From contig NZ_AWNH01000112.1 of the NCBI RefSeq assembly GCF_000482245.1, forward strand, positions 186,001-250,000: a DNA stretch of 64,000 nucleotides. Reading direction: 5' to 3'. The stretch comes from Leptolyngbya sp. Heron Island J. Its GTDB lineage: Bacteria > Cyanobacteriota > Cyanobacteriia > Phormidesmidales > Phormidesmidaceae. The notes beneath the pieces were generated by a model. That model was not told the origin of the DNA, made no database searches, and saw only the letters and a program-made list of their open reading frames with translations. Numbering within the stretch: the stretch's first letter is position 1; each line of letters opens with the position of its first letter. The position numbers and the translations under genes are program-made. This document shows, piece by piece, positions 1-64,000 of this stretch.

Positions 1-306
1 CTCACCAGTTTTCATTTCGGCAATCTGGCCGTCGTGGAGAACCATGCCGCCGATTAGCTGGACGTCATAATGACGCATGCCAAGTACCCGAGTACCCGCT
101 TCACGCACGACAGCAAATGCTTCGGTGAGTAAATCGTCCAGGTCTTCGTCCTCTTCAAGGCGCTGCTTAAATTCAGCAGTTTTACCCCGCAGTTCGTCGT
201 CAGAGAGAGCCTTGATTTCCTCTTCAAGGAGAGCAATCTCTTTAACATCAGGTTGATAGCGCTTGAGCTTGCGAGCGTTGGGATCGCCTAAAAGTCGTTT
301 CAGCAT
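1..306 (-). CDS. secA: Preprotein translocase ATPase SecA, N-terminal 102 codons (runs off window)
   Basis: The reverse strand is open from the ATG at 306 to the window edge, and the rest of the gene lies to the left. The first residues [17 protein letters not shown], then [33 protein letters not shown] and MKTGE, are the classic SecA amino terminus. The window ends just as the Walker A region begins. SecA is the cytosolic motor that drives unfolded preproteins through SecYEG into the thylakoid or plasma membrane. The secF-secD genes for the same pathway lie 12 kb away. Recognition is by sequence memory of the family and is very secure despite the truncation by the window. Confidence 0.95.
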
Positions 307-710
307 GTCTGGGCAGTAAACGGCGGGTGTGGGTACTATACCCCGATACTTATCTTATCTAGATATCCTAAGCCTAGAAACCCCATTCTTATGGACGGTT
401 TACCTCACTCGAAACGAATGTCGGATGTGTGGTTGAGTTGGGGGATGGTGAGCTTAATTGCGATCGCTATTTCAGCAGAGAGTTTGATCCTACACACTGG
501 GTCGGGGAATTCAAGGCTCTAACCCTAAACGAAGTGATCAATCCAGAAAAATATTGTAATTTAAATTGTATTTTCTGATACCAACTATCAAGGACTTTGA
601 TGGACGTTCTGTAGCAGCCCAGGTATTGTAGGCTCAGCCCAGCGTTTGCATTCAGATTTGTCCCAACCGGCTCACTGAATAGGTGGCGTCATCTTTTTGC
701 TTTAACCCTA
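307..710. other. Intergenic region between secA and a GNAT gene
   Basis: No convincing gene is seen in these 404 bases. The region carries one HIP1 octamer near 460 and presumably the secA promoter, which would read leftwards. A short inverted repeat GGGTACTATACCC lies just upstream of secA, near 332-346. The 13-mer agagtttgatcct near 479 resembles a 16S 5' end only by chance, because nothing rRNA-like follows it. Confidence 0.4.
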
Positions 711-1178
711 ATGAATCTTCAGTCTGTTCAGTTTCGCTACACTAAGACGTTAGCGCCAAAGGATTTAGAACAGCTCGGAAACCTGTTTGATCAGTCTGCT
801 TTTTGGGCAGCTGGACGACAGCTTAACGATTTAGCTAAAGCCATTAGCGGTAGCTGCCCAGTAGTGACTGCGTGGCATGGGGATACCCTGATCGGCTTTG
901 CTCGAGCCACATCAGATGGTGTTTATCGAGCCACTATCTGGGATGTCGTTATCCATGATGACTATCAAGGGGCGGGCTTAGGGCGCAAGTTGGTGGAAAC
1001 AGTTTTAGGCCATCCCCATATGAGTAGCGTGGAACGCACATATCTTATGACCACCAACCAGAAGCAGTTTTATGAGCGGGTTGGCTTCGTGGAAAATACC
1101 ACAACTACTATGATGCTGATTAATCAACCGCTTGATAGCAGCTGTCTGTTGCGACAGGTTGAAGAAGTGATTCAGTAG
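711..1178 (+). CDS. GNAT family N-acetyltransferase
   Basis: This 155-residue protein is a single GNAT fold. The acetyl-CoA pyrophosphate loop is QGAGLGRKL at about residues 86-94, following a beta strand IWDVVIHDDY. The late motif YERVGF is at about 121-126. The family transfers an acetyl group from acetyl-CoA to an amine, but the substrate cannot be told from the sequence. The ATG at 711 has no strong ribosome site. The gene stands alone and converges with the small gene at 1188-1442, leaving only 9 bases between stop codons. It is cytosolic by lack of any signal or membrane segment. Confidence 0.85.
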   Translation: MNLQSVQFRYTKTLAPKDLEQLGNLFDQSAFWAAGRQLNDLAKAISGSCPVVTAWHGDTLIGFARATSDGVYRATIWDVVIHDDYQGAGLGRKLVETVLGHPHMSSVERTYLMTTNQKQFYERVGFVENTTTTMMLINQPLDSSCLLRQVEEVIQ

Positions 1179-1187
1179 CTGTTGTTG

Positions 1188-1442
1188 CTAAACAGTGCCT
1201 TCCTCAGCCTCTATCTTTTCTCGGCTTTCATCCCAGTAAGCACTGTAGGTCCATTCTTCCTTTGGCCCTTTATCCACCAGCTTCCATCGATAAATAGCCT
1301 TATCTGGGTTCACACCTACTTCGAGTAACTTAGCGCCCATATAATACTCTGTCTGCTTCTTTGTCCGTGCTTTAAGAAATGCGGACTGACTTTTGGAAAT
1401 TAGCTTAGTGATATGAGCTTGAGTGGGTCTTTTTCTGGCCAT
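1188..1442 (-). CDS. Small hypothetical protein, 84 aa
   Basis: This is a basic, lysine-rich soluble protein that begins MARKRPTQAHITKLISKSQ and ends with an acidic tail (EKIEAEEGTV). No family is recognised. An upstream in-frame ATG at 1478 would add 12 residues. The ATG at 1442 is preferred because MARKRPTQ looks like a natural N-terminus. The middle part alternates YRWKLVDKG and WTYSAYWDESREKIE, suggesting beta strands and a helix. It lies downstream of ycf66 on the same strand, 54 bases after its stop, and could be cotranscribed. The function is unknown. Confidence 0.5.
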   Translation of the reverse strand: MARKRPTQAHITKLISKSQSAFLKARTKKQTEYYMGAKLLEVGVNPDKAIYRWKLVDKGPKEEWTYSAYWDESREKIEAEEGTV

Positions 1443-1496
1443 TGGTGAAATACAATCTGCGTTTTGAAAAAGGGACATCAGCCAAGTAGCTAACGA

Positions 1497-2396
1497 TTAG
1501 TAATTGGCTGGTGGCTGAGGGGGGGTGCCGGGATAAGGCTCAGCATCACCGTCCGCCGGAGGAGTAGGACGAAAATCTGTGTAGCTGCCTTCATTTTTGG
1601 GCTCTGATGGCCGGGGGCGAACATTAAGGGGGGGCCTTTCATTGCGAGTTGCGCTATCTCTAGGCGGCTGTGGCAGGCCTCCCAAACTATGACCTGCACC
1701 ATTACCAGTGGGTGCTGGTGTATCTAAAGGTGGTCTTGGCGGCGGGGATTGAGGCGGGCGCTGTGGACGATTAGGTGATGCAGAGGAGTTGCTGCCGTAT
1801 TGAGAACCAGCCGGATAAGGGCTATCGGGGCGATTGCCTGGACGTGGTTCTGAACGCCCTCGCTCATTGGGATAACGGTCAAACTGTTCATCGCGCCCAG
1901 ACTGACCTGGCTGCAAACGTGCAGGTGGGCGACGATCCTCATAGGGAGCAGGGGGACGGGGTTCTAGAGGGCGCGGTTCATAGCGCTCTCCGTAACTATC
2001 ACCCCGGTAGCGATCGCTAGGAATACGAGGCTGTCTTGGTCCTGCGTCCTCCCAATCGTCTAGCTCAGCTCGATAAACCCGGCGGGGACGTTCTTCATAG
2101 CGTCGAGGTGGGCCTTCCCGCTCGGCGGGACGATTGCGATTAGAGTCTCGCTTACTAATGTCGTTAATAATTAGAGTGGTCAGCATGCCCACTAACATGA
2201 CTTGCTGAAACGAAGCCAGCAGCTCCATATTTAAGTGAGCCAGCAGGAAAATGCCAGACAGCAGCAGTAGAATCGAGTAAACCTTATCAGAGCTGCGTTC
2301 ATAGCCCGGCTTCAGCTTATCTAAAAAGAAAAGCCCAACCGCCCCAAGAATAAGTATTAATCCAACCAGCAGCGGGACAGGAGTACCAAAATTCAC
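1497..2396 (-). CDS. ycf66: Ycf66 family membrane protein with long proline/arginine-rich tail
   Basis: The first 80 residues match the Ycf66 N-terminal domain: VNFGTPVPLLVG, then three hydrophobic segments at about 9-25, 40-54 and 60-78. The remaining 215 residues are low-complexity and rich in P, R, G and D, which is expected to be disordered and is typical of cyanobacterial members. The start chosen is GTG at 2396, because AGGAAG lies 5 bases upstream and family members begin with M-V-N-F-G. An ATG at 2435 would add 13 residues. Ycf66 is conserved in cyanobacteria and some plastids, but its biochemical role is not established. The transcript may continue into the small gene at 1188-1442. 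Confidence 0.8.
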   Translation of the reverse strand: MNFGTPVPLLVGLILILGAVGLFFLDKLKPGYERSSDKVYSILLLLSGIFLLAHLNMELLASFQQVMLVGMLTTLIINDISKRDSNRNRPAEREGPPRRYEERPRRVYRAELDDWEDAGPRQPRIPSDRYRGDSYGERYEPRPLEPRPPAPYEDRRPPARLQPGQSGRDEQFDRYPNERGRSEPRPGNRPDSPYPAGSQYGSNSSASPNRPQRPPQSPPPRPPLDTPAPTGNGAGHSLGGLPQPPRDSATRNERPPLNVRPRPSEPKNEGSYTDFRPTPPADGDAEPYPGTPPQPPANY

Positions 2397-2621
2397 AATT
2401 GCTTCCTCGTATGATGGTGGCCCTCTGACAGGCATTTTGCCTGATTCGACAATCCATAGCCACCAATTCTATCCTAGCGGGCAGCATTGGATTTGTCTTT
2501 TGATCACGTTTGATCAACCAAGCATCAGTCAGAATTTTAAGCGCCTGCAATCCTGCATCCTCTAATCCTGCAGTTCTGCTTTTGCATAGGCTCTGTTGAG
2601 TAGCGCGACGTAGTCAAGCAT

Positions 2622-2650
2622 AAAAAAGAGCGCAGCATTGGCTGCACTCT
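2622..2650 (-). terminator. Rho-independent terminator of psbX
   Basis: Read on the minus strand, a 10-bp stem (AGAGTGCAGC / GCTGCGCTCT, one G-T pair) closes a CAAT loop and is followed at once by a run of six T. It lies 88 bases beyond the psbX stop codon. It would isolate psbX from ycf66. Confidence 0.85.
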
Positions 2651-2737
2651 CAATTCATTCACACAAGACATTGACCAGGAAAAATCTATGGTCTTATCTA
2701 TACTCAAAACAATGATTTCACTGCAGGCTAGATATAC

Positions 2738-2854
2738 TCAGCGTCTAATCTTGTCGCGCTGACTGATAAAGACGAGAGCGACAGTGACTGGAACAACTAC
2801 AATTACAGCGCCAGCAACCAGGCTCAATAAGAAATTAGTCAATGATGGTGTCAT
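2738..2854 (-). CDS. psbX: Photosystem II protein PsbX, 38 aa
   Basis: The reverse strand from the ATG at 2854 encodes a 38-residue protein. It has a short N-terminus ([11 protein letters not shown]), one transmembrane helix of about 20 residues (residues 9-30) and a basic end QRDKIRR. This is the pattern of PsbX, a small single-helix subunit at the periphery of the photosystem II core near cytochrome b559. It is too short for ordinary gene-length cutoffs and is easily missed. It has its own strong terminator at 2622-2650 and is divergent from yggT, with about 250 bases of shared upstream DNA. Length and sequence fit the family well. Confidence 0.92.
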
Positions 2855-3103
2855 GGCCTCTACTCTTTAGATTCGCAAACGTTCGTAATGCTTGCTTAAT
2901 ATAGTATCGAGCAACGTTAACCTTGAGAAGCCTTTTCATTTGGGCAAAAAGCAAGGCAAACGTTGACCAAAACGCTAAATGCTTTTTACATCAAGGCTTT
3001 TTAGTTTTTTTATTAAAAAGGTCACCGATTCACAGCTCCCAGCAAACGGTCTAAGCTTTACAATCCTTAAAGTGGATTACTCATTTAACGAGGAACTTTG
3101 ACA

Positions 3104-3385
3104 ATGTCAGGTATCGCAATTGGCAATTGGATTGTTGGACCGCTGCTGGCAGTGATGACCTTGCTGTTTATCTTCCGCATCGTTCTAACCTGGTATCCCG
3201 AGGCCGAATCAAACAAGTTTCCCTTCAATTTGGTTTACTGGCCAACTGAGCCGTTTTTGATTCCTGTTCGCAAAGTAGTTCAACCCTTTGGTGGGGTGGA
3301 CATTTCGCCAATTATCTGGGTGGCCTTTATTAGTCTGCTACGGGAAATTTTAGTGGGTCAGCAAGGCTTATTAAAGATGTTCTAA
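3104..3385 (+). CDS. YggT/Ycf19 family membrane protein
   Basis: This 93-residue protein has two hydrophobic helices, at about 8-27 and 69-87. Between them is the family signature FRIVLTWYP followed by TEPFLIPVRKVV and the PFGGVDISPI motif. Members in cyanobacteria and plastids (Ycf19, CCB3) are linked to membrane-complex biogenesis, including cytochrome b6 haem attachment in plastids. A specific role here is inference. The ATG at 3104 is preferred over an in-frame TTG at 3098, because GAGGA at 3090-3094 is correctly spaced only for the ATG. It is divergent from psbX and upstream of uvrC. Confidence 0.85.
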   Translation: MSGIAIGNWIVGPLLAVMTLLFIFRIVLTWYPEAESNKFPFNLVYWPTEPFLIPVRKVVQPFGGVDISPIIWVAFISLLREILVGQQGLLKMF

Positions 3386-3483
3386 CGGCCTTGGTTAGGG
3401 CAAATGTATCCAGAATAGAAAGGCGATATCCTTAATTGCATTCAGCATTGCTGTTTTCATTGAGAAAATTTTAATGCTTTAGC

Positions 3484-5412
3484 TTGAATGTGATTCAGAT
3501 TAGAAAGGATTTGGAGAGACCCTTAGTGCCTTCTGCCGCTGCTGCAACAACACTACTCAAAGACCCTGAACGCTTAGAGACTCGCCTCAAAGAGATTCCC
3601 CAGGAGCCGGGCGTTTATTTTATGCGGGACGGGGACGATCAGATTCTCTACATCGGGAAGTCTAAAAGCTTACGCAATCGAGTCCGGTCCTATTTTAGGG
3701 ATGGGCATCATCATGCGCCTCGCATCAGCGTCATGGTGACTCAGGTTGTGGATATAGAGTTTATTGTCACTGACACTGAGGCTGAAGCCCTGGCCCTGGA
3801 GGCGAATTTAATTAAGCAGCATCAGCCGTATTTTAATGTGTTGCTTAAGGATGATAAGAAGTATCCTTATCTCTGTATTACCTGGTCAGAAAACTATCCA
3901 CGCATTTTCATTACCCGTAAACGACGCAAAACCACTAAGAAAGATCGCTACTACGGTCCTTATGTGGACACAGGGTTACTGCGCCGGACGTTGCACATTG
4001 CTAAAAAAATATTCCCACTGCGGCAGCGACGCCAGCCTTTATTCAAAGATAGACCTTGTCTAAACTACGACATTGGTCAATGTCCTGGTGTGTGTCAGGA
4101 GTTGATCACGCCAGAGGATTATCACAAGATTGTCCAAAAGGTGGCCATGGTTTTCCAGGGACGGGTGCAGGAACTGGAGTCGATCTTGATGGCCCAGATG
4201 GAAAAAGCAGCTGAAAAGCTTAATTTTGAACAGGCAGCTAAGCTTAGGGATCAGATTCGCGGGTTACAAACCTTAAGTGCTCATCAAAAGGTAGCGCTGC
4301 CAGACGATACGATTTCGCGGGATGCGATCGCACTTTCCGGTGACGATCAGCACACCTGTATTCAGTTATTTCAAATTCGGGCTGGTCGTCTGGTCGGTCG
4401 CTTAGGTTTTGTTGCCGAGACCGAATCGGGTACGCCTGGGCAAATTCTCCAGCGGGTTCTAGAGGAGCACTACCCAACGGTCGATGCTGTCGAAATTCCC
4501 AGCGAAATTTTGGTGCAACACGCGCTGCTCGAGTCGGATATTCTGGCGGAGTTTCTGACTCAGCAAAAAGGGCGCAAAGTAACGATTGAAGTCCCCCAGC
4601 GACAGTCTAAGGCAGAACTGTTGGAAATGGTGGAGCGTAATGCTCAGTATGAACTAGCTCGCACCCAACGATTTGCCGACCGCAACAACCAGGCTATGCA
4701 GGATCTCGCTGAGATTGTGGATTTACCAGGTCTACCAAAACGCATAGAGGGCTATGACATTTCCCACACTCAGGGATCAGATGCCGTCGCTTCCCAGGTG
4801 GTTTTTGTAGATGGATTGCCAGCAAAGCAACATTACCGTCATTACAAAATCAAAAACCCCAAGGTCACCAGTGGTCATTCCGATGACTTCGCCAGCATGG
4901 CCGAGGTGATTCGCCGTCGCTTTCGAAAGTATGCGGAAGATCCCTCAAAGGAACGCATTGGTAACCCAGACTGGCCTGACCTGGTGATGATTGACGGAGG
5001 TAAGGGACAGCTTTCAGCAGTAGTAGAGGTGCTTAAAGAACTCAATCTACTCAGTGAGTTAAACGTAGTCAGCTTGGCGAAAAAGCGAGAAGAAATCTTT
5101 TTGCCGGGTGAATCAGTACCGTTGCCGACCGAAGCAGAGCAGCCAGGTGTTCAGCTTTTACGACGTTTGCGAGATGAGGCCCACCGATTTGCAGTTAGTT
5201 TTCATCGCAAAAAACGTACAGACCGCATGCGCCGCTCTAGATTGAGTGAGATTCCAGGGCTAGGGCACCATCGACAAAAAATGCTGCTGGCCGAGTTTCG
5301 CTCTATTGACTACATCCGCGAAGCTAGCATCGAGCGATTAACGGCAGTATCAGGAGTGGGTCCTAAATTAGCCCAGCAGATCTATGAATACTTTCATCCA
5401 GAATCATCTTAA
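3484..5412 (+). CDS. uvrC: Excinuclease ABC subunit C
   Basis: UvrC makes the two incisions around a DNA lesion in nucleotide excision repair with UvrA and UvrB. The GIY-YIG nuclease domain is at about residues 40-120 (PGVYFMRD, then [12 protein letters not shown]). The cysteine segment [14 protein letters not shown] follows near 190. The UVR helix pair is near 210-245 ([18 protein letters not shown]), the RNase H-like domain has [13 protein letters not shown] and MIDGGKGQL, and helix-hairpin-helix repeats are at about 580-640. At 642 aa the length is normal. The start is uncertain: TTG at 3484 and GTG at 3490 are the only early in-frame candidates, and neither has a clear ribosome site. Confidence 0.97.
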
Positions 5413-5458
5413 GATTCTGACATCTGAGACAGGATCTAGGTGAGTATGTGTCAGTGTT

Positions 5459-6328
5459 TTACATATAGTTTGCCATTCCACTCTCATAGGCAAGCATGTC
5501 TGAATTTTCAATACCAAAAAGTGCTTCGAGCAGAGCAAAGGTACTTTTATAGAATCTGATGCGTGGCCACAGATCTTCAAAATTAGGATAGCCACAGCTA
5601 GCCTGGTAAACAAAATTTTCTCCATAGCTGCTGAGCAGCCCAGCAAAATCATAGGCGGGGTCTCCTAGACTGGCATTACTAAAGTCAATGATGCCGCTGA
5701 TGGAGTTGGTTGTCTGATCAAACAGTATATTGCTTGTCCCAAAGTCACCATGTTTTAGCACAGGTTTATAGGCAAAATGCTTGGGCTCGTTGAGAAACCT
5801 TTCAAAATGGCTAATGATCCAAGTCTGAGCATCAGGCCGCATATGGGGAATTAACTTTGTACGAATCCTTCGAAATATCTCGGTCCATTGAGAGGCTGTA
5901 TCGTTCCGGGGTAAACAAGTTGCAAGTTCAGTAATGCTTGATAGTCGATGGAGGGTACTAAGAAATTCTCCCAGCTGTTTAGCTAAATTGCCTTGAGTTG
6001 TGGAGGATGCATTGCTCAATAGGTTATTCCACAAGGGTTCACCTGGAATCTTGGGATATCCCATAAATGCTCCAGATAGATCTGCTAGGCAGATAAACTC
6101 TGGTTCAGGGGTAGCTAAGGAAATCCGTCCCTGAATGTATTTAAGCAGAGTGATTTCTTGTTTTAAGGCATGGAGACCTTCGATATATTTTGGAAAGCGA
6201 AAGATAAATTGGTCGTTAACATCTAACACTGTGTTGTTTCGACCATGGCTAATGGCGTCTACTGCGTTAATGGCCAGATCGGGATAGACCTGCTGAATCA
6301 CCTGGGTGTAGGGTGATAGATTTTCCAC
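5459..6328 (-). CDS. Aminoglycoside phosphotransferase (APH) family kinase
   Basis: This 289-residue protein has the APH/choline-kinase fold. The catalytic loop HGDFGTSN is at 193-200 and the metal-binding IIDF motif is at 213-216, followed by SLGDPAYDFAGL. These motifs are intact, so it is probably an active small-molecule kinase. The substrate cannot be read from sequence. Chromosomal members in environmental bacteria are often not antibiotic-resistance enzymes, so the APH name is a fold label only. It follows arfB on the same strand with a 51-base gap and converges on uvrC. Confidence 0.85.
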   Translation of the reverse strand: MENLSPYTQVIQQVYPDLAINAVDAISHGRNNTVLDVNDQFIFRFPKYIEGLHALKQEITLLKYIQGRISLATPEPEFICLADLSGAFMGYPKIPGEPLWNNLLSNASSTTQGNLAKQLGEFLSTLHRLSSITELATCLPRNDTASQWTEIFRRIRTKLIPHMRPDAQTWIISHFERFLNEPKHFAYKPVLKHGDFGTSNILFDQTTNSISGIIDFSNASLGDPAYDFAGLLSSYGENFVYQASCGYPNFEDLWPRIRFYKSTFALLEALFGIENSDMLAYESGMANYM

Positions 6329-6379
6329 GAGACTGCTTGGCTATAAAACTACTTGGATAGTTCTGCAGGTGTACGGTTC

Positions 6380-6799
6380 CTAGTCATCGTAAGTCACGCG
6401 ACTGCGAGAGGCTTTTTGCTGGCTTCGTTTAGCTTTACTTTCAAGACGTCTTTGTTTGGCTGCTTTACTAGGCTTAGTGGGTTTACGCTTTTTCTTAACC
6501 ACTATGGCTGAGCGAATCAGCTGCTGGAGTCGTTCTAATGCATCAGTTTTGTTGCGTAGCTGGGTGCGATGCGCTTGGGATTTGATATTGATCACACCGC
6601 TTTTAGTAATCCGACCATCCTTTAACGCCAACAGTCTGGTTTTGTAATGCTCTGGTAACGATGAGCCCGGAATATCAAACCGGAGGTGAATCGCCGTGGC
6701 AACTTTATTAACGTTTTGACCACCTGCACCTTGCGATCGCACAGCCTGCAGTTCAATCTCATGATCGGGAATTGACACCTGGTTAGAAATTCTCAGCAT
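6380..6799 (-). CDS. arfB: Peptidyl-tRNA hydrolase ArfB (YaeJ-type ribosome rescue factor)
   Basis: The protein is 139 residues long. The release-factor GGQ motif sits in RSQGAGGQNVNKVATAIHL (GGQ at 26-28). A lysine- and arginine-rich tail starts near residue 100, ending SQQKASRSRVTYDD. This is the architecture of ArfB, which lacks codon-recognition domains and frees stalled ribosomes by hydrolysing peptidyl-tRNA. The basic tail occupies the empty mRNA channel in characterised homologues. The start MLRISNQVSIP is standard for the family. A HIP1 site lies within the GGQ-coding region. Confidence 0.93.
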   Translation of the reverse strand: MLRISNQVSIPDHEIELQAVRSQGAGGQNVNKVATAIHLRFDIPGSSLPEHYKTRLLALKDGRITKSGVINIKSQAHRTQLRNKTDALERLQQLIRSAIVVKKKRKPTKPSKAAKQRRLESKAKRSQQKASRSRVTYDD

Positions 6800-6960
6800 A
6801 GCCTGTCCGCTCCTATTGCCCTACTTTCAGCATAACCAACTAAACTCTAAAGAAGTTTTGAGGCCTCACTTTTGAGTTTTAAGGTTAGCGAGACGCTTAG
6901 AATTCACAAGGAAAGACCCATCACAACTTGTGCCTCAAAGTTCATCAGGACTCAGCAGCG

Positions 6961-7761
6961 ATGCCACTACTTAAATACCTTCAGCGGTTTTCACGCATAA
7001 TCTCGACGCTGCTGTCAGTGTATTACGCCTATATGCTTGAATATCGAGCCGAGCTGATGTTTTGGGTGCTTTCAGGCTCATTCCCTCTAATATTGATGGG
7101 ATTATGGCAAGAAGCTGCCCGTAGTGGTCAGTTTGACCTCAATCCCGACGATGTTGTGCGTTACTTCTTAGCTGTTTTTGTAGTACGACAGTTAACCGTT
7201 GTCTGGGTGATTTGGGACTTTGAGCGAGAAGTATTAGAGGGCAAGCTATCGCCACTATTATTACAGCCTCTCGATCCAGGTTGGCGTCATTTTTCATCCC
7301 ATTTAGCTGAGCGTCTGGCTCGGCTGCCATTTATTGCTGCTTTAATCGGGCTGTTTCTGTGGCTATATCCCGTAGCCCGCCAACAACCGGCCCATGTTGG
7401 CTGGGGGCTATTGGCCATTAGTCTAGCCTTTTGCCTGCGGTTTTTAATGCAATATACCTATGCCATGCTGGCTTTTTGGGTGGAACGGGCAACGGCCATC
7501 GAACAATTTTCATTTTTGCTTTACACCTTCTTCTCGGGCATGGTGGCTCCCTTGACCTTGTTTCCTGAAGCTATTCGTCTGATTGTTCTATGGACGCCGT
7601 TTCCATATCTAATCTATGTACCTGCCAGCTTGATTGTGGGCTTACCTGTGAATATTGGCAAAAGTCTGACCATAACCCTGGCCTGGTGCTTAATTTTCTG
7701 GGGACTCAATCGTTGGCTGTGGCGACAGGGGCTCAAACGATATTCAGGTATGGGTGCCTAG
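6961..7761 (+). CDS. ABC-2 type transporter permease, first subunit
   Basis: This 266-residue protein has about six hydrophobic segments and no ATP-binding motifs. It resembles the ABC-2 permeases that occur as pairs of about 260 aa with a separate ATPase. Key features are YRAELMFWVLSGSFPLILM near the N-terminus, LEGKLSPLLLQPLDPGWR in the cytoplasmic loop, and AIEQFSFLLYTFFSGMVAPL. The ATG at 6961 is preferred over an upstream in-frame TTG at 6928, because AGGA precedes the ATG. A second permease of the same type lies at 9055-9837, separated by a sigma factor gene. No ATPase gene is in the window, so substrate and direction are unknown. Confidence 0.85.
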   Translation: MPLLKYLQRFSRIISTLLSVYYAYMLEYRAELMFWVLSGSFPLILMGLWQEAARSGQFDLNPDDVVRYFLAVFVVRQLTVVWVIWDFEREVLEGKLSPLLLQPLDPGWRHFSSHLAERLARLPFIAALIGLFLWLYPVARQQPAHVGWGLLAISLAFCLRFLMQYTYAMLAFWVERATAIEQFSFLLYTFFSGMVAPLTLFPEAIRLIVLWTPFPYLIYVPASLIVGLPVNIGKSLTITLAWCLIFWGLNRWLWRQGLKRYSGMGA

Positions 7762-8211
7762 GTAAGTATTTCGTATAGCTCACATAGCGTACTTAAGTAT
7801 ATGTAGAAAACATAAACTTAAGCATGCCTACACAAAGTTAATATGTGGTTCTATTTGCAAGAGATTTAAGTTAGCCTCACGTGGCTTCATACAACCCATA
7901 CTTTTACTTGCTAAGTTGAACTGTTTGCTAGATAAAAACGTTTATTCGGTATCTCTTAACTAACACTTCACGGACCACTTAGAAAGCACGGATTAAAGTA
8001 TTAGTGAGAGTTTTCTTAAGGAAAAACACTCGGTTAAATGGCTGATGCTTGATAGAGGTAGCTTGACTAAACTGGTTGAAAAGCTTGGGGATTTTTATAA
8101 AGACCTTTGTTCTTCTAGTTCTGATTACTACCATTATTTCTAATAGAAATTAGGTGCATACCTAGTCAATTCAGCCCCCGGTATTAAATAGTTTCCTGAA
8201 TTGTTTTTATT
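7762..8211. other. Region upstream of the ECF sigma gene
   Basis: These 450 AT-rich bases carry no convincing gene. An imperfect 12-bp inverted repeat (CTTAAGTATATG / CATAAACTTAAG) lies at 7792-7822, just after the permease stop, but has no T-run. The rest presumably holds the sigma factor promoter and a long leader. Confidence 0.35.
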
Positions 8212-8931
8212 ATGACTACTATCCAACTTGACGCACGCTCTCTGTCTTCTGGAACTCTTGATTCTGTCACTAAGCTTTCTCCATTTCAAACTATTCAATC
8301 TACTTGTCAAAAGCCTACTGTTGAGCAGCTTAACCAACTAGATCTAGCCGAGTTGATCAGTGTGTGTCAGCGGCATCGTTATCCAGAGCAAGCTCCGTTT
8401 TCGGAGCTTATGCGTCGGTATAAGTCCCATGTGGATCGCCAGCTTTATCATCTAGCTCCCGATTGGTCTGATCGCGCCGACTTAGCTCAAGAAGTCTGGA
8501 TTCGGGTTTATCGCAATTTGAACCGCTTGCAGTCACCTGTGAAGTTCAAAGGTTGGATGAGTCGTATTACCACTAACTTGTTTTATGACGAGCTACGCAA
8601 GCGCAAGCGCCATGCAGGCACGTTGTCTTTAGATGCGCCTCGTCATTTAGATGATGGTCAGGTTGATTGGGAAATTGCGTCAGAAGACCCTAGCCCTGTA
8701 GATACAATGATGACCCACGAGTTCTATGAGCGTTTGCAAGCGGCCATCGCTGAACTGCCTGAAGTATTTCGGACTACGATTGTCCTCAGGGAGATTCAAG
8801 GGCTGCCCTATGAAGAAATTGCGGAAATTACTGGGGTTTCCCTGGGGACTGTCAAGTCTCGCATCGCCCGAGCACGCTATCGTTTGCAAGGTGATCTGAA
8901 GCGCTATATTGATGGCCAACAGTCAGCTTAG
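8212..8931 (+). CDS. sigG: ECF-type RNA polymerase sigma factor, SigG-like
   Basis: This 239-residue protein has sigma region 2 at about 63-130 (FSELMRRY, DLAQEVWIRVYRNL, FKGWMSRITTNLFYDELRKRKR) and region 4 at about 178-228 (ELPEVFRTTIVLREIQGLPY, IAEITGVSLGTVKSRI). Regions 1 and 3 are absent, as in group-4/ECF factors. The 60-residue N-terminal extension and the LAPDWSDRADLAQE segment match the cyanobacterial SigG group as I recall it. The symbol is less certain than the family. No anti-sigma gene is adjacent. The gene sits between two permease genes that would normally be neighbours. Confidence 0.85.
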   Translation: MTTIQLDARSLSSGTLDSVTKLSPFQTIQSTCQKPTVEQLNQLDLAELISVCQRHRYPEQAPFSELMRRYKSHVDRQLYHLAPDWSDRADLAQEVWIRVYRNLNRLQSPVKFKGWMSRITTNLFYDELRKRKRHAGTLSLDAPRHLDDGQVDWEIASEDPSPVDTMMTHEFYERLQAAIAELPEVFRTTIVLREIQGLPYEEIAEITGVSLGTVKSRIARARYRLQGDLKRYIDGQQSA

Positions 8932-8945
8932 TTAACACGCTCAAA

Positions 8946-8970
8946 GAGGCGCTCCATGGAATGTCTGTGC
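8946..8970 (+). repeat. Dispersed palindromic repeat, copy A
   Basis: This is a degenerate copy of a CCATGG-centred palindrome (GAGGCGCTCCATGGAATGTCTGTGC). It starts 14 bases after the sigma factor stop codon. Better or related copies are at 19597-19621 and 22755-22787 in the same orientation relative to the upstream gene. A 12-mer CTGTGCATTAGA is repeated directly at 8965-8976 and 8978-8989. Confidence 0.7.
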
Positions 8971-9054
8971 ATTAGACCTGTGCATTAGAAAAGTCGAGAA
9001 TGTCTCCCAAGATATGTTGATACGATAGAGCTGACGATTTGGGATTCATCAACA

Positions 9055-9837
9055 GTGCATCGGTATTTGAGGGTATTGCGACTGTTTTGGGAAGTTGCGA
9101 TCGCAGCTGAGCTTGAATATCGACTCAATTTTATAATTGCCGCCCTGAGTAGCTTAACGGCCCTGGGTGGTAATTTATTTGGATTGTTTTTGTTCTACCG
9201 TACAGGTTACGAATTTCAAGGGTGGCAATGGCAAGAAGCACTGGTCGTCTTAGGTGTTTTCACCATGTTGCAGGGCTTTGCAGCTACCTTTTTGAGTCCT
9301 AATCTCAATCGCATCGTCAAACATGTCCAAGAAGGCACCTTAGATTTTGTTCTGCTAAAACCCATTAGTTCTCAATTTTGGCTATCAACTCGAACAATCT
9401 CACCATGGGGATTTCCAGACCTAGTCTTAGGAATGGTCATGGTGGTTTATGCCGGTATGCAACTCGGCTTAGGTTTAACCAACTATCTAGCTGCTTTAGT
9501 ACCGCTTAGTCTGGGCTTCATGAGTTTATATAGCCTTTGGTTTATGCTAGGAGCCACCAGTATCTGGTTTGTCAAAATCTACAACGTGACCGAAGTACTG
9601 CGAAGTTTTCTTGAAGCTGGTCGGTTTCCGATTGTGGCTTATCCGGCTGCTTTCCGCATCTTTTTTACCTTTGTCATTCCCGTGGCCTTTCTAACGACTG
9701 TGCCTGCTCAAGTTTTTCTGAACCGCCTTGAAGTTGGCTGGCTGGCAGGAGCCGCTTTTCTGGCAGTGGGGCTGTTTTACGCATCCCGTTTATTTTGGCG
9801 ATTTGCTCTACGGTTTTACACCAGTGCTTCAAGTTAA
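9055..9837 (+). CDS. ABC-2 type transporter permease, second subunit
   Basis: This 260-residue membrane protein has about six hydrophobic helices. Motifs are YRLNFIIAALSSLTAL, VKHVQEGTLDFVLLKPISSQF and RSFLEAGRFPIVAYP, which mark the partner of the permease at 6961-7761. The GTG at 9055 is the start, since no ATG occurs nearby and the N-terminus aligns with the fold. The two proteins are likely the two halves of one exporter. The usual ATPase must be elsewhere. It is followed after 39 bases by a solute-binding lipoprotein of a different (import) transporter class, so those two are probably not one system. Confidence 0.85.
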   Translation: MHRYLRVLRLFWEVAIAAELEYRLNFIIAALSSLTALGGNLFGLFLFYRTGYEFQGWQWQEALVVLGVFTMLQGFAATFLSPNLNRIVKHVQEGTLDFVLLKPISSQFWLSTRTISPWGFPDLVLGMVMVVYAGMQLGLGLTNYLAALVPLSLGFMSLYSLWFMLGATSIWFVKIYNVTEVLRSFLEAGRFPIVAYPAAFRIFFTFVIPVAFLTTVPAQVFLNRLEVGWLAGAAFLAVGLFYASRLFWRFALRFYTSASS

Positions 9838-9876
9838 GAAGCGGTAGAATGTCGCCTGTAGCCTCGCGGCATTGCC

Positions 9877-11142
9877 ATGAAACCCAACGTTCTTTCCATC
9901 AGTTGTTTAAGCCTGTTGTGCTTGTTGTCTGCTTGTCGGCAGGGGGCGCAAAACGTTGACAGACAGGAACCTTTGGTGATTTTAGGATCGTTAACTGGTG
10001 TAGGACAGGAGATTGTTGAAGAGGCCTTTGCTTCATTTACAGCCGAGACTGGAATTGAGGTTGTTTATGAGGGCACCGACGCATTTGCTACTGTGTTACC
10101 CATTCGTATCGCTGGCGGCGATGTACCTGACCTGGCCATCTTTCCCCAACCAGGTCTGATGGCAGATTTAGCTAGAGAAGGAGCCCTGACGCCATTAGAT
10201 GATGTGGTTGATTTGAACACCCTGACAACTGCCTTTGGTTCTGATTGGGTCAATCTGGGTACGGTCGATGATCAAGTCTATGGGGTTTGGATGCGGTCTG
10301 ATCCTAAGAGTTTAGTCTGGTATAACCCCAATAATTTTGAGGCCGCAGGCTATACCATTCCTACGAGCTGGGATGAGCTGATGGCACTGACTGAGCAAAT
10401 TGCGGCTGAGGGTAAAACACCCTGGTGTTTAGGCATAGAAAGTGGTGAAGCCAGCGGCTGGGTCGGCACCGATTGGGTAGAAGACATTTTGCTACGTACG
10501 GCTGGACCGGAGGTGTATGACCAATGGGTAACCCATGAAATCCCGTTTAATTCTCCCCCAGTGAGAACTGCTCTACAAATGTTTGGCGATATTGTCCGCA
10601 GCGATCGCTATGTGCGGGGTGGCGCTGTTGGAGCGATTAGTACTCCCTTTGGAGATGCGCCGACCCCGCTGTTTGACCAACCTCCTGGCTGTTATTTACA
10701 TCGCCAAGCCAGTTTTATTACCGATTTTTTGCCGGATACGGTTGAACCAGGTCGTGATACCCAGGTATTTTTGTTGCCTGGTAATGGACCAACCGCACCT
10801 CTGCTCACGGGTGGATTGGTTTTTGCCATGACGAATAATACCCCAGCAGCCCAGGCTGCGATGCAGTATTTAACAACAGTCACCCCCCATGCTAGCTGGG
10901 CTGCCCGTGGTTACATCAGTCCTCACCAGGACGTAGATTTGGCGCTCTATCCCAACGATGGCATCCGCCAAATAGCGGCAGTGCTGGACCAGGCCGATAC
11001 TATTCGATTTGATGGCTCTGACCTGATGCCCGCCGCTGTCGGTGCTGGCACCTTTTGGACTGAGATGGTGAACTATGTCAGTGGGGCCGATGTGGATGCA
11101 GTGCTGTCAGCCATTGATTCTAGCTGGCCTGAAGACGAATAA
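9877..11142 (+). CDS. ABC transporter substrate-binding lipoprotein, sugar type
   Basis: This 421-residue protein has a lipoprotein signal peptide with lipobox LLSAC and acylated Cys20. The mature part is a family-1 extracellular binding protein: FASFTAETGIEVVYEGT, then AGGDVPDLAIFPQPG, VWYNPNNFEAAGYTIPTSWDEL and GTDWVEDILLRTAGPEVYDQW. The pattern resembles alpha-glucoside or glucosylglycerol binding proteins of cyanobacteria (AglE/GgtB type), but the ligand is inference. No inner-membrane permeases of the matching MalF/MalG type lie in the window. Its 3' end overlaps the convergent acetyltransferase gene by 70 bases. Confidence 0.85.
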   Translation: MKPNVLSISCLSLLCLLSACRQGAQNVDRQEPLVILGSLTGVGQEIVEEAFASFTAETGIEVVYEGTDAFATVLPIRIAGGDVPDLAIFPQPGLMADLAREGALTPLDDVVDLNTLTTAFGSDWVNLGTVDDQVYGVWMRSDPKSLVWYNPNNFEAAGYTIPTSWDELMALTEQIAAEGKTPWCLGIESGEASGWVGTDWVEDILLRTAGPEVYDQWVTHEIPFNSPPVRTALQMFGDIVRSDRYVRGGAVGAISTPFGDAPTPLFDQPPGCYLHRQASFITDFLPDTVEPGRDTQVFLLPGNGPTAPLLTGGLVFAMTNNTPAAQAAMQYLTTVTPHASWAARGYISPHQDVDLALYPNDGIRQIAAVLDQADTIRFDGSDLMPAAVGAGTFWTEMVNYVSGADVDAVLSAIDSSWPEDE

Positions 11143-11660
11143 TGCTCAGCCATCAGGCTGTAAAGCTGTAATGTGCGATTGTAATGCTCATCCGTAAAAC
11201 CCAGGGTCTGCATTCCTAGTCGAGCCATAACTCGCTGAGAACGGATATTGTCTGAGGCGGTGATGGCATAAATAGTGGGTAGCTGTAGCTTTTGAAATCC
11301 GTAGCTGAGGATAGCATTAGCTGCTTCAGTGGCATAACCATAGCCCCAGCTAGCGGGACGAAAATGCCAGCCAATCTCGATTTTGCCACTGTCTGTCTTG
11401 TCGTTGTTGGGTAACGGTACGAGCAAAATGCTACCAATAGCTCGATCAATGGCTTTTTCAATAACAGCCCAAACGCCCAGACCATTAGTACAGCGCTCAC
11501 AGTAGCGCTGGAGCCGTTTTTGAGTGATGCGAAGTGAACTGTCTGCGTCGCTCTCCAGCCAGTGGGTTACCCGCACATCACCATAGATATCAAACGCCTG
11601 CTGCGCATCGTAAAGCGGATGCCAATCACGGATAAGTAATCGATCGGTCGTCAGTCGCAT
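11073..11660 (-). CDS. GNAT family acetyltransferase, RimJ/RimL-like
   Basis: This 195-residue protein starts RLTTDRLLIRDW, the typical opening of the RimJ/RimL group. It carries GWHFRPASWGYGYATEAANAIL as motif A and SDNIRSQRVMARLGM further on. Members acetylate protein N-termini or small molecules, and the substrate is unknown. The last 23 codons run antisense into the 3' end of the sugar-binding protein gene (overlap 11073-11142). The tail encoded there (ESMADSTASTSAPLT) is low-complexity and probably a recent extension beyond the GNAT fold. Confidence 0.85.
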   Translation of the reverse strand: MRLTTDRLLIRDWHPLYDAQQAFDIYGDVRVTHWLESDADSSLRITQKRLQRYCERCTNGLGVWAVIEKAIDRAIGSILLVPLPNNDKTDSGKIEIGWHFRPASWGYGYATEAANAILSYGFQKLQLPTIYAITASDNIRSQRVMARLGMQTLGFTDEHYNRTLQLYSLMAEHYSSSGQLESMADSTASTSAPLT

Positions 11661-11850
11661 AACAATAGAGTCCAGGGTTATAGACTCGATATTTTAGCGA
11701 CGAGATTTCCAACGCATCGACCAAGTTTGCATTTATTGAAGATTTTGTCGTTGCTGATTTAGAGGATGCACCGATCTGGAGCAATGCCATTCATCTGTAT
11801 CTTGTCGATGAAATTATCCCGAGGAGCAGCAACGCCACGATTTTATACGC

Positions 11851-12261
11851 CTAGGATCGGTTGACCAGAGACCATAATGGATGAGATGGCCCCTGGCGAC
11901 GAATTTGAGCCAACTGGCTTTCTAGGCGTTGGCGCTCTATGGCGGAAATACCCAGGGTTAGGTGTCGTAGCTCGCGGACCAGCAGGGTAGTTGCTAGCCC
12001 TACACATGTAAAAAATCCTAAAGCGCCTAAAAAGTTGTACTTTAGGCCATAGTAAACCGAGGTCCAGGTGAAATAGTCCAATAGTAGGCCGATTTCTGCA
12101 CGGAGCTGCCACACGGTCAACGGGCCGATCGTTAACCAAACACCCACTGTAAATCGCCACCAGATCGTCAGGGTGTGTTGTCGCAATGCTTCAATAGCCT
12201 GCTCTGTGGCGATATTGGAATGACTACTATCGATGTTGTTGGAGCCTTTTGAAGAAGTCAC
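11851..12261 (-). CDS. Conserved-looking two-helix membrane protein, 136 aa
   Basis: The start is GTG at 12261. The N-terminal 30 residues are polar. Two hydrophobic segments follow at about 34-52 and 76-95 (WWRFTVGVWLTIGPLTVW and FLGALGFFTCVGLATTLLV). The C-terminus is charged and helical (RELRHLTLGISAIERQRLESQLAQIRRQ). No family is recognised. It lies 42 bases downstream of secF on the same strand and may be the last gene of the secDF transcript. A role with the translocon would be speculation. Confidence 0.6.
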   Translation of the reverse strand: MTSSKGSNNIDSSHSNIATEQAIEALRQHTLTIWWRFTVGVWLTIGPLTVWQLRAEIGLLLDYFTWTSVYYGLKYNFLGALGFFTCVGLATTLLVRELRHLTLGISAIERQRLESQLAQIRRQGPSHPLWSLVNRS

Positions 12262-12303
12262 ATTCCGTATTCTATAAATTTTTTACAGACGTATGGCTGT
12301 GAC

Positions 12304-13254
12304 CTAATCTGCGGTGGATGCAGCAATATCGGTATTGGCATTGGAGCTGGAGCGCCACCAGGCCAACAGGGTGCTGGCAATAAAGATACTTGAATAGGCC
12401 CCTGCTAAAAAGCCAACAATGAGGGCCAGGGCAAAGAATTTTAGGGTGTCTCCGCCAAAAATTACAATGGCGACTAAGGGCAGTACCGTCGTCATGGTGG
12501 TGTTGATAGAGCGTCCCAAGGTTTTGTTGACGGCATCGTTAACAATATGCTCAATACTCTGATCGGGCATCAGTTTGAAATTTTCACGGATGCGATCGTA
12601 AATGACCACGGTATCGTTAACAGAAAAGCCCACAATTGTGAGTAGTGCCACAATAAATAAACTATCGGTCTCATACCCAAGGGTTAGACCTAAAATGGAG
12701 AACACACCTAGAGTCAAGATGGCGTCGTGCATCAGGGCAAGTAAGGCCAAAAGTGCATAGTCAAACTTAAACCGGAGACTCAGGTAAACGGTAATACCGA
12801 CAAAGGCAACTAGTAGTGACAACAAGCCAGCAACTAACAGTTGCCTACCAATGGTGGGGCCGACGACGTCGATTTTAGATGCAGTGGGGTCAATTTGACC
12901 GAGACTTGTTTCTAATGATGAGCGCAGGTTGGCTTGCTCATCTACGTCCAAATCACGGGTACGAATAGAAAGAGCTTGTCCAGAGTCACCCACCAACTGC
13001 AGGCTACTGCCCTCCAGTCCCTGTTCGTCCAAAATCGCTCGTACTTCAACCAGGTCAATGGGCTCAGTACAGGCTGCCGGATCGCTGCAGCTCCGTTCTA
13101 ACTGGAGTCGGGTGCCACCAATAAAGTCCAAACCGGGCCGAATGGGACCATTAAACTGCGACCATGAGATGGCCATGGCGGCAATACTAACGGCCAGTAG
13201 GACCCCAGAAATGATCCACCAGATACTGCGTTGTTTAACGACGTTCAGTTTCAT
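12304..13254 (-). CDS. secF: Protein translocase subunit SecF
   Basis: This 316-residue protein has an N-terminal helix at about 11-28, the periplasmic motif [15 protein letters not shown], and five further helices from about 135 ([41 protein letters not shown]). It pairs with SecD to use the proton-motive force late in protein export. The start ATG overlaps the secD stop by four bases (ATGA), indicating translational coupling. Length and topology are normal. The periplasmic part carries a short cysteine-containing insert (SCSDPAAC at about 55-62). Confidence 0.96.
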
Positions 13255-14690
13255 GATTGGGAGGGTTGTGAAGTTGAGGGCAGCTCGGTGGACAAGCTAG
13301 GAGCAAAATAGCCTATCTTGCGAAATTGTGGAAAGCTAATGACAAAAAAGAGAAGATTTCGGGTGCAGGTGAAGGCTGTAAATAAGCTAACTGCAACACC
13401 TACGGCTAAGGTGAGGGCAAATCCTTTCACTAAGCCAGCCCCAAACCAAAACAGTGCAGCGCAGGCAATCAGGGTGGTGACGTTGCTGTCGAGGATGCTG
13501 GAAAAGGCTCTGTAAAATCCTGATTCCACGGAACGATACAGAGTTTTACCAGCTCGTAGTTCTTCGCGGGTGCGCTCAAAGATAAGCACGTTGGCATCTA
13601 CAGCCATACCGATACTGAGAATGAAACCCGCAATGCCGGGCAACGTCATGGTTACACCCAAGATGTTGTAGGCCGCCCAGGTGAACAGAGCATAAACCAC
13701 CAGGGCGACATCAGCCAGGATGCCGGGCAGACGATAGTAAACGGCCATAAACACCAAGACCATTGCTAAGCCTGCAATTCCTGCATAAAGACTACGCTGA
13801 ATACTATCTCGACCGAGAGTAGCCCCTACGGTCCGATTTTCGACCACTTCTACAGGAACGGGTAATGCTCCTCCTCGAAGTTGAATTTCTAAATCTCTGG
13901 CCGCTTCGGCGTTAAAGTTACCTGAGATGGTGGCGCTATTGCCGGGAATGCCAGTGGCTGCATATTGGACATCAACGGTGGGCGCGCTAATCAAACGATT
14001 ATCGAGAAAAATGCCCAATACTCGGCCAGTACCGGCGATATTGCGGGTCATTTCGGTAAAGAGCGAGCCGCCTTCATTGTTGAAGTAGATCGATACCTGC
14101 CAGGATTGACCGGTGCCTAGGGGACTGGCCAGGGCATCTGTGAGCTTATCGCCTGTCAAATCGCTGTCTTCAAAAAGCTCTAGTAGGGTTTCACGGCTGG
14201 TCTGGAGATTGGCTGTGATGCCATCGAGTTCGACAAGTTGCTCATCGGTTATGTTGTCGCTACCGAGGGCTAGTATGCTTGCCTGTTGCAGCTCTTGCTG
14301 GTTGATGATATCGGCTATGGCTCTTAACTCGCCTTCGGTGCCTGGTTTCTGAGACCGGAATTCTAATTGGGCGGTGCCACCTAGGACTCGCTGGGCCTGG
14401 GCGGGATCGCTAACACCGGGCAGCTGGATCAGCAGCTGGTCTTGACCGGAACTTTGGACAATGGCTTCGGAAACACCAAGACCATTGACCCGATTTTCGA
14501 TTACCCGCTGGACTGCCTCTAGCTCCCGTTCGGAGATTTGGGTAATTTGTTCGGTGGTGAGTACTTGGAGTGTGAGCTGGGAGCCACCGCGTAGGTCTAA
14601 ACCTAGTTGGGTGGGCAGTTGCACAATGGTAAACACTGCTGCGATCGCAAGTCCAACAATGACCAATAATATCGAGCGTTGTTTACCCAT
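13251..14690 (-). CDS. secD: Protein translocase subunit SecD
   Basis: This 479-residue protein has an N-terminal helix, the [14 protein letters not shown] motif at about 31-44, and a periplasmic P1 region with [14 protein letters not shown] and LIQLPGV. It ends in a six-helix RND-like bundle with [18 protein letters not shown] and [18 protein letters not shown]. It forms the SecDF complex with the next gene. The order pdh-secD-secF on one strand is a familiar cyanobacterial arrangement, but here a terminator at 14803-14837 separates pdhB from secD, so secDF should have its own promoter within 14691-14800. Confidence 0.97.
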
Positions 14691-14802
14691 GGATCTTCTC
14701 CGTCCTATCCATACACCGGTCCTTGCATGTGTGCCTTAGCTATCCAACAGAACATCCTATTATAGGTTGCCGTTCTTGGCTCCATGAATACTTCTATAAA
14801 AA

Positions 14803-14837
14803 TAAAAAGCCCAGAGGATGAGTGTACCCTCTGAGCT
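14803..14837 (-). terminator. Rho-independent terminator of pdhAB
   Basis: On the minus strand, a 10-bp stem (AGCTCAGAGG / CCTCTGGGCT, with one G-T pair) encloses a 10-base loop and is followed by TTTTTATTTTTA. It starts 22 bases beyond the pdhB stop codon. Confidence 0.88.
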
Positions 14838-14859
14838 TTTACCCATGGGTGGCGATACG

Positions 14860-15843
14860 CTACACCCGAGCTGTCATCATTTTTTCAACGGCTTCTACAA
14901 TTTGCTTGGGCTGCACAATGGTCAAACTTTCCAACCGACCGTTATAGGGTGTGGGAATATCCTGGGAAGACAGACGCATGACTGGAGCATCAAGCTCATC
15001 AAAGAAGCGGTCATTGATCGAGGCAATAATCTCAGCAGCAATGCCTCCAGTTCGCATACACTCTTCGACGATAATCACCTTGTGGGTTTTACGCAGTGAA
15101 GCGCCAATGGTGTCATAGTCGATGGGCTTCAGGGAGATCAAATCAATCACCTCTGGATCAAAGCCTTGAGCTTCAATGCCTTTAACCGCTTGCAGGACAT
15201 GGTGACGCATGCGGGAATAGGTGAGGATAGTAATATCCTTACCGGGGCGCACCACCTCAGCTTGATCTAAAGGTACCAAATACTCATCGTTGGGAAGGTC
15301 GTCCTTCAGGTTATAGAGCAATACATGCTCAAAGAAGAGGACGGGGTTTTTATCGCGAATCGCAGACTTCAGTAGTCCCTTCGCGTTATACGGAGTGGAG
15401 CAGGCCACAATTTTCAAACCGGGCACCGCCTGGAAATAAGCCTCTAGACGCTGGGAATGCTCGGCACCCAGCTGACGGCCCACCCCACCGGGACCACGAA
15501 TCACCATGGGGATGTGATAGTTGCCACCAGATGTGTAGGGCAGCATACCGGCATTGTTGGCAATCTGGTTAAATGCCAGTAGCAAAAAGCCCATGTTCAT
15601 GCCTTCAACAATGGGTTTTAGACCGGTCATAGCGGCCCCTACTGCCATGCCTGTAAAGCTGTTCTCAGCAATGGGCGTATCTAACACCCGGAGCGGACCA
15701 TACTTTTCATATAATCCTTTGGTCACTTTGTAGGAACCGCCATAGTGACCCACGTCTTCCCCTAAAACAAAGACGGTTTCATCTCGACCCATTTCTTCGT
15801 CTACGGCTTCCCGCAGAGCGTTAAATAAAAGTGTTTCTGCCAT
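14860..15843 (-). CDS. pdhB: Pyruvate dehydrogenase E1 component, beta subunit
   Basis: This 327-residue protein is the transketolase-like beta chain of E1. Motifs are [16 protein letters not shown] at the start, [57 protein letters not shown] and [12 protein letters not shown]. With PdhA it binds thiamine diphosphate, decarboxylates pyruvate and acetylates the lipoyl domain of E2, feeding acetyl-CoA to lipid synthesis and the TCA pathway. It lies 43 bases downstream of pdhA as an operon and ends at a strong terminator. Confidence 0.97.
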
Positions 15844-15886
15844 TTAGATACCTATTGATTAGTTAACTGCGATCGAGATTGGCTGT

Positions 15887-16915
15887 TTACTCTTCTGCAA
15901 AGATGTAGCGACGAAGCTCACTAGGAGAGGGCTCGGGGCTTTCTTCGGCAAACTTGACAGCGTCTTCGATATGGGCCTCGAGTCGCTTTTTGATGGCTTT
16001 TAGCTCTGCTTCATCAGCCAGGTTTTGTTCAATCAGGTAGGCTTCCATACGCACCAGTGGGTCGCGAGCCTGCCATTCATCTTTTTCGGTTTGCGATCGC
16101 AGCTCGTCTGGATCAGCTAACGAGTGTCCCCGGAAACGATAGGTCAAACACTCAATCAATGTCGGGCCTTCCCCAGCGCGGGCACGGGCAATGGCAGCCT
16201 GTGCCACATCGCGAACGGCTAACACATCCATGCCGTCAACCTCATAGCCAGGCATACCAAACACACTAGCCTTACGGTAAATCTCAGTTTGAGAGGATGC
16301 CCGCTCATGGGCCATACCAATCGCCCACTTATTGTTTTCAACCACGAACAAAATAGGCAGTTTCCAAAGGGCTGCCATATTCAAGCACTCAAAAAACTGA
16401 CCATTATTGGTCGTGCCATCGCCAAAAAAGGCAGCCGTCACCTGGTCAGCCGAGGTATCACCCAGCGCATCACGGCGATATTTTGACTGAAATGCAGCAC
16501 CTAAGGCAACGGGAATACCTTCACCGATAAATGCAAAGCCCCCCAGCAAATTGTGCTCTTTGGAGAACATATGCATCGAGCCACCGCGCCCTTTGCTGCA
16601 GCCAGTTTCCTTACCAAATAGCTCAGCCATGACGGCATTGGCAGATACGCCAGCACTCAAAGCATGGACATGATCGCGATAGGTGCTACACACATAATCA
16701 TCAGGGCGCATGGATTTAATCACCCCGGTAGATACAGCCTCTTGACCGTTATAGAGATGCACAAACCCGAACATTTTGCCCCGGTAGTACATTTCGGCAC
16801 ACTTATCCTCAAAGTAGCGGCCCAGGACCATATCTTCGTATAGCCTCAGTCCCTCCTGCTTATCGAGCTTTGCCGAAGTTGCTTGAAATGTTGGTAATGT
16901 CCTTTCCTGAACCAT
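15887..16915 (-). CDS. pdhA: Pyruvate dehydrogenase E1 component, alpha subunit
   Basis: This 342-residue protein has the thiamine-diphosphate motif from [17 protein letters not shown] to VVENNKWA at about 160-200. It also has [26 protein letters not shown] and the phosphorylation-loop-like [15 protein letters not shown]. The ATG at 16915 ([10 protein letters not shown]) is preferred to an in-frame TTG at 16945, which lacks a proper ribosome site. The gene heads the pdhA-pdhB operon. Its promoter must lie in the 596-base region shared with zipN. Confidence 0.97.
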
Positions 16916-17511
16916 TGGCTTGCCAATCGCCTCGCCACAATACAAATAATGATTATTCCAAAAAAGTGATCAATTCATGATCACTGCGCGATAACACAGA
17001 TATCGGTCGGCCCGATTAAGTTAAAATCGACCGAACATAATTTTAGACGAGAATCTTGCTTCCCCAGCGTCTGATGTTTCTGAATCTATTCGAATATTCA
17101 TCTAATCTGTTTGAATATTCACTGATATGTAAACGGATTTAAATGATGGTAAATACCCATAGCTATAAGCTACAGGTAACATGCTTAAAAATTGCATCTA
17201 CGAATTCGTTAACACTATAGATATATCTACGGAGACTGTCTTGCATAAGAACACCACTCAGCAATAGTGACCCCATAACCGTAATTTCCTCAGCCAATTG
17301 TCTAAAAAGTTTGATTCATTGCTGTAGGCTGTCAAATATAAGCATTTCATCGCTATTATGTATGCGGTTTTAAGTAGACGATTGTTTTAACCAACTCAGG
17401 TAATTTCTATACATCCATCTTCTTAGTTAGGGTGTTTACCGATGCCTGTACTCATGTTTCGCCAGGTCTCACATACACGCTGAAGTCAATTCGAATGCTA
17501 AGGAAGTCACT
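16916..17511. other. Divergent promoter region between pdhA and zipN
   Basis: These 596 bases hold no convincing gene. The part next to pdhA has an AT-rich stretch. A pair of 18-base direct repeats is at 17083-17121. Several TATA-like patches (for example near 17217-17226) could be -10 elements, but none can be assigned. The AAGGAAG ribosome site for zipN is at about 17500-17506. Confidence 0.4.
17083..17121. repeat. Two 18-base direct repeats, 21 bases apart, in the pdhA/zipN promoter region
   Basis: AATCTATTCGAATATTCA (17083-17100) and AATCTGTTTGAATATTCA (17104-17121) differ at two positions. Each contains GAATATTC, itself a palindrome. The 21-base period equals two helical turns, which would place two bound regulators on one DNA face. 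The interpretation as an operator is inference. Confidence 0.55.
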
Positions 17512-19572
17512 GTGCAAATTCCGCTAGATTACTACCGAATCCTGGGGTTACCCATGCAAGCGACAGCGGAACAACTGGAGCAAGCTCACCGTGACCGTAC
17601 TCTACAGCTGCCTCGCCGAGAATATTCAGAATTTGCCATCCAATCACGTAAGCAGCTGATTGATGCCGCCTACGTAGCGTTGAAGGACTCAGGGACGCGT
17701 CAGGCCTATGACGCCCAACTTTTAGCGACTAGAAGTGAACCTGTTGCGATTGAAATCTATGAACAGCAGCTTATTGGTGCACTACTCATCCTGTTAGAAC
17801 TGGGTGAATATGAGCTAGTAATTCGTTTAGGACGACCTTATCTAAGCAGTGGTTCTGGCGAATTAGAAGGAAATGCGAAGGATGCTCTGGCCGATGTAGT
17901 CCTAACGATTGGCCTGGCCTGTTTGGAACTGGGGCGAGAGCAGTGGCAGCAGCATCAGTATGAAAATGCAGCGGAATCGTTAGAAACAGGTCAGGAACTG
18001 ATGGTTCGGGAAAACGTGTTTCCTGAAATGCAAGCCGAAATTCAGGCCGATCTCGATAAACTCAAGCCCTATCGCATTCTAGAGTTACTCGCTCGTCCCC
18101 TAGCGGATAAAGCAGCAAGACAGCAAGGTATTGCCCTATTGAAATCCATGCTCGCTGCGCGGGGTGGTATTGATGGTGCCAATGATGATTCCTCAGGCCT
18201 CAGTGTTGAAGATTTTCTGCGGTTTGTGCAGCAGCTACGCAGCTATCTAACGTCAGCGGAACAGCAGGACATTTTTGAGGCTGAGGCTCAGCGTCCTTCA
18301 TCAGTGGGTGTCTATCTATCGGTATATGCGCTGTTAGCCAGGGGGTTTGCGAAGCATCAGCCCAACCTGGTGCGTCAGGCGAAGCAACGGCTGGCTCTGC
18401 TGACTGAGCGCCAGGATGTCTATCTGGAGCAAGCCGTATGTGCCGTACTCTTGGGACAAACTGAAGAAGCGACCTATGCCCTAGAGCGCAGTCATGAAAA
18501 TGAGCCTATTTCCTTTATTCGAGAGCATTCTGCCGGGGCTCCCGATTTGCTGCCGGGGTTATGCCTTTACACCGAGCGCTGGTTACAGCAAGACGTTTTC
18601 CCGTTTTTTAGGGATCTTGACCAAAGTAATGTCACCCTCAAAGATTACTTTGCCAATGAACAGGTACAGGCTTACCTAGAGGCGATGCCCCCTGAGGACA
18701 CGGTGGCTGCAGGTAGATTGGGGATGGCAGGTTATAGCTCCTCGACGAGCTATGGTAGTTCAGACTATGGCAGCTCAGACTACAGCAGTTCAGACTACGG
18801 TCGTTCTACGTTTGGTGCAGGTCAGGCTGTCGGTTTAGGTGCTGCCGCTACCGTGGGAGTCGGCTCTGCTCGCCCTAGTGCTTATACAGCTGAAGAGGTT
18901 TCTAACCTGTCACCAGAGGGGCAGCTGGATAACGAATTGAGCGCTAGCGTTGGTGCAGATGAGCCAATGGTCAAATCGCGCCGTCGGTCGTCGTCTCCCA
19001 AATGGGGGCGTTTAGCGCTGGTTTTGCTGTTAGGCTTGCTGGGTTTAGGCTTGCTAGGATTTATTCTAACCCAGCTATTCAGCTTGTTTGGTGGCCTGTT
19101 TGGTGGTCCTCAACTACAGGGTGATCCGCCAGATATTGATGTCGCCCGTCCGGCAATTGAGCTGCCAACTGAGGATGTGCAACCCACTGCCAGTGACGAT
19201 GTGCAGGTAATTGCTGAAGAGGCAATTCAAACCTGGTACCAGGCTAAAGCTGAAGCCATGGGTCCCCAATGGAACGTAGATGCTTTATCAGATATTTTGC
19301 TAGAACCAACGCTTTCTGAATGGGTTGCTAAGGTTGAGAGTAATCAGCGGGAAGGGGTGCATTTGGAGTATGAGCAGACTATTCAAAATTTGACGGCTGA
19401 GGCCATTGGTGACGATCAACTTCAGGTTGTTGCTGATGTGAGTGAGATTGGCAATGCTTATCAATTTGGTGATTACAATGGCGCGTTTTCCTATGAAGAT
19501 GAGCTGACGGTTGAATACAATCTCAGAAAGCAAGATGATCAGTGGATGATTGAGTCATTTGCGGTGCAATAG
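17512..19572 (+). CDS. zipN: Cell division protein ZipN/Ftn2 (ARC6 homologue)
   Basis: This 686-residue protein begins with a DnaJ-like domain (PLDYYRILGLPMQATAEQLEQAHRDR) that lacks the HPD motif. A long helical repeat region follows. A Ser/Tyr/Gly-rich linker with repeated SSDYGSS-type units is at about 410-433, a basic stretch and one membrane helix are at about 495-522, and the C-terminal ARC6-type domain is at about 560-686 (IQTWYQAKAEAMGPQW, VEYNLRKQDDQWMIESF). ZipN anchors FtsZ to the membrane and organises the cyanobacterial divisome. The GTG start at 17512 follows AAGGAAG. The gene is followed by a palindromic repeat. Confidence 0.92.
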   Translation: MQIPLDYYRILGLPMQATAEQLEQAHRDRTLQLPRREYSEFAIQSRKQLIDAAYVALKDSGTRQAYDAQLLATRSEPVAIEIYEQQLIGALLILLELGEYELVIRLGRPYLSSGSGELEGNAKDALADVVLTIGLACLELGREQWQQHQYENAAESLETGQELMVRENVFPEMQAEIQADLDKLKPYRILELLARPLADKAARQQGIALLKSMLAARGGIDGANDDSSGLSVEDFLRFVQQLRSYLTSAEQQDIFEAEAQRPSSVGVYLSVYALLARGFAKHQPNLVRQAKQRLALLTERQDVYLEQAVCAVLLGQTEEATYALERSHENEPISFIREHSAGAPDLLPGLCLYTERWLQQDVFPFFRDLDQSNVTLKDYFANEQVQAYLEAMPPEDTVAAGRLGMAGYSSSTSYGSSDYGSSDYSSSDYGRSTFGAGQAVGLGAAATVGVGSARPSAYTAEEVSNLSPEGQLDNELSASVGADEPMVKSRRRSSSPKWGRLALVLLLGLLGLGLLGFILTQLFSLFGGLFGGPQLQGDPPDIDVARPAIELPTEDVQPTASDDVQVIAEEAIQTWYQAKAEAMGPQWNVDALSDILLEPTLSEWVAKVESNQREGVHLEYEQTIQNLTAEAIGDDQLQVVADVSEIGNAYQFGDYNGAFSYEDELTVEYNLRKQDDQWMIESFAVQ

Positions 19573-19596
19573 GGATTGCCTATTTCTGGCCTTGAA

Positions 19597-19621
19597 GAGA
19601 CGTTCCATGGAACGTCTGTAC
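19597..19621 (+). repeat. Dispersed palindromic repeat, copy B
   Basis: AGACGTTCCATGGAACGTCT at 19598-19617 is a perfect 20-base palindrome. It begins 25 bases after the zipN stop codon and its central ATG (19607) is in frame with the downstream nuclease gene. Short palindromes with this core are, from memory, common dispersed elements in filamentous cyanobacteria. Related copies lie at 8946 and 22755. Confidence 0.85.
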
Positions 19622-19627
19622 ACAACC

Positions 19628-20287
19628 ATGCTGCCCCATTACAAAGCTAAGCAAGTTTCGGTTGATCGTCGTCGTCATTACGAAGTAGACGGTCAGCAGT
19701 TGCCGGGGGTAACGACTATTTTGTCTGCGACTAAACCTTGGCAAGCAAAGGAACGCCTGTGGCGCTGGCGGCAGCGGGTAGGAACCGAGGAGGCTAACCG
19801 AATCACCACTAAGGCGTCGCGGTCTGGTACCAAAATTCACAAAGTAATCAAAGCCTATCTGCGTCAGGAAGACTGGGCGCTGCCGGAGGGCACTGAAGGC
19901 TTTTGGGCGTCCATTGAACCTGTACTCAAAAATATTGATGAAGTACTGCTGGTGGAAGGGGCGGTGTGGCATCCGCTAAAGTTCGCCGGATATCCGGATG
20001 CCCTTTTGGTTTATGAGGGCCAGCTGCTAGTGTGCGATTGGAAAACAGCACGACGTCCTAAGCAAGCAGAATGGATTGAGGATTATTTTTTGCAGGTTGC
20101 GGCTTACTGCTGGGCGGTGAACTGGGTATATCGAGAGTTTGATATTAGGGTGGAGCAGGCTATGGTTGCGATCGCACTTGAAGATACCCCGGCGCAACTT
20201 TTTACACTCAGTCCAGATAAATTAGATCAGTACTGGGGCCAATTTCAACAGCGACTGCGCCAGTATTATCGACTGAAACTACCGTAA
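19628..20287 (+). CDS. PD-(D/E)XK nuclease superfamily protein
   Basis: This protein of about 219 residues has a recognisable PD-(D/E)XK core: GYPDALLVYEGQLLVCDWKTARR, with Asp124 and Asp137-Trp-Lys139, then LQVAAYCWAVNWVY as the helix with the conserved Gln156. The N-terminal part (HYEVDGQQLPGVTTIL, SGTKIHKVIKAYL) resembles MGME1/RecB-like exonucleases. It probably cuts or resects DNA, but the pathway is unknown. ATG 19628 is chosen. ATG 19607 would add seven residues encoded inside the palindromic repeat, and an even earlier frame overlaps zipN. The gene follows zipN closely on the same strand. Confidence 0.75.
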   Translation: MLPHYKAKQVSVDRRRHYEVDGQQLPGVTTILSATKPWQAKERLWRWRQRVGTEEANRITTKASRSGTKIHKVIKAYLRQEDWALPEGTEGFWASIEPVLKNIDEVLLVEGAVWHPLKFAGYPDALLVYEGQLLVCDWKTARRPKQAEWIEDYFLQVAAYCWAVNWVYREFDIRVEQAMVAIALEDTPAQLFTLSPDKLDQYWGQFQQRLRQYYRLKLP

Positions 20288-20409
20288 TTACAGGTATTTC
20301 TCTTAACACTCCTTTAATTACGCATATAGAGAAATTTGATATACTTCAGTCAAAATTGCTACGAATAAACACGGATCTTTCGTAATTACTGCTTCTAAGG
20401 AGCCCTGTC

Positions 20410-20754
20410 ATGGCCCATTTCATCATTACGTGGTTAGTTACCACAGTTGCCCTTGTCATCATTACATTTCTGCCAACAGGTGTTGAATCTGATGATTTCA
20501 GCAAGACTGCTATTACTGCTTTGGTGATTGGCGTTCTCAATGCTCTTGTCTCGCCATTGCGAGGGGTTTTGAATGTCCTAACTCTAGGTCTTTTCTTTTT
20601 GTTCGGTAATATAATTCTGTTTGGTATTGCAGCTAAGCTTGTCGAGGGTTTTCGCTTACGGTGGGGCGTCTGGAGCGCTTTTCTAGGTGCGATTGCCCTG
20701 AGTCTACTAAATTCATTTTTGTTTAAGGTTCTAAGTGCAGCTGGCGTTATATAA
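20410..20754 (+). CDS. Phage holin family 4-type membrane protein
   Basis: This 114-residue protein has four closely packed hydrophobic helices. The motif ALVIGVLNALVSPLRGVLNVLTLG is followed by LFGNIILFGIAAKLVEGFR, which is the signature of the holin superfamily IV (Mycobacterium four-TM) proteins widespread in cyanobacteria. Despite the name there is no phage context, and the cellular role is not established. An AAGGAG ribosome site lies just upstream of the ATG. A terminator follows at 20803-20840, so it is probably monocistronic. Confidence 0.85.
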   Translation: MAHFIITWLVTTVALVIITFLPTGVESDDFSKTAITALVIGVLNALVSPLRGVLNVLTLGLFFLFGNIILFGIAAKLVEGFRLRWGVWSAFLGAIALSLLNSFLFKVLSAAGVI

Positions 20755-20802
20755 GCGAAATGGAATTTTAGTAGGCTGCTTAACTGGATATTCAGCTTGT
20801 AG

Positions 20803-20840
20803 AAGGGCATGGTCTGATGACGATCATGCCCTTGCTTTTT
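20803..20840 (+). terminator. Rho-independent terminator after the holin-like gene
   Basis: A 9-bp stem AAGGGCATG / CATGCCCTT at 20803-20811 and 20825-20833 is followed by GCTTTTTC. It lies 48 bases after the stop at 20754. The loop contains a further GTC/GAC pairing. Confidence 0.85.
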
Positions 20841-21051
20841 CTATGTTTAGACTCAGTTTAGCTAAGCAATAATCTAAATATTTTTGTAGTTACCTATACT
20901 ATGATTAAGGTATTCACTGATGAATAGTGGGCTATAAATAATAACTTTGCTTACTGTTCGCATTGCTTAGGACGAAGGCTGATGATACTCGTCCCACCCA
21001 AGTGTCACTGTGCCTTCTTGACTGGGCGTTTTGCTTAGGAGATAAGAATGT

Positions 21052-22755
21052 ATGGCTGAGCTTGAAAAGATGCGGCGGTATGACCCGATTGCGATCGCAG
21101 ATCATTATCGCTTTCGTCTTTGGACAGTGATATGGCGAGCGCTTTCAGTAGCGATTATGCTCGGTGGCTTTGTTCTAGGGCTTTTGCTCGATCGGATTCT
21201 AGGTCGTCAAACAATCAATGAATCCAAACGCGCTGCTCAGCTTCGCCAGATACTCACGGCGCTTGGCCCCACTTTCATCAAAGTTGGTCAGGCCCTCTCA
21301 ACCCGCCCTGATCTGGTTAATCCCAAATATTTAGACGAACTGATCAAACTGCAGGATCAGCTGCCACCCTTTGATAATTATGTGGCCAGTCGAATCATTG
21401 AAAAAGAATTAGGGCGTACCACTGATGAAGTTTACAGCCACATATCACCAGAGCCTGTAGCCGCTGCCAGTCTTGGTCAAGTCTACAAGGCTCGACTTTA
21501 TACCGGTGAGGCGGTGGCAGTAAAGGTACAGCGACCGGGTTTGGTGCCGATTATTTGTCGAGATCTCTATCTCATGCGCTGGGCAGCTGGATGGATTGCC
21601 CCCTGGCTTCCCCTAAACCTGGGCCATGACCTGACGCTGATTGTCGATGAATTTGGCTCAAAGCTATTTGAGGAAATTGATTACCTCAATGAAGGGCGTA
21701 ATGCTGAAGCTTTTGCCGCCAACTTTGCCGATGATCCTAAGGTTAAGGTGCCGTCGATTTATTGGCGCTATACCAGCACACGGGTACTGACTCTGGAGTG
21801 GATTGAAGGCATCAAGTTGACCGATATTGAGCGAGTCAAGGCCGCTGGTCTCAACTCCGACAACCTGGTCAGTACTGGTGTGTCCTCCGGTCTCCGACAG
21901 CTGTTGGAATTTGGCTTTTTCCATGCTGACCCCCATCCTGGCAATCTGTTTGCCATGGCCGATGGCTCGATGGCCTACATTGACTTTGGCATGATGGATC
22001 AGCTTAGTCAGGAGATGAAGGAGACCCTGGTGGACTCAGTCGTGCACCTGATTAACCAGGAATATGATAAGCTCGCTGCCGACTTTGTCAGGCTGGGCTT
22101 TTTGACCCCCGATATCGATGTGAGGCCAATTGTGCCTGCCCTCCAAGCGGTCTTTGACGGTGCCATTGGCGAAAGCGTCGGCGACTTCAACTTTAAGAGC
22201 ATCACCGACAAATTCTCAGAGGTGATGTACGAATACCCCTTCCGAGTGCCCGCTAAATTTGCCCTGATTATTCGCTCCCTTGTGACCCAAGAGGGGTTGG
22301 CGCTGACTCTAAATCCAGACTTCAAGATTGTAGAAATTGCTTATCCCTATGTGGCGCGGCGACTGCTGATGGGTGAAACTGAATCCCTGCGGCGACGGCT
22401 AATTGAAGTGTTGTTTAAAGATGGTCACTTCCAATGGCAGCGGCTGGAAAATATGATCCGTATTGCCCAAAGCGATCAAGGCTTTAACTTAATTCCGACT
22501 GCCGGATTAGGCGTGCAGTTTTTGATGTCGGATGAAGGACAGTATCTGCGCCAGCAAATTTTGGCTGCCCTCACTGAAGACAATCGTTTGCATACTGAGG
22601 AAGTATCTCGCTTGTGGGATCTCGTCAAAGATGAGCTACAGCCTGATCAGATTTTAGGGGCAGCCTGGAGCGCATTTGCAGATTTCTCTCGTAATCAGGC
22701 GGCAGCATTAGTGCCCACTGAGATAACAGCTGTATTATCAGGAAATGGAGGCTAG
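21052..22755 (+). CDS. ABC1/UbiB (AarF) family atypical kinase
   Basis: This 567-residue protein has all ABC1-family marks: the KxGQ motif in FIKVGQALSTRPDLVNP (77-80), the alanine-rich loop AAASLGQVYKAR near 137-147, the lysine in AVAVKVQRPG, the catalytic HADPHPGNL and the metal motif YIDFGMM. A hydrophobic segment is at about 28-48. Cyanobacteria carry several paralogues, linked to plastoquinone and prenyl-lipid homeostasis, as ABC1K proteins are in plastids. Which paralogue this is cannot be told. AGGAG lies upstream of the ATG. The stop at 22755 overlaps the next reading frame and directly abuts a palindromic repeat. Confidence 0.93.
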   Translation: MAELEKMRRYDPIAIADHYRFRLWTVIWRALSVAIMLGGFVLGLLLDRILGRQTINESKRAAQLRQILTALGPTFIKVGQALSTRPDLVNPKYLDELIKLQDQLPPFDNYVASRIIEKELGRTTDEVYSHISPEPVAAASLGQVYKARLYTGEAVAVKVQRPGLVPIICRDLYLMRWAAGWIAPWLPLNLGHDLTLIVDEFGSKLFEEIDYLNEGRNAEAFAANFADDPKVKVPSIYWRYTSTRVLTLEWIEGIKLTDIERVKAAGLNSDNLVSTGVSSGLRQLLEFGFFHADPHPGNLFAMADGSMAYIDFGMMDQLSQEMKETLVDSVVHLINQEYDKLAADFVRLGFLTPDIDVRPIVPALQAVFDGAIGESVGDFNFKSITDKFSEVMYEYPFRVPAKFALIIRSLVTQEGLALTLNPDFKIVEIAYPYVARRLLMGETESLRRRLIEVLFKDGHFQWQRLENMIRIAQSDQGFNLIPTAGLGVQFLMSDEGQYLRQQILAALTEDNRLHTEEVSRLWDLVKDELQPDQILGAAWSAFADFSRNQAAALVPTEITAVLSGNGG

Positions 22756-23482
22756 AGAGACGCGGACGTTCCATAGAAGGTCTGTGCAGTCCGATGAGGG
22801 TATTAAAAACGTTTGTCAGGCTGAGCAAATCCTCAGTCTGCTGCGGTGGCAACAGCTATGTCAGCGATTTGGTATTAATGATAGGGCCGCTATAGAGCGA
22901 GAATTTAGGTGTATTGTTGCTGCCTATGCTGAGTCCCATAGGGCCTATCATACTGCTCAACATATCGGTGAGTGTTTCACTCTGTTGGATTGGGCTGCGG
23001 GGCAGTCCTCACTGACCACACAACAACATTTGGCCCTAGAGATGGCCCTGTGGTATCACGATGTTGTCTATCGACCCCAAGCCTACGACAACGAATGGCG
23101 AAGTGCTCAGCAAGCAACTGCTTTTCTCCGGACCTATGCTGCGGTGTCTGGCCAGAAGCTTCAGGTTAAAGCACTGATTATGGCCACCTGTCATGGGGAT
23201 AGGTGGGATCGGCAAATCGGTCTCGCTGACTGGATGATGGATATCGATTTAGCCATTTTAGGTGCATCGCCCCAGCGTTTTTGGCAATATCACCACCAGA
23301 TTCGTCAGGAATATGGCTGGCTCCCGACCAGAGTATATAGAACCAAACGAGAAGAGGTTTTAACGGGGTTTTTGGCACGCTCTAGTATTTATCGAACAGA
23401 TCTCTTCCGAGCGCGATTTGAAGCCCAGGCCCGAGATAATTTGTTGGCTGTGATTTCTGCCTCAAAATTTTCTTCTCCGTAG
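22745..23482 (+). CDS. HD-domain metal-dependent phosphohydrolase (COG4339-like)
   Basis: The protein is 245 residues from ATG 22745, which overlaps the UbiB gene by 11 bases, or 232 from GTG 22784. The HD core is present: HTAQHIGECF, then LALEMALWYHDVVYRP, DNEWRSAQQATAFL and, later, CHGDRWD and DIDLAILGA. The family is a predicted phosphohydrolase of unknown substrate. Residues 4-14 (RETRTFHRRSV) are the translation of palindromic repeat copy C, so the true start may be the GTG after the repeat or the homologous region near LSLLRWQQLC. Translational coupling with the kinase is plausible. Confidence 0.82.
   Translation: MEARETRTFHRRSVQSDEGIKNVCQAEQILSLLRWQQLCQRFGINDRAAIEREFRCIVAAYAESHRAYHTAQHIGECFTLLDWAAGQSSLTTQQHLALEMALWYHDVVYRPQAYDNEWRSAQQATAFLRTYAAVSGQKLQVKALIMATCHGDRWDRQIGLADWMMDIDLAILGASPQRFWQYHHQIRQEYGWLPTRVYRTKREEVLTGFLARSSIYRTDLFRARFEAQARDNLLAVISASKFSSP
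22755..22787 (+). repeat. Dispersed palindromic repeat, copy C
   Basis: GACGTTCCATAGAAGGTCTGTGC is a degenerate copy of the element at 19597. It begins at the last base of the UbiB stop codon, with an extra GAGACGCG in front. It is read through in frame by the downstream HD-domain gene. Confidence 0.7.
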
Positions 23483-23599
23483 TTGTTTTTGGAGAACAGA
23501 TTGCTCCTGATCGCTGTATAAATTCGTTAAGCTACATAGGGGTCTCAATTCTGGCTTGTGTTCTGAGTGTCTCAGGCATTATCACGGAGTCGTTAACGA

Positions 23600-24937
23600 G
23601 TGAAATATTTTTTTAAGCAGCGTTCCTGGCTATTGATTTTTGGTGGCGTTGCGATCGCAATCATTGGCATTAGTGCAGTGGTTGTGCGACGGAATCAGGG
23701 TAACGCCTACGATGTAAACGCATTGACTGTGCCTGTAGAAGCAACAGAAGTCACGATACGCGTTAATGCTAGCGGTGAGGTAGAGGCCTATCAAACCGTT
23801 AATTTGAGTCCTAAAAACTCAGGCATTGTTGATGAACTTTTGGTAGAACAGGGCGATTCGGTAGACCAGGGACAGGTTGTGGCTCGCATGGACATTGATG
23901 ATTTAAACGCGCAGCTGCGTCAAAACCAGGCCAGTTTGGCAGAGGCAGAGGCTCAACTGCAGGATTTGTTGCAGGGGACCGATCAGCCCCAGATAGCCCA
24001 GGCGGAAGCCAATCTCGAAGCGGTCCGAGCTCAACTTGTAGATGCTGAGGCGCGATTGAGTCTGGTGCAAGGAGATTTGGGTCGCGATCGCGACCTCTAC
24101 AACCAGGGCGCAATCTCAGCCCGTGAACTTGACAATAGCGAAAATGCCGTTGACAGTGCTCAAGCTAATGTCCGCCAGCTAGAAGCTCGCGTGATAGAAG
24201 CCCAACAGCGACTTGCCGATCTCAAAGACGACCCCGATCCAGAAGATGTTGCCCAGGCCCGTGCCCGGATAGAGCGAGCCCGTGCGCAAGTCTCCGCCAT
24301 TCAAACCCGAATTGACAACACTATCATTCGAGCCCCGTTTGCGGGTGTTGTCACTCAAAAATTTGCCACTGAAGGTGCCTTTGTCACCCCCACCACCTCA
24401 GCCTCTGAGGCCGCTTCCGCCACATCCAGTGCCATCGTTGCTATTGCCGACGGTTTAGAGATTGTTGCCGAAGTCCCCGAGGCCGATTTAGGCCAAATTC
24501 AAGTAGGGCAGCCAGCAGAAATCACATCTACTGCCTATCCTGAGGCCATCTTTAACGGGGCTGTACGACTAATAGCCCCCGAAGCCATTGAGCGGCAAAA
24601 TGTCACCATCTTTCAAGTAAGGATACGTCTGGAAAATGGCTTGGAACAACTACGCTCAAATATGAACGTAGACGTAGCGTTTCTGGGCAATCGTCTGAGC
24701 GATGCGCTGGTGGTGCCCGCTGTTGCTGTGGTTACCCAGGGAGGAGAGACTGGGGTACTTGTTCCCGGCGAAAACAATAGAAATATTCGCTTTCGTCCCG
24801 TTACTCTAGGGTCCCAAGTCGGCCAGCAAATTCAAATCTTAGATGGTGTAGCTTCAGGCGATCGGGTGTTTATCGATCTCCCCCCCGGTCAAACCCTCGA
24901 TAACCTCCGCTTTAACCGTGATGAGCAAAACTTGTAG
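23600..24937 (+). CDS. HlyD-type periplasmic adaptor (membrane fusion) protein
   Basis: This 445-residue protein has one N-terminal membrane helix (about 9-30). A split biotinyl-lipoyl domain follows (SPKNSGIVDELLVEQGDSVDQG and TIIRAPFAGVVTQKF), flanking a long coiled-coil hairpin at about 95-225 rich in A, Q, R and E. The beta-barrel and membrane-proximal domains end with ILDGVASGDRVFIDLPPG. It should bridge an inner-membrane ABC or RND exporter to an outer-membrane channel. In cyanobacteria such genes often precede MacB-type ABC genes, but none is present here, so it is an orphan. GTG 23600 is the start. Confidence 0.9.
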   Translation: MKYFFKQRSWLLIFGGVAIAIIGISAVVVRRNQGNAYDVNALTVPVEATEVTIRVNASGEVEAYQTVNLSPKNSGIVDELLVEQGDSVDQGQVVARMDIDDLNAQLRQNQASLAEAEAQLQDLLQGTDQPQIAQAEANLEAVRAQLVDAEARLSLVQGDLGRDRDLYNQGAISARELDNSENAVDSAQANVRQLEARVIEAQQRLADLKDDPDPEDVAQARARIERARAQVSAIQTRIDNTIIRAPFAGVVTQKFATEGAFVTPTTSASEAASATSSAIVAIADGLEIVAEVPEADLGQIQVGQPAEITSTAYPEAIFNGAVRLIAPEAIERQNVTIFQVRIRLENGLEQLRSNMNVDVAFLGNRLSDALVVPAVAVVTQGGETGVLVPGENNRNIRFRPVTLGSQVGQQIQILDGVASGDRVFIDLPPGQTLDNLRFNRDEQNL

Positions 24938-25125
24938 CCATTAGGACTCAACTGTTGAAACGCTACTTAACCACATATCGTAGATGACGGGTTGGTAGGA
25001 CAATCTAAAATTCTGAAACGTTGTGACTTCAAGCATGTTTCTTGCTCCTCCGTCCTCATTCCTCCGTCCTTTGCCATATCCATATTCTCTGGCTGCAAGC
25101 GTATCTATAAGAAAAAGGAGCAAAG

Positions 25126-25212
25126 ATGCCTATAAAGCGATCTTCACTCCTACTGTCACAGCAAAACTTAGTGGCTAATTTAGGAACACGTCAGTCTATT
25201 GCTTGTCACTAA
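25126..25212 (+). CDS. Candidate 28-residue ORF
   Basis: ATG at 25126 follows AAGGAG with a five-base spacer and encodes MPIKRSSLLLSQQNLVANLG and eight more residues. The ribosome site is excellent, but there is no homology I know of and the product is too short to judge. It could be a leader peptide, a small protein or chance. Confidence 0.22.
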   Translation: MPIKRSSLLLSQQNLVANLGTRQSIACH

Positions 25213-25279
25213 CAAGCACTCCAAGCCCTACTTGCATCCTAAAAATTAGCAACGTTAAAAACTTATAGAATTCGGATAA

Positions 25280-25402
25280 TTAACAACAATCAGCTTTGCA
25301 GCCTGGCTGATGCTTGACCTTGCTCCACAAAGACAACACCAAGCTGGTAAATAGCTCGATACGCTGCGTTCTCATGGCTGTCATCGAAGATAGAACGATC
25401 AT
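25280..25402 (-). CDS. Candidate 40-residue small protein
   Basis: ATG at 25402 follows AGGAG with an eight-base spacer. The product has a moderately hydrophobic middle (IELFTSLVLSLWSKV) and ends with a cysteine-rich tail (GCKADCC). No family is recognised. It lies 56 bases downstream of another small candidate on the same strand. Confidence 0.35.
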   Translation of the reverse strand: MIVLSSMTAMRTQRIELFTSLVLSLWSKVKHQPGCKADCC

Positions 25403-25458
25403 GGTGAAGTCTCCTCTCAAAATGGGGTGGTCAGTACTTAGTTCAAAGGATTGTTGAG

Positions 25459-25605
25459 TTAATCAGTACTGCTGTTAGCGCCTTTTAACTCAATCAACAG
25501 TTTGGTTGCGTTATCCTTGTTTTCCTTCTTCTTTGGCTTAGGAGTCACCACCTCTGCAAAGAGAAAAAATGCTAAACAAACTGTAAAAAATGGTAAAAAT
25601 GGCAT
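25459..25605 (-). CDS. Candidate 48-residue single-helix or secreted small protein
   Basis: The ATG at 25605 has GGAG nine bases upstream. Residues 1-20 (MPFLPFFTVCLAFFLFAEVV) form a strong hydrophobic helix. A lysine-rich segment follows (TPKPKKKENKDN) and then a polar end. This is the look of a small membrane-anchored protein. No family is known to me. It is on the same strand as, and downstream of, the CHASE2 kinase operon. Confidence 0.4.
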   Translation of the reverse strand: MPFLPFFTVCLAFFLFAEVVTPKPKKKENKDNATKLLIELKGANSSTD

Positions 25606-25878
25606 TGCACAAGCTCCAGAACCCAGGATAAGGAAGCGGCTCGCAGCAGGCAGTGATACAAATCATCTGGCGGTGTAATTATGACACAGATGTAAATCAA
25701 CTAACCAAGCAAAAAAGTAAGCCGAATCACTGAGGTTTATCGAACAATTACACAATAGCCAAGAGTTTTCATCAAAACAATTTGCTTTTATGCAGACCTC
25801 TGTCAGCTTTTCTCCAGCTTTCTCACATCTTCTCTCTAAAGGCCTTTAAACTTTTCTACAAAGCTGAGCAAACTTTAC

Positions 25879-25916
25879 TAAAAAAACGTGGTGATTTCAT
25901 ATGAAATCACCACGTT
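25879..25916 (-). terminator. Perfect 32-base palindrome with T-run, probable terminator
   Basis: AACGTGGTGATTTCAT and its exact reverse complement meet at 25900/25901. On the minus strand the structure is followed by seven T (bases 25880-25886 on plus are A). It begins 33 bases after the stop of the small secreted ORF at 25949-26128 and probably terminates it. The absence of any spacer at the centre is unusual. Confidence 0.75.
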
Positions 25917-25948
25917 ATGTGATTTAAATCATTTCGATTTGGGCCATG

Positions 25949-26128
25949 CTAGTGCGTAGAACCAGTTCTCCTATTATCATCAGGCTGTCCTGAATCCGGT
26001 GGCACTGGAACAAAATCCGCTTTAGCTGATTGGCCAATCACAGAAACAATTGGCAACGCAACCAATGTAGCCACAAAAATATGTAGCCATAGTCGCTGAG
26101 TCACTCTTAAAGTAGTCGTTTTAATCAC
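25949..26128 (-). CDS. Small secreted protein, about 59 aa, DUF928-like motif
   Basis: The frame opens with a basic stretch, followed by a hydrophobic helix (LWLHIFVATLVALPIVSVIG) and the signal-peptidase-like site SAKA-D. The mature peptide is only about 22 residues (DFVPVPPDSGQPDDNRRTGS plus TH). The proline/aspartate/RRTG pattern resembles the beginning of cyanobacterial DUF928 secreted proteins as I remember them. AAGGAGG overlaps the GTG at 26128, so the exact initiator (GTG 26128, or GTG 26104 after it) is unsettled. It is 163 bases downstream of the CHASE2 kinase on the same strand, with a terminator-like palindrome after it. Confidence 0.55.
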   Translation of the reverse strand: MIKTTTLRVTQRLWLHIFVATLVALPIVSVIGQSAKADFVPVPPDSGQPDDNRRTGSTH

Positions 26129-26291
26129 CTCCTTTTTCTAACTTGTAAGTGACACTTATTCATACTTATTTTTAACTATAAATCAGACAGTTCTATATAA
26201 ATATGCACATATTTCTTCTAGTCCTTATATGATTTTTTGAGTAAAAGAACTCTTTGACCAATTGATATTTATTGTTTTATTGAACGGAGAT

Positions 26292-28262
26292 TTAAGAAAA
26301 AATTGGAAAAGTGAGCTGGCAGAAAAACCCTTTAGGTTTATTGGGCCTATGAATAAATTTTCCCTTAGTTATTTTTTCAACTTCTTTACCTATTCGTGTG
26401 CCTTCTCCGGTGCTTGCTTCACTAATATTTGCGCCAGGACCATTATCTGCAACAGTTAGCTCATAGCAGTTATCTTTTCTTTTTCCAGTAACAACTAGGC
26501 GTGTAGCTCCAACAGCATGCTTGCCTACGTTACCCAAAGCTTCTTCTAAAAACCTACATAGCTTTCGTTTGGTCTCAATACTAATCATTTCCGATTCAAT
26601 AGGGTCAAAAGATATGATTGTAAACTTAAGATCAGAAAACCCAAGAAATGGCCTTGAAAGCATGGCATCATAAACTTCTTGAAATAACTCTTGCAGAGGA
26701 ATGTCAAGGTCAAACTTAGTGCCAGCATAGCTAACATCAAGGCTATGCTTTTGGTCATTGGCATCTTGCTTAATGGATTCACCAATATAACGAATTTCTC
26801 GATTGAGATCTTCTAAGCTAAGACAGATATCCGATAGATTGATGGTCTCATCTCGACTTCTACGCAGTAGATTAGCTAGCGTTTGTAAAGGCCCATTGTG
26901 AATAGAGTCGAACACATTTTCAATAGTTTTTTTACGCTCAAGGGCTAGTTTTTCAGATAGCTGACGTTCATTGTCAAGCGCTGAGTCCAGCTGATCAATT
27001 AGTTTTATCCAACGACGTTTATTCTGAGCGTAGTTGATATAAACCAGGCCATTGGCTGTTGTGGCAACGAGAGTCGCTGACAGGGGTAGCCATAGACCGA
27101 TACGGAGCAAGAAAAGATAGCTCAGTAAAATACCTGCCAAAATAGTCAATAACAAGCTGATAAAACCGCTAATGGTGTCTTTTGAGAATCGGCCACAGCT
27201 AAGACCGAGAATGGCAAAAAATATCAAAAATACAGCTTGTATGGTTTGCTCTGTCCAGATAAGCGGTCTTTGAGACTCGATAGCTTGAACGATTTGGCTG
27301 ATGATGTGGGTTTGAATTGCGACGCCACTGACTAGTGGGGAAGCATCTAAAATACGATTAAATGCGCTAGATGGAATTACTAGATCTTGAGATAGGCCTG
27401 CCAGACTGAGAATAATGATCCTATTTTTTATAAGTTCATTTTTTTTCTCGTCAGACTCTAACAGATCACTTGCTTTAATTACGTCAAAGGGCTGTGGACT
27501 GCTTCTATAGTTAATTAAGGTTTGAATACCATAAGCTTGTTGGCCAGTGTATCCATAAATATCTGTGATTCTAGGAATTTCGCGAGACCCAAAACGCATC
27601 GTCTCCGGGTCTTTAATTCCATTTTCTAGCTTAATGATTGCATTATTTGCAATTTGAGCTTTGCTAATAAAGTGTGCTCGGGCGACTTGAATTGCAAAAG
27701 ATGTTTGAAAACTCTCAACCTCATCGTTGAGGAAAAACCCTAGTAACGCTCGACGAACGGTGCCATCCCTGTCGATTAGTAGGTCATTAAAACCAACCTG
27801 ACTAGTCAATTGCTCATCAGTGAGCCCAGCTAACGGCTCTGCTGGATTGGAGGAATAATTGTTAACCGTTATCAGACTTGGATATTGCTTCACCACCGAT
27901 AGGAGTCTATCGCGGTTATCCCCTGAAATTCGATAGGAAACGATATCTGCACCTACTACTGTTGGTTCATTGGCAAAAATAACATCTAAGATGTTGGCTA
28001 AAGAATCTACAGAAATCGTGTATCCCTTTTCAGCAGAGCCATCAACATGAGGCGGGTCAATTTGAACAATCGTAATATCTTCATCAGGTGCTTCAACTGA
28101 GAGTTGAGTATTTAGCGTTAGGAATCTATCCAACACCATTAATTCCAGAGCATGAAAAGCTCCCAAGGTTCGAGCACTCAAAACTGTCAAAATAATCCCC
28201 AAACCCCAAAGGCTCGTTCTCAGAGCATCTAAGGTTTTTCCCCAGCGAGTTGGTTCTTCCAT
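26292..28262 (-). CDS. CHASE2-domain sensor histidine kinase
   Basis: This 656-residue protein has an N-terminal helix and then an extracytoplasmic CHASE2 domain at about 40-320 (VVGADIVSYRISG, DRDGTVRRALLGF, LINYRSSPQPFDVI). Three membrane helices follow at about 340-435. A NarL-type transmitter has the phospho-acceptor region VFDSIHNGPLQTL near residue 452 and an ATPase with N-box FLEEALGNVGKHA and G-boxes VADNGPGA and GEGTRIG. It autophosphorylates on histidine in response to an unknown external signal and should pass phosphate to the upstream regulator. The start overlaps the regulator stop (TAATG), so the two are coupled. Confidence 0.92.
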   Translation of the reverse strand: MEEPTRWGKTLDALRTSLWGLGIILTVLSARTLGAFHALELMVLDRFLTLNTQLSVEAPDEDITIVQIDPPHVDGSAEKGYTISVDSLANILDVIFANEPTVVGADIVSYRISGDNRDRLLSVVKQYPSLITVNNYSSNPAEPLAGLTDEQLTSQVGFNDLLIDRDGTVRRALLGFFLNDEVESFQTSFAIQVARAHFISKAQIANNAIIKLENGIKDPETMRFGSREIPRITDIYGYTGQQAYGIQTLINYRSSPQPFDVIKASDLLESDEKKNELIKNRIIILSLAGLSQDLVIPSSAFNRILDASPLVSGVAIQTHIISQIVQAIESQRPLIWTEQTIQAVFLIFFAILGLSCGRFSKDTISGFISLLLTILAGILLSYLFLLRIGLWLPLSATLVATTANGLVYINYAQNKRRWIKLIDQLDSALDNERQLSEKLALERKKTIENVFDSIHNGPLQTLANLLRRSRDETINLSDICLSLEDLNREIRYIGESIKQDANDQKHSLDVSYAGTKFDLDIPLQELFQEVYDAMLSRPFLGFSDLKFTIISFDPIESEMISIETKRKLCRFLEEALGNVGKHAVGATRLVVTGKRKDNCYELTVADNGPGANISEASTGEGTRIGKEVEKITKGKFIHRPNKPKGFFCQLTFPIFS

Positions 28263-28951
28263 TAATCCAGCAGCCCCCGCTCGCGAGCCCGAATCTCAGT
28301 CAGACTGCGCAGGTTTTTGCCATCTTTTTTGTCAATTTCGGGGTCAATTTCTAGAACATCGTAGAGTTTGTTCCAGTAGTGACGAATAGTGCTGGGCTGT
28401 ACGTTGAGCTCTTGGGCAATCGCTTTGTCTTGAAGCCCTTCGTGAAAAGCCAAGGTAAGCACATCTAGCCATTCAGGTTTGAGTTCCACACCCGCCTGCA
28501 GCGCTTTGATACCTCGGGTGTGGCTAAAGCCCTTGAGAGCACCATCGACTCGTTGAAAAATGTCCTGACTGGACATACTTTTATCAACAATGGTAAACCC
28601 ACCCTGGTGGCTGTCAATTTCTGATCTGACTCTCACGAGAGCTTTAATATACGTGCTTTGTACAGCAATATTCTGCTCAGGGTAATGTTTCATCACCTGC
28701 CTGAGTAGCTCGATGCCAGTTTCTACCTTGGCATCCTGATGATAAGCCTCAGGAATAGATAAATCCAAAATAACCAGACTGAGGCGATGATTGGCTAGTT
28801 GCTCTAGGGTTTCTTGAGCTGTTTTAGCTGTCAAAAGCTCATAGGTTGGATAATGCTGACGCAGAATATCGATAGTGCCACTCAGCACCACTTGATGATC
28901 ATCAACGATCAGAATCTTACCGGTAGGTGCTTCGTTGCTTGTGGGGCCCAT
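28262..28951 (-). CDS. LuxR/NarL-family response regulator
   Basis: This 229-residue protein has a receiver domain at about 12-140 with acidic pair DD at 17-18, phospho-acceptor Asp63 in LVILDLSIPE and a conserved lysine in IVDKSMS. It ends with a helix-turn-helix (LAFHEGLQDKAIAQELNVQPSTIRHYW) near 165-206. It is the first gene of the operon with the CHASE2 kinase. The stop and the kinase start share a base. Likely targets are unknown. The small secreted ORFs downstream are candidates by position only. Confidence 0.92.
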   Translation of the reverse strand: MGPTSNEAPTGKILIVDDHQVVLSGTIDILRQHYPTYELLTAKTAQETLEQLANHRLSLVILDLSIPEAYHQDAKVETGIELLRQVMKHYPEQNIAVQSTYIKALVRVRSEIDSHQGGFTIVDKSMSSQDIFQRVDGALKGFSHTRGIKALQAGVELKPEWLDVLTLAFHEGLQDKAIAQELNVQPSTIRHYWNKLYDVLEIDPEIDKKDGKNLRSLTEIRARERGLLD

Positions 28952-29289
28952 GGTTCATGTTCACTGTTGATATCTGCTGTAGATGCTAAAGCATTAACGG
29001 TCAGTTGCCCCCGATATTTGACGCGTTGTTGTGGATTAGATGGCACAGCGTGTTTTGGCATTTCGTTGGACTGAAGGCAGAACGCTTCAAAAAATCGAAG
29101 ACTCTGCGCTGGCAGTACTCCTACCGTAGTTTTTGAGCCGTATTTTCGACAATAATCAAATTCTTCAAGTTATTGAATAAAAATTACGATATACCTTTGT
29201 AGTTTTCTACAAAGTTGCAAAAATATCGTTTTGAAATAGCCGGTTTTCTCCCCAAGAGACTGGACTGCAATAGAGCTAAGCAGGGCTAT
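28952..29289. other. Intergenic region upstream of the two-component operon
   Basis: No gene or clear structural element is seen in these 338 bases. The promoter of the regulator/kinase operon should lie at its left end. A short AT-rich block occurs at 29150-29220. Confidence 0.35.
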
Positions 29290-30282
29290 TTAGCTGTCTA
29301 TCTCACCTGTGAATAGGGTATCTAATGACATGGCGTTAATTCCTAGCTGTTCTGTGAGATAACGCGACAGCACATCGTTTTGTCCATGGGTGACATAAAC
29401 TGTTTTGGCTTTAGTTTCTCTAACAGTTTGAATTAGGCTAGGCCAGTCTGCATGATCTGACAAAACAAATCCTCGTTCATATCCTCGCCGTCGCCGGACT
29501 CCACGTACGGCCATCCATCCAGAGGCGAAGGCTGTTTGGGGTCGCTTAAAGCGTTTCATCCAGGAGGAATTATGACCTGATGGTGGTGCAATCACCAGAT
29601 CTCCATGAAACTTGTAGGATTTCTCCATTTGACTGGTGGGCACTGTGGGCAGCATTTGGACGCCTATCTCTCGATAAATTTCTGTCAGCGTCTGCACGGC
29701 TCCATGGACATAAACTTTTTTGTCAGTAAACTGGATCAGCTCTGCTAACACCCGTTGGGCTTTGCCAAAGGAATAGCAAAATAGTAACGATGGGCGTTCT
29801 AAATCACTTTGCCACCAATGATAAATTTGCTCGGCTGTTTCTTGACCTGACCGCCAGCGATAGATGGGCAAGCCAAAGGTGGCTTCTGTGATGTAAGTGT
29901 CACATTCCACCACTTCAAACGGTTCACAGGTGGGGTCTGCGCAGCGTTTATAGTCGCCTGAAATGACCCATACTTCATCTTTGTATTCGACTCGAATCTG
30001 GGCTGAACCGAGTACATGACCTGCTGAGTGAAATGAAACCCAGGTATTGCCGAATTTGATTTTTTCGCCATACTGAGTTGGCGTCAGGTTAATATCTTTG
30101 CCCAGACGTTTGCGTAAGATGCCTTCTGAGCTGTGAATAGCATAGTAATGGTCTGAACCGGAACGAGCATGGTCTGAATGGCCATGGGTAATCAGTGCTG
30201 TTTCTACTGAACGCCAGGGATCTACATAAAAGCGACCTGGTTCACAATACAATCCCTCTGGGCGAATGGTGATTAAACCCAT
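29290..30282 (-). CDS. Ligase-associated DNA exonuclease (metallo-beta-lactamase/beta-CASP fold)
   Basis: This 330-residue protein has the metal motif HGHSDH at 33-38, SAGHVLGSAQIRVE, SGDYKRCADPTCEPFE, and the beta-CASP-type CYSFGKAQRVLAELI, with FVLSDHADWPSL near the end. This is the pattern of proteins annotated as ligase-associated exonucleases, which usually neighbour an ATP-dependent DNA ligase and a Lhr-type helicase. Neither partner is adjacent here. The enzyme probably trims DNA or RNA ends. It is divergent from the LysR gene. Confidence 0.88.
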   Translation of the reverse strand: MGLITIRPEGLYCEPGRFYVDPWRSVETALITHGHSDHARSGSDHYYAIHSSEGILRKRLGKDINLTPTQYGEKIKFGNTWVSFHSAGHVLGSAQIRVEYKDEVWVISGDYKRCADPTCEPFEVVECDTYITEATFGLPIYRWRSGQETAEQIYHWWQSDLERPSLLFCYSFGKAQRVLAELIQFTDKKVYVHGAVQTLTEIYREIGVQMLPTVPTSQMEKSYKFHGDLVIAPPSGHNSSWMKRFKRPQTAFASGWMAVRGVRRRRGYERGFVLSDHADWPSLIQTVRETKAKTVYVTHGQNDVLSRYLTEQLGINAMSLDTLFTGEIDS

Positions 30283-30518
30283 AGTTACCGATATTTGTAG
30301 CTGCCCAGTTTCTCACTTTATGGGTACAAACTGGACAAATCAAGTGGTCTGTTGCCCGGGTTGTATGAAAGATATAGATAGATTTAATCGATTTTATTTA
30401 GCAACCTAAGGCAATATCTAGATAGATTGTGTCCATAGGCGAAACTATAGGTTTAAAGACTTTCCTTAGAGTTTTCGCTGGGATACGGTTTTTGCATCAT
30501 CCAATTCTTAGGGGCTCT

Positions 30519-31442
30519 ATGGCTGAGAGCAATCCCAATCGACTTAAACTTTCCCAACTACGGGCACTGGTGGCTATTGCTAAGACCGGTACCTTTAGTG
30601 ATGCAGCATTGCAGTTAGAACTGTCGCAATCGGCGGTGAGCCATGCGATCGCAACCCTAGAAACTGAACTCGGCGTCATTCTCTTAAATCGAGGTCGCCA
30701 AGGGGCTGTACTCACCCCTGTGGGGGAAGCTATCACCATGGAAGCTCAGCACGTACTTGAACGATTATCCAAGATTTGTCAGCAGGCTCAGCTGGCTAAA
30801 GGTCTACAATCTGGCCAGGTGCGCCTGGGTGGTTTTCGCAGTGTGGCCACCCACATTTTGCCAGCGGTCATTGAACGTTTTCGACAGCAGTATCCTGGCA
30901 TTAGCGTCACCATTGATGAATTCAGCCACTATCACCATGTGGAGGATTATCTGCGCCAGGGCCGCATCGATATTGGTTTTACCTACCTGCCCACCAGTGC
31001 AGACTTTGAAGCTTGGGAGCTGCTGCGGGATGAATACGTCGTATTATTACCGCCTGCTGCAAAACCCAGAGATGCCCAGCTGACTTGGGAGCAATTATTC
31101 AGCTATTCCTTGATTCAGACACCGCCCGGCGATGGCTGCCGCTATAACATCGAGCAATATTTGAAACGGCACAATCAATCCGTTGAGTTTGCTTATGATT
31201 TGCGAGAAGATTCCACCATTGTGAGTATGGTGCGTCGGGGGTTGGGGGCAACCATTATGGCTAAATTAGCAGCTGAGCCGATTCCGGATGACATTACAGT
31301 TGCCCAGCTACCAGAACCGTTTGAGCGGGTGATTGGGGTAGTGACTTTGGTTGACGCGCTGCAGCCACCTTCCGTATTTGCCTTTTTGGATATGATCAAG
31401 GCGGTCTGGGGGGGTAAACCAAGTGCGCCTAAAGCCGCTTAG
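30519..31442 (+). CDS. LysR family transcriptional regulator
   Basis: This 307-residue protein has an N-terminal winged helix-turn-helix (LSQLRALVAIAKTGTFSDAA, LELSQSAVSHAIATLE, LGVILLNRGRQGAVLTPVGE). An effector-binding domain begins near residue 95 (GQVRLGGFRSVATHILPAVI). The ATG at 30519, with AGGGG just upstream, is preferred over a GTG-type extension starting at 30429. LysR proteins usually control a divergent neighbour. Here that is the ligase-associated exonuclease, although regulation of that gene is only inference. The effector is unknown. Confidence 0.9.
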   Translation: MAESNPNRLKLSQLRALVAIAKTGTFSDAALQLELSQSAVSHAIATLETELGVILLNRGRQGAVLTPVGEAITMEAQHVLERLSKICQQAQLAKGLQSGQVRLGGFRSVATHILPAVIERFRQQYPGISVTIDEFSHYHHVEDYLRQGRIDIGFTYLPTSADFEAWELLRDEYVVLLPPAAKPRDAQLTWEQLFSYSLIQTPPGDGCRYNIEQYLKRHNQSVEFAYDLREDSTIVSMVRRGLGATIMAKLAAEPIPDDITVAQLPEPFERVIGVVTLVDALQPPSVFAFLDMIKAVWGGKPSAPKAA

Positions 31443-31489
31443 CATCAGAACAGCTTCTAGTTGGCGACCATTGTTGCTGCCCGGCAGGT

Positions 31490-31531
31490 AAAACTTAAAA
31501 TTCGACACTTAAAACTCAAAATTTAAAACTC
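31490..31531. repeat. AT-rich short tandem-like repeats after the LysR gene
   Basis: The block consists of degenerate repeats of AAAACTTAAAATT and ACTTAAAACTCAAAA type. It is low-complexity and probably non-coding. It lies between the LysR stop and the rhomboid GTG start. Confidence 0.5.
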
Positions 31532-31573
31532 ATCACCGACAATAGATGGGTAGCCAGCCTATCTAAATGTTCA

Positions 31574-32299
31574 GTGGTTCCTTTAAGTGACAATAATCCA
31601 ACCCGTTCAACTCCCTATGTGGTATATGGGTTGATCGTTCTCAATGTCTTGATTTTTGTATATGAGCTATCTCTCCAGGGGATGGGAGACGATGCACTGA
31701 ATCGGTTTTTTAATGTGTGGGCAATTGTCCCGGCTGAACTTACGGATAGTTTTAGGGGAGAGGCAATCAATCCAATTGGTGAATGGGTGACCTTGATTAG
31801 CTCTCAGTTTCTCCATGGTGGCTTTGCCCACCTAGGGGGTAACATGCTTTATCTTTGGATTTTTGGCAATAACATTGAAGACCAGCTGGGCCATGGTCGG
31901 TTTATTGTCTTTTATTTAGCCTGTGGGGCGCTGGCTGGATTGGCTCAGTGGATCTTTGCCCTAGAGTCTGTTGTGCCAACGTTGGGGGCAAGTGGTGCGA
32001 TCGCAGGTGTAATGGGAGCCTATATCATCCGCTTTCCCAAAGCCCAAATTCTGACACTATTGCCTTTGTTTTTTATATTTACAACCGTTCGGCTTCCTGC
32101 TGTCTTTTTTCTGGGTTGGTGGTTTATACAGCAAGCATTTTATGGAGTTGCCAGTTTGGGAGCCAACGCCGATATGGGAGCAGGCGGTATTGCCTATTGG
32201 GCCCATGCAGGTGGATTTGTCTTTGGCGTAGTTCTCGGTCCGCTCCTCGGTCTGTTTCCCAAAGGACGCGGTCCCTTCAACCAAGAACGTCGTCGTTAA
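31574..32299 (+). CDS. Rhomboid family intramembrane serine protease
   Basis: This 241-residue protein has six or seven helices. The HGGFAHLGGNMLYLWIFG segment (His86, Asn90) forms the oxyanion region. The catalytic serine is Ser140 in GASGAIAGVMGAY, and the partner His211 is in AHAGGFVFG. All required residues are present, so the protease should be active. Rhomboids cleave membrane proteins within the bilayer, and the substrate is unknown. The start is GTG 31574 (VPLSDNNPTRSTP). The C-terminus is short and basic. Confidence 0.93.
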   Translation: MVPLSDNNPTRSTPYVVYGLIVLNVLIFVYELSLQGMGDDALNRFFNVWAIVPAELTDSFRGEAINPIGEWVTLISSQFLHGGFAHLGGNMLYLWIFGNNIEDQLGHGRFIVFYLACGALAGLAQWIFALESVVPTLGASGAIAGVMGAYIIRFPKAQILTLLPLFFIFTTVRLPAVFFLGWWFIQQAFYGVASLGANADMGAGGIAYWAHAGGFVFGVVLGPLLGLFPKGRGPFNQERRR

Positions 32300-32335
32300 A
32301 GCGCGAACTTCAGATGATAGATGATACGCCCCCGG

Positions 32336-33007
32336 CTACAGTGCCGGTAGCCCAAAGTTAGGTAGTTCCAAACTATCCTGAGGTTGCTCTAAAATCGGTT
32401 CATCCGACGTCGCTGGCCCTACCTGAAAGGAATAATCCGCCCCAAATGTTTCCGGTCTGCTAAACCCTTCGTAGGTTGTCGTCTCCCCCTGATTCAAAAT
32501 CGTCAGCGTGTAGGGCACTGTCAAGCTTGCATACGCATTATTAGCAGCCGTAACATCAGTGCTAGCTAAGCTTTCTAAGCTACAGGGAATTGCCAGAGTA
32601 ACGTAAGCCACATACTGGCCATCGGGGGCTGCTCCCATTGGCCAAAAAATATTCTCGACAGGGGAAAAATTCTGAGTCTGACAAAACCCATTGGCATCCA
32701 CATCCAGTTGTCCACCCGAAGGTGATGTAGGTGAACCAAAATCAACAATGTCACCGGCTGGATCGATCACGATTAGATCCAAATCGTCGCTAGTGTTCCA
32801 ACGCAGCGTTACCTGAACATCACCAGTTTGCAATGTCGGCTCCACAGTGCTTTCATCAGGCACGACACAGAGAAGACCTAGATCATAAACTGCACCATCC
32901 TCAGCTTCGATATAGCAACCACTATGAGGGGTTTGAGCCACAACCCTGAGGGGCTGTCCCAACCACAGACTAATGCCTAAAATGAGGGGCGTTACTCCTA
33001 CTCTCAT
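32336..33007 (-). CDS. Secreted protein with a DUF2135/YfaP-like domain
   Basis: The ATG at 33007 gives a normal signal peptide (MRVGVTPLILGISLWLG, cleavage after VVA near 24). The mature part has VQVTLRWNTSDDLDLIVIDPAG, GGQLDVDANGFC, VENIFWPMGAAPDGQYVAYV and a C-terminal beta-rich end. This pattern (LDL..P, GG-LDVD, E-I-WP) recalls the DUF2135 domain, and the assignment is by recollection. An in-frame GTG at 33067 would precede the signal with 20 extra residues. Cysteines at about 31, 47, 109 and 141 could form disulphides in the periplasm. The function is not known. Confidence 0.7.
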   Translation of the reverse strand: MRVGVTPLILGISLWLGQPLRVVAQTPHSGCYIEAEDGAVYDLGLLCVVPDESTVEPTLQTGDVQVTLRWNTSDDLDLIVIDPAGDIVDFGSPTSPSGGQLDVDANGFCQTQNFSPVENIFWPMGAAPDGQYVAYVTLAIPCSLESLASTDVTAANNAYASLTVPYTLTILNQGETTTYEGFSRPETFGADYSFQVGPATSDEPILEQPQDSLELPNFGLPAL

Positions 33008-33204
33008 ACAGTCGATATATTGCATAACATGTTGCACTATTAATTTTTCCGACATGGAGATTGTCACGATTTTAGTGCTTGTCTAAAAACTCATCCAACG
33101 TAGCGAGCAGAGTATAGCAATTTCCATATGTACGCTAGACAGAAACTAAGAGGATGTGTTATCCATGAGCACATTCATCCATCGCGCCAGCGTTTCGGTT
33201 CCCC

Positions 33205-34020
33205 ATGAACTCTATTCTTGCTATCCTCTCATTGATCATTATTGGCTATTCGGTTGGCTCTGTCAGGGTTGTCAAAGAAGGCAATGCAGCTTTGATAGAG
33301 CGATTGGGACGGTATCGTTCCACTTTAGAACCAGGTGTAAATTTCATTGTGCCGCTGTTAGATTCTTTGGTGATTGAGGATACGCTGCGGGAGCAAATTT
33401 TAGATATTGAGCCGAGGAGTGCGACCACTCGCGACAACGTCAACGTTGAAATCGATGCAGTTATTTACTGGCGTATTCTAGACCTTGAAAAAACTTACTA
33501 TGCGATTGAAGACGTCGAAACTGCAATTCAAGAATTAGTTGTCACAACACTGCGCTCTGAAATCGGTAAGATGGACCTCCAGGAGACTTTCTCTTCAAGG
33601 GAAGCCATTAACAAAGCTCTGCTCGATGTGCTGGATGAGGCGACCGAACCTTGGGGTGTAAAGGTAAATCGTGTCGAAGTTCAAGAGATTAAAATTCCAT
33701 CTGAAGTAGAAGAATCAATGCGGCTAGAGCAGGCAGCCGAGATTGCCAAACGCGCAGCTATCACTAAAGCTGAGGGACAGAAAGAAGCAGCCATTCTTGA
33801 AGCAGAAGGTAATGTCCAGTCGATGCGTCTGATTGCCCAAGCATTTGATGGTCAGTTAAGCCAGGGCGATATTTTGAAATTTTTGATTGCTCAGCGTTAT
33901 GTCGATGCTAACCAAAAGCTGGGCGAGAGCGATAACTCCAAGGTTGTCTTTATGGATCCTCGGGCATTGACTGAAGGCTTAGTCGATCTGATTAACGAAA
34001 ATCCCGAAGCTCACAACTAA
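33205..34020 (+). CDS. SPFH/band-7 (stomatin-like) membrane protein
   Basis: This 271-residue protein has an N-terminal helix at about 3-18. The band-7 domain follows at about 20-190 (KEGNAALIERLGRYRSTLEPGVNFIVPLLD, VNVEIDAVIYWRILD, LRSEIGKMDLQETFSSREAIN). A coiled region of AEIAKRAAITKAEGQKEAAILEAEG type comes next. Stomatin-like proteins form oligomeric rafts and often regulate membrane proteases or channels. The usual NfeD-type partner is not adjacent. It is divergent from the DUF2135 gene. The protein is membrane-anchored from the N-terminus, with the bulk on the cytosolic side by analogy. Confidence 0.92.
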   Translation: MNSILAILSLIIIGYSVGSVRVVKEGNAALIERLGRYRSTLEPGVNFIVPLLDSLVIEDTLREQILDIEPRSATTRDNVNVEIDAVIYWRILDLEKTYYAIEDVETAIQELVVTTLRSEIGKMDLQETFSSREAINKALLDVLDEATEPWGVKVNRVEVQEIKIPSEVEESMRLEQAAEIAKRAAITKAEGQKEAAILEAEGNVQSMRLIAQAFDGQLSQGDILKFLIAQRYVDANQKLGESDNSKVVFMDPRALTEGLVDLINENPEAHN

Positions 34021-34177
34021 AAAGCCAGAATTAGGATGGCAGACTAACCAGTCATTTTAAGGCCAACTGTGTTGACCCAAAAAGTGACTGATGGCATTGT
34101 GCTGTTAGTCAGCCTAAATCTTCTAATATGGAGGTTCCGAGTTATTGCTCCGGAGCTGTTTTCCACTGTCTTTACCC

Positions 34178-35233
34178 ATGGTTTCTACCCTCGATGATGC
34201 CATCGTCACCCAATCTCAGCGGCCTCTGTTGGGCATGAATCAATCCGAATTGACTGCTTGGGTGCAGGCTCAGGGGCAGCCAGCTTACCGGGGTAAGCAA
34301 CTGCATCAGTGGGTATACGACAAAGGTGTACGTTCTCTAGCTGATATTACGGTTTTTCCAAAAAACTGGCGTCAAGCCATGGAGAAGGTCTCCATTGGGC
34401 GTTCTGTAATTCATTACCGATCCGTTGCTGCTGACGAGACGGTTAAGTTTTTGTTGCGCTTAGACGATGGACAGATTATTGAAACCGTGGGTATGCCTAC
34501 CGAGAAACGTCTGACGGTATGTGTGTCATCCCAGGTGGGGTGTCCCATGGCTTGTGATTTTTGCGCCACCGGTAAAGGGGGACTCGTTCGCAATTTGGCT
34601 ACCCATGAAATTGTTGATCAGGTGTTGACGGTACAAGCAGCCTTTGAACAACGGGTCAGCAATATTGTCTTTATGGGCATGGGAGAACCCCTAATCAATG
34701 CTCAAAATGTGGTGGCAGCTGTAAAATGTCTCAACCATGATATTGGTATTGGTCAGCGCAGTATCACCATCTCTACCGTAGGCATTCCAGGTCAAATTCG
34801 TCGATTAGCCAAGCATCAGTTACAAGTAACGTTGGCTGTTAGTCTCCATGGGTCGAATCAATCCCTACGAACCCAGCTAATTCCCAGCGCGCAACAGTAT
34901 CAACTCACTGATTTACTCGATGAGTGTCGTGAATATGTGGCTGTGACTGGTCGTCGCGTCACATTTGAATACATTTTGCTAGCAGGGTTAAATGATTCTG
35001 AGGTACATGCAGCTGAGCTAGCTCAGCTACTGCGCGGTTTTCAGAGCCATGTGAACTTGATTCCCTACAATCCCATTAGTGAGGTAGATTACCAGCGACC
35101 TTCACGTAAACGGGTTAACCAATTCACTAATAGTTTGAAGGCATCGGGAATTGCTGTGAGTGTACGCTATTCGAGAGGTTTGGAAAAGGATGCCGCCTGT
35201 GGGCAATTGCGAGCATCCAAGATCGAACCTTAG
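34178..35233 (+). CDS. rlmN: Dual-specificity 23S rRNA (A2503) / tRNA (A37) methyltransferase RlmN
   Basis: This 351-residue radical-SAM enzyme has the [11 protein letters not shown] cluster motif at about 122-132 (Cys122, 126, 129). A conserved catalytic Cys is near 341 (DAACGQLRA), and other motifs are [30 protein letters not shown] and [16 protein letters not shown]. It methylates C2 of adenine in 23S rRNA and some tRNAs. The ATG at 34178 is preferred over an in-frame TTG at 34145, because the extra 11 residues are not typical. The gene follows stomatin and precedes a convergent zinc-ribbon gene. Confidence 0.95.
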
Positions 35234-35299
35234 CTAATGGTCAAGAAAACATACATTTCAGTGTCTCAAGTTAGGGTTTCAAAACCTTTATAGTCCAGG

Positions 35300-35488
35300 T
35301 CAATTAACCATCGCTGCTGCAATACCCGGGGCATAAGCCTCAATGACTTTGCCAGATCTCTGGCAAACAATCATCAAATAATCGCAGCCTGAACATTGTG
35401 TACGAGTCAATTGCTGCTCGTTCAAATAATGTCGTTCGGCGGGCTTACCACAGTTGGGGCAGTGAATAGTTTGAATCACAGTATTCAT
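35300..35488 (-). CDS. Small zinc-ribbon protein, 62 aa
   Basis: Cys10 and Cys13 (HCPNCGK) and Cys32 and Cys35 (QCSGCDY) form a two-knuckle zinc ribbon. The end SGKVIEAYAPGIAAAM is conserved-looking. I recall similar unnamed cyanobacterial proteins but cannot give a function. The gene converges on rlmN. No strong ribosome site is visible before the ATG at 35488. Nucleic-acid binding is a guess from the fold. Confidence 0.65.
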   Translation of the reverse strand: MNTVIQTIHCPNCGKPAERHYLNEQQLTRTQCSGCDYLMIVCQRSGKVIEAYAPGIAAAMVN

Positions 35489-35910
35489 AAAAGTTTATTA
35501 GGAGGACAAGCAGGTCTTAATTATGACAAGTCCTCATGGGCGCGACAATGTGTCAAAAGTTACAGTAACAGCGGGGATCGCCCTTTTATAAGGCGATCCC
35601 CGCTGTCGCCAGAGCCTTATCCCAACCCATTTATAGGCACTTTTAGTGATAGATAACGTAGCAAAAGTGTTGAGAATTTAAAAAATAAAAGTTATTAATC
35701 TTGTAAAGAATCTGTTTAGACGTGACAGTATCCAGAGAATCAATCTAAAGATTTACTTTAGATTGATTGGCAATAATTGATAATCTTCAGCGTATTTACC
35801 TATATCAAGACTTTTCATTTTTAAAAGATTATTCTCTATAAAAAATTATTGTTATTTGTTCAGATCAGTAGAATCCACTAATGGTGTTGATAAAAATCGA
35901 ACTAAGCTTC
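35489..35910. other. Intergenic region with a 15-bp perfect inverted repeat
   Basis: These 422 bases contain the hairpin at 35568-35606 and an AT-rich second half. A 22-codon plus-strand frame (35523-35591) starts after an AGGT-type ribosome site and ends inside the hairpin loop. It is too short to call a gene. Confidence 0.4.
35568..35606. repeat. 15-bp perfect inverted repeat hairpin
   Basis: The arms ACAGCGGGGATCGCC and GGCGATCCCCGCTGT enclose a nine-base loop. The stem is GC-rich and very stable. No T-run follows on either strand, so it is not a standard terminator. It may be a dispersed palindrome or a transcript-stabilising structure. Confidence 0.75.
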
Positions 35911-37032
35911 TCAACCTGGCAAAAAGCTGCCGCTGATACGTTTTATGACTCGATTAGCTAGATCGGCATAGCGAATTTCACCGGCGAGCAGTTGACCTAA
36001 GCGTTTAGTCGCCGTTGGTCGTTTGATGCCAACCCGATACCCGATTTTTTGCATGCGGAAAAAAACGCTGGCAATGCGTTGGCTCCACTGAATATCATTA
36101 CCCCAGATACTATGAATGGTCTGACTGTAGTTTGCGAGGGCTTGGTCATCTCCATTCAGGGCATTGTCAATCGCAGTAGCTGCTTGAATGCCGCTAAAAA
36201 TAGCAGGTCGAATGCCTTCAGCAGTCATTGGATCGACCAGGGCCGCAGCTTCACCTACCAGCAGTGCTTGTTGAGTATGGAGCGGACGATTACCACTCCA
36301 AAGCTTAAGACCGTGCGAGTAGAGGGTGCCTGCTTCAGCATCGCCACCCAATGCTTGGGCGTAGGTTGCTAAAGACTGTTCTGGGTGTTTGAGGTTTCCT
36401 CCCAAAAAGCGAACCGCTCCTAAAGACTGTCTTTGGGATTTTGGAAAATTCCAAAGACAGCCCTGTTTAACTAAGCCAAACTCAAATGACATGGTGGGGC
36501 TAGCTACTGGTTCAGATAAATCAATCTCCAAGACGTATCCCTGGCGCACTTTTTCGGATTTAAATCCTAGCCATTTAGCCATTGGACCATCAGCACCGTC
36601 TGCAGCTATTAGATAGTGGGCCACAAACGAACCATGTTCTGTGTTAACCGTCCAAGTTTGATCTTGAAACTTTATGCTTAAAGCCGATGTACCGTCTTTA
36701 ACGGTGACACCTAGCCTGGTTGCCTGCTCAACCAGATACTGATCAAAAATATCTCGACGGACGATCCACATGGGTTCGTCAGTTTCAAGTTCTGCCTCAA
36801 TGGGATCGTCCAGTTGCCAGGTGTAGCTAATACGACGCAACTTTTGATCAATAGCAGGGGTAATATCAAAGTCTAGCCAACTAGCGATGCTAGGGGCTAC
36901 GGCCCCTGTACAAGGCTTGTAGCGAGGTAGTGTATGCTTCTCAAGCAGTAATACAGACCGCCCCCGTTTAGCCAGTTGATATGCAGTAGTACTCCCTGCA
37001 GGGCCGGCACCTACAACGATACAGTCAAACAT
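35911..37032 (-). CDS. Geranylgeranyl reductase family FAD-dependent oxidoreductase
   Basis: This 373-residue flavoprotein has the Rossmann motif VVGAGPAGSTTAYQLAKRG at 6-24, PRYKPCTGAV, ADGADGPMAKWLG and LLVGEAAALVDPMTAEGIRPA. The family reduces prenyl chains (chlorophyll side chain, tocopherol precursors, archaeal lipids). This protein is shorter than typical ChlP and may be a paralogue acting on another isoprenoid. It stands alone, with a hairpin at 37153-37171 separating it from frr. A phytol-kinase-like gene lies 1.6 kb away, which would fit a phytyl-recycling theme. Confidence 0.85.
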   Translation of the reverse strand: MFDCIVVGAGPAGSTTAYQLAKRGRSVLLLEKHTLPRYKPCTGAVAPSIASWLDFDITPAIDQKLRRISYTWQLDDPIEAELETDEPMWIVRRDIFDQYLVEQATRLGVTVKDGTSALSIKFQDQTWTVNTEHGSFVAHYLIAADGADGPMAKWLGFKSEKVRQGYVLEIDLSEPVASPTMSFEFGLVKQGCLWNFPKSQRQSLGAVRFLGGNLKHPEQSLATYAQALGGDAEAGTLYSHGLKLWSGNRPLHTQQALLVGEAAALVDPMTAEGIRPAIFSGIQAATAIDNALNGDDQALANYSQTIHSIWGNDIQWSQRIASVFFRMQKIGYRVGIKRPTATKRLGQLLAGEIRYADLANRVIKRISGSFLPG

Positions 37033-37152
37033 TATGCACTCCTGATATGATGACCCGCTTTCTATGGCGTTGCTAGTGGGCTCAGCTAGTCTGGCGCAAA
37101 TGCATCCACTGCCTGGAGTTGCTCAGAGCCAACTTTACCAAATGACAACAAC

Positions 37153-37171
37153 GCCCCTTATTTTAAGGGGC
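37153..37171. repeat. Short GC hairpin between frr and the reductase gene
   Basis: The arms GCCCCTTA and TAAGGGGC enclose a three-base loop. It lies 65 bases beyond the frr stop. It may act as a weak terminator or stabiliser, but no clear T-run follows on the minus strand. Confidence 0.5.
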
Positions 37172-37235
37172 TGCGGTCATCAAAGATTGGTGGAGTGAAA
37201 TAGGATTTTTTAGATAACAAACTTACTGAGGGCGA

Positions 37236-38535
<1,300 letters not shown>

Positions 38536-38629
38536 TCAAGATAGCAGTCTGAGGTTGATTGGGAAACCGCAATTAGTAAGGATCTAGTGTAGGCTTTACA
38601 ATCGCGTTGAGGAATTACGCAAATCACGC

Positions 38630-39319
38630 ATGGGGCAATTGGAGACTGGGTTCGCAGTTTATGGCTGGCAAGTGGGTATCGTGTTGGCCTGGTTGTTGGT
38701 GATCGGGGGGGCTTCGGAAGGAGCGCGACGGCTAGGATGTGGTTCAGAAATCACTCGCAAGATAGTTCATATTGGTGCAGGGCATGTGATTTTGTTGGCT
38801 TGGTGGTTCATGTTGCCTGCTTGGATGGGGGTGGTCGCTGCGATGATCTTTGCTGGGGTGGCGTTAGTGTCTTATCGGTGGCCAATTTTGCCTGGAATTA
38901 ATAGTGTGGGTCGTCGCAGCTGGGGCACTTTTTTTTATGCGGTCAGTATTGGTGTACTGATGGGTTGGTGTTGGCCTCGGGGATATCCGTATGTGGGGGT
39001 AATTGGGATTTTGATTATGTGCTGGGGGGATGGTTTGGCGGCTTTGGTGGGGCAGCGTTGGGGTCGCCATGGTTATGAGGTTTTAGGTGAAAAGAAAAGC
39101 TTGGAAGGTAGCCTGACTATGGCGATCGCAAGTGCTCTGGTTGTATTTGCAGTGTTGGGTGGGCTGCAGGGGATAACCTGGTCACTGGTAGTAACGGCCT
39201 TGGGGGTTGCGATCGCATCTACCTGTCTAGAAGCCGTTTCTAAATATGGTGTCGATAACTTAACAGTGCCAATTGGAGCTGCCGTCGTAGCCTTAGGGCT
39301 CACTCAGCTACTGGGCTAG
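38630..39319 (+). CDS. Phytol kinase-like (VTE5 / dolichol kinase family) membrane protein
   Basis: This 229-residue protein has about six hydrophobic helices. Signature elements are EITRKIVHIGAGH, MCWGDGLAALVGQRWGRH and GEKKSLEGSLTM, which match the CTP-dependent phytol/polyprenol kinase family. Members phosphorylate free phytol released from chlorophyll for reuse in tocopherol. The assignment to phytol rather than another polyprenol is inference. Two HIP1 sites lie in the gene. It is divergent from pyrH and has no strong ribosome site. Confidence 0.82.
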   Translation: MGQLETGFAVYGWQVGIVLAWLLVIGGASEGARRLGCGSEITRKIVHIGAGHVILLAWWFMLPAWMGVVAAMIFAGVALVSYRWPILPGINSVGRRSWGTFFYAVSIGVLMGWCWPRGYPYVGVIGILIMCWGDGLAALVGQRWGRHGYEVLGEKKSLEGSLTMAIASALVVFAVLGGLQGITWSLVVTALGVAIASTCLEAVSKYGVDNLTVPIGAAVVALGLTQLLG

Positions 39320-39778
39320 CCGCTGAGTTGCAGAGTCAACCCACTACCTCAACAAAAAGTCATAGAAAAAAGTCATAGAACGCGCTCCCCTCAAAGCAAA
39401 CAACAACATAGGATAGGCTCCCGTTTAGCTGGGAGTGGGCAAGGCAGCATGTTCAGTGCGGTATGTCGTCATCTTTAAACCACCCTCTAGTAGTTTTTCT
39501 GCAATCACAAATAACCTTTAAATTGCCCACAGAAAGAAAAGAATAAACAAATGACCTGAGCCGCAGTCCTAAACAAAAACTGATGCTAGAGTTTAGGCAA
39601 GAAAAGCCTTAAAGTTTGAGAGGCAGTTTTGCCTACTGTTGTTTGCCCTGTAGTTGGTTAGAATTTTTACCTATGGTGCGATACCGGAAGATTTGAGATT
39701 AAGTGTGCATCCGGGGTCAGACCCCGCAGTTGACCTTTTAATTTTTACTGCTGTCCAACCAAACGGGTACTAATTATT
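39320..39778. other. Intergenic region before the bactofilin gene
   Basis: These 459 bases hold a perfect 13-base tandem duplication at 39354-39379 and a short GGGGTC/GACCCC symmetry near 39713-39725. No coding frame looks real. Confidence 0.35.
39354..39379. repeat. 13-base tandem repeat, two copies
   Basis: AAAAAGTCATAGA occurs twice, head to tail, without mismatch. It lies 34 bases after the phytol-kinase-like stop codon. The role is unknown, and simple slippage is the likely origin. Confidence 0.6.
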
Positions 39779-40201
39779 GTGTTTATGTTTAAGCGAAAGC
39801 CAGCAACTAGTTTTACTTATCTCAGTCGAACCTGTGAGCTAGAAGGAAATGTTCATGCTGAAGGTAAATTAGTCATTGACGGTATTATTCACGGCATTGT
39901 TGATATACAGGGAGACCTGGAAATTTCTAAGACTGGACTGGTGGAAGGCCAGGAAGTTCGCGCTCAAAATATTTCGATTGAAGGGGTGCTCAAAGCCCGC
40001 GTATATGCAGAAGGGAAGCTGACATTAAGCAGCACAGCCCGCTTAGAAGGAGATGTTGTTGCAGGCTCTCTAGAGATTGAACCGGGTGCTTATTACACCG
40101 GCTATATAGAGACGCGTGAATCTAAAACATTGCCACCATCACGAGATTTGCCAGAGCTATATGGTGCTGCTGAAACGACTGAGAGCCGCACATCTGCCTA
40201 G
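39779..40201 (+). CDS. Bactofilin family polymer-forming protein
   Basis: This 140-residue protein is a short right-handed beta-helix with repeating hydrophobic/glycine steps: GNVHAEGKLVIDGIIHGIVD, LEISKTGLVEGQEVRAQNIS, GVLKARVYAEGKLTLSSTAR and LEGDVVAGSLEIEPGA. This is the bactofilin (DUF583) signature. Bactofilins polymerise into filaments without nucleotide and scaffold cell-wall enzymes or shape. The start is GTG at 39779 or ATG at 39785, two codons apart. The tail of about 25 residues is polar. Confidence 0.88.
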   Translation: MFMFKRKPATSFTYLSRTCELEGNVHAEGKLVIDGIIHGIVDIQGDLEISKTGLVEGQEVRAQNISIEGVLKARVYAEGKLTLSSTARLEGDVVAGSLEIEPGAYYTGYIETRESKTLPPSRDLPELYGAAETTESRTSA

Positions 40202-40271
40202 GGTTGCATTGCACCGGTCCCTGTTGGCAGGATAAACATAGAGGCCTCAGTCAATCTAGAGACTGCAGCAT

Positions 40272-40598
40272 CTAGTGTGCCAAACGCCTAACATCCTGGT
40301 GAAGCACCTGTAGCTGTCTTAGATATTGGGCTGCTGCTCCCAAATTTCCGGTCTTTGCCATGGTTTCAAGCTGGGCAGCTACGCTGGACATAGCTACTGC
40401 GCCTACATTGGCACTGGCTCCTTTGATATAGTGAGCCACTTCTTGTACAGCGCTCTGATTGTCTGTGTTGATTGCCGTTGCTAGCTGTTGAAGGCTGTTT
40501 TCAGTGTCTCCAACAAACATCTGCAATAGCTCTTTTTCAAACACTTTATCACCACCGGCAAGTTGTTCTAGTTGTTCTTGATCAAAGTTTTGAGCCAT
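40272..40598 (-). CDS. Histidine phosphotransfer (HPt) domain protein
   Basis: This 108-residue protein is a stand-alone HPt domain. The phospho-acceptor His56 is in VAHYIKGASANVGA. Around it are helices FEKELLQMFVGDTENSLQQL and VAAQLETMAKTGN. HPt proteins relay phosphate between hybrid kinases and response regulators. No kinase is adjacent, so its partners must be elsewhere. It lies 95 bases downstream of a small membrane protein on the same strand. Confidence 0.88.
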   Translation of the reverse strand: MAQNFDQEQLEQLAGGDKVFEKELLQMFVGDTENSLQQLATAINTDNQSAVQEVAHYIKGASANVGAVAMSSVAAQLETMAKTGNLGAAAQYLRQLQVLHQDVRRLAH

Positions 40599-40693
40599 AG
40601 CTTGTTATCACGTTGTGTAAAAGACAAATATTAAAGGAGGTGCCCAACCCAGTAGCTTGTTAACGGCCAATTTGGGGTCTAGTGAACTGATGG

Positions 40694-40855
40694 CTAGCTG
40701 TCTTTCATAAACCAGCTCAACATGATCATGCCAAAACCGAGCCAAAGCCATAGGGGCGTTCCCGAAAGTCCAGGCAGCAGGTGGGGCAGACTGTCGATTA
40801 TCCCACATAGCCATAAGCTAATTGACAATATTACTAGAGCAGCTATGAACGACAT
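40694..40855 (-). CDS. Small two-helix membrane protein, 53 aa
   Basis: ATG at 40855 has AAGG seven bases upstream. The product has two hydrophobic helices at about 4-20 (IAALVILSISLWLCGII) and 34-50 (PLWLWLGFGMIMLSWF), separated by a short proline/leucine loop. This frame is more protein-like than the competing 68-codon frame at 40608-40814, which shows no hydrophobic or domain pattern. The function is unknown. It precedes the HPt gene on the same strand. Confidence 0.6.
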   Translation of the reverse strand: MSFIAALVILSISLWLCGIIDSLPHLLPGLSGTPLWLWLGFGMIMLSWFMKDS

Positions 40856-41011
40856 TGGTACACCTTAGATCATGATCTAAGTCTATAAAATCGTGTGGAA
40901 TTGTTGTGATTTTCTGTCTCTCAGACAACTTCTGTTAAATTTTTGTCATATTCGTACACCTCGGTTCATAGCTCTTCGCTATACATACTGAATGCATAAG
41001 GAGGTCTTAGT

Positions 41012-41515
41012 GTGACAAAAACGATGCCTGGAGATTCAGCTCGGTTCTACTATTTTGCCTACGGATCGTGTATGTGCCCAGTCGACCTGAAACGGTCTTT
41101 GCATGAAAATACCCATCCCTATGTCATTGGACCAGCGCAGCTAAAAGGCTACCGTCTAGGCTTTTTTCGATATTCTCACCGTCGTCAGTGCGGCGTGCTT
41201 GATATTGTCCGTTCCTCTACGGCAACGGTTTATGGTGTCCTTTACGAATTACCCTGGCATCTGAGTGTCCTGCTCGATCGCCGTGAAGAGGGCTATGTGC
41301 ACCATGCAGTCACTATCCAATGTCAGGGCCAGCGATTTCCCAACACCCGCACCTATACCGTCTTAGATAAGCTCAGCCGCGAACATGCTCCCAGTGACTG
41401 GTATTTTGATGTGGTCATGCGAGGGGCGCTCACCTGTAATCTGCCAGAAGCTTACTGCTGGCAGTTGTTTAATCATATGCATAGCCTCCAGCGCCAACAG
41501 CAATTAGCCGCCTAG
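41012..41515 (+). CDS. Gamma-glutamylcyclotransferase-like (AIG2/GGCT) protein
   Basis: This 167-residue protein has the YGS motif in YFAYGSCMCP at 14-23, where the family has YGSNM. It also has VYGVLYEL and a likely catalytic Glu in the RREEGY segment at 91-95. The fold cyclises gamma-glutamyl peptides to pyroglutamate. The cysteine replacing asparagine at position 20 is a small deviation. GTG 41012 follows AAGGAGG with ideal spacing. It is the first of four close genes on the plus strand (GGCT-CDF-pgsA-small protein). Confidence 0.82.
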   Translation: MTKTMPGDSARFYYFAYGSCMCPVDLKRSLHENTHPYVIGPAQLKGYRLGFFRYSHRRQCGVLDIVRSSTATVYGVLYELPWHLSVLLDRREEGYVHHAVTIQCQGQRFPNTRTYTVLDKLSREHAPSDWYFDVVMRGALTCNLPEAYCWQLFNHMHSLQRQQQLAA

Positions 41516-41570
41516 TGAGCGTTGGGGAACGTCCTTCGCTACTATTAAACATGCTGCGGAGAAGTCGTGC

Positions 41571-42476
41571 ATGTCTACTGAAGTTTCTGGTGCTAGCTAT
41601 CGATCTGAAGTGCGGCAGGTGCTGCTCATCACCTTATTTCTTAACCTGCTGGTGATGGTGCTCAAAGTCTGTGTTGGCTTTTGGACAGGCTCATTAAGTC
41701 TACTGGCCGATGCGCTCCACAGTGTGACTGATAGTGCCAACAACATTTTGGGATTAGTCACTAATCATCTGGCCTCTCCAGAACCCGATCGAGAGCATCC
41801 CTATGGTCACCAGAAGTATGAAGCGATCGGGGCTTTGGGTGTTGCTGCTTTTTTAGGTATTGCCTGTTTTGAAATTTTAACGGGAGCCTTTGAGCGATTG
41901 TTGGCGGGGGCAACTCCCATCACCCTGACGCCGCCAGCTCTATGGATCATGCTAGTGGTGTTAGGGATTAATATTCTGGTGGCTTTTTATGAGCGGCGGG
42001 TGGGGATACGTCTGGGGAGTAAGCTGCTGATTGCAGATGCCCATCATACGATGAGTGATATTTGGATCACGATTGTGGTCATTGCTGGTTTGATTGGCGT
42101 TTGGCGCGGTCTGGACTGGCTAGATATTGTTATGGCTCTACCTGTGGCAATTCTTGTATTGCACAGTGGCTGGGTTGTTCTATCGGCCAATTTACCCTGG
42201 TTGGTGGATGAAATGGCGATTGCTCCAGAAGCCATCCATCGAGAGGTGATGCAAGTGTCAGGTGTGCTCAACTGCCATAGCATCGCATCGCGGGGCTTAT
42301 TGGGTCGCCAGGTGTTTATTGATATGCATCTGATTGTGGAACCTGAGGATGTGGTCAGTGCCCATGATATTACTGAAGTTGTAGAACAGCGGTTGGAACA
42401 AGCCTTTGGTCCAATTCGGGTGACAATTCATGTAGAACCGCCTAACTACCGAGAGGAGCATATTAGCTACCGGTGA
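41571..42476 (+). CDS. Cation diffusion facilitator (CDF) metal transporter
   Basis: This 301-residue protein has six helices. The metal-site motif of helix 2 is LLADALHSVTDSANN (Asp47, His50 region, Asp54) and that of helix 5 is IADAHHTMSDIW near 155-166. A cytoplasmic metal-binding domain (VIDMHLIVEPED-like, VTIHVEPPN) ends the protein. CDF proteins export Zn, Mn, Fe or Co using proton exchange, and the metal cannot be called here. It is followed after 13 bases by pgsA, suggesting cotranscription. Confidence 0.93.
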   Translation: MSTEVSGASYRSEVRQVLLITLFLNLLVMVLKVCVGFWTGSLSLLADALHSVTDSANNILGLVTNHLASPEPDREHPYGHQKYEAIGALGVAAFLGIACFEILTGAFERLLAGATPITLTPPALWIMLVVLGINILVAFYERRVGIRLGSKLLIADAHHTMSDIWITIVVIAGLIGVWRGLDWLDIVMALPVAILVLHSGWVVLSANLPWLVDEMAIAPEAIHREVMQVSGVLNCHSIASRGLLGRQVFIDMHLIVEPEDVVSAHDITEVVEQRLEQAFGPIRVTIHVEPPNYREEHISYR

Positions 42477-42489
42477 TGTTTATCCTTTT

Positions 42490-43002
42490 ATGCCAATGAA
42501 CCTACCAACATGGATTACGGTGTCACGACTGGTGGCAATTCCAGTGGTATTTGGTTTACTGGCTAATCCTTCAGTTAATCATCGCTGGTGGGCTATGGCT
42601 GTATTTCTGTTGGCAGCCTGTACTGATTGGCTGGATGGGTATTTGGCTCGACGGCTCAATCAGGTGACTGATTTGGGAAAATTTTTAGATCCGCTGGTGG
42701 ATAAATTGCTTGTATTAGCACCGTTGCTGATGTTGGTGCAGCTCGGGTCAGTACCTGCCTGGGGGGTATTTTTGATTTTGGCAAGGGAGCTAACGATTGC
42801 TGGTTGGCGGGTGAGTCAGTCTACGATTGTGGGGGCAAATCTTTGGGGGAAAGTCAAAACTGTGGTGCAGATTGGCGCGATCTCATTGCTCATTTCTCCC
42901 TTAGCCCAAACCTATCCTTTCGTTGCCCAAGGATTATTCTGGCTGGCCGTATTACTGACCTGGTGGTCGGGGCTGATCTATCTAACTGCAAATCTAGCGT
43001 AA
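42490..43002 (+). CDS. pgsA: CDP-diacylglycerol--glycerol-3-phosphate 3-phosphatidyltransferase
   Basis: This 170-residue membrane enzyme has the full CDP-alcohol phosphotransferase signature: Asp49-Gly50, Ala53-Arg54, Gly63, Asp67 and Asp71 in DGYLARRLNQVTDLGKFLD. It makes phosphatidylglycerol phosphate, the precursor of phosphatidylglycerol, an essential thylakoid lipid. Four to five helices are visible. It lies between the CDF gene and a small hypothetical gene, with gaps of 13 and 12 bases. Confidence 0.94.
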   Translation: MPMNLPTWITVSRLVAIPVVFGLLANPSVNHRWWAMAVFLLAACTDWLDGYLARRLNQVTDLGKFLDPLVDKLLVLAPLLMLVQLGSVPAWGVFLILARELTIAGWRVSQSTIVGANLWGKVKTVVQIGAISLLISPLAQTYPFVAQGLFWLAVLLTWWSGLIYLTANLA

Positions 43003-43014
43003 ACACCTTAATCA

Positions 43015-43245
43015 ATGACTACTGCCAATAGCGAAAACAATAACGAAACCCAGGTTGAAGAGACTCAGGCAGTCACTGCCTGGCATGTTGTCCAGCAGCC
43101 CGAGGGGCATTGTGAAATCTACAGTCAGGCTGAACTTACCCAAACAACGGCCCATCCAAAAACATGGGGACCTTTTGATAGCCGAGCAGAGGCTATTGCT
43201 AAACGGGTAGGGCTGATTCGAGCAGGTAAATGCCTACCTAAATAA
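43015..43245 (+). CDS. Small conserved-looking soluble protein, 76 aa
   Basis: The N-terminal 20 residues are acidic and Asn-rich, possibly disordered. The rest (AWHVVQQPEGHCEIYSQ, KTWGPFDSRAEAIAKRVGLI) reads as a small alpha/beta domain. The PFDSRAEAIAKRVGLIRAGK segment looks conserved. I do not recognise a named family. It is the last of four plus-strand genes and converges on ctp. Confidence 0.65.
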   Translation: MTTANSENNNETQVEETQAVTAWHVVQQPEGHCEIYSQAELTQTTAHPKTWGPFDSRAEAIAKRVGLIRAGKCLPK

Positions 43246-43266
43246 TTGACTTATCCCAAAACTGGC

Positions 43267-44565
43267 TTAGTCAGCCACAACACCCCTGACACTGGCGGCT
43301 TCACGCTGACCGCGAATCATATCATTCAGTACTTCAATTGCCTTAGCGTATTGGGGGTCTTCTTCAGTCCCAATGCGCTCGCGATCCTCACCTAAGTACT
43401 CTCGCTCTTCATCGGTGAGTTCCACAATAAAGTCGGGTTCAATGCCAAGGGTATTAATATCTCGACCGCTAGGCGTTAGGTATTTAGCAATTGTGACCGC
43501 AATACCTGAACCATCACCTAGTCCTCTAACTGACTGCACCAATCCTTTTCCAAAGGTCTTAGTTCCTACTAAGACAGCCCGATTATTATCCTGTAGTGCA
43601 CCAGACAGGATTTCACTGGCACTAGCAGAACCACCGTCGACTAGCACAACCAGGGGCTTGTCGGTTAAGGCGCGATCGCTAGCGACATTTTCATCGACAG
43701 TGCCCTCGCGATTGACCGTTGACACAATTGTGCCGTCGCTAAGCCACATCCGGGAAATATCGATACTGGAATAAAGCAGTCCGCCAGGGTTGGAGCGTAA
43801 ATCCAGAACGTAGCCAGTGACATCCCGTAGCTCTAGCTCTTGAATAGCCTCACGCATCTCCGTTGCCGCGTTGGCACTAAACTGGGTCAAACGAATGTAA
43901 CCCACACCCCCCTCCTTTTCAGGATGGTAGGCATAGCGTACGGGATGAATCTCAATACGAGCCCGAGTTAGATCAAAGTTGATTTCTTCATCGTTACGAC
44001 GTATGGTCAGCGTCACCTCCGAGTTCACCGGACCTCGAATCAAATTGACCGCATCGCTGAGGTCCATTCCCTCAGTAGACTCACCGTTAATACCTATAAT
44101 CACATCCCCGGAGCGAATTCCCGCCTCAAATGCCGGCGTATCCTCAATTGGGGACACGACAACGATATCTTCCGTTTCCTCATCCTGGGAGATTTGAATA
44201 CCGACACCTGTCAGCTCCCCTGACGTGTCGATCTGCATATTACGAAACTCCTGGGGGTCCATAAAGCGAGTGTAAGGATCATCCAAAGAATCCAACATCT
44301 CGCGGATCGCGTCGTAAGCTGCCGTGCTATCGGTATAGTCACGATTTAGATAGCTAGTGCGGATAGCCTGCCAATCTTGATCGTTGAACGTATCGTCAAC
44401 ATATTCATGATCGATCAGCTGCCAAACCTCATCAATTACCTCTTTAGGGCTTTCTCTGAAGAAGGCTTGGCTCTGTGACCAGTGAATACTTGTCCCTGCA
44501 ACGACAACGGCCATACTCGATAGGGCTGCTGCACCCAAAAATAGGCCTTGCTTCTTGCTTGCCAT
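43267..44565 (-). CDS. Carboxyl-terminal processing protease (S41 family)
   Basis: This 432-residue protein has an N-terminal signal anchor and a PDZ domain at about 112-180 (LTGVGIQISQDEE, FEAGIRSGDVIIGINGES). The S41 protease domain has the catalytic serine in GGSASASEILSGAL and the lysine in GTKTFGKGLVQSV. Cyanobacteria have CtpA, which matures D1 of photosystem II, and the paralogues CtpB and CtpC. Which one this is cannot be decided from sequence. It acts in the lumen or periplasm. It converges on the GGCT-CDF-pgsA cluster. Confidence 0.93.
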   Translation of the reverse strand: MASKKQGLFLGAAALSSMAVVVAGTSIHWSQSQAFFRESPKEVIDEVWQLIDHEYVDDTFNDQDWQAIRTSYLNRDYTDSTAAYDAIREMLDSLDDPYTRFMDPQEFRNMQIDTSGELTGVGIQISQDEETEDIVVVSPIEDTPAFEAGIRSGDVIIGINGESTEGMDLSDAVNLIRGPVNSEVTLTIRRNDEEINFDLTRARIEIHPVRYAYHPEKEGGVGYIRLTQFSANAATEMREAIQELELRDVTGYVLDLRSNPGGLLYSSIDISRMWLSDGTIVSTVNREGTVDENVASDRALTDKPLVVLVDGGSASASEILSGALQDNNRAVLVGTKTFGKGLVQSVRGLGDGSGIAVTIAKYLTPSGRDINTLGIEPDFIVELTDEEREYLGEDRERIGTEEDPQYAKAIEVLNDMIRGQREAASVRGVVAD

Positions 44566-44950
44566 AAAAAGAGATCCAGAACAATGAGACGATACGAACT
44601 TAACCAGATGTATAAATTTTCAGCTCACACCCTTACAAATATATAAGCTTTGTTCAATTGGTGCAGAAGCCTCACAAATCCTCACACACACTTATTCATT
44701 TCATGCAGATTAGCAACTCCACAGGGTAATTGGCTAGTGAATTTAAGATCGGTATCTAACTAGCCGAGCAGACTAGCGGTAATCATAAATGCTCATTCAA
44801 GTCACCCTGAGCGATTTTCATAGGCTAACAAATCGAAATGAAATTTAGATGAGGACTCCCTTTGATAGGACTTAGTCCCGCAAAAACTAGCGTTTACACG
44901 CCCCACAAGCCCATGGTTTTTGCGGGTAACACTGTCCTTTTGAAAGGGGG
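44566..44950. other. Intergenic region between ctp and ispG
   Basis: These 385 bases hold an inverted repeat at 44877-44926 and a CCTTT/AAAGG hairpin at about 44936-44947, both downstream of ispG. The ctp promoter must lie near 44566-44700. No gene is seen. Confidence 0.4.
44877..44926 (-). terminator. Long-loop inverted repeat downstream of ispG
   Basis: The arms CCCGCAAAAAC (44877-44887) and GTTTTTGCGGG (44916-44926) are perfect complements with a 28-base loop. It lies 25 bases after the ispG stop and could end ispG transcription, although no T-run follows. Assignment as a terminator is tentative. Confidence 0.45.
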
Positions 44951-46177
44951 TTAGTTTTCTGGCTCAACCCAACGGCCATCGGCCTTGATTAAATTAATCA
45001 ATTCCTCTACGCCGCTATCCTCAGGCACCCGTTTAATTTCTTCCCGCCCCCGGTATAAGGAAATATATCCGGGCGTTTTACCGACATAGCCATAGTCAGC
45101 ATCTGCCATTTCCCCAGGACCATTCACAATACAACCCATAACCGCAATATCTAATCCTGTGAGGTGATTAGTCGCTGCTCGTACCTTATGCAACACTTCC
45201 TCTAAATTGAACAATGTGCGGCCACAGGATGGACAAGCCACATATTCCACCATGGTTTTGCGTAGCCCCAGTGCCTGCAAAATGCTGTAACAAACTGGAA
45301 TTTCTTTTTCAGGGGCTTCCGTCAGAGAGACGCGAATGGTATCACCAATTCCTTCTGCCAGGAGAGTACCGATACCGGCGGTGGACTTAATGCGACCGTA
45401 TTCTCCATCGCCAGCTTCAGTTACACCTAGATGGAGTGGATAGCTCATACCTAGCTGATCCATGCGCTGAGCCATCAAGCGATAGGCTGCCAGCATCACA
45501 GGCACCCGCGATGCTTTTAAGGAAATAACCAGGTTATAAAAATTGAGGGATTCACAGATGCGGATAAACTCCAGGGCTGATTCCACCATGCCCTCAGGAG
45601 TATCGCCATAGGTAAACAACATGCGTTCTGCCAGGGAACCGTGGTTAACGCCGATACGCATAGATTTATTTTGGTCCCGCAACGAAACCACAAGCGGCTC
45701 CAGGGTTTCTCTAATTTTTCCGCCGATGGCATCAAACTCTGTCTGGGTGTATTCGGTACGGCTATCACTCGGTTTTTCAAATACATAAAGACCGGGATTG
45801 ATGCGTACGTTATCTACATGCTTAGCCACTTCCAGAGCTATTTTCATGCCGTTGTGATGGACGTCAGCGACTAAGGGGACTGCCTGATAGGTCGCTAATA
45901 GGTTTTCCTTGATAGTGGCGAGTGCCCTAGCATGGGCCATACTCGGCACGGTCACTCGCACAATTTCACAACCAATTTCGTGCAGGCGGCGAATGGCAGC
46001 GACAGAGCCATCGATATCCAACGTGTCCTCATTGATCATCGACTGGACGACCACCGGAGCCCCACCCCCAATCATGACGTTGCCGACGGGTACTGGACGA
46101 GTTTTACGACGAACTATTTTGGTGTCGATCAGTTCGTCTACACCAGTGTTGAAAGAAGGAGGCGTTAGGGTTTGCAT
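44951..46177 (-). CDS. ispG: 4-hydroxy-3-methylbut-2-en-1-yl diphosphate synthase (GcpE)
   Basis: This 408-residue protein has the three iron-sulphur cysteines in [11 protein letters not shown] and [14 protein letters not shown], and the N-terminal TIM-barrel segment ([44 protein letters not shown]). It converts MEcPP to HMBPP in the MEP pathway, which feeds chlorophyll phytyl chains and carotenoids. In cyanobacteria the electron donor is ferredoxin. The length is normal. Confidence 0.97.
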
Positions 46178-46303
46178 ACGTCGTGAAGCGAATTTTACGT
46201 CTATATACCTATTCTATTTTGCTAGGGTCTCACAAAGTGCAATTGGTTACTGGCAGTCTGGACAACATTAAACACATAGAATTTCGGGTTTATCTGCCCC
46301 CAG

Positions 46304-46774
46304 CTAGCTAAGCTTGGCGGTGCATTCTAAAATTAAGCGCTGGTTGATTAGAGAAAAGGGTTGGATGTCTAAGGTGCGACGAAAGCATTGAATGGCATCC
46401 AGGTAGTTGCCAACGGATGCGTGGCATAATCCCAGGCCGTGGAGGGCACCAAAGTGATGGGGAATTAGCTCAATGGTTTTTTCACAGTCTTGGATAGCGT
46501 CCGTATAGTGACCCAGCATGTAATAAAGCACCGCCCGGCGATTCCAGGCTTCTGCAAAATCAGGTTGACTCAGAATCAGTTCATCCAGGATGGATTTGGC
46601 CTCCTCGGTTCGCTCCGCTTCAACTAAGGTCTGGCTCTCAATCAAACGTTTGGCTCCTTGGATACCCTTTTGGTGAAACCACATGTGCCAGAATTCGCCT
46701 GTTGCTTGATTGCGTATGGTTTCATCTGGATCTTTCAATGCCTGTAACAGGCGCTCAATGTAGGCAGAATCCAT
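46304..46774 (-). CDS. Tetratricopeptide repeat protein
   Basis: This 156-residue protein has an N-terminal helical region and two or three TPR units at about 66-150 (AEAWNRRAVLYYMLGHYTDAIQDCEKTI, FGALHGLGLCHASVGNYLDAIQCFRRTL). It is soluble and has no signal. TPR proteins are adaptors, and the partner is unknown. It precedes ispG by more than 120 bases on the same strand and is divergent from the GvpN-like gene. Confidence 0.85.
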   Translation of the reverse strand: MDSAYIERLLQALKDPDETIRNQATGEFWHMWFHQKGIQGAKRLIESQTLVEAERTEEAKSILDELILSQPDFAEAWNRRAVLYYMLGHYTDAIQDCEKTIELIPHHFGALHGLGLCHASVGNYLDAIQCFRRTLDIQPFSLINQRLILECTAKLS

Positions 46775-47098
46775 CGGTCAGACAAATCGATCGGGCGAAT
46801 TGGGTTGAAATAGTCCAGGCTGTAATCCTAAAAACTGGGGAAGATACGGCTGAGCCCAAATAAATACGGAAAGCACTAGTCAGGCGATGAATAAGTCTAG
46901 GGGGAGCAATAGAGAGTGGTATACCCCACTGGGGAATGCTAAAGCAAATGCTATTGCTGATTTTTGAGAGTTGCTTATCTGTAGATTTAGCTACTAATAG
47001 GCATTTTACAGATTGAAGCAGACTCAACAGCAATAACTAATCAGTGGGCAGTGTAAACGTTATAGCCCATACTCCACTTACAAAGGATCGGTATCTTG
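46775..47098. other. Divergent promoter region of TPR and GvpN-like genes
   Basis: No gene is seen in these 324 bases. A CCCCACTGGGG symmetry lies near 46924-46934. AAAGGA just before 47090 is the likely ribosome site of the GvpN-like gene. Confidence 0.35.
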
Positions 47099-47944
47099 GT
47101 GTCCACGGTAATTCAGGTGCGCCCTCAGCAGTTTGTAAAGACCGCTGCACTTGAGCAGATCATGCAGCGGGCGCTGCGATATCTGCGATCTGGCTATTCT
47201 GTCCATTTGGAAGGCCCGACAGGCGTTGGTAAAACTACGTTAGCGATGCATTTGGCTGATTGTCGAAAACATCCAATGGCGTTGGTGATCGGTGGTCATA
47301 ACCTAACGATGTCTGGCCAGAAAGATTCCTGGCTAAGGCTGGCGTGTTGTCAAGGATGGACGCTGATCTACGACGAATTTAATCGGTCTCGACCTGAAAT
47401 CAATACGGTTTTGTTGTCTGCTTTAGAGGAGCGGATTTTGGTACTGACTAGTGAGTACGGAGCGGAGTATGTGCCTGTGCATCCTGAGTTTCGAGTGATT
47501 TTCACCTCTAATTCTGAGGAATATTGCGGTACCTACAGCACGCAAAATGCTTTGTTTGATCGATTGGTTACTATTCGTCTACCAGAGCCTAACATTTTAG
47601 AGCGGCAGCAGCTTCTAATAGAATTAGCAGGTATTTCTGACCAGGCTGCTGCTTTAGTAATTAAAGTTGTACACCAATTCTTTCGTCAGGTAGCGCCTGA
47701 AGGACAATCTAGTTTACGTCCACAATTAATGATTGCTCAGGTGTGTCAGCGTGAGGGCATTCATATTTCAGCCAATGATGCGGATTTTCGACAAGTGTGT
47801 CGTGATATTTTGCTGGCTCGCTCCTATCAGTCGACAACGGATTCTAATCAAGTGTTATGGGAAGTGTTTAATCAGCTAGCCAAACCGATGCCAATGATTG
47901 AGTCAGTCGCGTCTCGCTTATCGCTGGAGCGGGTGGGATATTAG
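47099..47944 (+). CDS. GvpN-like MoxR-class AAA+ ATPase
   Basis: This 281-residue protein has Walker A GPTGVGKTT at 39-47, Walker B LIYDE at 89-93 followed by FNRSRPEINTVLLSALEE, sensor-1 TSN at 136-138, and ALFDRLVTIRLPE. Both flanks read like the gas-vesicle protein GvpN. However, the GvpN region of roughly 30 residues between LIHGD and WVDNRLTVA that I expect is missing, since GGHNLTMSGQKDSW leads straight to LRLACCQGW. No other gas vesicle gene is present. It may be a divergent MoxR ATPase using a VWA partner elsewhere. The GTG at 47099 is the start. It converges on aspartokinase 14 bases away. Confidence 0.75.
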   Translation: MSTVIQVRPQQFVKTAALEQIMQRALRYLRSGYSVHLEGPTGVGKTTLAMHLADCRKHPMALVIGGHNLTMSGQKDSWLRLACCQGWTLIYDEFNRSRPEINTVLLSALEERILVLTSEYGAEYVPVHPEFRVIFTSNSEEYCGTYSTQNALFDRLVTIRLPEPNILERQQLLIELAGISDQAAALVIKVVHQFFRQVAPEGQSSLRPQLMIAQVCQREGIHISANDADFRQVCRDILLARSYQSTTDSNQVLWEVFNQLAKPMPMIESVASRLSLERVGY

Positions 47945-47958
47945 CTCTGTTTGGCTTC

Positions 47959-49764
47959 CTAAGCGGGCACCTCAATTTCCTGACTTCCTGCCAACCCAAA
48001 GGCTGCATGGACCGCTTTCAGCGCGTCAATACCGTTATCTTCTGCCACAACACAACTAATTTTTATTTCTGAAGTGGCAATCATTTGAATATTGATGTTG
48101 CTATCGGCCAACGCTTGAAACATTTTGGCGGCTGTGCCGGGTTCAGTAATCATACCGATGCCTACCGCGCTGACTTTAGCAATGGCTTTGTCCAGGACAA
48201 GTTCGCTACTGCCAAACTCCGTAGCCAGGGATTGCAGCACATCGCTGGCCATGTCAGCGTCCGCTTGGGCTACGGTAAAAGCAATATCGCGGGTTTGAAT
48301 ACCGTTACGTTCCCGACAGCGTTGAGCCTGGATAATCATGTCGACGCTGATACCCCGATCGGCGAGTACCTGGAAAAGTTTGGCGGCCATACCAGGCTGG
48401 TCAGGGACATGACGTAGGGCCAAGCGGGCCTGATTGCGATCGAGGGCCACTCCGCGCACGGCTGGGCCGGTAACTGTGGTGGTGGTGTCTAAACGAGCGG
48501 GGGATTGGTTAAGGTCGAAAGCGTCACAGAGGGCCGCAATTGTGCGATCGCAATCTTCTGTTGCGATCGTGCAGCTCACCTTTACCTCTGAGGTGGCAAT
48601 CATCTGAATATTAACCCCAGCTGCGGCCAGGGTAGAAAACATTTTAGCGGCTACTCCAGGACGACCGATCATTCCAGCCCCGGCGATACTGACCTTGGCA
48701 ATTTGGGTATCCGTCACTAGGGCAACGGTGTCACCGTCGTCAGCGGCTCCCCGTAGCGAGGGCGTGAGCGATGATGCCAGGGTAGTGGCCTGGGGCAAAA
48801 CATCTTTTTCAACCGTAAAGGCAATGTCGTTAAAATTCCCTTCGTTGATGGACTGAATAATCAAATCAACGTTGAGATCTTGTTGCGCAACTGTGCCAAA
48901 GAGCTGAGCTGCAATTCCAGGACGATCCGGCACCCTAAGCAACGCCACCTTAGCTTGATTCGTATCAAATTCAATGGCATCAACCGGATGCACCAATTCC
49001 AGCCCCTCCAAAGGGCGCGGTTGCCTGGAGGGTGCCGTTACTCGTGTACCGGGATCTTGGGTCCAGCTAGAACGCACTACCAAGGTAACGCCATAATTCC
49101 GGGCAATTTCCACTGCCCGTGGATGTAACACCTTGGCCCCCAGGCTGGCCAGTTCCAGCATTTCATCACAGGTGATATCGTTCATCAGCTGAGCTGATGG
49201 CACTAAACGGGGATCGGTGGTTAAAATGCCAGGTACATCGGTATAAATTTCGCAGGCATCGGCCTGGAGAGAAGCCGCAAGGGCGACAGCGGAGGTATCA
49301 GAACCGCCCCGCCCCAGGGTTGTAATTTCCAGGTCTGGGGCATCGCTAATCCCTTGAAACCCGGCCACTACCACCACTTGACCCTGATCCAAACAGCGTT
49401 GAACCCGTTTAGTCTCAATTCTCAAAATGCGAGCATGGCTATGGCGCGCCTCTGTAACGATGCCCACTTGAGCCCCAGTCATGGAGACAGCTGCCTGCCC
49501 CCGCTCCTGCAGCGCCATGGTCAATAGAGCGATGGAAACCTGTTCCCCAGTGGAGAGCAACATATCCATTTCCCGACGGCTAGGCTGGCTAGAAATTTCA
49601 CCGGCAAGCTTGACCAAACTATCGGTGGTTTTGCCCATGGCGGAGACGACGACAACCACAGAGTTACCTGCTTGCACGGTCGCTTGTACACGTTCGGCAA
49701 CAGTTTGAATGCGCTCAACACTTCCTACCGATGTACCGCCATACTTTTGGACAATTAAAGCCAT
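47959..49764 (-). CDS. lysC: Aspartate kinase, monofunctional, four ACT domains
   Basis: This 601-residue protein has the kinase domain at about 1-250 ([48 protein letters not shown]). Two pairs of ACT domains follow at about 275-420 and 435-595. The second and fourth end with the same pattern, [16 protein letters not shown] and [16 protein letters not shown]. This duplication of the regulatory part is characteristic of cyanobacterial aspartokinase. The enzyme starts the lysine/threonine/methionine branch and is feedback-controlled through the ACT domains. ATG 49764 is chosen over an upstream start at 49785. Confidence 0.94.
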
Positions 49765-50233
49765 AGTTCCGCTGTCCTTTATCAAGCCCGCAAAAAAGTT
49801 TTTTCTAGCAATTTTTCCTATGAGCAGCTTGTCTGGTTCAACTCATCAGAAATAGACGCTCTCAGTGCTGTTTTTCAACCTGGTTAACCAGATTACCAAG
49901 CAAAGCCCCATCCTAGACCCTAAAATCAGTCAATTTGCATGATACGTATTCTTGAGAAAAAGAAACTATAGGAGCAGATATGTAAATGCCATGACATATT
50001 ACGAAACATACTAAGAAGCGAACACGTCAACCTATCTAGAAAAGTTTCTATGGCAACCTTTTCAGGCTTTTATCCTGCAAAAGGGAATGCTTCAGGATAT
50101 ACAAATCCCTGATGTGCATCCTGCTTAATGAATGAATTATGTAAACAAACTTTGAAGAAGAGTCGGGTTTACACACCTAATTTAGAGATCCACGATATAA
50201 GATTGTTAATCATACGTAATAGTTTTTAACGCT
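49765..50233. other. Divergent region between aspartokinase and NDH-2
   Basis: These 469 bases are AT-rich and carry no convincing ORF. They must contain the promoters of both genes. No conserved RNA element was recognised. Confidence 0.35.
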
Positions 50234-51655
50234 ATGACAGCAGCCCTCACTGGTCAGGCTCCAACAGCCCAAAAGACAACAGCTCAGCAAAATTCCCTAC
50301 ATCATGTAGTGATTGTCGGTGGAGGCTTTGCGGGGCTTTACGCTGCTAAGTCTTTAGGCAAAGCCCCAGTCAGGGTAACGCTCATTGATAAGCGCAATTT
50401 CCACCTGTTCCAGCCGCTGCTGTATCAGGTTGCTACGGGAGGCTTATCCGCTGGTGATATTTCGTCGCCGCTACGTTCAGTTTTGAGTCGGCAGAAAAAC
50501 GTCAAAGTGCTAATGGGTGAGGTCGTAGATATCGACCCAGATGCCCAGAAGGTGACCCTAAAGCGCAACGAAGTTATTAACTACGATAGTTTGATTTTGG
50601 CGACAGGCTCTAGCCATCACTATTTTGGTAATGATCACTGGGCTAACATTGCGCCGGGGATGAAGACCATTGAAGATGCCCTTGAAGTCCGCCGTCGTAT
50701 TTTCCTGGCTTTTGAAGCCGCCGAGAAGGAAACTGATCCCGCGCGTCGCCAGGCGCTGCTGACTTTCTTAGTCGTTGGTGCAGGCCCGACTGGTGTCGAG
50801 TTGGCGGGAGCTTTAGCAGAACTGGCTTACGAAACCATCAAGGACGATTTCACAAATATTGACCCTCAGGAAACCAAGATTATTTTGTTAGAGGGTATGG
50901 ATCGGGTGCTGCCACCTTACCCGACTGACCTGTCAGCTGCGGCTAAGGTGTCTTTAGAAAAACTGGGAGTTGAGGTCCGCACACAGTCCCTGGTGACCAA
51001 TATTGACGGTGACACCGTTTCCATCAAGCACGATGGAGAAGTGGCTGACATGCAGGCTTGCACTGTCCTGTGGGCAGCTGGCATTAAAGCTTCTCCTTTG
51101 GGCAGAACCATTGCTGAGAAAACTGGCGCTGAAACTGACCGAATTGGTCGAGTCATGGTTGCCTCTGATCTGAGTGTGCCTAACTACCCCAACCTTTACA
51201 TTGGTGGTGACTTGGCCCACTTTGCTCACCAGGATGATGATGGTAAGCCCTTACCGGGTACGGCGGCTGTTGCCATGGATATGGGTAGTTATCTGGCTAA
51301 AACAATTAAAGCCAAATTAGCTAAAAAGCCTGTGTCTGCCTTTAAATATAAGAGTAAGGGCAGCATGGCGGTGATTGGTCGGAATGAGGCTGTGGCTGAC
51401 CTTAACTTTATGAAGTTATCTGGCTTCCCTGCCTGGTTTATCTGGATTTTTGTCCACATTTACTTCCTGATCGAGTTTGATAACAAGCTGTTGGTACTGC
51501 TCCAGTGGGCCTGGAACTACTTTACCTATCAGCGTGGGGCTCGTTTGATCACAGGGGATGATTCGATTCCAGCCTTGTCAGAGGCCGTGATGAACGAGAT
51601 GGAAACAGAAATTGTTACCGTAGATGGCGGCAAAAAGGAAATGGTTAAGGCGTAA
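50234..51655 (+). CDS. Type-2 NAD(P)H dehydrogenase (NDH-2, Ndb family)
   Basis: This 473-residue flavoprotein has the FAD motif VVIVGGGFAGLYAAKSLG at about 25-42 and the NADH motif VVGAGPTGVELAGALAEL near 180-197. It also has WAAGIKASPLG, NLYIGGDLAHFA and a C-terminal amphipathic or membrane segment GFPAWFIWIFVHIYFLIEF. It passes electrons from NAD(P)H to plastoquinone without pumping protons. Cyanobacteria have NdbA, NdbB and NdbC, and which one this is cannot be decided. The stop codon lies inside an 11-bp hairpin stem. Confidence 0.93.
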   Translation: MTAALTGQAPTAQKTTAQQNSLHHVVIVGGGFAGLYAAKSLGKAPVRVTLIDKRNFHLFQPLLYQVATGGLSAGDISSPLRSVLSRQKNVKVLMGEVVDIDPDAQKVTLKRNEVINYDSLILATGSSHHYFGNDHWANIAPGMKTIEDALEVRRRIFLAFEAAEKETDPARRQALLTFLVVGAGPTGVELAGALAELAYETIKDDFTNIDPQETKIILLEGMDRVLPPYPTDLSAAAKVSLEKLGVEVRTQSLVTNIDGDTVSIKHDGEVADMQACTVLWAAGIKASPLGRTIAEKTGAETDRIGRVMVASDLSVPNYPNLYIGGDLAHFAHQDDDGKPLPGTAAVAMDMGSYLAKTIKAKLAKKPVSAFKYKSKGSMAVIGRNEAVADLNFMKLSGFPAWFIWIFVHIYFLIEFDNKLLVLLQWAWNYFTYQRGARLITGDDSIPALSEAVMNEMETEIVTVDGGKKEMVKA

Positions 51656-51675
51656 TCATCGATAATTACGCCTTA
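51646..51675 (+). terminator. Hairpin containing the NDH-2 stop codon
   Basis: TAAGGCGTAAT and ATTACGCCTTA form an 11-bp perfect stem with an eight-base loop. The TAA stop of NDH-2 (51653-51655) lies in the left arm. No T-run follows. It sits one base from the larger palindrome at 51677-51730. Confidence 0.6.
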
Positions 51676-51676
51676 T

Positions 51677-51730
51677 AGCCAAACCCCGTGTAGGGGCGTT
51701 GCATGCAACGCCCCTACACGGGGTTTGGCT
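51677..51730. repeat. 54-base perfect palindrome (GGGGCGTTGCATGCAACGCCCC type)
   Basis: Two 27-base halves are exact reverse complements around TGCA|TGCA. The core GTAGGGGCGTTGCATGCAAC and beyond is, from memory, a common dispersed palindrome in cyanobacterial genomes. The outer AGCCAAACCCCGTG/CACGGGGTTTGGCT arms extend it. The stop and last codons of ldcA lie inside it. It may also act as a bidirectional terminator for the convergent genes. Confidence 0.85.
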
Positions 51731-52622
51731 CATGGTTTGGAAATGATAGGAGGCCGGGGCCATTAGCTCTGGCTTCTAGTTTGGCTGGGATACCAAAGGG
51801 TAGGGCTGCATTGACACCATCATGACCAAAGGGAAGATTGGCAACGATGGGAATACCCAGATCACCGAGACGTTCTTGCAGCACCTCCATCGCTGTAAAG
51901 CTAGGAATATTGGCGGGTGGCTCACACTGACTAAATCGACCCAGGGCAATGCCGGCGATGTTGTCAAATTTGCCCAACATGCGCCAGTGGGTCAACATGC
52001 GATCAATGCGATAGGGGGCCTCAGTGACATCTTCAAAGGCCAGGATGGCTCCGGCTAGGTCAGGTTCGTGGTTAGTGCCTAACAGGCAGGTGGCTACTGT
52101 GAGGTTGGCTGGCAGCAGTCTGCCAGTGGCAGTGCCCTTGTTCCAGCTGTCGCCTTGTAATGATTCCAGGGTGTGATGCTCTAGCCAGTTAAATAATCGC
52201 TGCTGTGACCAATCAGGTTCCTGGCTGAGGGTGGTGAGTAGGGGACCATGGACACCGCCGCTAAGGCGACCACTCCAGAGCAGACTGGTGATATCGGAAA
52301 AGCCAATCAGCCATTTATTCATGGCTGGCCACTGCCAGTTTTCTAAAAGACGAGTGCTACCATAGCCACCTCGCACACAGAGAATGCCATGATACTTTGG
52401 CTCTTTAAGGGCGTTGAGTAACTCCTGGCGACGCTGCTCGTCTGTCCCTGCCAGGTAGCCCCAACGTTTATCATGGGTGGGGCTCAGCTCGACCTGATAG
52501 CCACGATCGCACCAAACTTGCAAACCCGCCTCAAACTTACTGGTTTCTCGTAGCGCACCGCTGGTAGCAACAACGTAGAGCAAATCACCGGGAACAAGCG
52601 CAGGCGGAAGAGCAGGGACCAT
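51714..52622 (-). CDS. ldcA: LD-carboxypeptidase (S66 family, LdcA)
   Basis: This 302-residue protein has the S66 nucleophile Ser109 in IGFSDITSLLW, a glutamate in AFEDVTEAPYRIDR and a histidine in LPFGHDGVNAALPFG, with GILCVRGGYGSTRLL before them. It removes the terminal D-Ala from murein tetrapeptides during recycling. The start MVPALPPALVPGDLL is typical. The last five codons (EPNPV) and the TAG stop come from the 54-base palindrome, so the natural C-terminus has been modified. It ends the ycf34-kinase-ldcA operon, with gaps of 36 and 37 bases. Confidence 0.92.
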   Translation of the reverse strand: MVPALPPALVPGDLLYVVATSGALRETSKFEAGLQVWCDRGYQVELSPTHDKRWGYLAGTDEQRRQELLNALKEPKYHGILCVRGGYGSTRLLENWQWPAMNKWLIGFSDITSLLWSGRLSGGVHGPLLTTLSQEPDWSQQRLFNWLEHHTLESLQGDSWNKGTATGRLLPANLTVATCLLGTNHEPDLAGAILAFEDVTEAPYRIDRMLTHWRMLGKFDNIAGIALGRFSQCEPPANIPSFTAMEVLQERLGDLGIPIVANLPFGHDGVNAALPFGIPAKLEARANGPGLLSFPNHEPNPV

Positions 52623-52659
52623 GATGGAATCGCAGAGAATAAGTAAAGGTCGCCTCTGA

Positions 52660-54459
52660 TCATGTCACGGAGTCGTCTTGCTGTTGCCAAATCGTGACGG
52701 TTTCATCCTGACTGCTACTGATCAGCATCTGCCCATCAAAAGCGATCGCAACTACACCCCAACCCTGGGTCAGTTCAGATACACACTGACCACTAGCCCC
52801 TTGATAAACTCGGAGCACATTGCCATCGGTCCCCACTGCCAGCAGGCGGGCATCGGGGCTGAGCGCCAGGGCTGTAATGCTGTCAGTCATACTACACAGC
52901 TGGTCTGGCTTAGCCAGATTGTCCACATGCCAGACCTCCACCTGCCCTTGTTCACTGCCAACAATGATATGACGACCGTTGGGATGCAGGGCCAGAGCCT
53001 GACCGCTGCTAATCGGTACCGTGTCAAGCAACCCCTGGGCTGACAACGACCAGAAACGCAGAGTACGATCGCGACTAATACTGGCTAGAGAGTCCCCATG
53101 GGTTGCGATCGCGCTCACCCAATCCTGATGCTGGCTAAACGTGTGGCGTAACGTTAGCTGCTCTAGATCCCAAACAGTAATATGGCCTGTCCCATCGCTC
53201 ACCACCAAATCAGGCAGAGCAATAGCTAAATCTGTCGGTTGCCAACCTGGCTGGCGTAGGGTGTGCTTTAGTTGACCAATGGTCAGATCCCACAGTTTGA
53301 CGGTGCCATCGCTGCTGGCACTGAAGAGGATTGGAGAGTATGGATGAAAAGCCAGGGCAGCGATGCGATCGCGATGGGAGCTACCACTGAGGGTATAAAT
53401 TTCCTGATCGGTGGCCAGGTCACACACAAAGACAGCGCCCGAACTAGTGCCCAATGCCAAAGTCCTCCCTTGGAGAGCCAGGGCAGTCGTGATGCCTTGA
53501 GTGGTGAACTGGTAGCAAAGTTGCCACTGCAGCTGTGTTACAGATTTCTCCAGTCGCTGAGCTGGCAGCGCACCCACCTCGGTTTGAGCGGGCAATGGTG
53601 GTAAAGAGGTCTGGGAGCGTAAAAAAGAACGGGCTTTACCCAGTAGCGATGCGACCGATGTTTTTTTAAGCGCGGCCAGTGCTTGAGCGGCACTGATATA
53701 GCGTCTGGCCAGGGAGCGTTCTAGGAGTCCATGCAAAACAATACCGAGGTGCTGGGGCAATGGCTCAGTCACTAAGTCAGGCCATATCCAGCGATTATCA
53801 GCCACTGAATAAAGGTCAAACGGAGTCAGCCCAGTCAGTAAGTGAATAGCCACCAGACCTAAGCTATAAAGATCGCTGGCATAGACCAACTCACCCAGGG
53901 CTTGTTCTGGAGCCGCATAAGCCGCATCTCCTCCCGTGGCAGTCAAAAATTGCTGCCGTCTGCCCAGCCGTTGGGTAATGCGCAGGTCAATGAGAATGGG
54001 CGGTTGACAACTAGCCTGGCGAATATTAGTCGGACGAATATCCCCATGGATAAGACGAAAGCTGTGGATGTGTTCCAGAACGGGCAGGAGGGACAGCAGC
54101 AGGGCCTGTACCTGCTCTGGTGGCCAGGGGGGAGGATCAACCTGGGCAATTGGAGGGGCTGCAATAAATTCAAATGCTAAAAACTGACCAGCCGCTGTTT
54201 GCCAACCATCTATTAACGTCGGTAGTTGAGGATGTTCGCCAACGGTTTGTAGCCTCTGGATCAGAGCATCCAGCGACTCTTGGGGATCATACAGGTGCTT
54301 AATGACAACAAACTTGTGGCTAGCATGGGACGCAACGGTACGAGCCAGGATCGTTTGGCCACCCTGTCCTTGCCCAAGCTGCTTGACCATCTTGTATTGG
54401 TCTTGGGCTTGATCAAACTCACGACTCACAGCTGACGACGGTGGCTCTGGTCCATCCAT
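52660..54459 (-). CDS. Serine/threonine protein kinase with WD40 propeller
   Basis: This 599-residue protein has a kinase domain at about 20-270: glycine loop LGQGQGGQTILAR, Lys54 in VVIKHL, catalytic loop HGDIRPTN (138-145), metal-site DLR (158-160) and APE (183-185). A WD40 propeller follows at about 310-595, with repeats ending DGTVKLWDLT, DRTLRFWSLS, QVEVWHVD and DETVTIWQQQ. Catalytic Asp140 and Asn145 are present, but HRD is HGD and DFG is DLR, so activity is probable but not sure. It is cytosolic. It is the middle gene between ycf34 and ldcA. Confidence 0.88.
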   Translation of the reverse strand: MDGPEPPSSAVSREFDQAQDQYKMVKQLGQGQGGQTILARTVASHASHKFVVIKHLYDPQESLDALIQRLQTVGEHPQLPTLIDGWQTAAGQFLAFEFIAAPPIAQVDPPPWPPEQVQALLLSLLPVLEHIHSFRLIHGDIRPTNIRQASCQPPILIDLRITQRLGRRQQFLTATGGDAAYAAPEQALGELVYASDLYSLGLVAIHLLTGLTPFDLYSVADNRWIWPDLVTEPLPQHLGIVLHGLLERSLARRYISAAQALAALKKTSVASLLGKARSFLRSQTSLPPLPAQTEVGALPAQRLEKSVTQLQWQLCYQFTTQGITTALALQGRTLALGTSSGAVFVCDLATDQEIYTLSGSSHRDRIAALAFHPYSPILFSASSDGTVKLWDLTIGQLKHTLRQPGWQPTDLAIALPDLVVSDGTGHITVWDLEQLTLRHTFSQHQDWVSAIATHGDSLASISRDRTLRFWSLSAQGLLDTVPISSGQALALHPNGRHIIVGSEQGQVEVWHVDNLAKPDQLCSMTDSITALALSPDARLLAVGTDGNVLRVYQGASGQCVSELTQGWGVVAIAFDGQMLISSSQDETVTIWQQQDDSVT

Positions 54460-54495
54460 CTATTGGTTTTTGGTTTTCTATGCACTTCAACCAAG

Positions 54496-54777
54496 TTACG
54501 TCGGTATGGCTTCACCGGGACGTAGCCTGGCCCACTTACCCATATCTTGCTGAAAGCTGTCGCAGCCAACCACATCGTATTCAAAGCCAAAATCGCCAGA
54601 TTGCACGATGCGATCGCCCTCGACACTCACCACTGGAGGAGTAATGTTGGCATTGATAGTCGGATTTTGCGGGTCAAAATCCGGGGTATCTGTAAGGTGG
54701 GGTTGCCGATGATTGGTTTCAACTGCATGGTATGTGATGCAGCGGTCAACGTAACGGCAGTTGATGCAAATACACAT
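54496..54777 (-). CDS. ycf34: Ycf34 family iron-sulphur protein
   Basis: This 93-residue protein begins MCICINCRYVDRCITYHAVE with Cys2, 4, 7 and 13. It continues QPHLTDTPDFDPQNPTINAN and VGCDSFQQDMGKWARLRPGE with Cys72. This is the Ycf34 signature. In cyanobacteria Ycf34 binds an iron-sulphur centre and is linked to photosynthetic electron transport, with the exact role unclear. It is the first gene of the operon with the WD40 kinase and ldcA. Confidence 0.93.
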   Translation of the reverse strand: MCICINCRYVDRCITYHAVETNHRQPHLTDTPDFDPQNPTINANITPPVVSVEGDRIVQSGDFGFEYDVVGCDSFQQDMGKWARLRPGEAIPT

Positions 54778-55119
54778 ATATAAAGGAAGAAAAAAGTAGA
54801 CCTGTGTTTACGACCAGAGCGTCGGTAGAACTTGAGATAGCAGAAATATCAGATAAACTGACAGCAAAAGGACAATGCGCAAAGTAAGGAAATAGCTGCT
54901 ATCCCGGTTAGGAGCATGCACTTTGCCACTACTTTAGCGCAGCTAAAATATGGGCAGGAAAATTTGTTTCAAATTGTGCGGTTGCTGCCTTAGTTTGAGA
55001 GAAAACCTAGCAAATACCTGAAAATCAGGTGGCAAAATACGTGCTTACGGGCGACGCAATATAGGAGAATTGTAAGCCGCACTACGTTTGGAGCTGCATC
55101 GTTGAAGTTTGTGTCGTCT
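54778..55119. other. Divergent region between ycf34 and cca
   Basis: Nothing gene-like is seen in these 342 bases. It should hold the promoters of the ycf34 operon and cca. No repeat was noticed. Confidence 0.35.
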
Positions 55120-56391
55120 ATGGCGTCTGCCCTAATTCCTAAAACCTGGCCCTTTGACAGTCGCTTGCTGCCAGAAACAGCCTGCGTGGTAGGGGGTAGT
55201 GTGCGGGATGCTTTGTTGGAGCGCCAGGCCGATTATTTGGATTTAGATTTTGTGTTGCCCGATGGAGCGGTTGCGATCGCAAGTGCCATTGCCAGACGCT
55301 ATCGAGTCGGCTTTGTGGTGCTTGATGCCGATAATCAAATCGCCCGCGCCGTCTTTGACCAAGCAACCATCGACTTTGCCCAGCAAGTTGGCCCCACCCT
55401 AGAAACCGACTTACAACGACGCGACTTTACCATCAACGCCATTGCCTACCATCCCCAAAGCGATCGGCTCATTGATCCACTCAACGGTATTGCCGACCTG
55501 CGGCAGCAAACGTTGCGCATGGTCAGCCGGGAAAACTTAGCTGAAGATCCGCTGCGGCTTTTGCGAGCCTATCGCCAGGCAGCCCAGCTAGGCTTTACCA
55601 TCGACAGCAATACCCGTCGTACCATTCGTGAACTGGCTCCTCTGCTCAAAACAATTGCAGCAGAGCGTATTCGCCACGAGTTAGATGCTCTCTTAAGTCA
55701 GACCAATGGTGCCGCCTGTTTTCAGATGGCCTGGCAGGATGGTCTATTAACCACCTGGTTACCTCACCTTACCGATGCCCATGCAAAGCAGCTGGCCGCC
55801 CTCGATAAAGCCCTGGCCAATCTGCCTCAGATACCGGGATATCGCAATTTGCTCTACAGCTGGAAAGATGCAGTCCCAGCTGGACACTATCGCAGCTGGA
55901 TCAAAGCAGCCCGACTATCTTGCTTGCTGCCACCCGATGAAGAAGCCGCCAATCGCTGGCTGACGCGACTCAAATACAGCCGTAGCGAAGGGCAGGCTAT
56001 TTTTAGAGTGCTGCAGACCCAGCCCTATCTGGAGCGCATGGCTGAACAAGGGGGCGATTTATCACGATCGGATCAATTCTTTTTATTTAAGACCGCTGGC
56101 AACAGCTTTCCAGCCGTGTCTTTGGTGGCGCTTGCCATGGACATGCCGACATCATCGGTGGTCGATCTGGTGGAACGCTATCAAACCCATGATGACCCCA
56201 TTGCCCATCCAGTGCCTCTTGTCAGTGGCAAAGACCTGATGCGGTTATTAAACCTAAAGTCTGGTCCCCAAATTGGACAATTGCTCAGCGCTATTGAAAA
56301 TGCCCAAGCCCAGGGTCAGCTTATCAGTGCTGATGACGCCTTAATCTGGGCAAAAGAATGGTTTCTTAAGCAGGAAGAGCCCTCTGCTTAA
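55120..56391 (+). CDS. CCA tRNA nucleotidyltransferase (polyA polymerase family)
   Basis: This 423-residue protein has the nucleotidyltransferase motif VVGGSVRDALL at about 23-33, the metal pair DLD at 41-43 and RRDFTINAIAY near 101. ENLAEDPLRLLRAYRQAAQLGF is the nucleotide-recognition part. It adds CCA to tRNA 3' ends. Some cyanobacteria split the task between CC-adding and A-adding enzymes, and this cannot be resolved here. ATG 55120 is chosen over TTG 55102. Confidence 0.92.
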   Translation: MASALIPKTWPFDSRLLPETACVVGGSVRDALLERQADYLDLDFVLPDGAVAIASAIARRYRVGFVVLDADNQIARAVFDQATIDFAQQVGPTLETDLQRRDFTINAIAYHPQSDRLIDPLNGIADLRQQTLRMVSRENLAEDPLRLLRAYRQAAQLGFTIDSNTRRTIRELAPLLKTIAAERIRHELDALLSQTNGAACFQMAWQDGLLTTWLPHLTDAHAKQLAALDKALANLPQIPGYRNLLYSWKDAVPAGHYRSWIKAARLSCLLPPDEEAANRWLTRLKYSRSEGQAIFRVLQTQPYLERMAEQGGDLSRSDQFFLFKTAGNSFPAVSLVALAMDMPTSSVVDLVERYQTHDDPIAHPVPLVSGKDLMRLLNLKSGPQIGQLLSAIENAQAQGQLISADDALIWAKEWFLKQEEPSA

Positions 56392-56436
56392 TTTTCTGGA
56401 GCCAGCATCCAGCTGAGCTAGGATCAGTTAACCTGC

Positions 56437-57252
56437 TTAGGCTAAAAACTGCAGACCGCCGCTAAACATCCGTAACCCAATCACTACAAGCAACAGGCCA
56501 AAGATTCGCCGTAGTTGGTTGGGCGAAATAACGTGAGATAGCTTGGTGCCAATCGGTGCCCCTAGCACCGTAAATGGGGCTACCAAAGCCACGGCAGGCC
56601 AGTAAATATATCCAGTTGCCCAGGCGATATCGGTATATCCCTGGGAAAACAGTAGAAACGACAGGGTGCCCACAATGGCAATTGGCAAAGTAAACGATGC
56701 CGAAGTACCACTGGCTTTACTCATGGGGAGGCCGCAATACAACAAGAACGGTACGCTGATTGCACCGCCACCAATGCCGAGGATTCCGGACTTGAAACCA
56801 ATTAAGGTACCAACGATGGCCACTAACCCCAAGGGTGGCTGGGTAGTCTCTTCAAACTGAGGTTTCCAGTTCAATAAAATCTTGATCGATACTACTAACA
56901 GAAATACCCCAAAGATAATTTCTAACCAATTGGTATCTAAGTGATTAGAAAGTAGGTTGCCAATCAGCACACCAATCCCAATGGCTGCAATGATGCGACT
57001 AAAAATATCCCAATGAACATCGCCTCGCATGTGGTGAGAGAACGTAGACGATGCTGAGGTGAAAATCATAATGCACATGGCACTGCCTGCGGCGAGATGC
57101 ATCAGGCTATAGCTTGGCAGGTCCATGAGTGAAAACAGATAGAACAACCCTGGCACTATGACCATGCCACCGCCAATGCCCAACATACCGGCAAGGGTCC
57201 CAGCACCAATGCCTAATAGAGCAAATAGGGCAAAATCAGTGATTCCTACCAT
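56437..57252 (-). CDS. TauE/SafE family membrane permease
   Basis: This 271-residue protein has about eight helices. The paired family motifs are GMLGIGGGMVIVPGLFY at about 22-38 and SGILGIGGGAISVPFLLY at about 154-171. The family exports sulphite, taurine-derived anions or other small anions, and the substrate is not known here. It lies 71 bases downstream of a HAD phosphatase gene on the same strand. Confidence 0.92.
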   Translation of the reverse strand: MVGITDFALFALLGIGAGTLAGMLGIGGGMVIVPGLFYLFSLMDLPSYSLMHLAAGSAMCIMIFTSASSTFSHHMRGDVHWDIFSRIIAAIGIGVLIGNLLSNHLDTNWLEIIFGVFLLVVSIKILLNWKPQFEETTQPPLGLVAIVGTLIGFKSGILGIGGGAISVPFLLYCGLPMSKASGTSASFTLPIAIVGTLSFLLFSQGYTDIAWATGYIYWPAVALVAPFTVLGAPIGTKLSHVISPNQLRRIFGLLLVVIGLRMFSGGLQFLA

Positions 57253-57323
57253 GGGAGATTATCGTGTCAGGGGAACAGATCATTATTCTATCCTTTTCCC
57301 TGTCGTCATATTCTCTGAAAACA

Positions 57324-57950
57324 CTATAAACTCAGCAAATTCAGGCTTTCGATCGGGTTTTTCTGGGTAATGTGGATTGTTTGTAAGCCTAACTGCTGAG
57401 CACCTACTAAATTGTGGGCTGTGTCGTCTAAGAAAATTGTTCTCGCCGGGTCTAAATTGTTTTCTTCAATCACTCGCTGAAAGATACTGAGGTTGGGCTT
57501 ACGATCGCTCACCAAATGTGAATAATAGGCCCGTTCAAACTGATCGGCCAAGGTGCCAATGTCGTGACCCATGGCTTCGGTGAACTTGCGATCGCTGGTT
57601 GCCAAATGTAGTTCATTAATGTTTGAAAGCAAAAAAATTCGCTTTTGCCGACCAAGTTGCCGAACCAACTCCACCCGCTCCGGTGGAAAGTCGAGAATCA
57701 AAGCACTCCAAGCCTGATTGATAGCTTCATCATCCGCCTCAAACTGCAACAGCCGCATTAGTCCCTGGCGAAACTCAGCCGCTGTAATACTACCCACCTC
57801 AAACTTAGAAAAAATATCCGCCTGGCGCTGCTGACTATATTGCTGAGTGATGTCATACCCGGCCAACTTACTCAACGCTTGAATAGTTAAACCATAGTCC
57901 AAATTAACAATCACCCCACCCAGGTCAAAGATGATGCTATCAAAGCTCAA
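57324..57950 (-). CDS. HAD superfamily phosphatase (YihX-like)
   Basis: This 208-residue protein has motif I DLGGVIVNLD at 9-18, motif II FLLSNINELH and motif III/IV FLDDTAHNLVGAQQLGL. These are the subfamily IA marks of small phosphate-ester hydrolases. The start is TTG 57950, supported by AAGGAG seven bases upstream. It lies 41 bases downstream of the pseudopilin gene on the same strand, so the hps cluster may read into it. Confidence 0.9.
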   Translation of the reverse strand: MSFDSIIFDLGGVIVNLDYGLTIQALSKLAGYDITQQYSQQRQADIFSKFEVGSITAAEFRQGLMRLLQFEADDEAINQAWSALILDFPPERVELVRQLGRQKRIFLLSNINELHLATSDRKFTEAMGHDIGTLADQFERAYYSHLVSDRKPNLSIFQRVIEENNLDPARTIFLDDTAHNLVGAQQLGLQTIHITQKNPIESLNLLSL

Positions 57951-57991
57951 TTGTTGACTCCTTGGTAGCTACCCCAAACAATTAATACACC

Positions 57992-58534
57992 TTAATAACA
58001 ATACCGTCCTCTACGGTTAGGTTGATTTTGCTCCTGTGAAAGTCTTATAACTCCTAACATTGTTGACATCACTACACAGCGTTTGAGCGATTGAACTTTA
58101 CTGCTGGTTAGTGTGAGTGTGCGCGTGCGCGAAGCTAGTCTGCCTTTAAAGTTAAAGCGCACATAGTACACATCATTACGCTTATCTAAGGTTGTATCTG
58201 CTAAATCGATATCTAAGGTGTCACTACCTAAAGACTCCCAATTTATTGGAAATCCTGCCTCAGGATGGATGGCCCACTCTATCTCACCAGAAAGAGTCTT
58301 GCGAATACTAAACTGCCAAGTGGTCCGATTCTTTAAAGCAGAAATCTGAGTTTGGCGAATAGCTGAGTAAACATTGCTCTGCGCCTCTGAGACCCGCCAT
58401 TTTTCCAAAAAAACATTCCAGGCTGGAGCGGCTAAGCCACTAGTAATACCGATAATGCTTACTACCACTAATGTCTCTATCAAAGTAAATCCCAAACATT
58501 TGTTAGGCTTAACAACTCTTCTAGCGGTGCCCAT
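57992..58534 (-). CDS. Type IV pseudopilin, FimT/GspH type
   Basis: From ATG 58534 the protein is 180 residues with a 15-residue leader (ending NKCLG) and the prepilin motif G-FTLIETLVVVSIIG (Phe16, Glu20). The hydrophobic stalk helix continues to about 40, then a beta-rich head has LKRCVVMSTMLGVIRL. It would be processed by PilD and assembled with the neighbouring pseudopilins. An upstream ATG at 58585 would give an unusually long leader. Confidence 0.82.
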   Translation of the reverse strand: MGTARRVVKPNKCLGFTLIETLVVVSIIGITSGLAAPAWNVFLEKWRVSEAQSNVYSAIRQTQISALKNRTTWQFSIRKTLSGEIEWAIHPEAGFPINWESLGSDTLDIDLADTTLDKRNDVYYVRFNFKGRLASRTRTLTLTSSKVQSLKRCVVMSTMLGVIRLSQEQNQPNRRGRYCY

Positions 58535-58788
58535 TGCTTCACTCAAGTCAAAATCAAATTGTGCTTCTAAAATTCCCAGAAGCATTACTTGAGGAACGCC
58601 TTTAACGAGCTACCCTACGCCTGTTCGATATAATAATCCCGCCTAGAACTTTTAACTTTATATCAACCCACAAGTATCTTGTTCGAATAGAGAGAGCCCA
58701 TTAAGTAAGTTACAGCTCTCGAATTCATTGATTCAATAACACAACTGTTAGATTTAGGAGACTTCTTATCTTCAGTTAAGAAGCTTGC

Positions 58789-59310
58789 TCATTCATAAAG
58801 AGTGACATCGCAATCATCACCTTCTGCTTGGACAATTCCTCCTAATAAAGTCGATACAATCACGCATCTAGGAGTGTTACTGAACTCAGATGTTACAGAC
58901 ACCATATAAGGGGCTTCTTCCGCCTCACCCTTATAGTTGAATACAAATTCCTGGGCACTTGCGGTCAGCTGTATGGCATCGTTTTGTTCTCCACCAACAG
59001 ACTGTTCTCTACCATCAGTTAAACCTTCTTCCGGGTTGACCTGAACAGTAGGTGGACCGGGTACATCAGCAGCCTCGGAAAATCTGATCACTCTTGTGGA
59101 ATTTCTTTGTTGTGCTTCGGTTTGCGCGCTTTGAATAATTTGGACTAAATCACTACGGGCTCGACTCACACGTTGGCGACTGATATAACCTAGCCAACCA
59201 GGAGCAGCAATAGCAGCTAAAATGCCTACCATAATGATGACAACAAATAGCTCAATTAAGGTAAACCCATCCGTTCGAGTAACAGAATTATGCAATCTAA
59301 ACCGCTTCAT
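58789..59310 (-). CDS. Type IV pseudopilin, FimT/GspH type
   Basis: This 173-residue protein has a 15-residue leader and the motif G-FTLIELFVVIIMVGILAAIAAPGW (Glu20). The head has PRCVIVSTLLGGIVQAEGDDC, matching the end of the previous pseudopilin in style (two cysteines about 20 residues apart). It is separated from hpsC by only 17 bases. The hps cluster of Nostoc has further pseudopilins beyond HpsC, and which one this corresponds to is uncertain. Confidence 0.85.
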   Translation of the reverse strand: MKRFRLHNSVTRTDGFTLIELFVVIIMVGILAAIAAPGWLGYISRQRVSRARSDLVQIIQSAQTEAQQRNSTRVIRFSEAADVPGPPTVQVNPEEGLTDGREQSVGGEQNDAIQLTASAQEFVFNYKGEAEEAPYMVSVTSEFSNTPRCVIVSTLLGGIVQAEGDDCDVTLYE

Positions 59311-59327
59311 TATTAGTTTCCTTGTAA

Positions 59328-60380
59328 CTAGTCACTATCCCGATTGATGACACCACCGAGTTGCACTTGAGTTTGCAATACAGGAAATCGACTGCCTACC
59401 CCTGCTGGTTGCAGGAAGCGATTTGCAGATTCAGCATTACCCCTGAGAAAAAGATAAACGTCTTGGTTGGCTCTAAAACTTCCGTCTGCTAGGTCAGGCT
59501 GCCTGATACAGGCAAAAAAACCGGCTCTATTAGTCGCGTCTGCAGGACTAAGCACATAGTTGTATTGCTCAGCCGTAGCATCTACTTCTCCGGTCAAAGG
59601 GCTGTTAAGGTCAAAGATCAAGGCTGGACAATCGATAGCACCATCTGCATCTATGCTGGTTTCTTCGACAAAGTCAACCAGTACTGCACTATTACCCCCA
59701 ACAGCAGCGGGGGCTTCGCTAGGCTCCCAATTTTCAAAGTTAGTGTTTGTTTCAGTAATTGGATCCTCATACCCTGCTGTTTCAGCAAATGTGCTCAGGT
59801 CGGCGTATTGGGGAAGTTCGTAGCGTCTGAGAACACTTTGACCTTCCCACGGGGATGTCGCATCACCATCGTCTCTATGCTGTTGGTAGTAGACAACGAG
59901 TGAATAACTTGCTCGACGAGTTCTAGCTACTAGACAAGCTTCCTCATCTGGAGCAGCTGAGCAATCATCTAGCAAGTCATCATCATCTAAAGGTACTGTA
60001 CGCCAGAAAGCTAGCAATGGAACTGCTTCACCAGAACCTGGACCACCAGGTCCCATCTCATCACTCAGTAAAGCAATATTGTCAACAATCTCAAGTAGAC
60101 TATCGTTATCGTAGACGTAGACTGCTTCTTCGAGATCATCAGCAATGTAGTCCAAAGCTCGTTGCATATCTCGCTGGACTCGCTCCAAGGCAATTTCTCG
60201 GCGATCTATCTGTAGTAGTTCAACAACTAGAAATAACAGGCCAGAAATAATGACGCCAGCAATTGCTATTGAAATTAGAACTTCAGTCAGGGTAAAGCCG
60301 GTCGTTCGACGCTGTTGCTTCTGTAATAACCATCGATACAGCCAAGTTTTAGAACGATAATCAGCCATGGATGTTTTCAA
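59328..60380 (-). CDS. hpsC: Hormogonium polysaccharide secretion pseudopilin HpsC
   Basis: This 350-residue protein has a 28-residue basic leader and the motif G-FTLTEVLISIAIAGVIISG (Glu33). A large acidic head follows, with DADGAIDCPALIFDLN and FFACIRQPDLADGSFR. Size and position, directly after HpsB, match HpsC of hormogonium-forming cyanobacteria. It is thought to work with type IV pilus-like machinery in slime secretion and gliding. It lies 12 bases after hpsB. Confidence 0.88.
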   Translation of the reverse strand: MKTSMADYRSKTWLYRWLLQKQQRRTTGFTLTEVLISIAIAGVIISGLLFLVVELLQIDRREIALERVQRDMQRALDYIADDLEEAVYVYDNDSLLEIVDNIALLSDEMGPGGPGSGEAVPLLAFWRTVPLDDDDLLDDCSAAPDEEACLVARTRRASYSLVVYYQQHRDDGDATSPWEGQSVLRRYELPQYADLSTFAETAGYEDPITETNTNFENWEPSEAPAAVGGNSAVLVDFVEETSIDADGAIDCPALIFDLNSPLTGEVDATAEQYNYVLSPADATNRAGFFACIRQPDLADGSFRANQDVYLFLRGNAESANRFLQPAGVGSRFPVLQTQVQLGGVINRDSD

Positions 60381-60392
60381 AAGGTAATGCAG

Positions 60393-61124
60393 TTAACAGT
60401 CTGAAGGAGCAGGAACAGTAGTTCCTCGAATATCGTTGATGAAGTCGTAATAGTCACAGAGTGACTGCTCAGTATCGCTTTTGACAATGCTGGTGTAAAT
60501 GTTAGCGAGAGGGCGATTAGCTGATTGGCCTTCGCCACTAGTTATGGTTAACCGAGCCTGCTCTACCTCTAAAGGATCACCATTCACTACGTCAGCTCTA
60601 TAAACTCTCACTCCCAGATCAAATGCAACTGGTCTTGTATCAACTGTGATACCTTCAGTTTTGAAGATTTGAACAGCGTAATCGTCATCGCCATCATTAT
60701 CGACATCAATACCACGTGCAGAGGTAACGTCTGTTGGATAGTCATCGGCAATAGAGTCTGGTGCGGGTACCGGAAAATCATCAAAATCTTCTTGACTCAG
60801 AACGGCAGCTGGCGTTGGCGCAATGTTCAGGGTGTAATCGCCGCCACGTTCAACAATTAGTTTGATGCGGTCTACTTCTGCTTGGGCTATTTGAAAAGCT
60901 TGCTCTGCTCGTTGACTCTGAATTCTAGTCCCTACAGCTAACACAACCATTGGGGTCATAACTGCAACTGAGATACCAATGACTGCGATCGCAACCACAC
61001 CCTCAAGCAAAGTCAGACCACTTTCATATGACTGAACAGATGACACTAGCCCAGTTTTTGTAAACCTTGGCAATTTTAGTTGCCTACTTTTCAGAAACAT
61101 TTTTCGACTACTCCCTATTGGCAA
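60393..61124 (-). CDS. hpsB: Hormogonium polysaccharide secretion pseudopilin HpsB
   Basis: This 243-residue protein has a prepilin motif G-LTLLEGVVAIAVIGISVAV (Glu41) after a 36-residue leader. If it starts at the internal ATG 61100 the leader is 28. The stalk helix is followed by FQIAQAEVDRIKLIVERGG and VEQARLTITSGEG. The order hpsA-hpsB-hpsC identifies it. The start overlaps the hpsA end by ten bases, indicating coupling. Confidence 0.88.
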   Translation of the reverse strand: MPIGSSRKMFLKSRQLKLPRFTKTGLVSSVQSYESGLTLLEGVVAIAVIGISVAVMTPMVVLAVGTRIQSQRAEQAFQIAQAEVDRIKLIVERGGDYTLNIAPTPAAVLSQEDFDDFPVPAPDSIADDYPTDVTSARGIDVDNDGDDDYAVQIFKTEGITVDTRPVAFDLGVRVYRADVVNGDPLEVEQARLTITSGEGQSANRPLANIYTSIVKSDTEQSLCDYYDFINDIRGTTVPAPSDC

Positions 61125-64000
61125 CCTACATCATCACCCAACACAAGCTCTTCAGCCTCATTCCTCGCTGTACAAAGGTTAGAGATGTATGCATCATTTA
61201 ACGGCAGCTCTCGATAAAACTCACTTCGTGGCCTACCGAATGAGATGAAACGACGAGCAATAGGAGCAACGCTGGTGTACTGGAAGGCAACATCGTATCC
61301 CCAAATACGGGTTGCTGCACCATAGAAGCCGTTGTACACAGCCATGCTGTCAGGGTTTGTACCTGGCTCCCAAGCATCCTGGTCAAATGGAGCAGTTGCC
61401 TGGGTGCTAAAGTTCAGCTGGAAAAAGCCCCCAGCAATAAACAGATTTTTATCAGGCCAATATTCTAGTAGGCGTGGAAAATTGTGCAAGCCTCCATAAT
61501 TCTGTCCTGAGCGCAGAGGCACAATGCCCGAAACTAGCAGAGCATTCACTCGAGTATTATCAGCAGCTGGAATTAGATTCTCCTGGCGCTCATCCCGTTC
61601 ATTAAACTCAATGTGGTCTCCACCAAATGTAGCAACACCAGGATAGACCTGATACGTTCCTGCACGCTCCCGATAAGGAATTCCATTGCGGTCAAACCTA
61701 ATGGGAAGCTCAACAGTACCAACGTCAGTGGCATCATCAAAATCTTCACGCTGCCAGGTATCAGCTGCCAAGGTAGCACCAATGTCAGGACGATCCGAAT
61801 TTAAGTAAGAAGACAGTATTCCGTCCGGTGCAGTGGGCCTACTGCCGTCAGTTCTAAAGAGATAGGCATCCTCAATCCATCCATCACGGTATTCGCTAGA
61901 CAAAATAGTGACAGCGTCTGCAAATACTTCAGAAGGACGCCATAAGTCTTCACCACCTCGAGCAAATCGAACATCTAAATTCTCACGACCATAAAAATCA
62001 TTAAAGGGATCGCCTGCTCCGGTAGCAAAGTCCACACCTAACTGTTCTTCGAACTCCTCAAGGATGTCTCCACCAGGAGTCTGGTGCAAATTGAAATTAC
62101 CATAAATATAGGCAGGATTATCAGTTACGAAGGTGACACCAGCCGCTTTATCATCATCCGAGCGATGAATTATGGAGCCGTTAATTAATCGGAAACCGTG
62201 GGGTCGCCGATCTGGATCGGCATACATATCAACAGGTTTTGGACTAATCAAGTTATCAGCCAACGGCGGGTCATAAGTACCCTTCTGACTTGCATCAGTC
62301 GGGTTGTCGACTTTCATTGGACAATTTTCTCCAAGATCCAACAGGTTGGCAAAATCTCTACAGTCGGCCCACTCAGCCTGGCGAGGACGCACAATACTAT
62401 CTTCCCGTACAGCATCTTCTCTAGCCGCATAGAAAATACCATCGACCTCTGGAATCCAGGCGACCTGGGTAGTTCCGTCAGTGAAGGATGAACGAGGATC
62501 AGCCGTAATATCCGTGAGCTTATCGATATCTAAATCAAGCACACGAATACTTACAAGCTCACGCCCATCCATCATGGCCTTATCTAAAAAGGCCAGCTCA
62601 TAAGTATTGCCACCGTCAACAATAGTGTTCCTTTGCAATTCGTCCCGAGAATCTGGTTCAGCAGCTACGATACCGCTGGCTGGCTGCTTAAAGGCAGCAA
62701 CCGAAGGTTCAGGATCAAGTGCAACATCACTTAAATCATTCGTATCAACATCGGTTGGATCAATGACCGCATAGGCGACTGCACTGTTTACTCTTACATT
62801 GCCTGGGGTTGTATCAAAAATGTAATTATCAGCAGCTAGCCCCTCAGTAACGTATTCATCTGTTTGAGTGGCGGGTCCATTGATAAGGGCACCACCAGGA
62901 GCAATAGCAACTGATGAACCATCTTGATTGTGATCAAGAGTTGGGAACAAATAATACAGAGATGGATAAGCTGGTAGCTGATTTGCTGAACAAAAAGCAT
63001 TGGCCAGCGCATCTGCATTAGGACCTGCTAGCGCTGAGTTAATCAGCGTAAATTCATTAGCTAGACAGGTTGGAGAAGCAGTTGGTGACTCAAAGCCATG
63101 CTGTCTATCTCTGAAAACTTGACGATACAAAGCTATAACTTTGGCTTCTTCCACATATGATGAGCCGTCAGCTTCTAGGTCTTCTACCCACTCCGATGCT
63201 TGAACAGGTGAACCCGTTATACCAATCAAATCACTAGCAAGTCCCACAGCAATAGGAGTGTTTGCAACGATAGCGTTATAAGAGGCTTCCAGGGTTTCCA
63301 AATTAGTCGCCAACATCCCCAGTGTGCAAGCAGCAGAATGCAGAGCCGATTTGTCAGCAGGACTCAGCGCATTGTATCTTGCACGCGTATCAACTAAATC
63401 GTCTTCACTACCATCATCGTAATTATGCTCGAACAGAATCCTACGTAATATCGAAAAGTCTCCCCACATAGAAAGATAAGGGTAGGGATGAACGAAGTCA
63501 TCATCAGCTTCTAACGTCCCGCCCACAGCATCGTCTCTGATTCCTTGAACCGGTGAAAAAGATGGTGCACCACCCTGCGGATCACCTGCAAAATGCGCTA
63601 AATTACGCAGTGCTCTTCCCAAAGGCTCATTGGGTCTAACAGCATCTCCAAATGCATCAGAATTTGCATACTGACTCTGAAAATCAAACTCCCAACCATC
63701 AGTACCATTGCCGGTTAAGAAGTCGATGCGTTTTTCTAACGTCTGGGGATAAGTCCCAAAAGTTCGGCTGTTTGTAAGGGTCTGCTCAGTACCTGGATGT
63801 ACAGTTGAGGCCATACAAATATAAGGCAGTTGTCCACTGTCCTGAGTGTAGTGATAGACAACCATTCCCTGGACGGCCGCCAGATTATCCCGCAATGACG
63901 TTTGCTGCTTTGCCTCGGCAGGTCCTTTCATAACATCCCCATCATCATCAGTTATGTTCTGAACTTCTGCAGGTGGATACAGCGGATCATCAACCTCCCA
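61115..64000 (-). CDS. hpsA: Hormogonium polysaccharide biosynthesis protein HpsA (C-terminal 961 aa)
   Basis: The reverse strand is open to the window edge, so the N-terminus is missing. Visible parts are TSLRDNLAAVQGMVVYHYTQ, TLEKRIDFLTGNGTDGW, FRLINGSIIHRSDD, GNFNLHQTPGGDILEEF, NDFYGRENLDVRFARGGEDLW and a C-terminal TRIWGYDVAFQYTSVAPIA. This is the large acidic protein found in front of HpsB and HpsC. An ATG at 63931 exists, but the frame extends beyond it with EVDDPLYPPAEVQN, so it is probably internal. It contributes to hormogonium polysaccharide and motility. The mechanism is not known. Confidence 0.9.
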   Translation of the reverse strand, partial: WEVDDPLYPPAEVQNITDDDGDVMKGPAEAKQQTSLRDNLAAVQGMVVYHYTQDSGQLPYICMASTVHPGTEQTLTNSRTFGTYPQTLEKRIDFLTGNGTDGWEFDFQSQYANSDAFGDAVRPNEPLGRALRNLAHFAGDPQGGAPSFSPVQGIRDDAVGGTLEADDDFVHPYPYLSMWGDFSILRRILFEHNYDDGSEDDLVDTRARYNALSPADKSALHSAACTLGMLATNLETLEASYNAIVANTPIAVGLASDLIGITGSPVQASEWVEDLEADGSSYVEEAKVIALYRQVFRDRQHGFESPTASPTCLANEFTLINSALAGPNADALANAFCSANQLPAYPSLYYLFPTLDHNQDGSSVAIAPGGALINGPATQTDEYVTEGLAADNYIFDTTPGNVRVNSAVAYAVIDPTDVDTNDLSDVALDPEPSVAAFKQPASGIVAAEPDSRDELQRNTIVDGGNTYELAFLDKAMMDGRELVSIRVLDLDIDKLTDITADPRSSFTDGTTQVAWIPEVDGIFYAAREDAVREDSIVRPRQAEWADCRDFANLLDLGENCPMKVDNPTDASQKGTYDPPLADNLISPKPVDMYADPDRRPHGFRLINGSIIHRSDDDKAAGVTFVTDNPAYIYGNFNLHQTPGGDILEEFEEQLGVDFATGAGDPFNDFYGRENLDVRFARGGEDLWRPSEVFADAVTILSSEYRDGWIEDAYLFRTDGSRPTAPDGILSSYLNSDRPDIGATLAADTWQREDFDDATDVGTVELPIRFDRNGIPYRERAGTYQVYPGVATFGGDHIEFNERDERQENLIPAADNTRVNALLVSGIVPLRSGQNYGGLHNFPRLLEYWPDKNLFIAGGFFQLNFSTQATAPFDQDAWEPGTNPDSMAVYNGFYGAATRIWGYDVAFQYTSVAPIARRFISFGRPRSEFYRELPLNDAYISNLCTARNEAEELVLGDDVGCQ

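Follow-up and report, generated by a model that had tools for sequence, protein, structure and literature searches.

A predicted exported peptide encoded beside a CHASE2 histidine kinase in Leptolyngbya sp. Heron Island J resembles the N-terminal tag of DUF928 proteins

Organization of the locus

We analysed a 64,000-nucleotide stretch of the Leptolyngbya sp. Heron Island J genome (contig NZ_AWNH01000112.1, positions 186,001 to 250,000; the window), in which a response regulator and a histidine kinase carrying CHASE2, a common bacterial extracytoplasmic sensor domain, are followed on the same strand by three short frames. In window coordinates, the features are:

28262..28951, minus strand: response regulator, 229 aa, receiver and LuxR/sigma-4-like helix-turn-helix (Pfam Response_reg, 1.7e-11)
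26292..28262, minus strand: CHASE2 histidine kinase, 656 aa (Pfam CHASE2, 4.2e-35)
25949..26128, minus strand: frame 1, putative exported tag peptide precursor, 59 aa (congener conservation; DUF928-only HMM, E 0.044)
25952..26017, minus strand: predicted mature peptide DFVPVPPDSGQPDDNRRTGSTH, 22 aa, after A-K-A cleavage as read from the sequence (motif aligned to DUF928 N-termini)
25885..25916, minus strand: intrinsic terminator, 14-pair stem and T run, closing the regulator-kinase-peptide unit
25459..25605, minus strand: frame 2, small single-helix membrane protein with a Lys-rich tail, 48 aa (genus-restricted)
25280..25402, minus strand: frame 3, 40 aa, ending GCKADCC (genus-restricted)

The 3' end of the regulator gene overlaps the start of the kinase gene (position 28262 is common to both), and a gap of ~160 nt, in which no terminator-like site was found on the minus strand, separates the kinase from frame 1. 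The terminator at 25916-25885 sits between frame 1 and frames 2 and 3; positions 25126-25279 hold none of the three frames. From this spacing and the position of the terminator, we infer that regulator, CHASE2 kinase and peptide form an operon.

A preliminary description of this region had proposed three small peptides with ribosome sites, and the frames themselves are as described. The one credited with a signal peptide and a mature part of roughly 22 residues is frame 1, in which a 37-residue signal peptide ending ...GQSAKA (signal peptides were judged by eye from sequence) precedes the 22 residues of DFVPVPPDSGQPDDNRRTGSTH. The single hydrophobic helix with a Lys-rich tail is frame 2 (25605-25459), which begins MPFLPFFTVCLAFFLFAEVVTPKPKKK..., and the frame ending in cysteines is frame 3. 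Conventional ribosome sites were found for two of the three: GGAG lies 8 nt before the ATG of frame 2, and GAGGAG lies 8 nt before the best start of frame 3 (ATG 25402 rather than TTG 25420; end at 25280). Frame 1, however, has its GTG start inside its own extended Shine-Dalgarno sequence (AGGAGGTGAT, 26124..26133, minus strand; longer stretch AAGGAGGTGATTAAAACG, 26117-26133), which is kept in congeners. An ACG codon at 26119-26117 follows the GGAGG by 8 nt, likewise in six congeners, and Leptothoe kymatousa (L132) has a TTG at about the same spacing from its Shine-Dalgarno; a non-standard start codon is possible for frame 1. Two further conserved elements, each present in several congeners and each a possible regulator site, flank the frame: a TGTCACTTA stretch ahead of its ribosome site (about 26140-26165) and a palindrome, TGATTTAAATCA, directly 3' of its stop (about 25915-25945).

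The kinase consists, in order, of a first transmembrane helix, the CHASE2 ectodomain, three transmembrane helices, an H-box (IHNGPLQTLA, with His455) and a HATPase domain, and it thus has the CHASE2 domain between membrane helices, the phospho-His motif and the ATPase domain of a CHASE2 sensor histidine kinase. The HATPase domain has a Pfam score of 0.00036, short of Pfam's cut-off, and His455 and the ATPase residues are invariant. An AlphaFold model (pLDDT 80) has the same topology of one helix, CHASE2 ectodomain and three helices, which would place the ectodomain in the same compartment as a Sec-exported peptide. The kinase half resembles DesK/VraS/DosS (kinase fold Z 15); among solved structures, sequence comparison matched only the ATPase part, and the matches of a whole-kinase fold search were filled by kinase domains. 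Judged by a crude pattern, 74 of 79 related kinases have a response-regulator-like ORF upstream, and the Heron Island J genome contains 20 CHASE2 matches.

Conservation of the short frames

Among the related records are those of Leptothoe kymatousa, Leptolyngbya cf. ectocarpi LEGE 11479, Adonisia turfae and Leptolyngbya sp. PCC 7375. Frame 1 adjoins the kinase in seven of eight genus genomes, that is, in all seven that have the kinase; the eighth (G006, 70% complete) gave neither a kinase match nor the peptide. The mature part is variable among congeners, with a small residue first, then [YF]-x-P, a D-x-G core and R, H or Y as the last residue. For all three frames, dN/dS was lowest in the true frame and well below 1 rather than near 1, with medians of 0.31 for frame 1 (0.95 and 1.26 in the two shifted frames), 0.21 for frame 2 (0.49 and 1.90) and 0.19 for frame 3 (1.25 and 0.69); these are within-genus Nei-Gojobori medians from short sequences with synonymous sites near saturation, and the values are rough. 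A single phase of the complementary strand likewise gave low values (0.36, 0.44 and 0.28 for frames 1, 2 and 3), as it did for the kinase (0.19, against 0.04 in its true frame); such values are expected of that phase. That frame 1 is coding and linked to the kinase is well supported by these comparisons.

Frames 2 and 3 occupy the same place and order in four other congeners, and in a fifth they lie together on a separate contig. Neither was found in other genera in a search of 242 genomes of the class, where one outside match to frame 3 (G266) falls within a UbiA-like frame. They are candidates for real small proteins under purifying selection and restricted to the genus, and they are probably a unit separate from the kinase operon. 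A three-peptide system was rejected: frames 2 and 3 lie past the terminator, were found in no other genus among those 242 genomes and do not follow the kinase, whereas the kinase-peptide pair is widespread. The earlier idea of a secreted peptide functionally tied to the CHASE2 kinase is supported for frame 1, by conservation, synteny, dN/dS and co-occurrence with the kinase far outside the genus, but not for a cluster of all three frames. Searches of Pfam and NCBIfam with all three frames returned nothing above chance. A frame 1 profile was clearly significant across the order only within the genus; its weak matches in other genera gain meaning because they were later seen to adjoin kinases.

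A tag shared with DUF928 proteins

Within the order, relatives of the kinase from other genera have, directly downstream, either a short exported peptide or a DUF928 (PF06051) protein. The short peptides carry a related motif (ADYVPQGGDPPPGRSSTSG, ADYVPPGGEPPTGRTSTSGMRL and AGYRPPYDQGYPPTYDRTDSSSR), as do the mature N-termini of the DUF928 proteins (YEPPPTSRAPRRTVGGGTRGGC and ANYTPPKDADAPSGSTGSSGVRGC). Like the window gene, DUF928 genes come immediately after a kinase of this kind and encode a Sec signal followed at once by the tag motif [YF]-x-P-P ... P ... G-x-R. Unlike them, the window gene stops where the domain would begin and has neither a domain nor a Cys: its peptide had no Pfam match at E ≤ 1, PF06051 included, and tblastn of the window region revealed no DUF928 remnant. 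Matches to PF06051 begin, for the most part, close to where the tag ends, so that model leaves out most of the tag.

A genome-wide scan yielded 80 more kinase loci across cyanobacteria; DUF928 lies directly downstream of the kinase at about half of them and elsewhere in the examined stretch at only one. We then built an HMM from 43 DUF928 N-terminal segments, with no short peptide included, and searched 19,110 six-frame ORFs (18,343 of them short) from these 80 loci and the window. All 28 short-ORF matches at E < 0.4 are on the kinase strand and within 1 kb downstream, a zone holding ~5% of all short ORFs, and their starts range from 2 nt before to 969 nt beyond the kinase stop; because the loci are related to one another, the matches are not independent and we claim no exact probability. 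One of the 28 (L196) is the N-terminal part of a DUF928 frame that is broken. The window peptide is matched weakly (E 0.044, rank 22 among short ORFs), and all short ORFs that score above it also adjoin kinases. It has the signal peptide and, weakly, the motif of a DUF928 N-terminus, and it belongs by position to the short exported ORFs found on the same strand directly downstream of CHASE2 kinases. Because the score alone is weak, we count it in the tag family on its position and the intermediates. With a mixed profile that included the window peptide itself, that peptide was the sole short match in the whole genome (E 1.4e-16).

Across 36 DUF928 proteins, conservation of the tag equals or exceeds that of the domain behind it (mean 61% versus 55%), and an Arg directly precedes the invariant first Cys in 35 of the 36. 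In a DUF928 structure model the tag has fair confidence (pLDDT about 75-87); such an ordered tag may be packed on its own domain or be a segment held for a partner. The model weakly resembles beta-sandwich adhesin domains (TMq 0.26-0.30), and no sequence relative of DUF928 was found among solved structures.

The association of DUF928 with CHASE2 extends beyond kinases of the window type. Eight of the ten DUF928 genes in Heron Island J adjoin a CHASE2 gene (contigs C18, C46, C49, C22, C53, C63, C70 and C84), a proportion with a probability of the order of 1e-16 under a crude model of random placement, and DUF928 also adjoins CHASE2 genes that the search for the window kinase type did not return. 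On C18, C46, C49 and C22, the DUF928 gene is located before, not after, the CHASE2 gene. Tagged DUF928 proteins are also found away from CHASE2, namely the other 2 of 10 in this genome and several elsewhere. The CHASE2-DUF928 neighbourhood has been noted in a Nostoc genome (PMC5587647), and within the open-access literature we found one paper that mentions DUF928 and none that mentions PF06051.

Several loci depart from the usual layout. Some combine a tag peptide with a DUF928 gene or have two tandem tag peptides (L149, L196, L072 and L183). The L196 contig, labelled Chloroflexaceae, carries the kinase, a tag peptide and the broken DUF928 frame, through either misbinning or transfer, and at L261 (4396-5289, minus strand) a DUF928 gene is split between tag and domain into two overlapping frames by a frameshift or sequencing error. 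A Nostocales-type tag peptide, AAYQPPDDQKPPKDSSDALQSKTINQ (L259, 5039-5237, plus strand), has no CHASE2 gene within 5 kb and is an orphan or decaying copy. A small protein whose C-terminal domain is NfeD-like follows the tag peptide in a number of other genera (L068, L069, L070, L071, L072, L073, L083 and L208) and is a possible further operon member; Pfam NfeD matched at 6.5e-12 in L071, and the remainder were judged by eye.

Partner type along the kinase tree

Among 114 distinct CHASE2 kinases with readable downstream DNA, 63 are followed by DUF928, 28 by a short peptide, 2 by both and 21 by neither; the last group indicates that a tag in cis is not a universal requirement. In the kinase tree (quick search, midpoint-rooted drawing), a branch with SH-aLRT support of 96 separates 26 kinases, including that of the window (23 with peptide, 2 with both and 1 with none), from 87 others (63 with DUF928, 20 with none and 4 with peptide). 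The peptide label was more clustered on the tree than in all 500 shuffles.

The four peptide cases in the DUF928-rich group are Nostocales and are nested among DUF928 bearers. At these loci, the match between the short gene and a neighbouring DUF928 covers signal peptide and tag (tblastn 1e-10 to 1e-23) and no DUF928 domain is left, so that on sequence comparison these genes are clearly DUF928 genes cut back to signal peptide and tag. In Iningainema (L164) and in L260, whose kinase is closest to the Nostocales, the stop codon (TGA or TAA) directly follows the same Arg, the last residue of SSGVR. The two differ in their nearest DUF928-bearing relatives, which suggests two separate truncation events. 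Some short forms extend past that Arg (L158, L181 and the group of L135, L143, L159, L160 and L168).

Discussion

Comparison across genomes demonstrates that frame 1 is conserved and under selection as a protein, that it is linked to the kinase and that its motif is similar to that of the DUF928 N-terminus. Our main reading, to which we give a probability of roughly one half, is that DFVPVPPDSGQPDDNRRTGSTH acts as a free-standing DUF928 tag, a ligand or obligate accessory of the window CHASE2 kinase. The 59-residue precursor would be exported by Sec and cut after A-x-A, releasing approximately DFVPVPPDSGQPDDNRRTGSTH into the compartment of the CHASE2 ectodomain. The ectodomain would recognize the tag, presented on a DUF928 carrier in most systems and as a free peptide in this one, and the bound tag would set kinase activity toward the regulator, either up or down. 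If the tag is the part that matters to the CHASE2 ectodomain, this would explain most simply why the DUF928-CHASE2 linkage is dedicated, why the DUF928 domain has repeatedly been lost with the exported tag kept, and why an old kinase clade has the tag alone. Counting against a ligand are the tagged DUF928 proteins away from CHASE2, the orphan peptide at L259 and the fairly ordered tag of the DUF928 model, which may pack on its own domain instead of a receptor. More tentatively, and with somewhat less confidence, the proposal may extend to the family: DUF928 tags and free peptides could be the cognate CHASE2 ligands of cyanobacteria, either borne by DUF928 (and perhaps released at the Arg) or secreted, with repeated switches between the two forms.

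The peptide could instead be the output of the two-component system, acting elsewhere on the matrix, on neighbours or as a cell-cell signal. The regulator-kinase-peptide gene order and the predicted export suit such a role, and the TGTCACTTA stretch that several congeners conserve ahead of the peptide might serve in regulation, but an output role does not account for the peptide's match to the N-terminal tag borne by a CHASE2-partner protein, or for the way in which partner type follows the kinase clade; we regard it as unlikely, and the link to DUF928 tags leads us to favour a role at the sensor. A free peptide might also compete for the place on the DUF928 domain where the tag normally docks, tuning the other CHASE2-DUF928 pairs of the cell. 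The tag is predicted to be ordered in the DUF928 model and Heron Island J has 10 DUF928 genes, yet over large distances the peptide gene travels with one kinase and not with DUF928 genes, which makes competition rather improbable.

Two readings deny the peptide a function. Frame 1 as a remnant of a lost DUF928 gene has precedents in the clear truncations of Nostocales and in losses that appear complete (the 21 of 114 kinases without a partner); it is very unlikely given the within-genus dN/dS, which is about 0.3 against values near 1 for shifted frames, and the retention of a tag peptide beside 25 of the 26 kinases of the old clade. The Shine-Dalgarno, which is of unusual length and contains the start codon, together with palindromes between the frame 1 stop and the terminator, might point to a leader or attenuator RNA element, but across genera the signal peptide and the mature motif are conserved at the protein level and the unit holds no gene after the peptide before its terminator, and we give this reading hardly any weight.

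In the peptide-pheromone two-component systems of Gram-positive bacteria, an exported peptide is encoded beside a membrane histidine kinase and its regulator. The window has the same arrangement, with export predicted from sequence, and differs in its CHASE2 sensor, Sec signal peptide and Gram-negative envelope. The Burkholderia BiofilmReg operon comprises a response regulator, a LysM-FecR protein, a CHASE2 kinase and DUF4136 (PMC5192318), and it likewise encodes a CHASE2 kinase and regulator with an extracytoplasmic partner of unknown role; its partner, however, is a large FecR/LysM protein located between regulator and kinase, and no tag peptide is described. PatS and PatX (PMC7761841, PMC12756182) are also short cyanobacterial precursors with a small polar C-terminal peptide containing Arg, Gly and Ser, but they are linked to the cytoplasmic regulator HetR, whereas the window peptide is linked to a membrane kinase. 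Identity with PatS/PatX was rejected: the RG(S/T)GR pentapeptide is absent, and C-termini in the genus read RTGSTH, RAGSTR, FGSSR and similar.

What CHASE2 senses is stated to be unknown (PMC10581220, PMC5192318), and we found neither CHASE2-linked peptides nor a CHASE2 ligand described in the open-access literature. Under our main reading, the smallest natural CHASE2 partner would be ~20 residues long, which would reduce the sensing question to the binding of a synthetic peptide. The finding also suggests what the undescribed DUF928 family may be for, and it would place a candidate route of peptide signalling alongside PatS/PatX in filamentous cyanobacteria.
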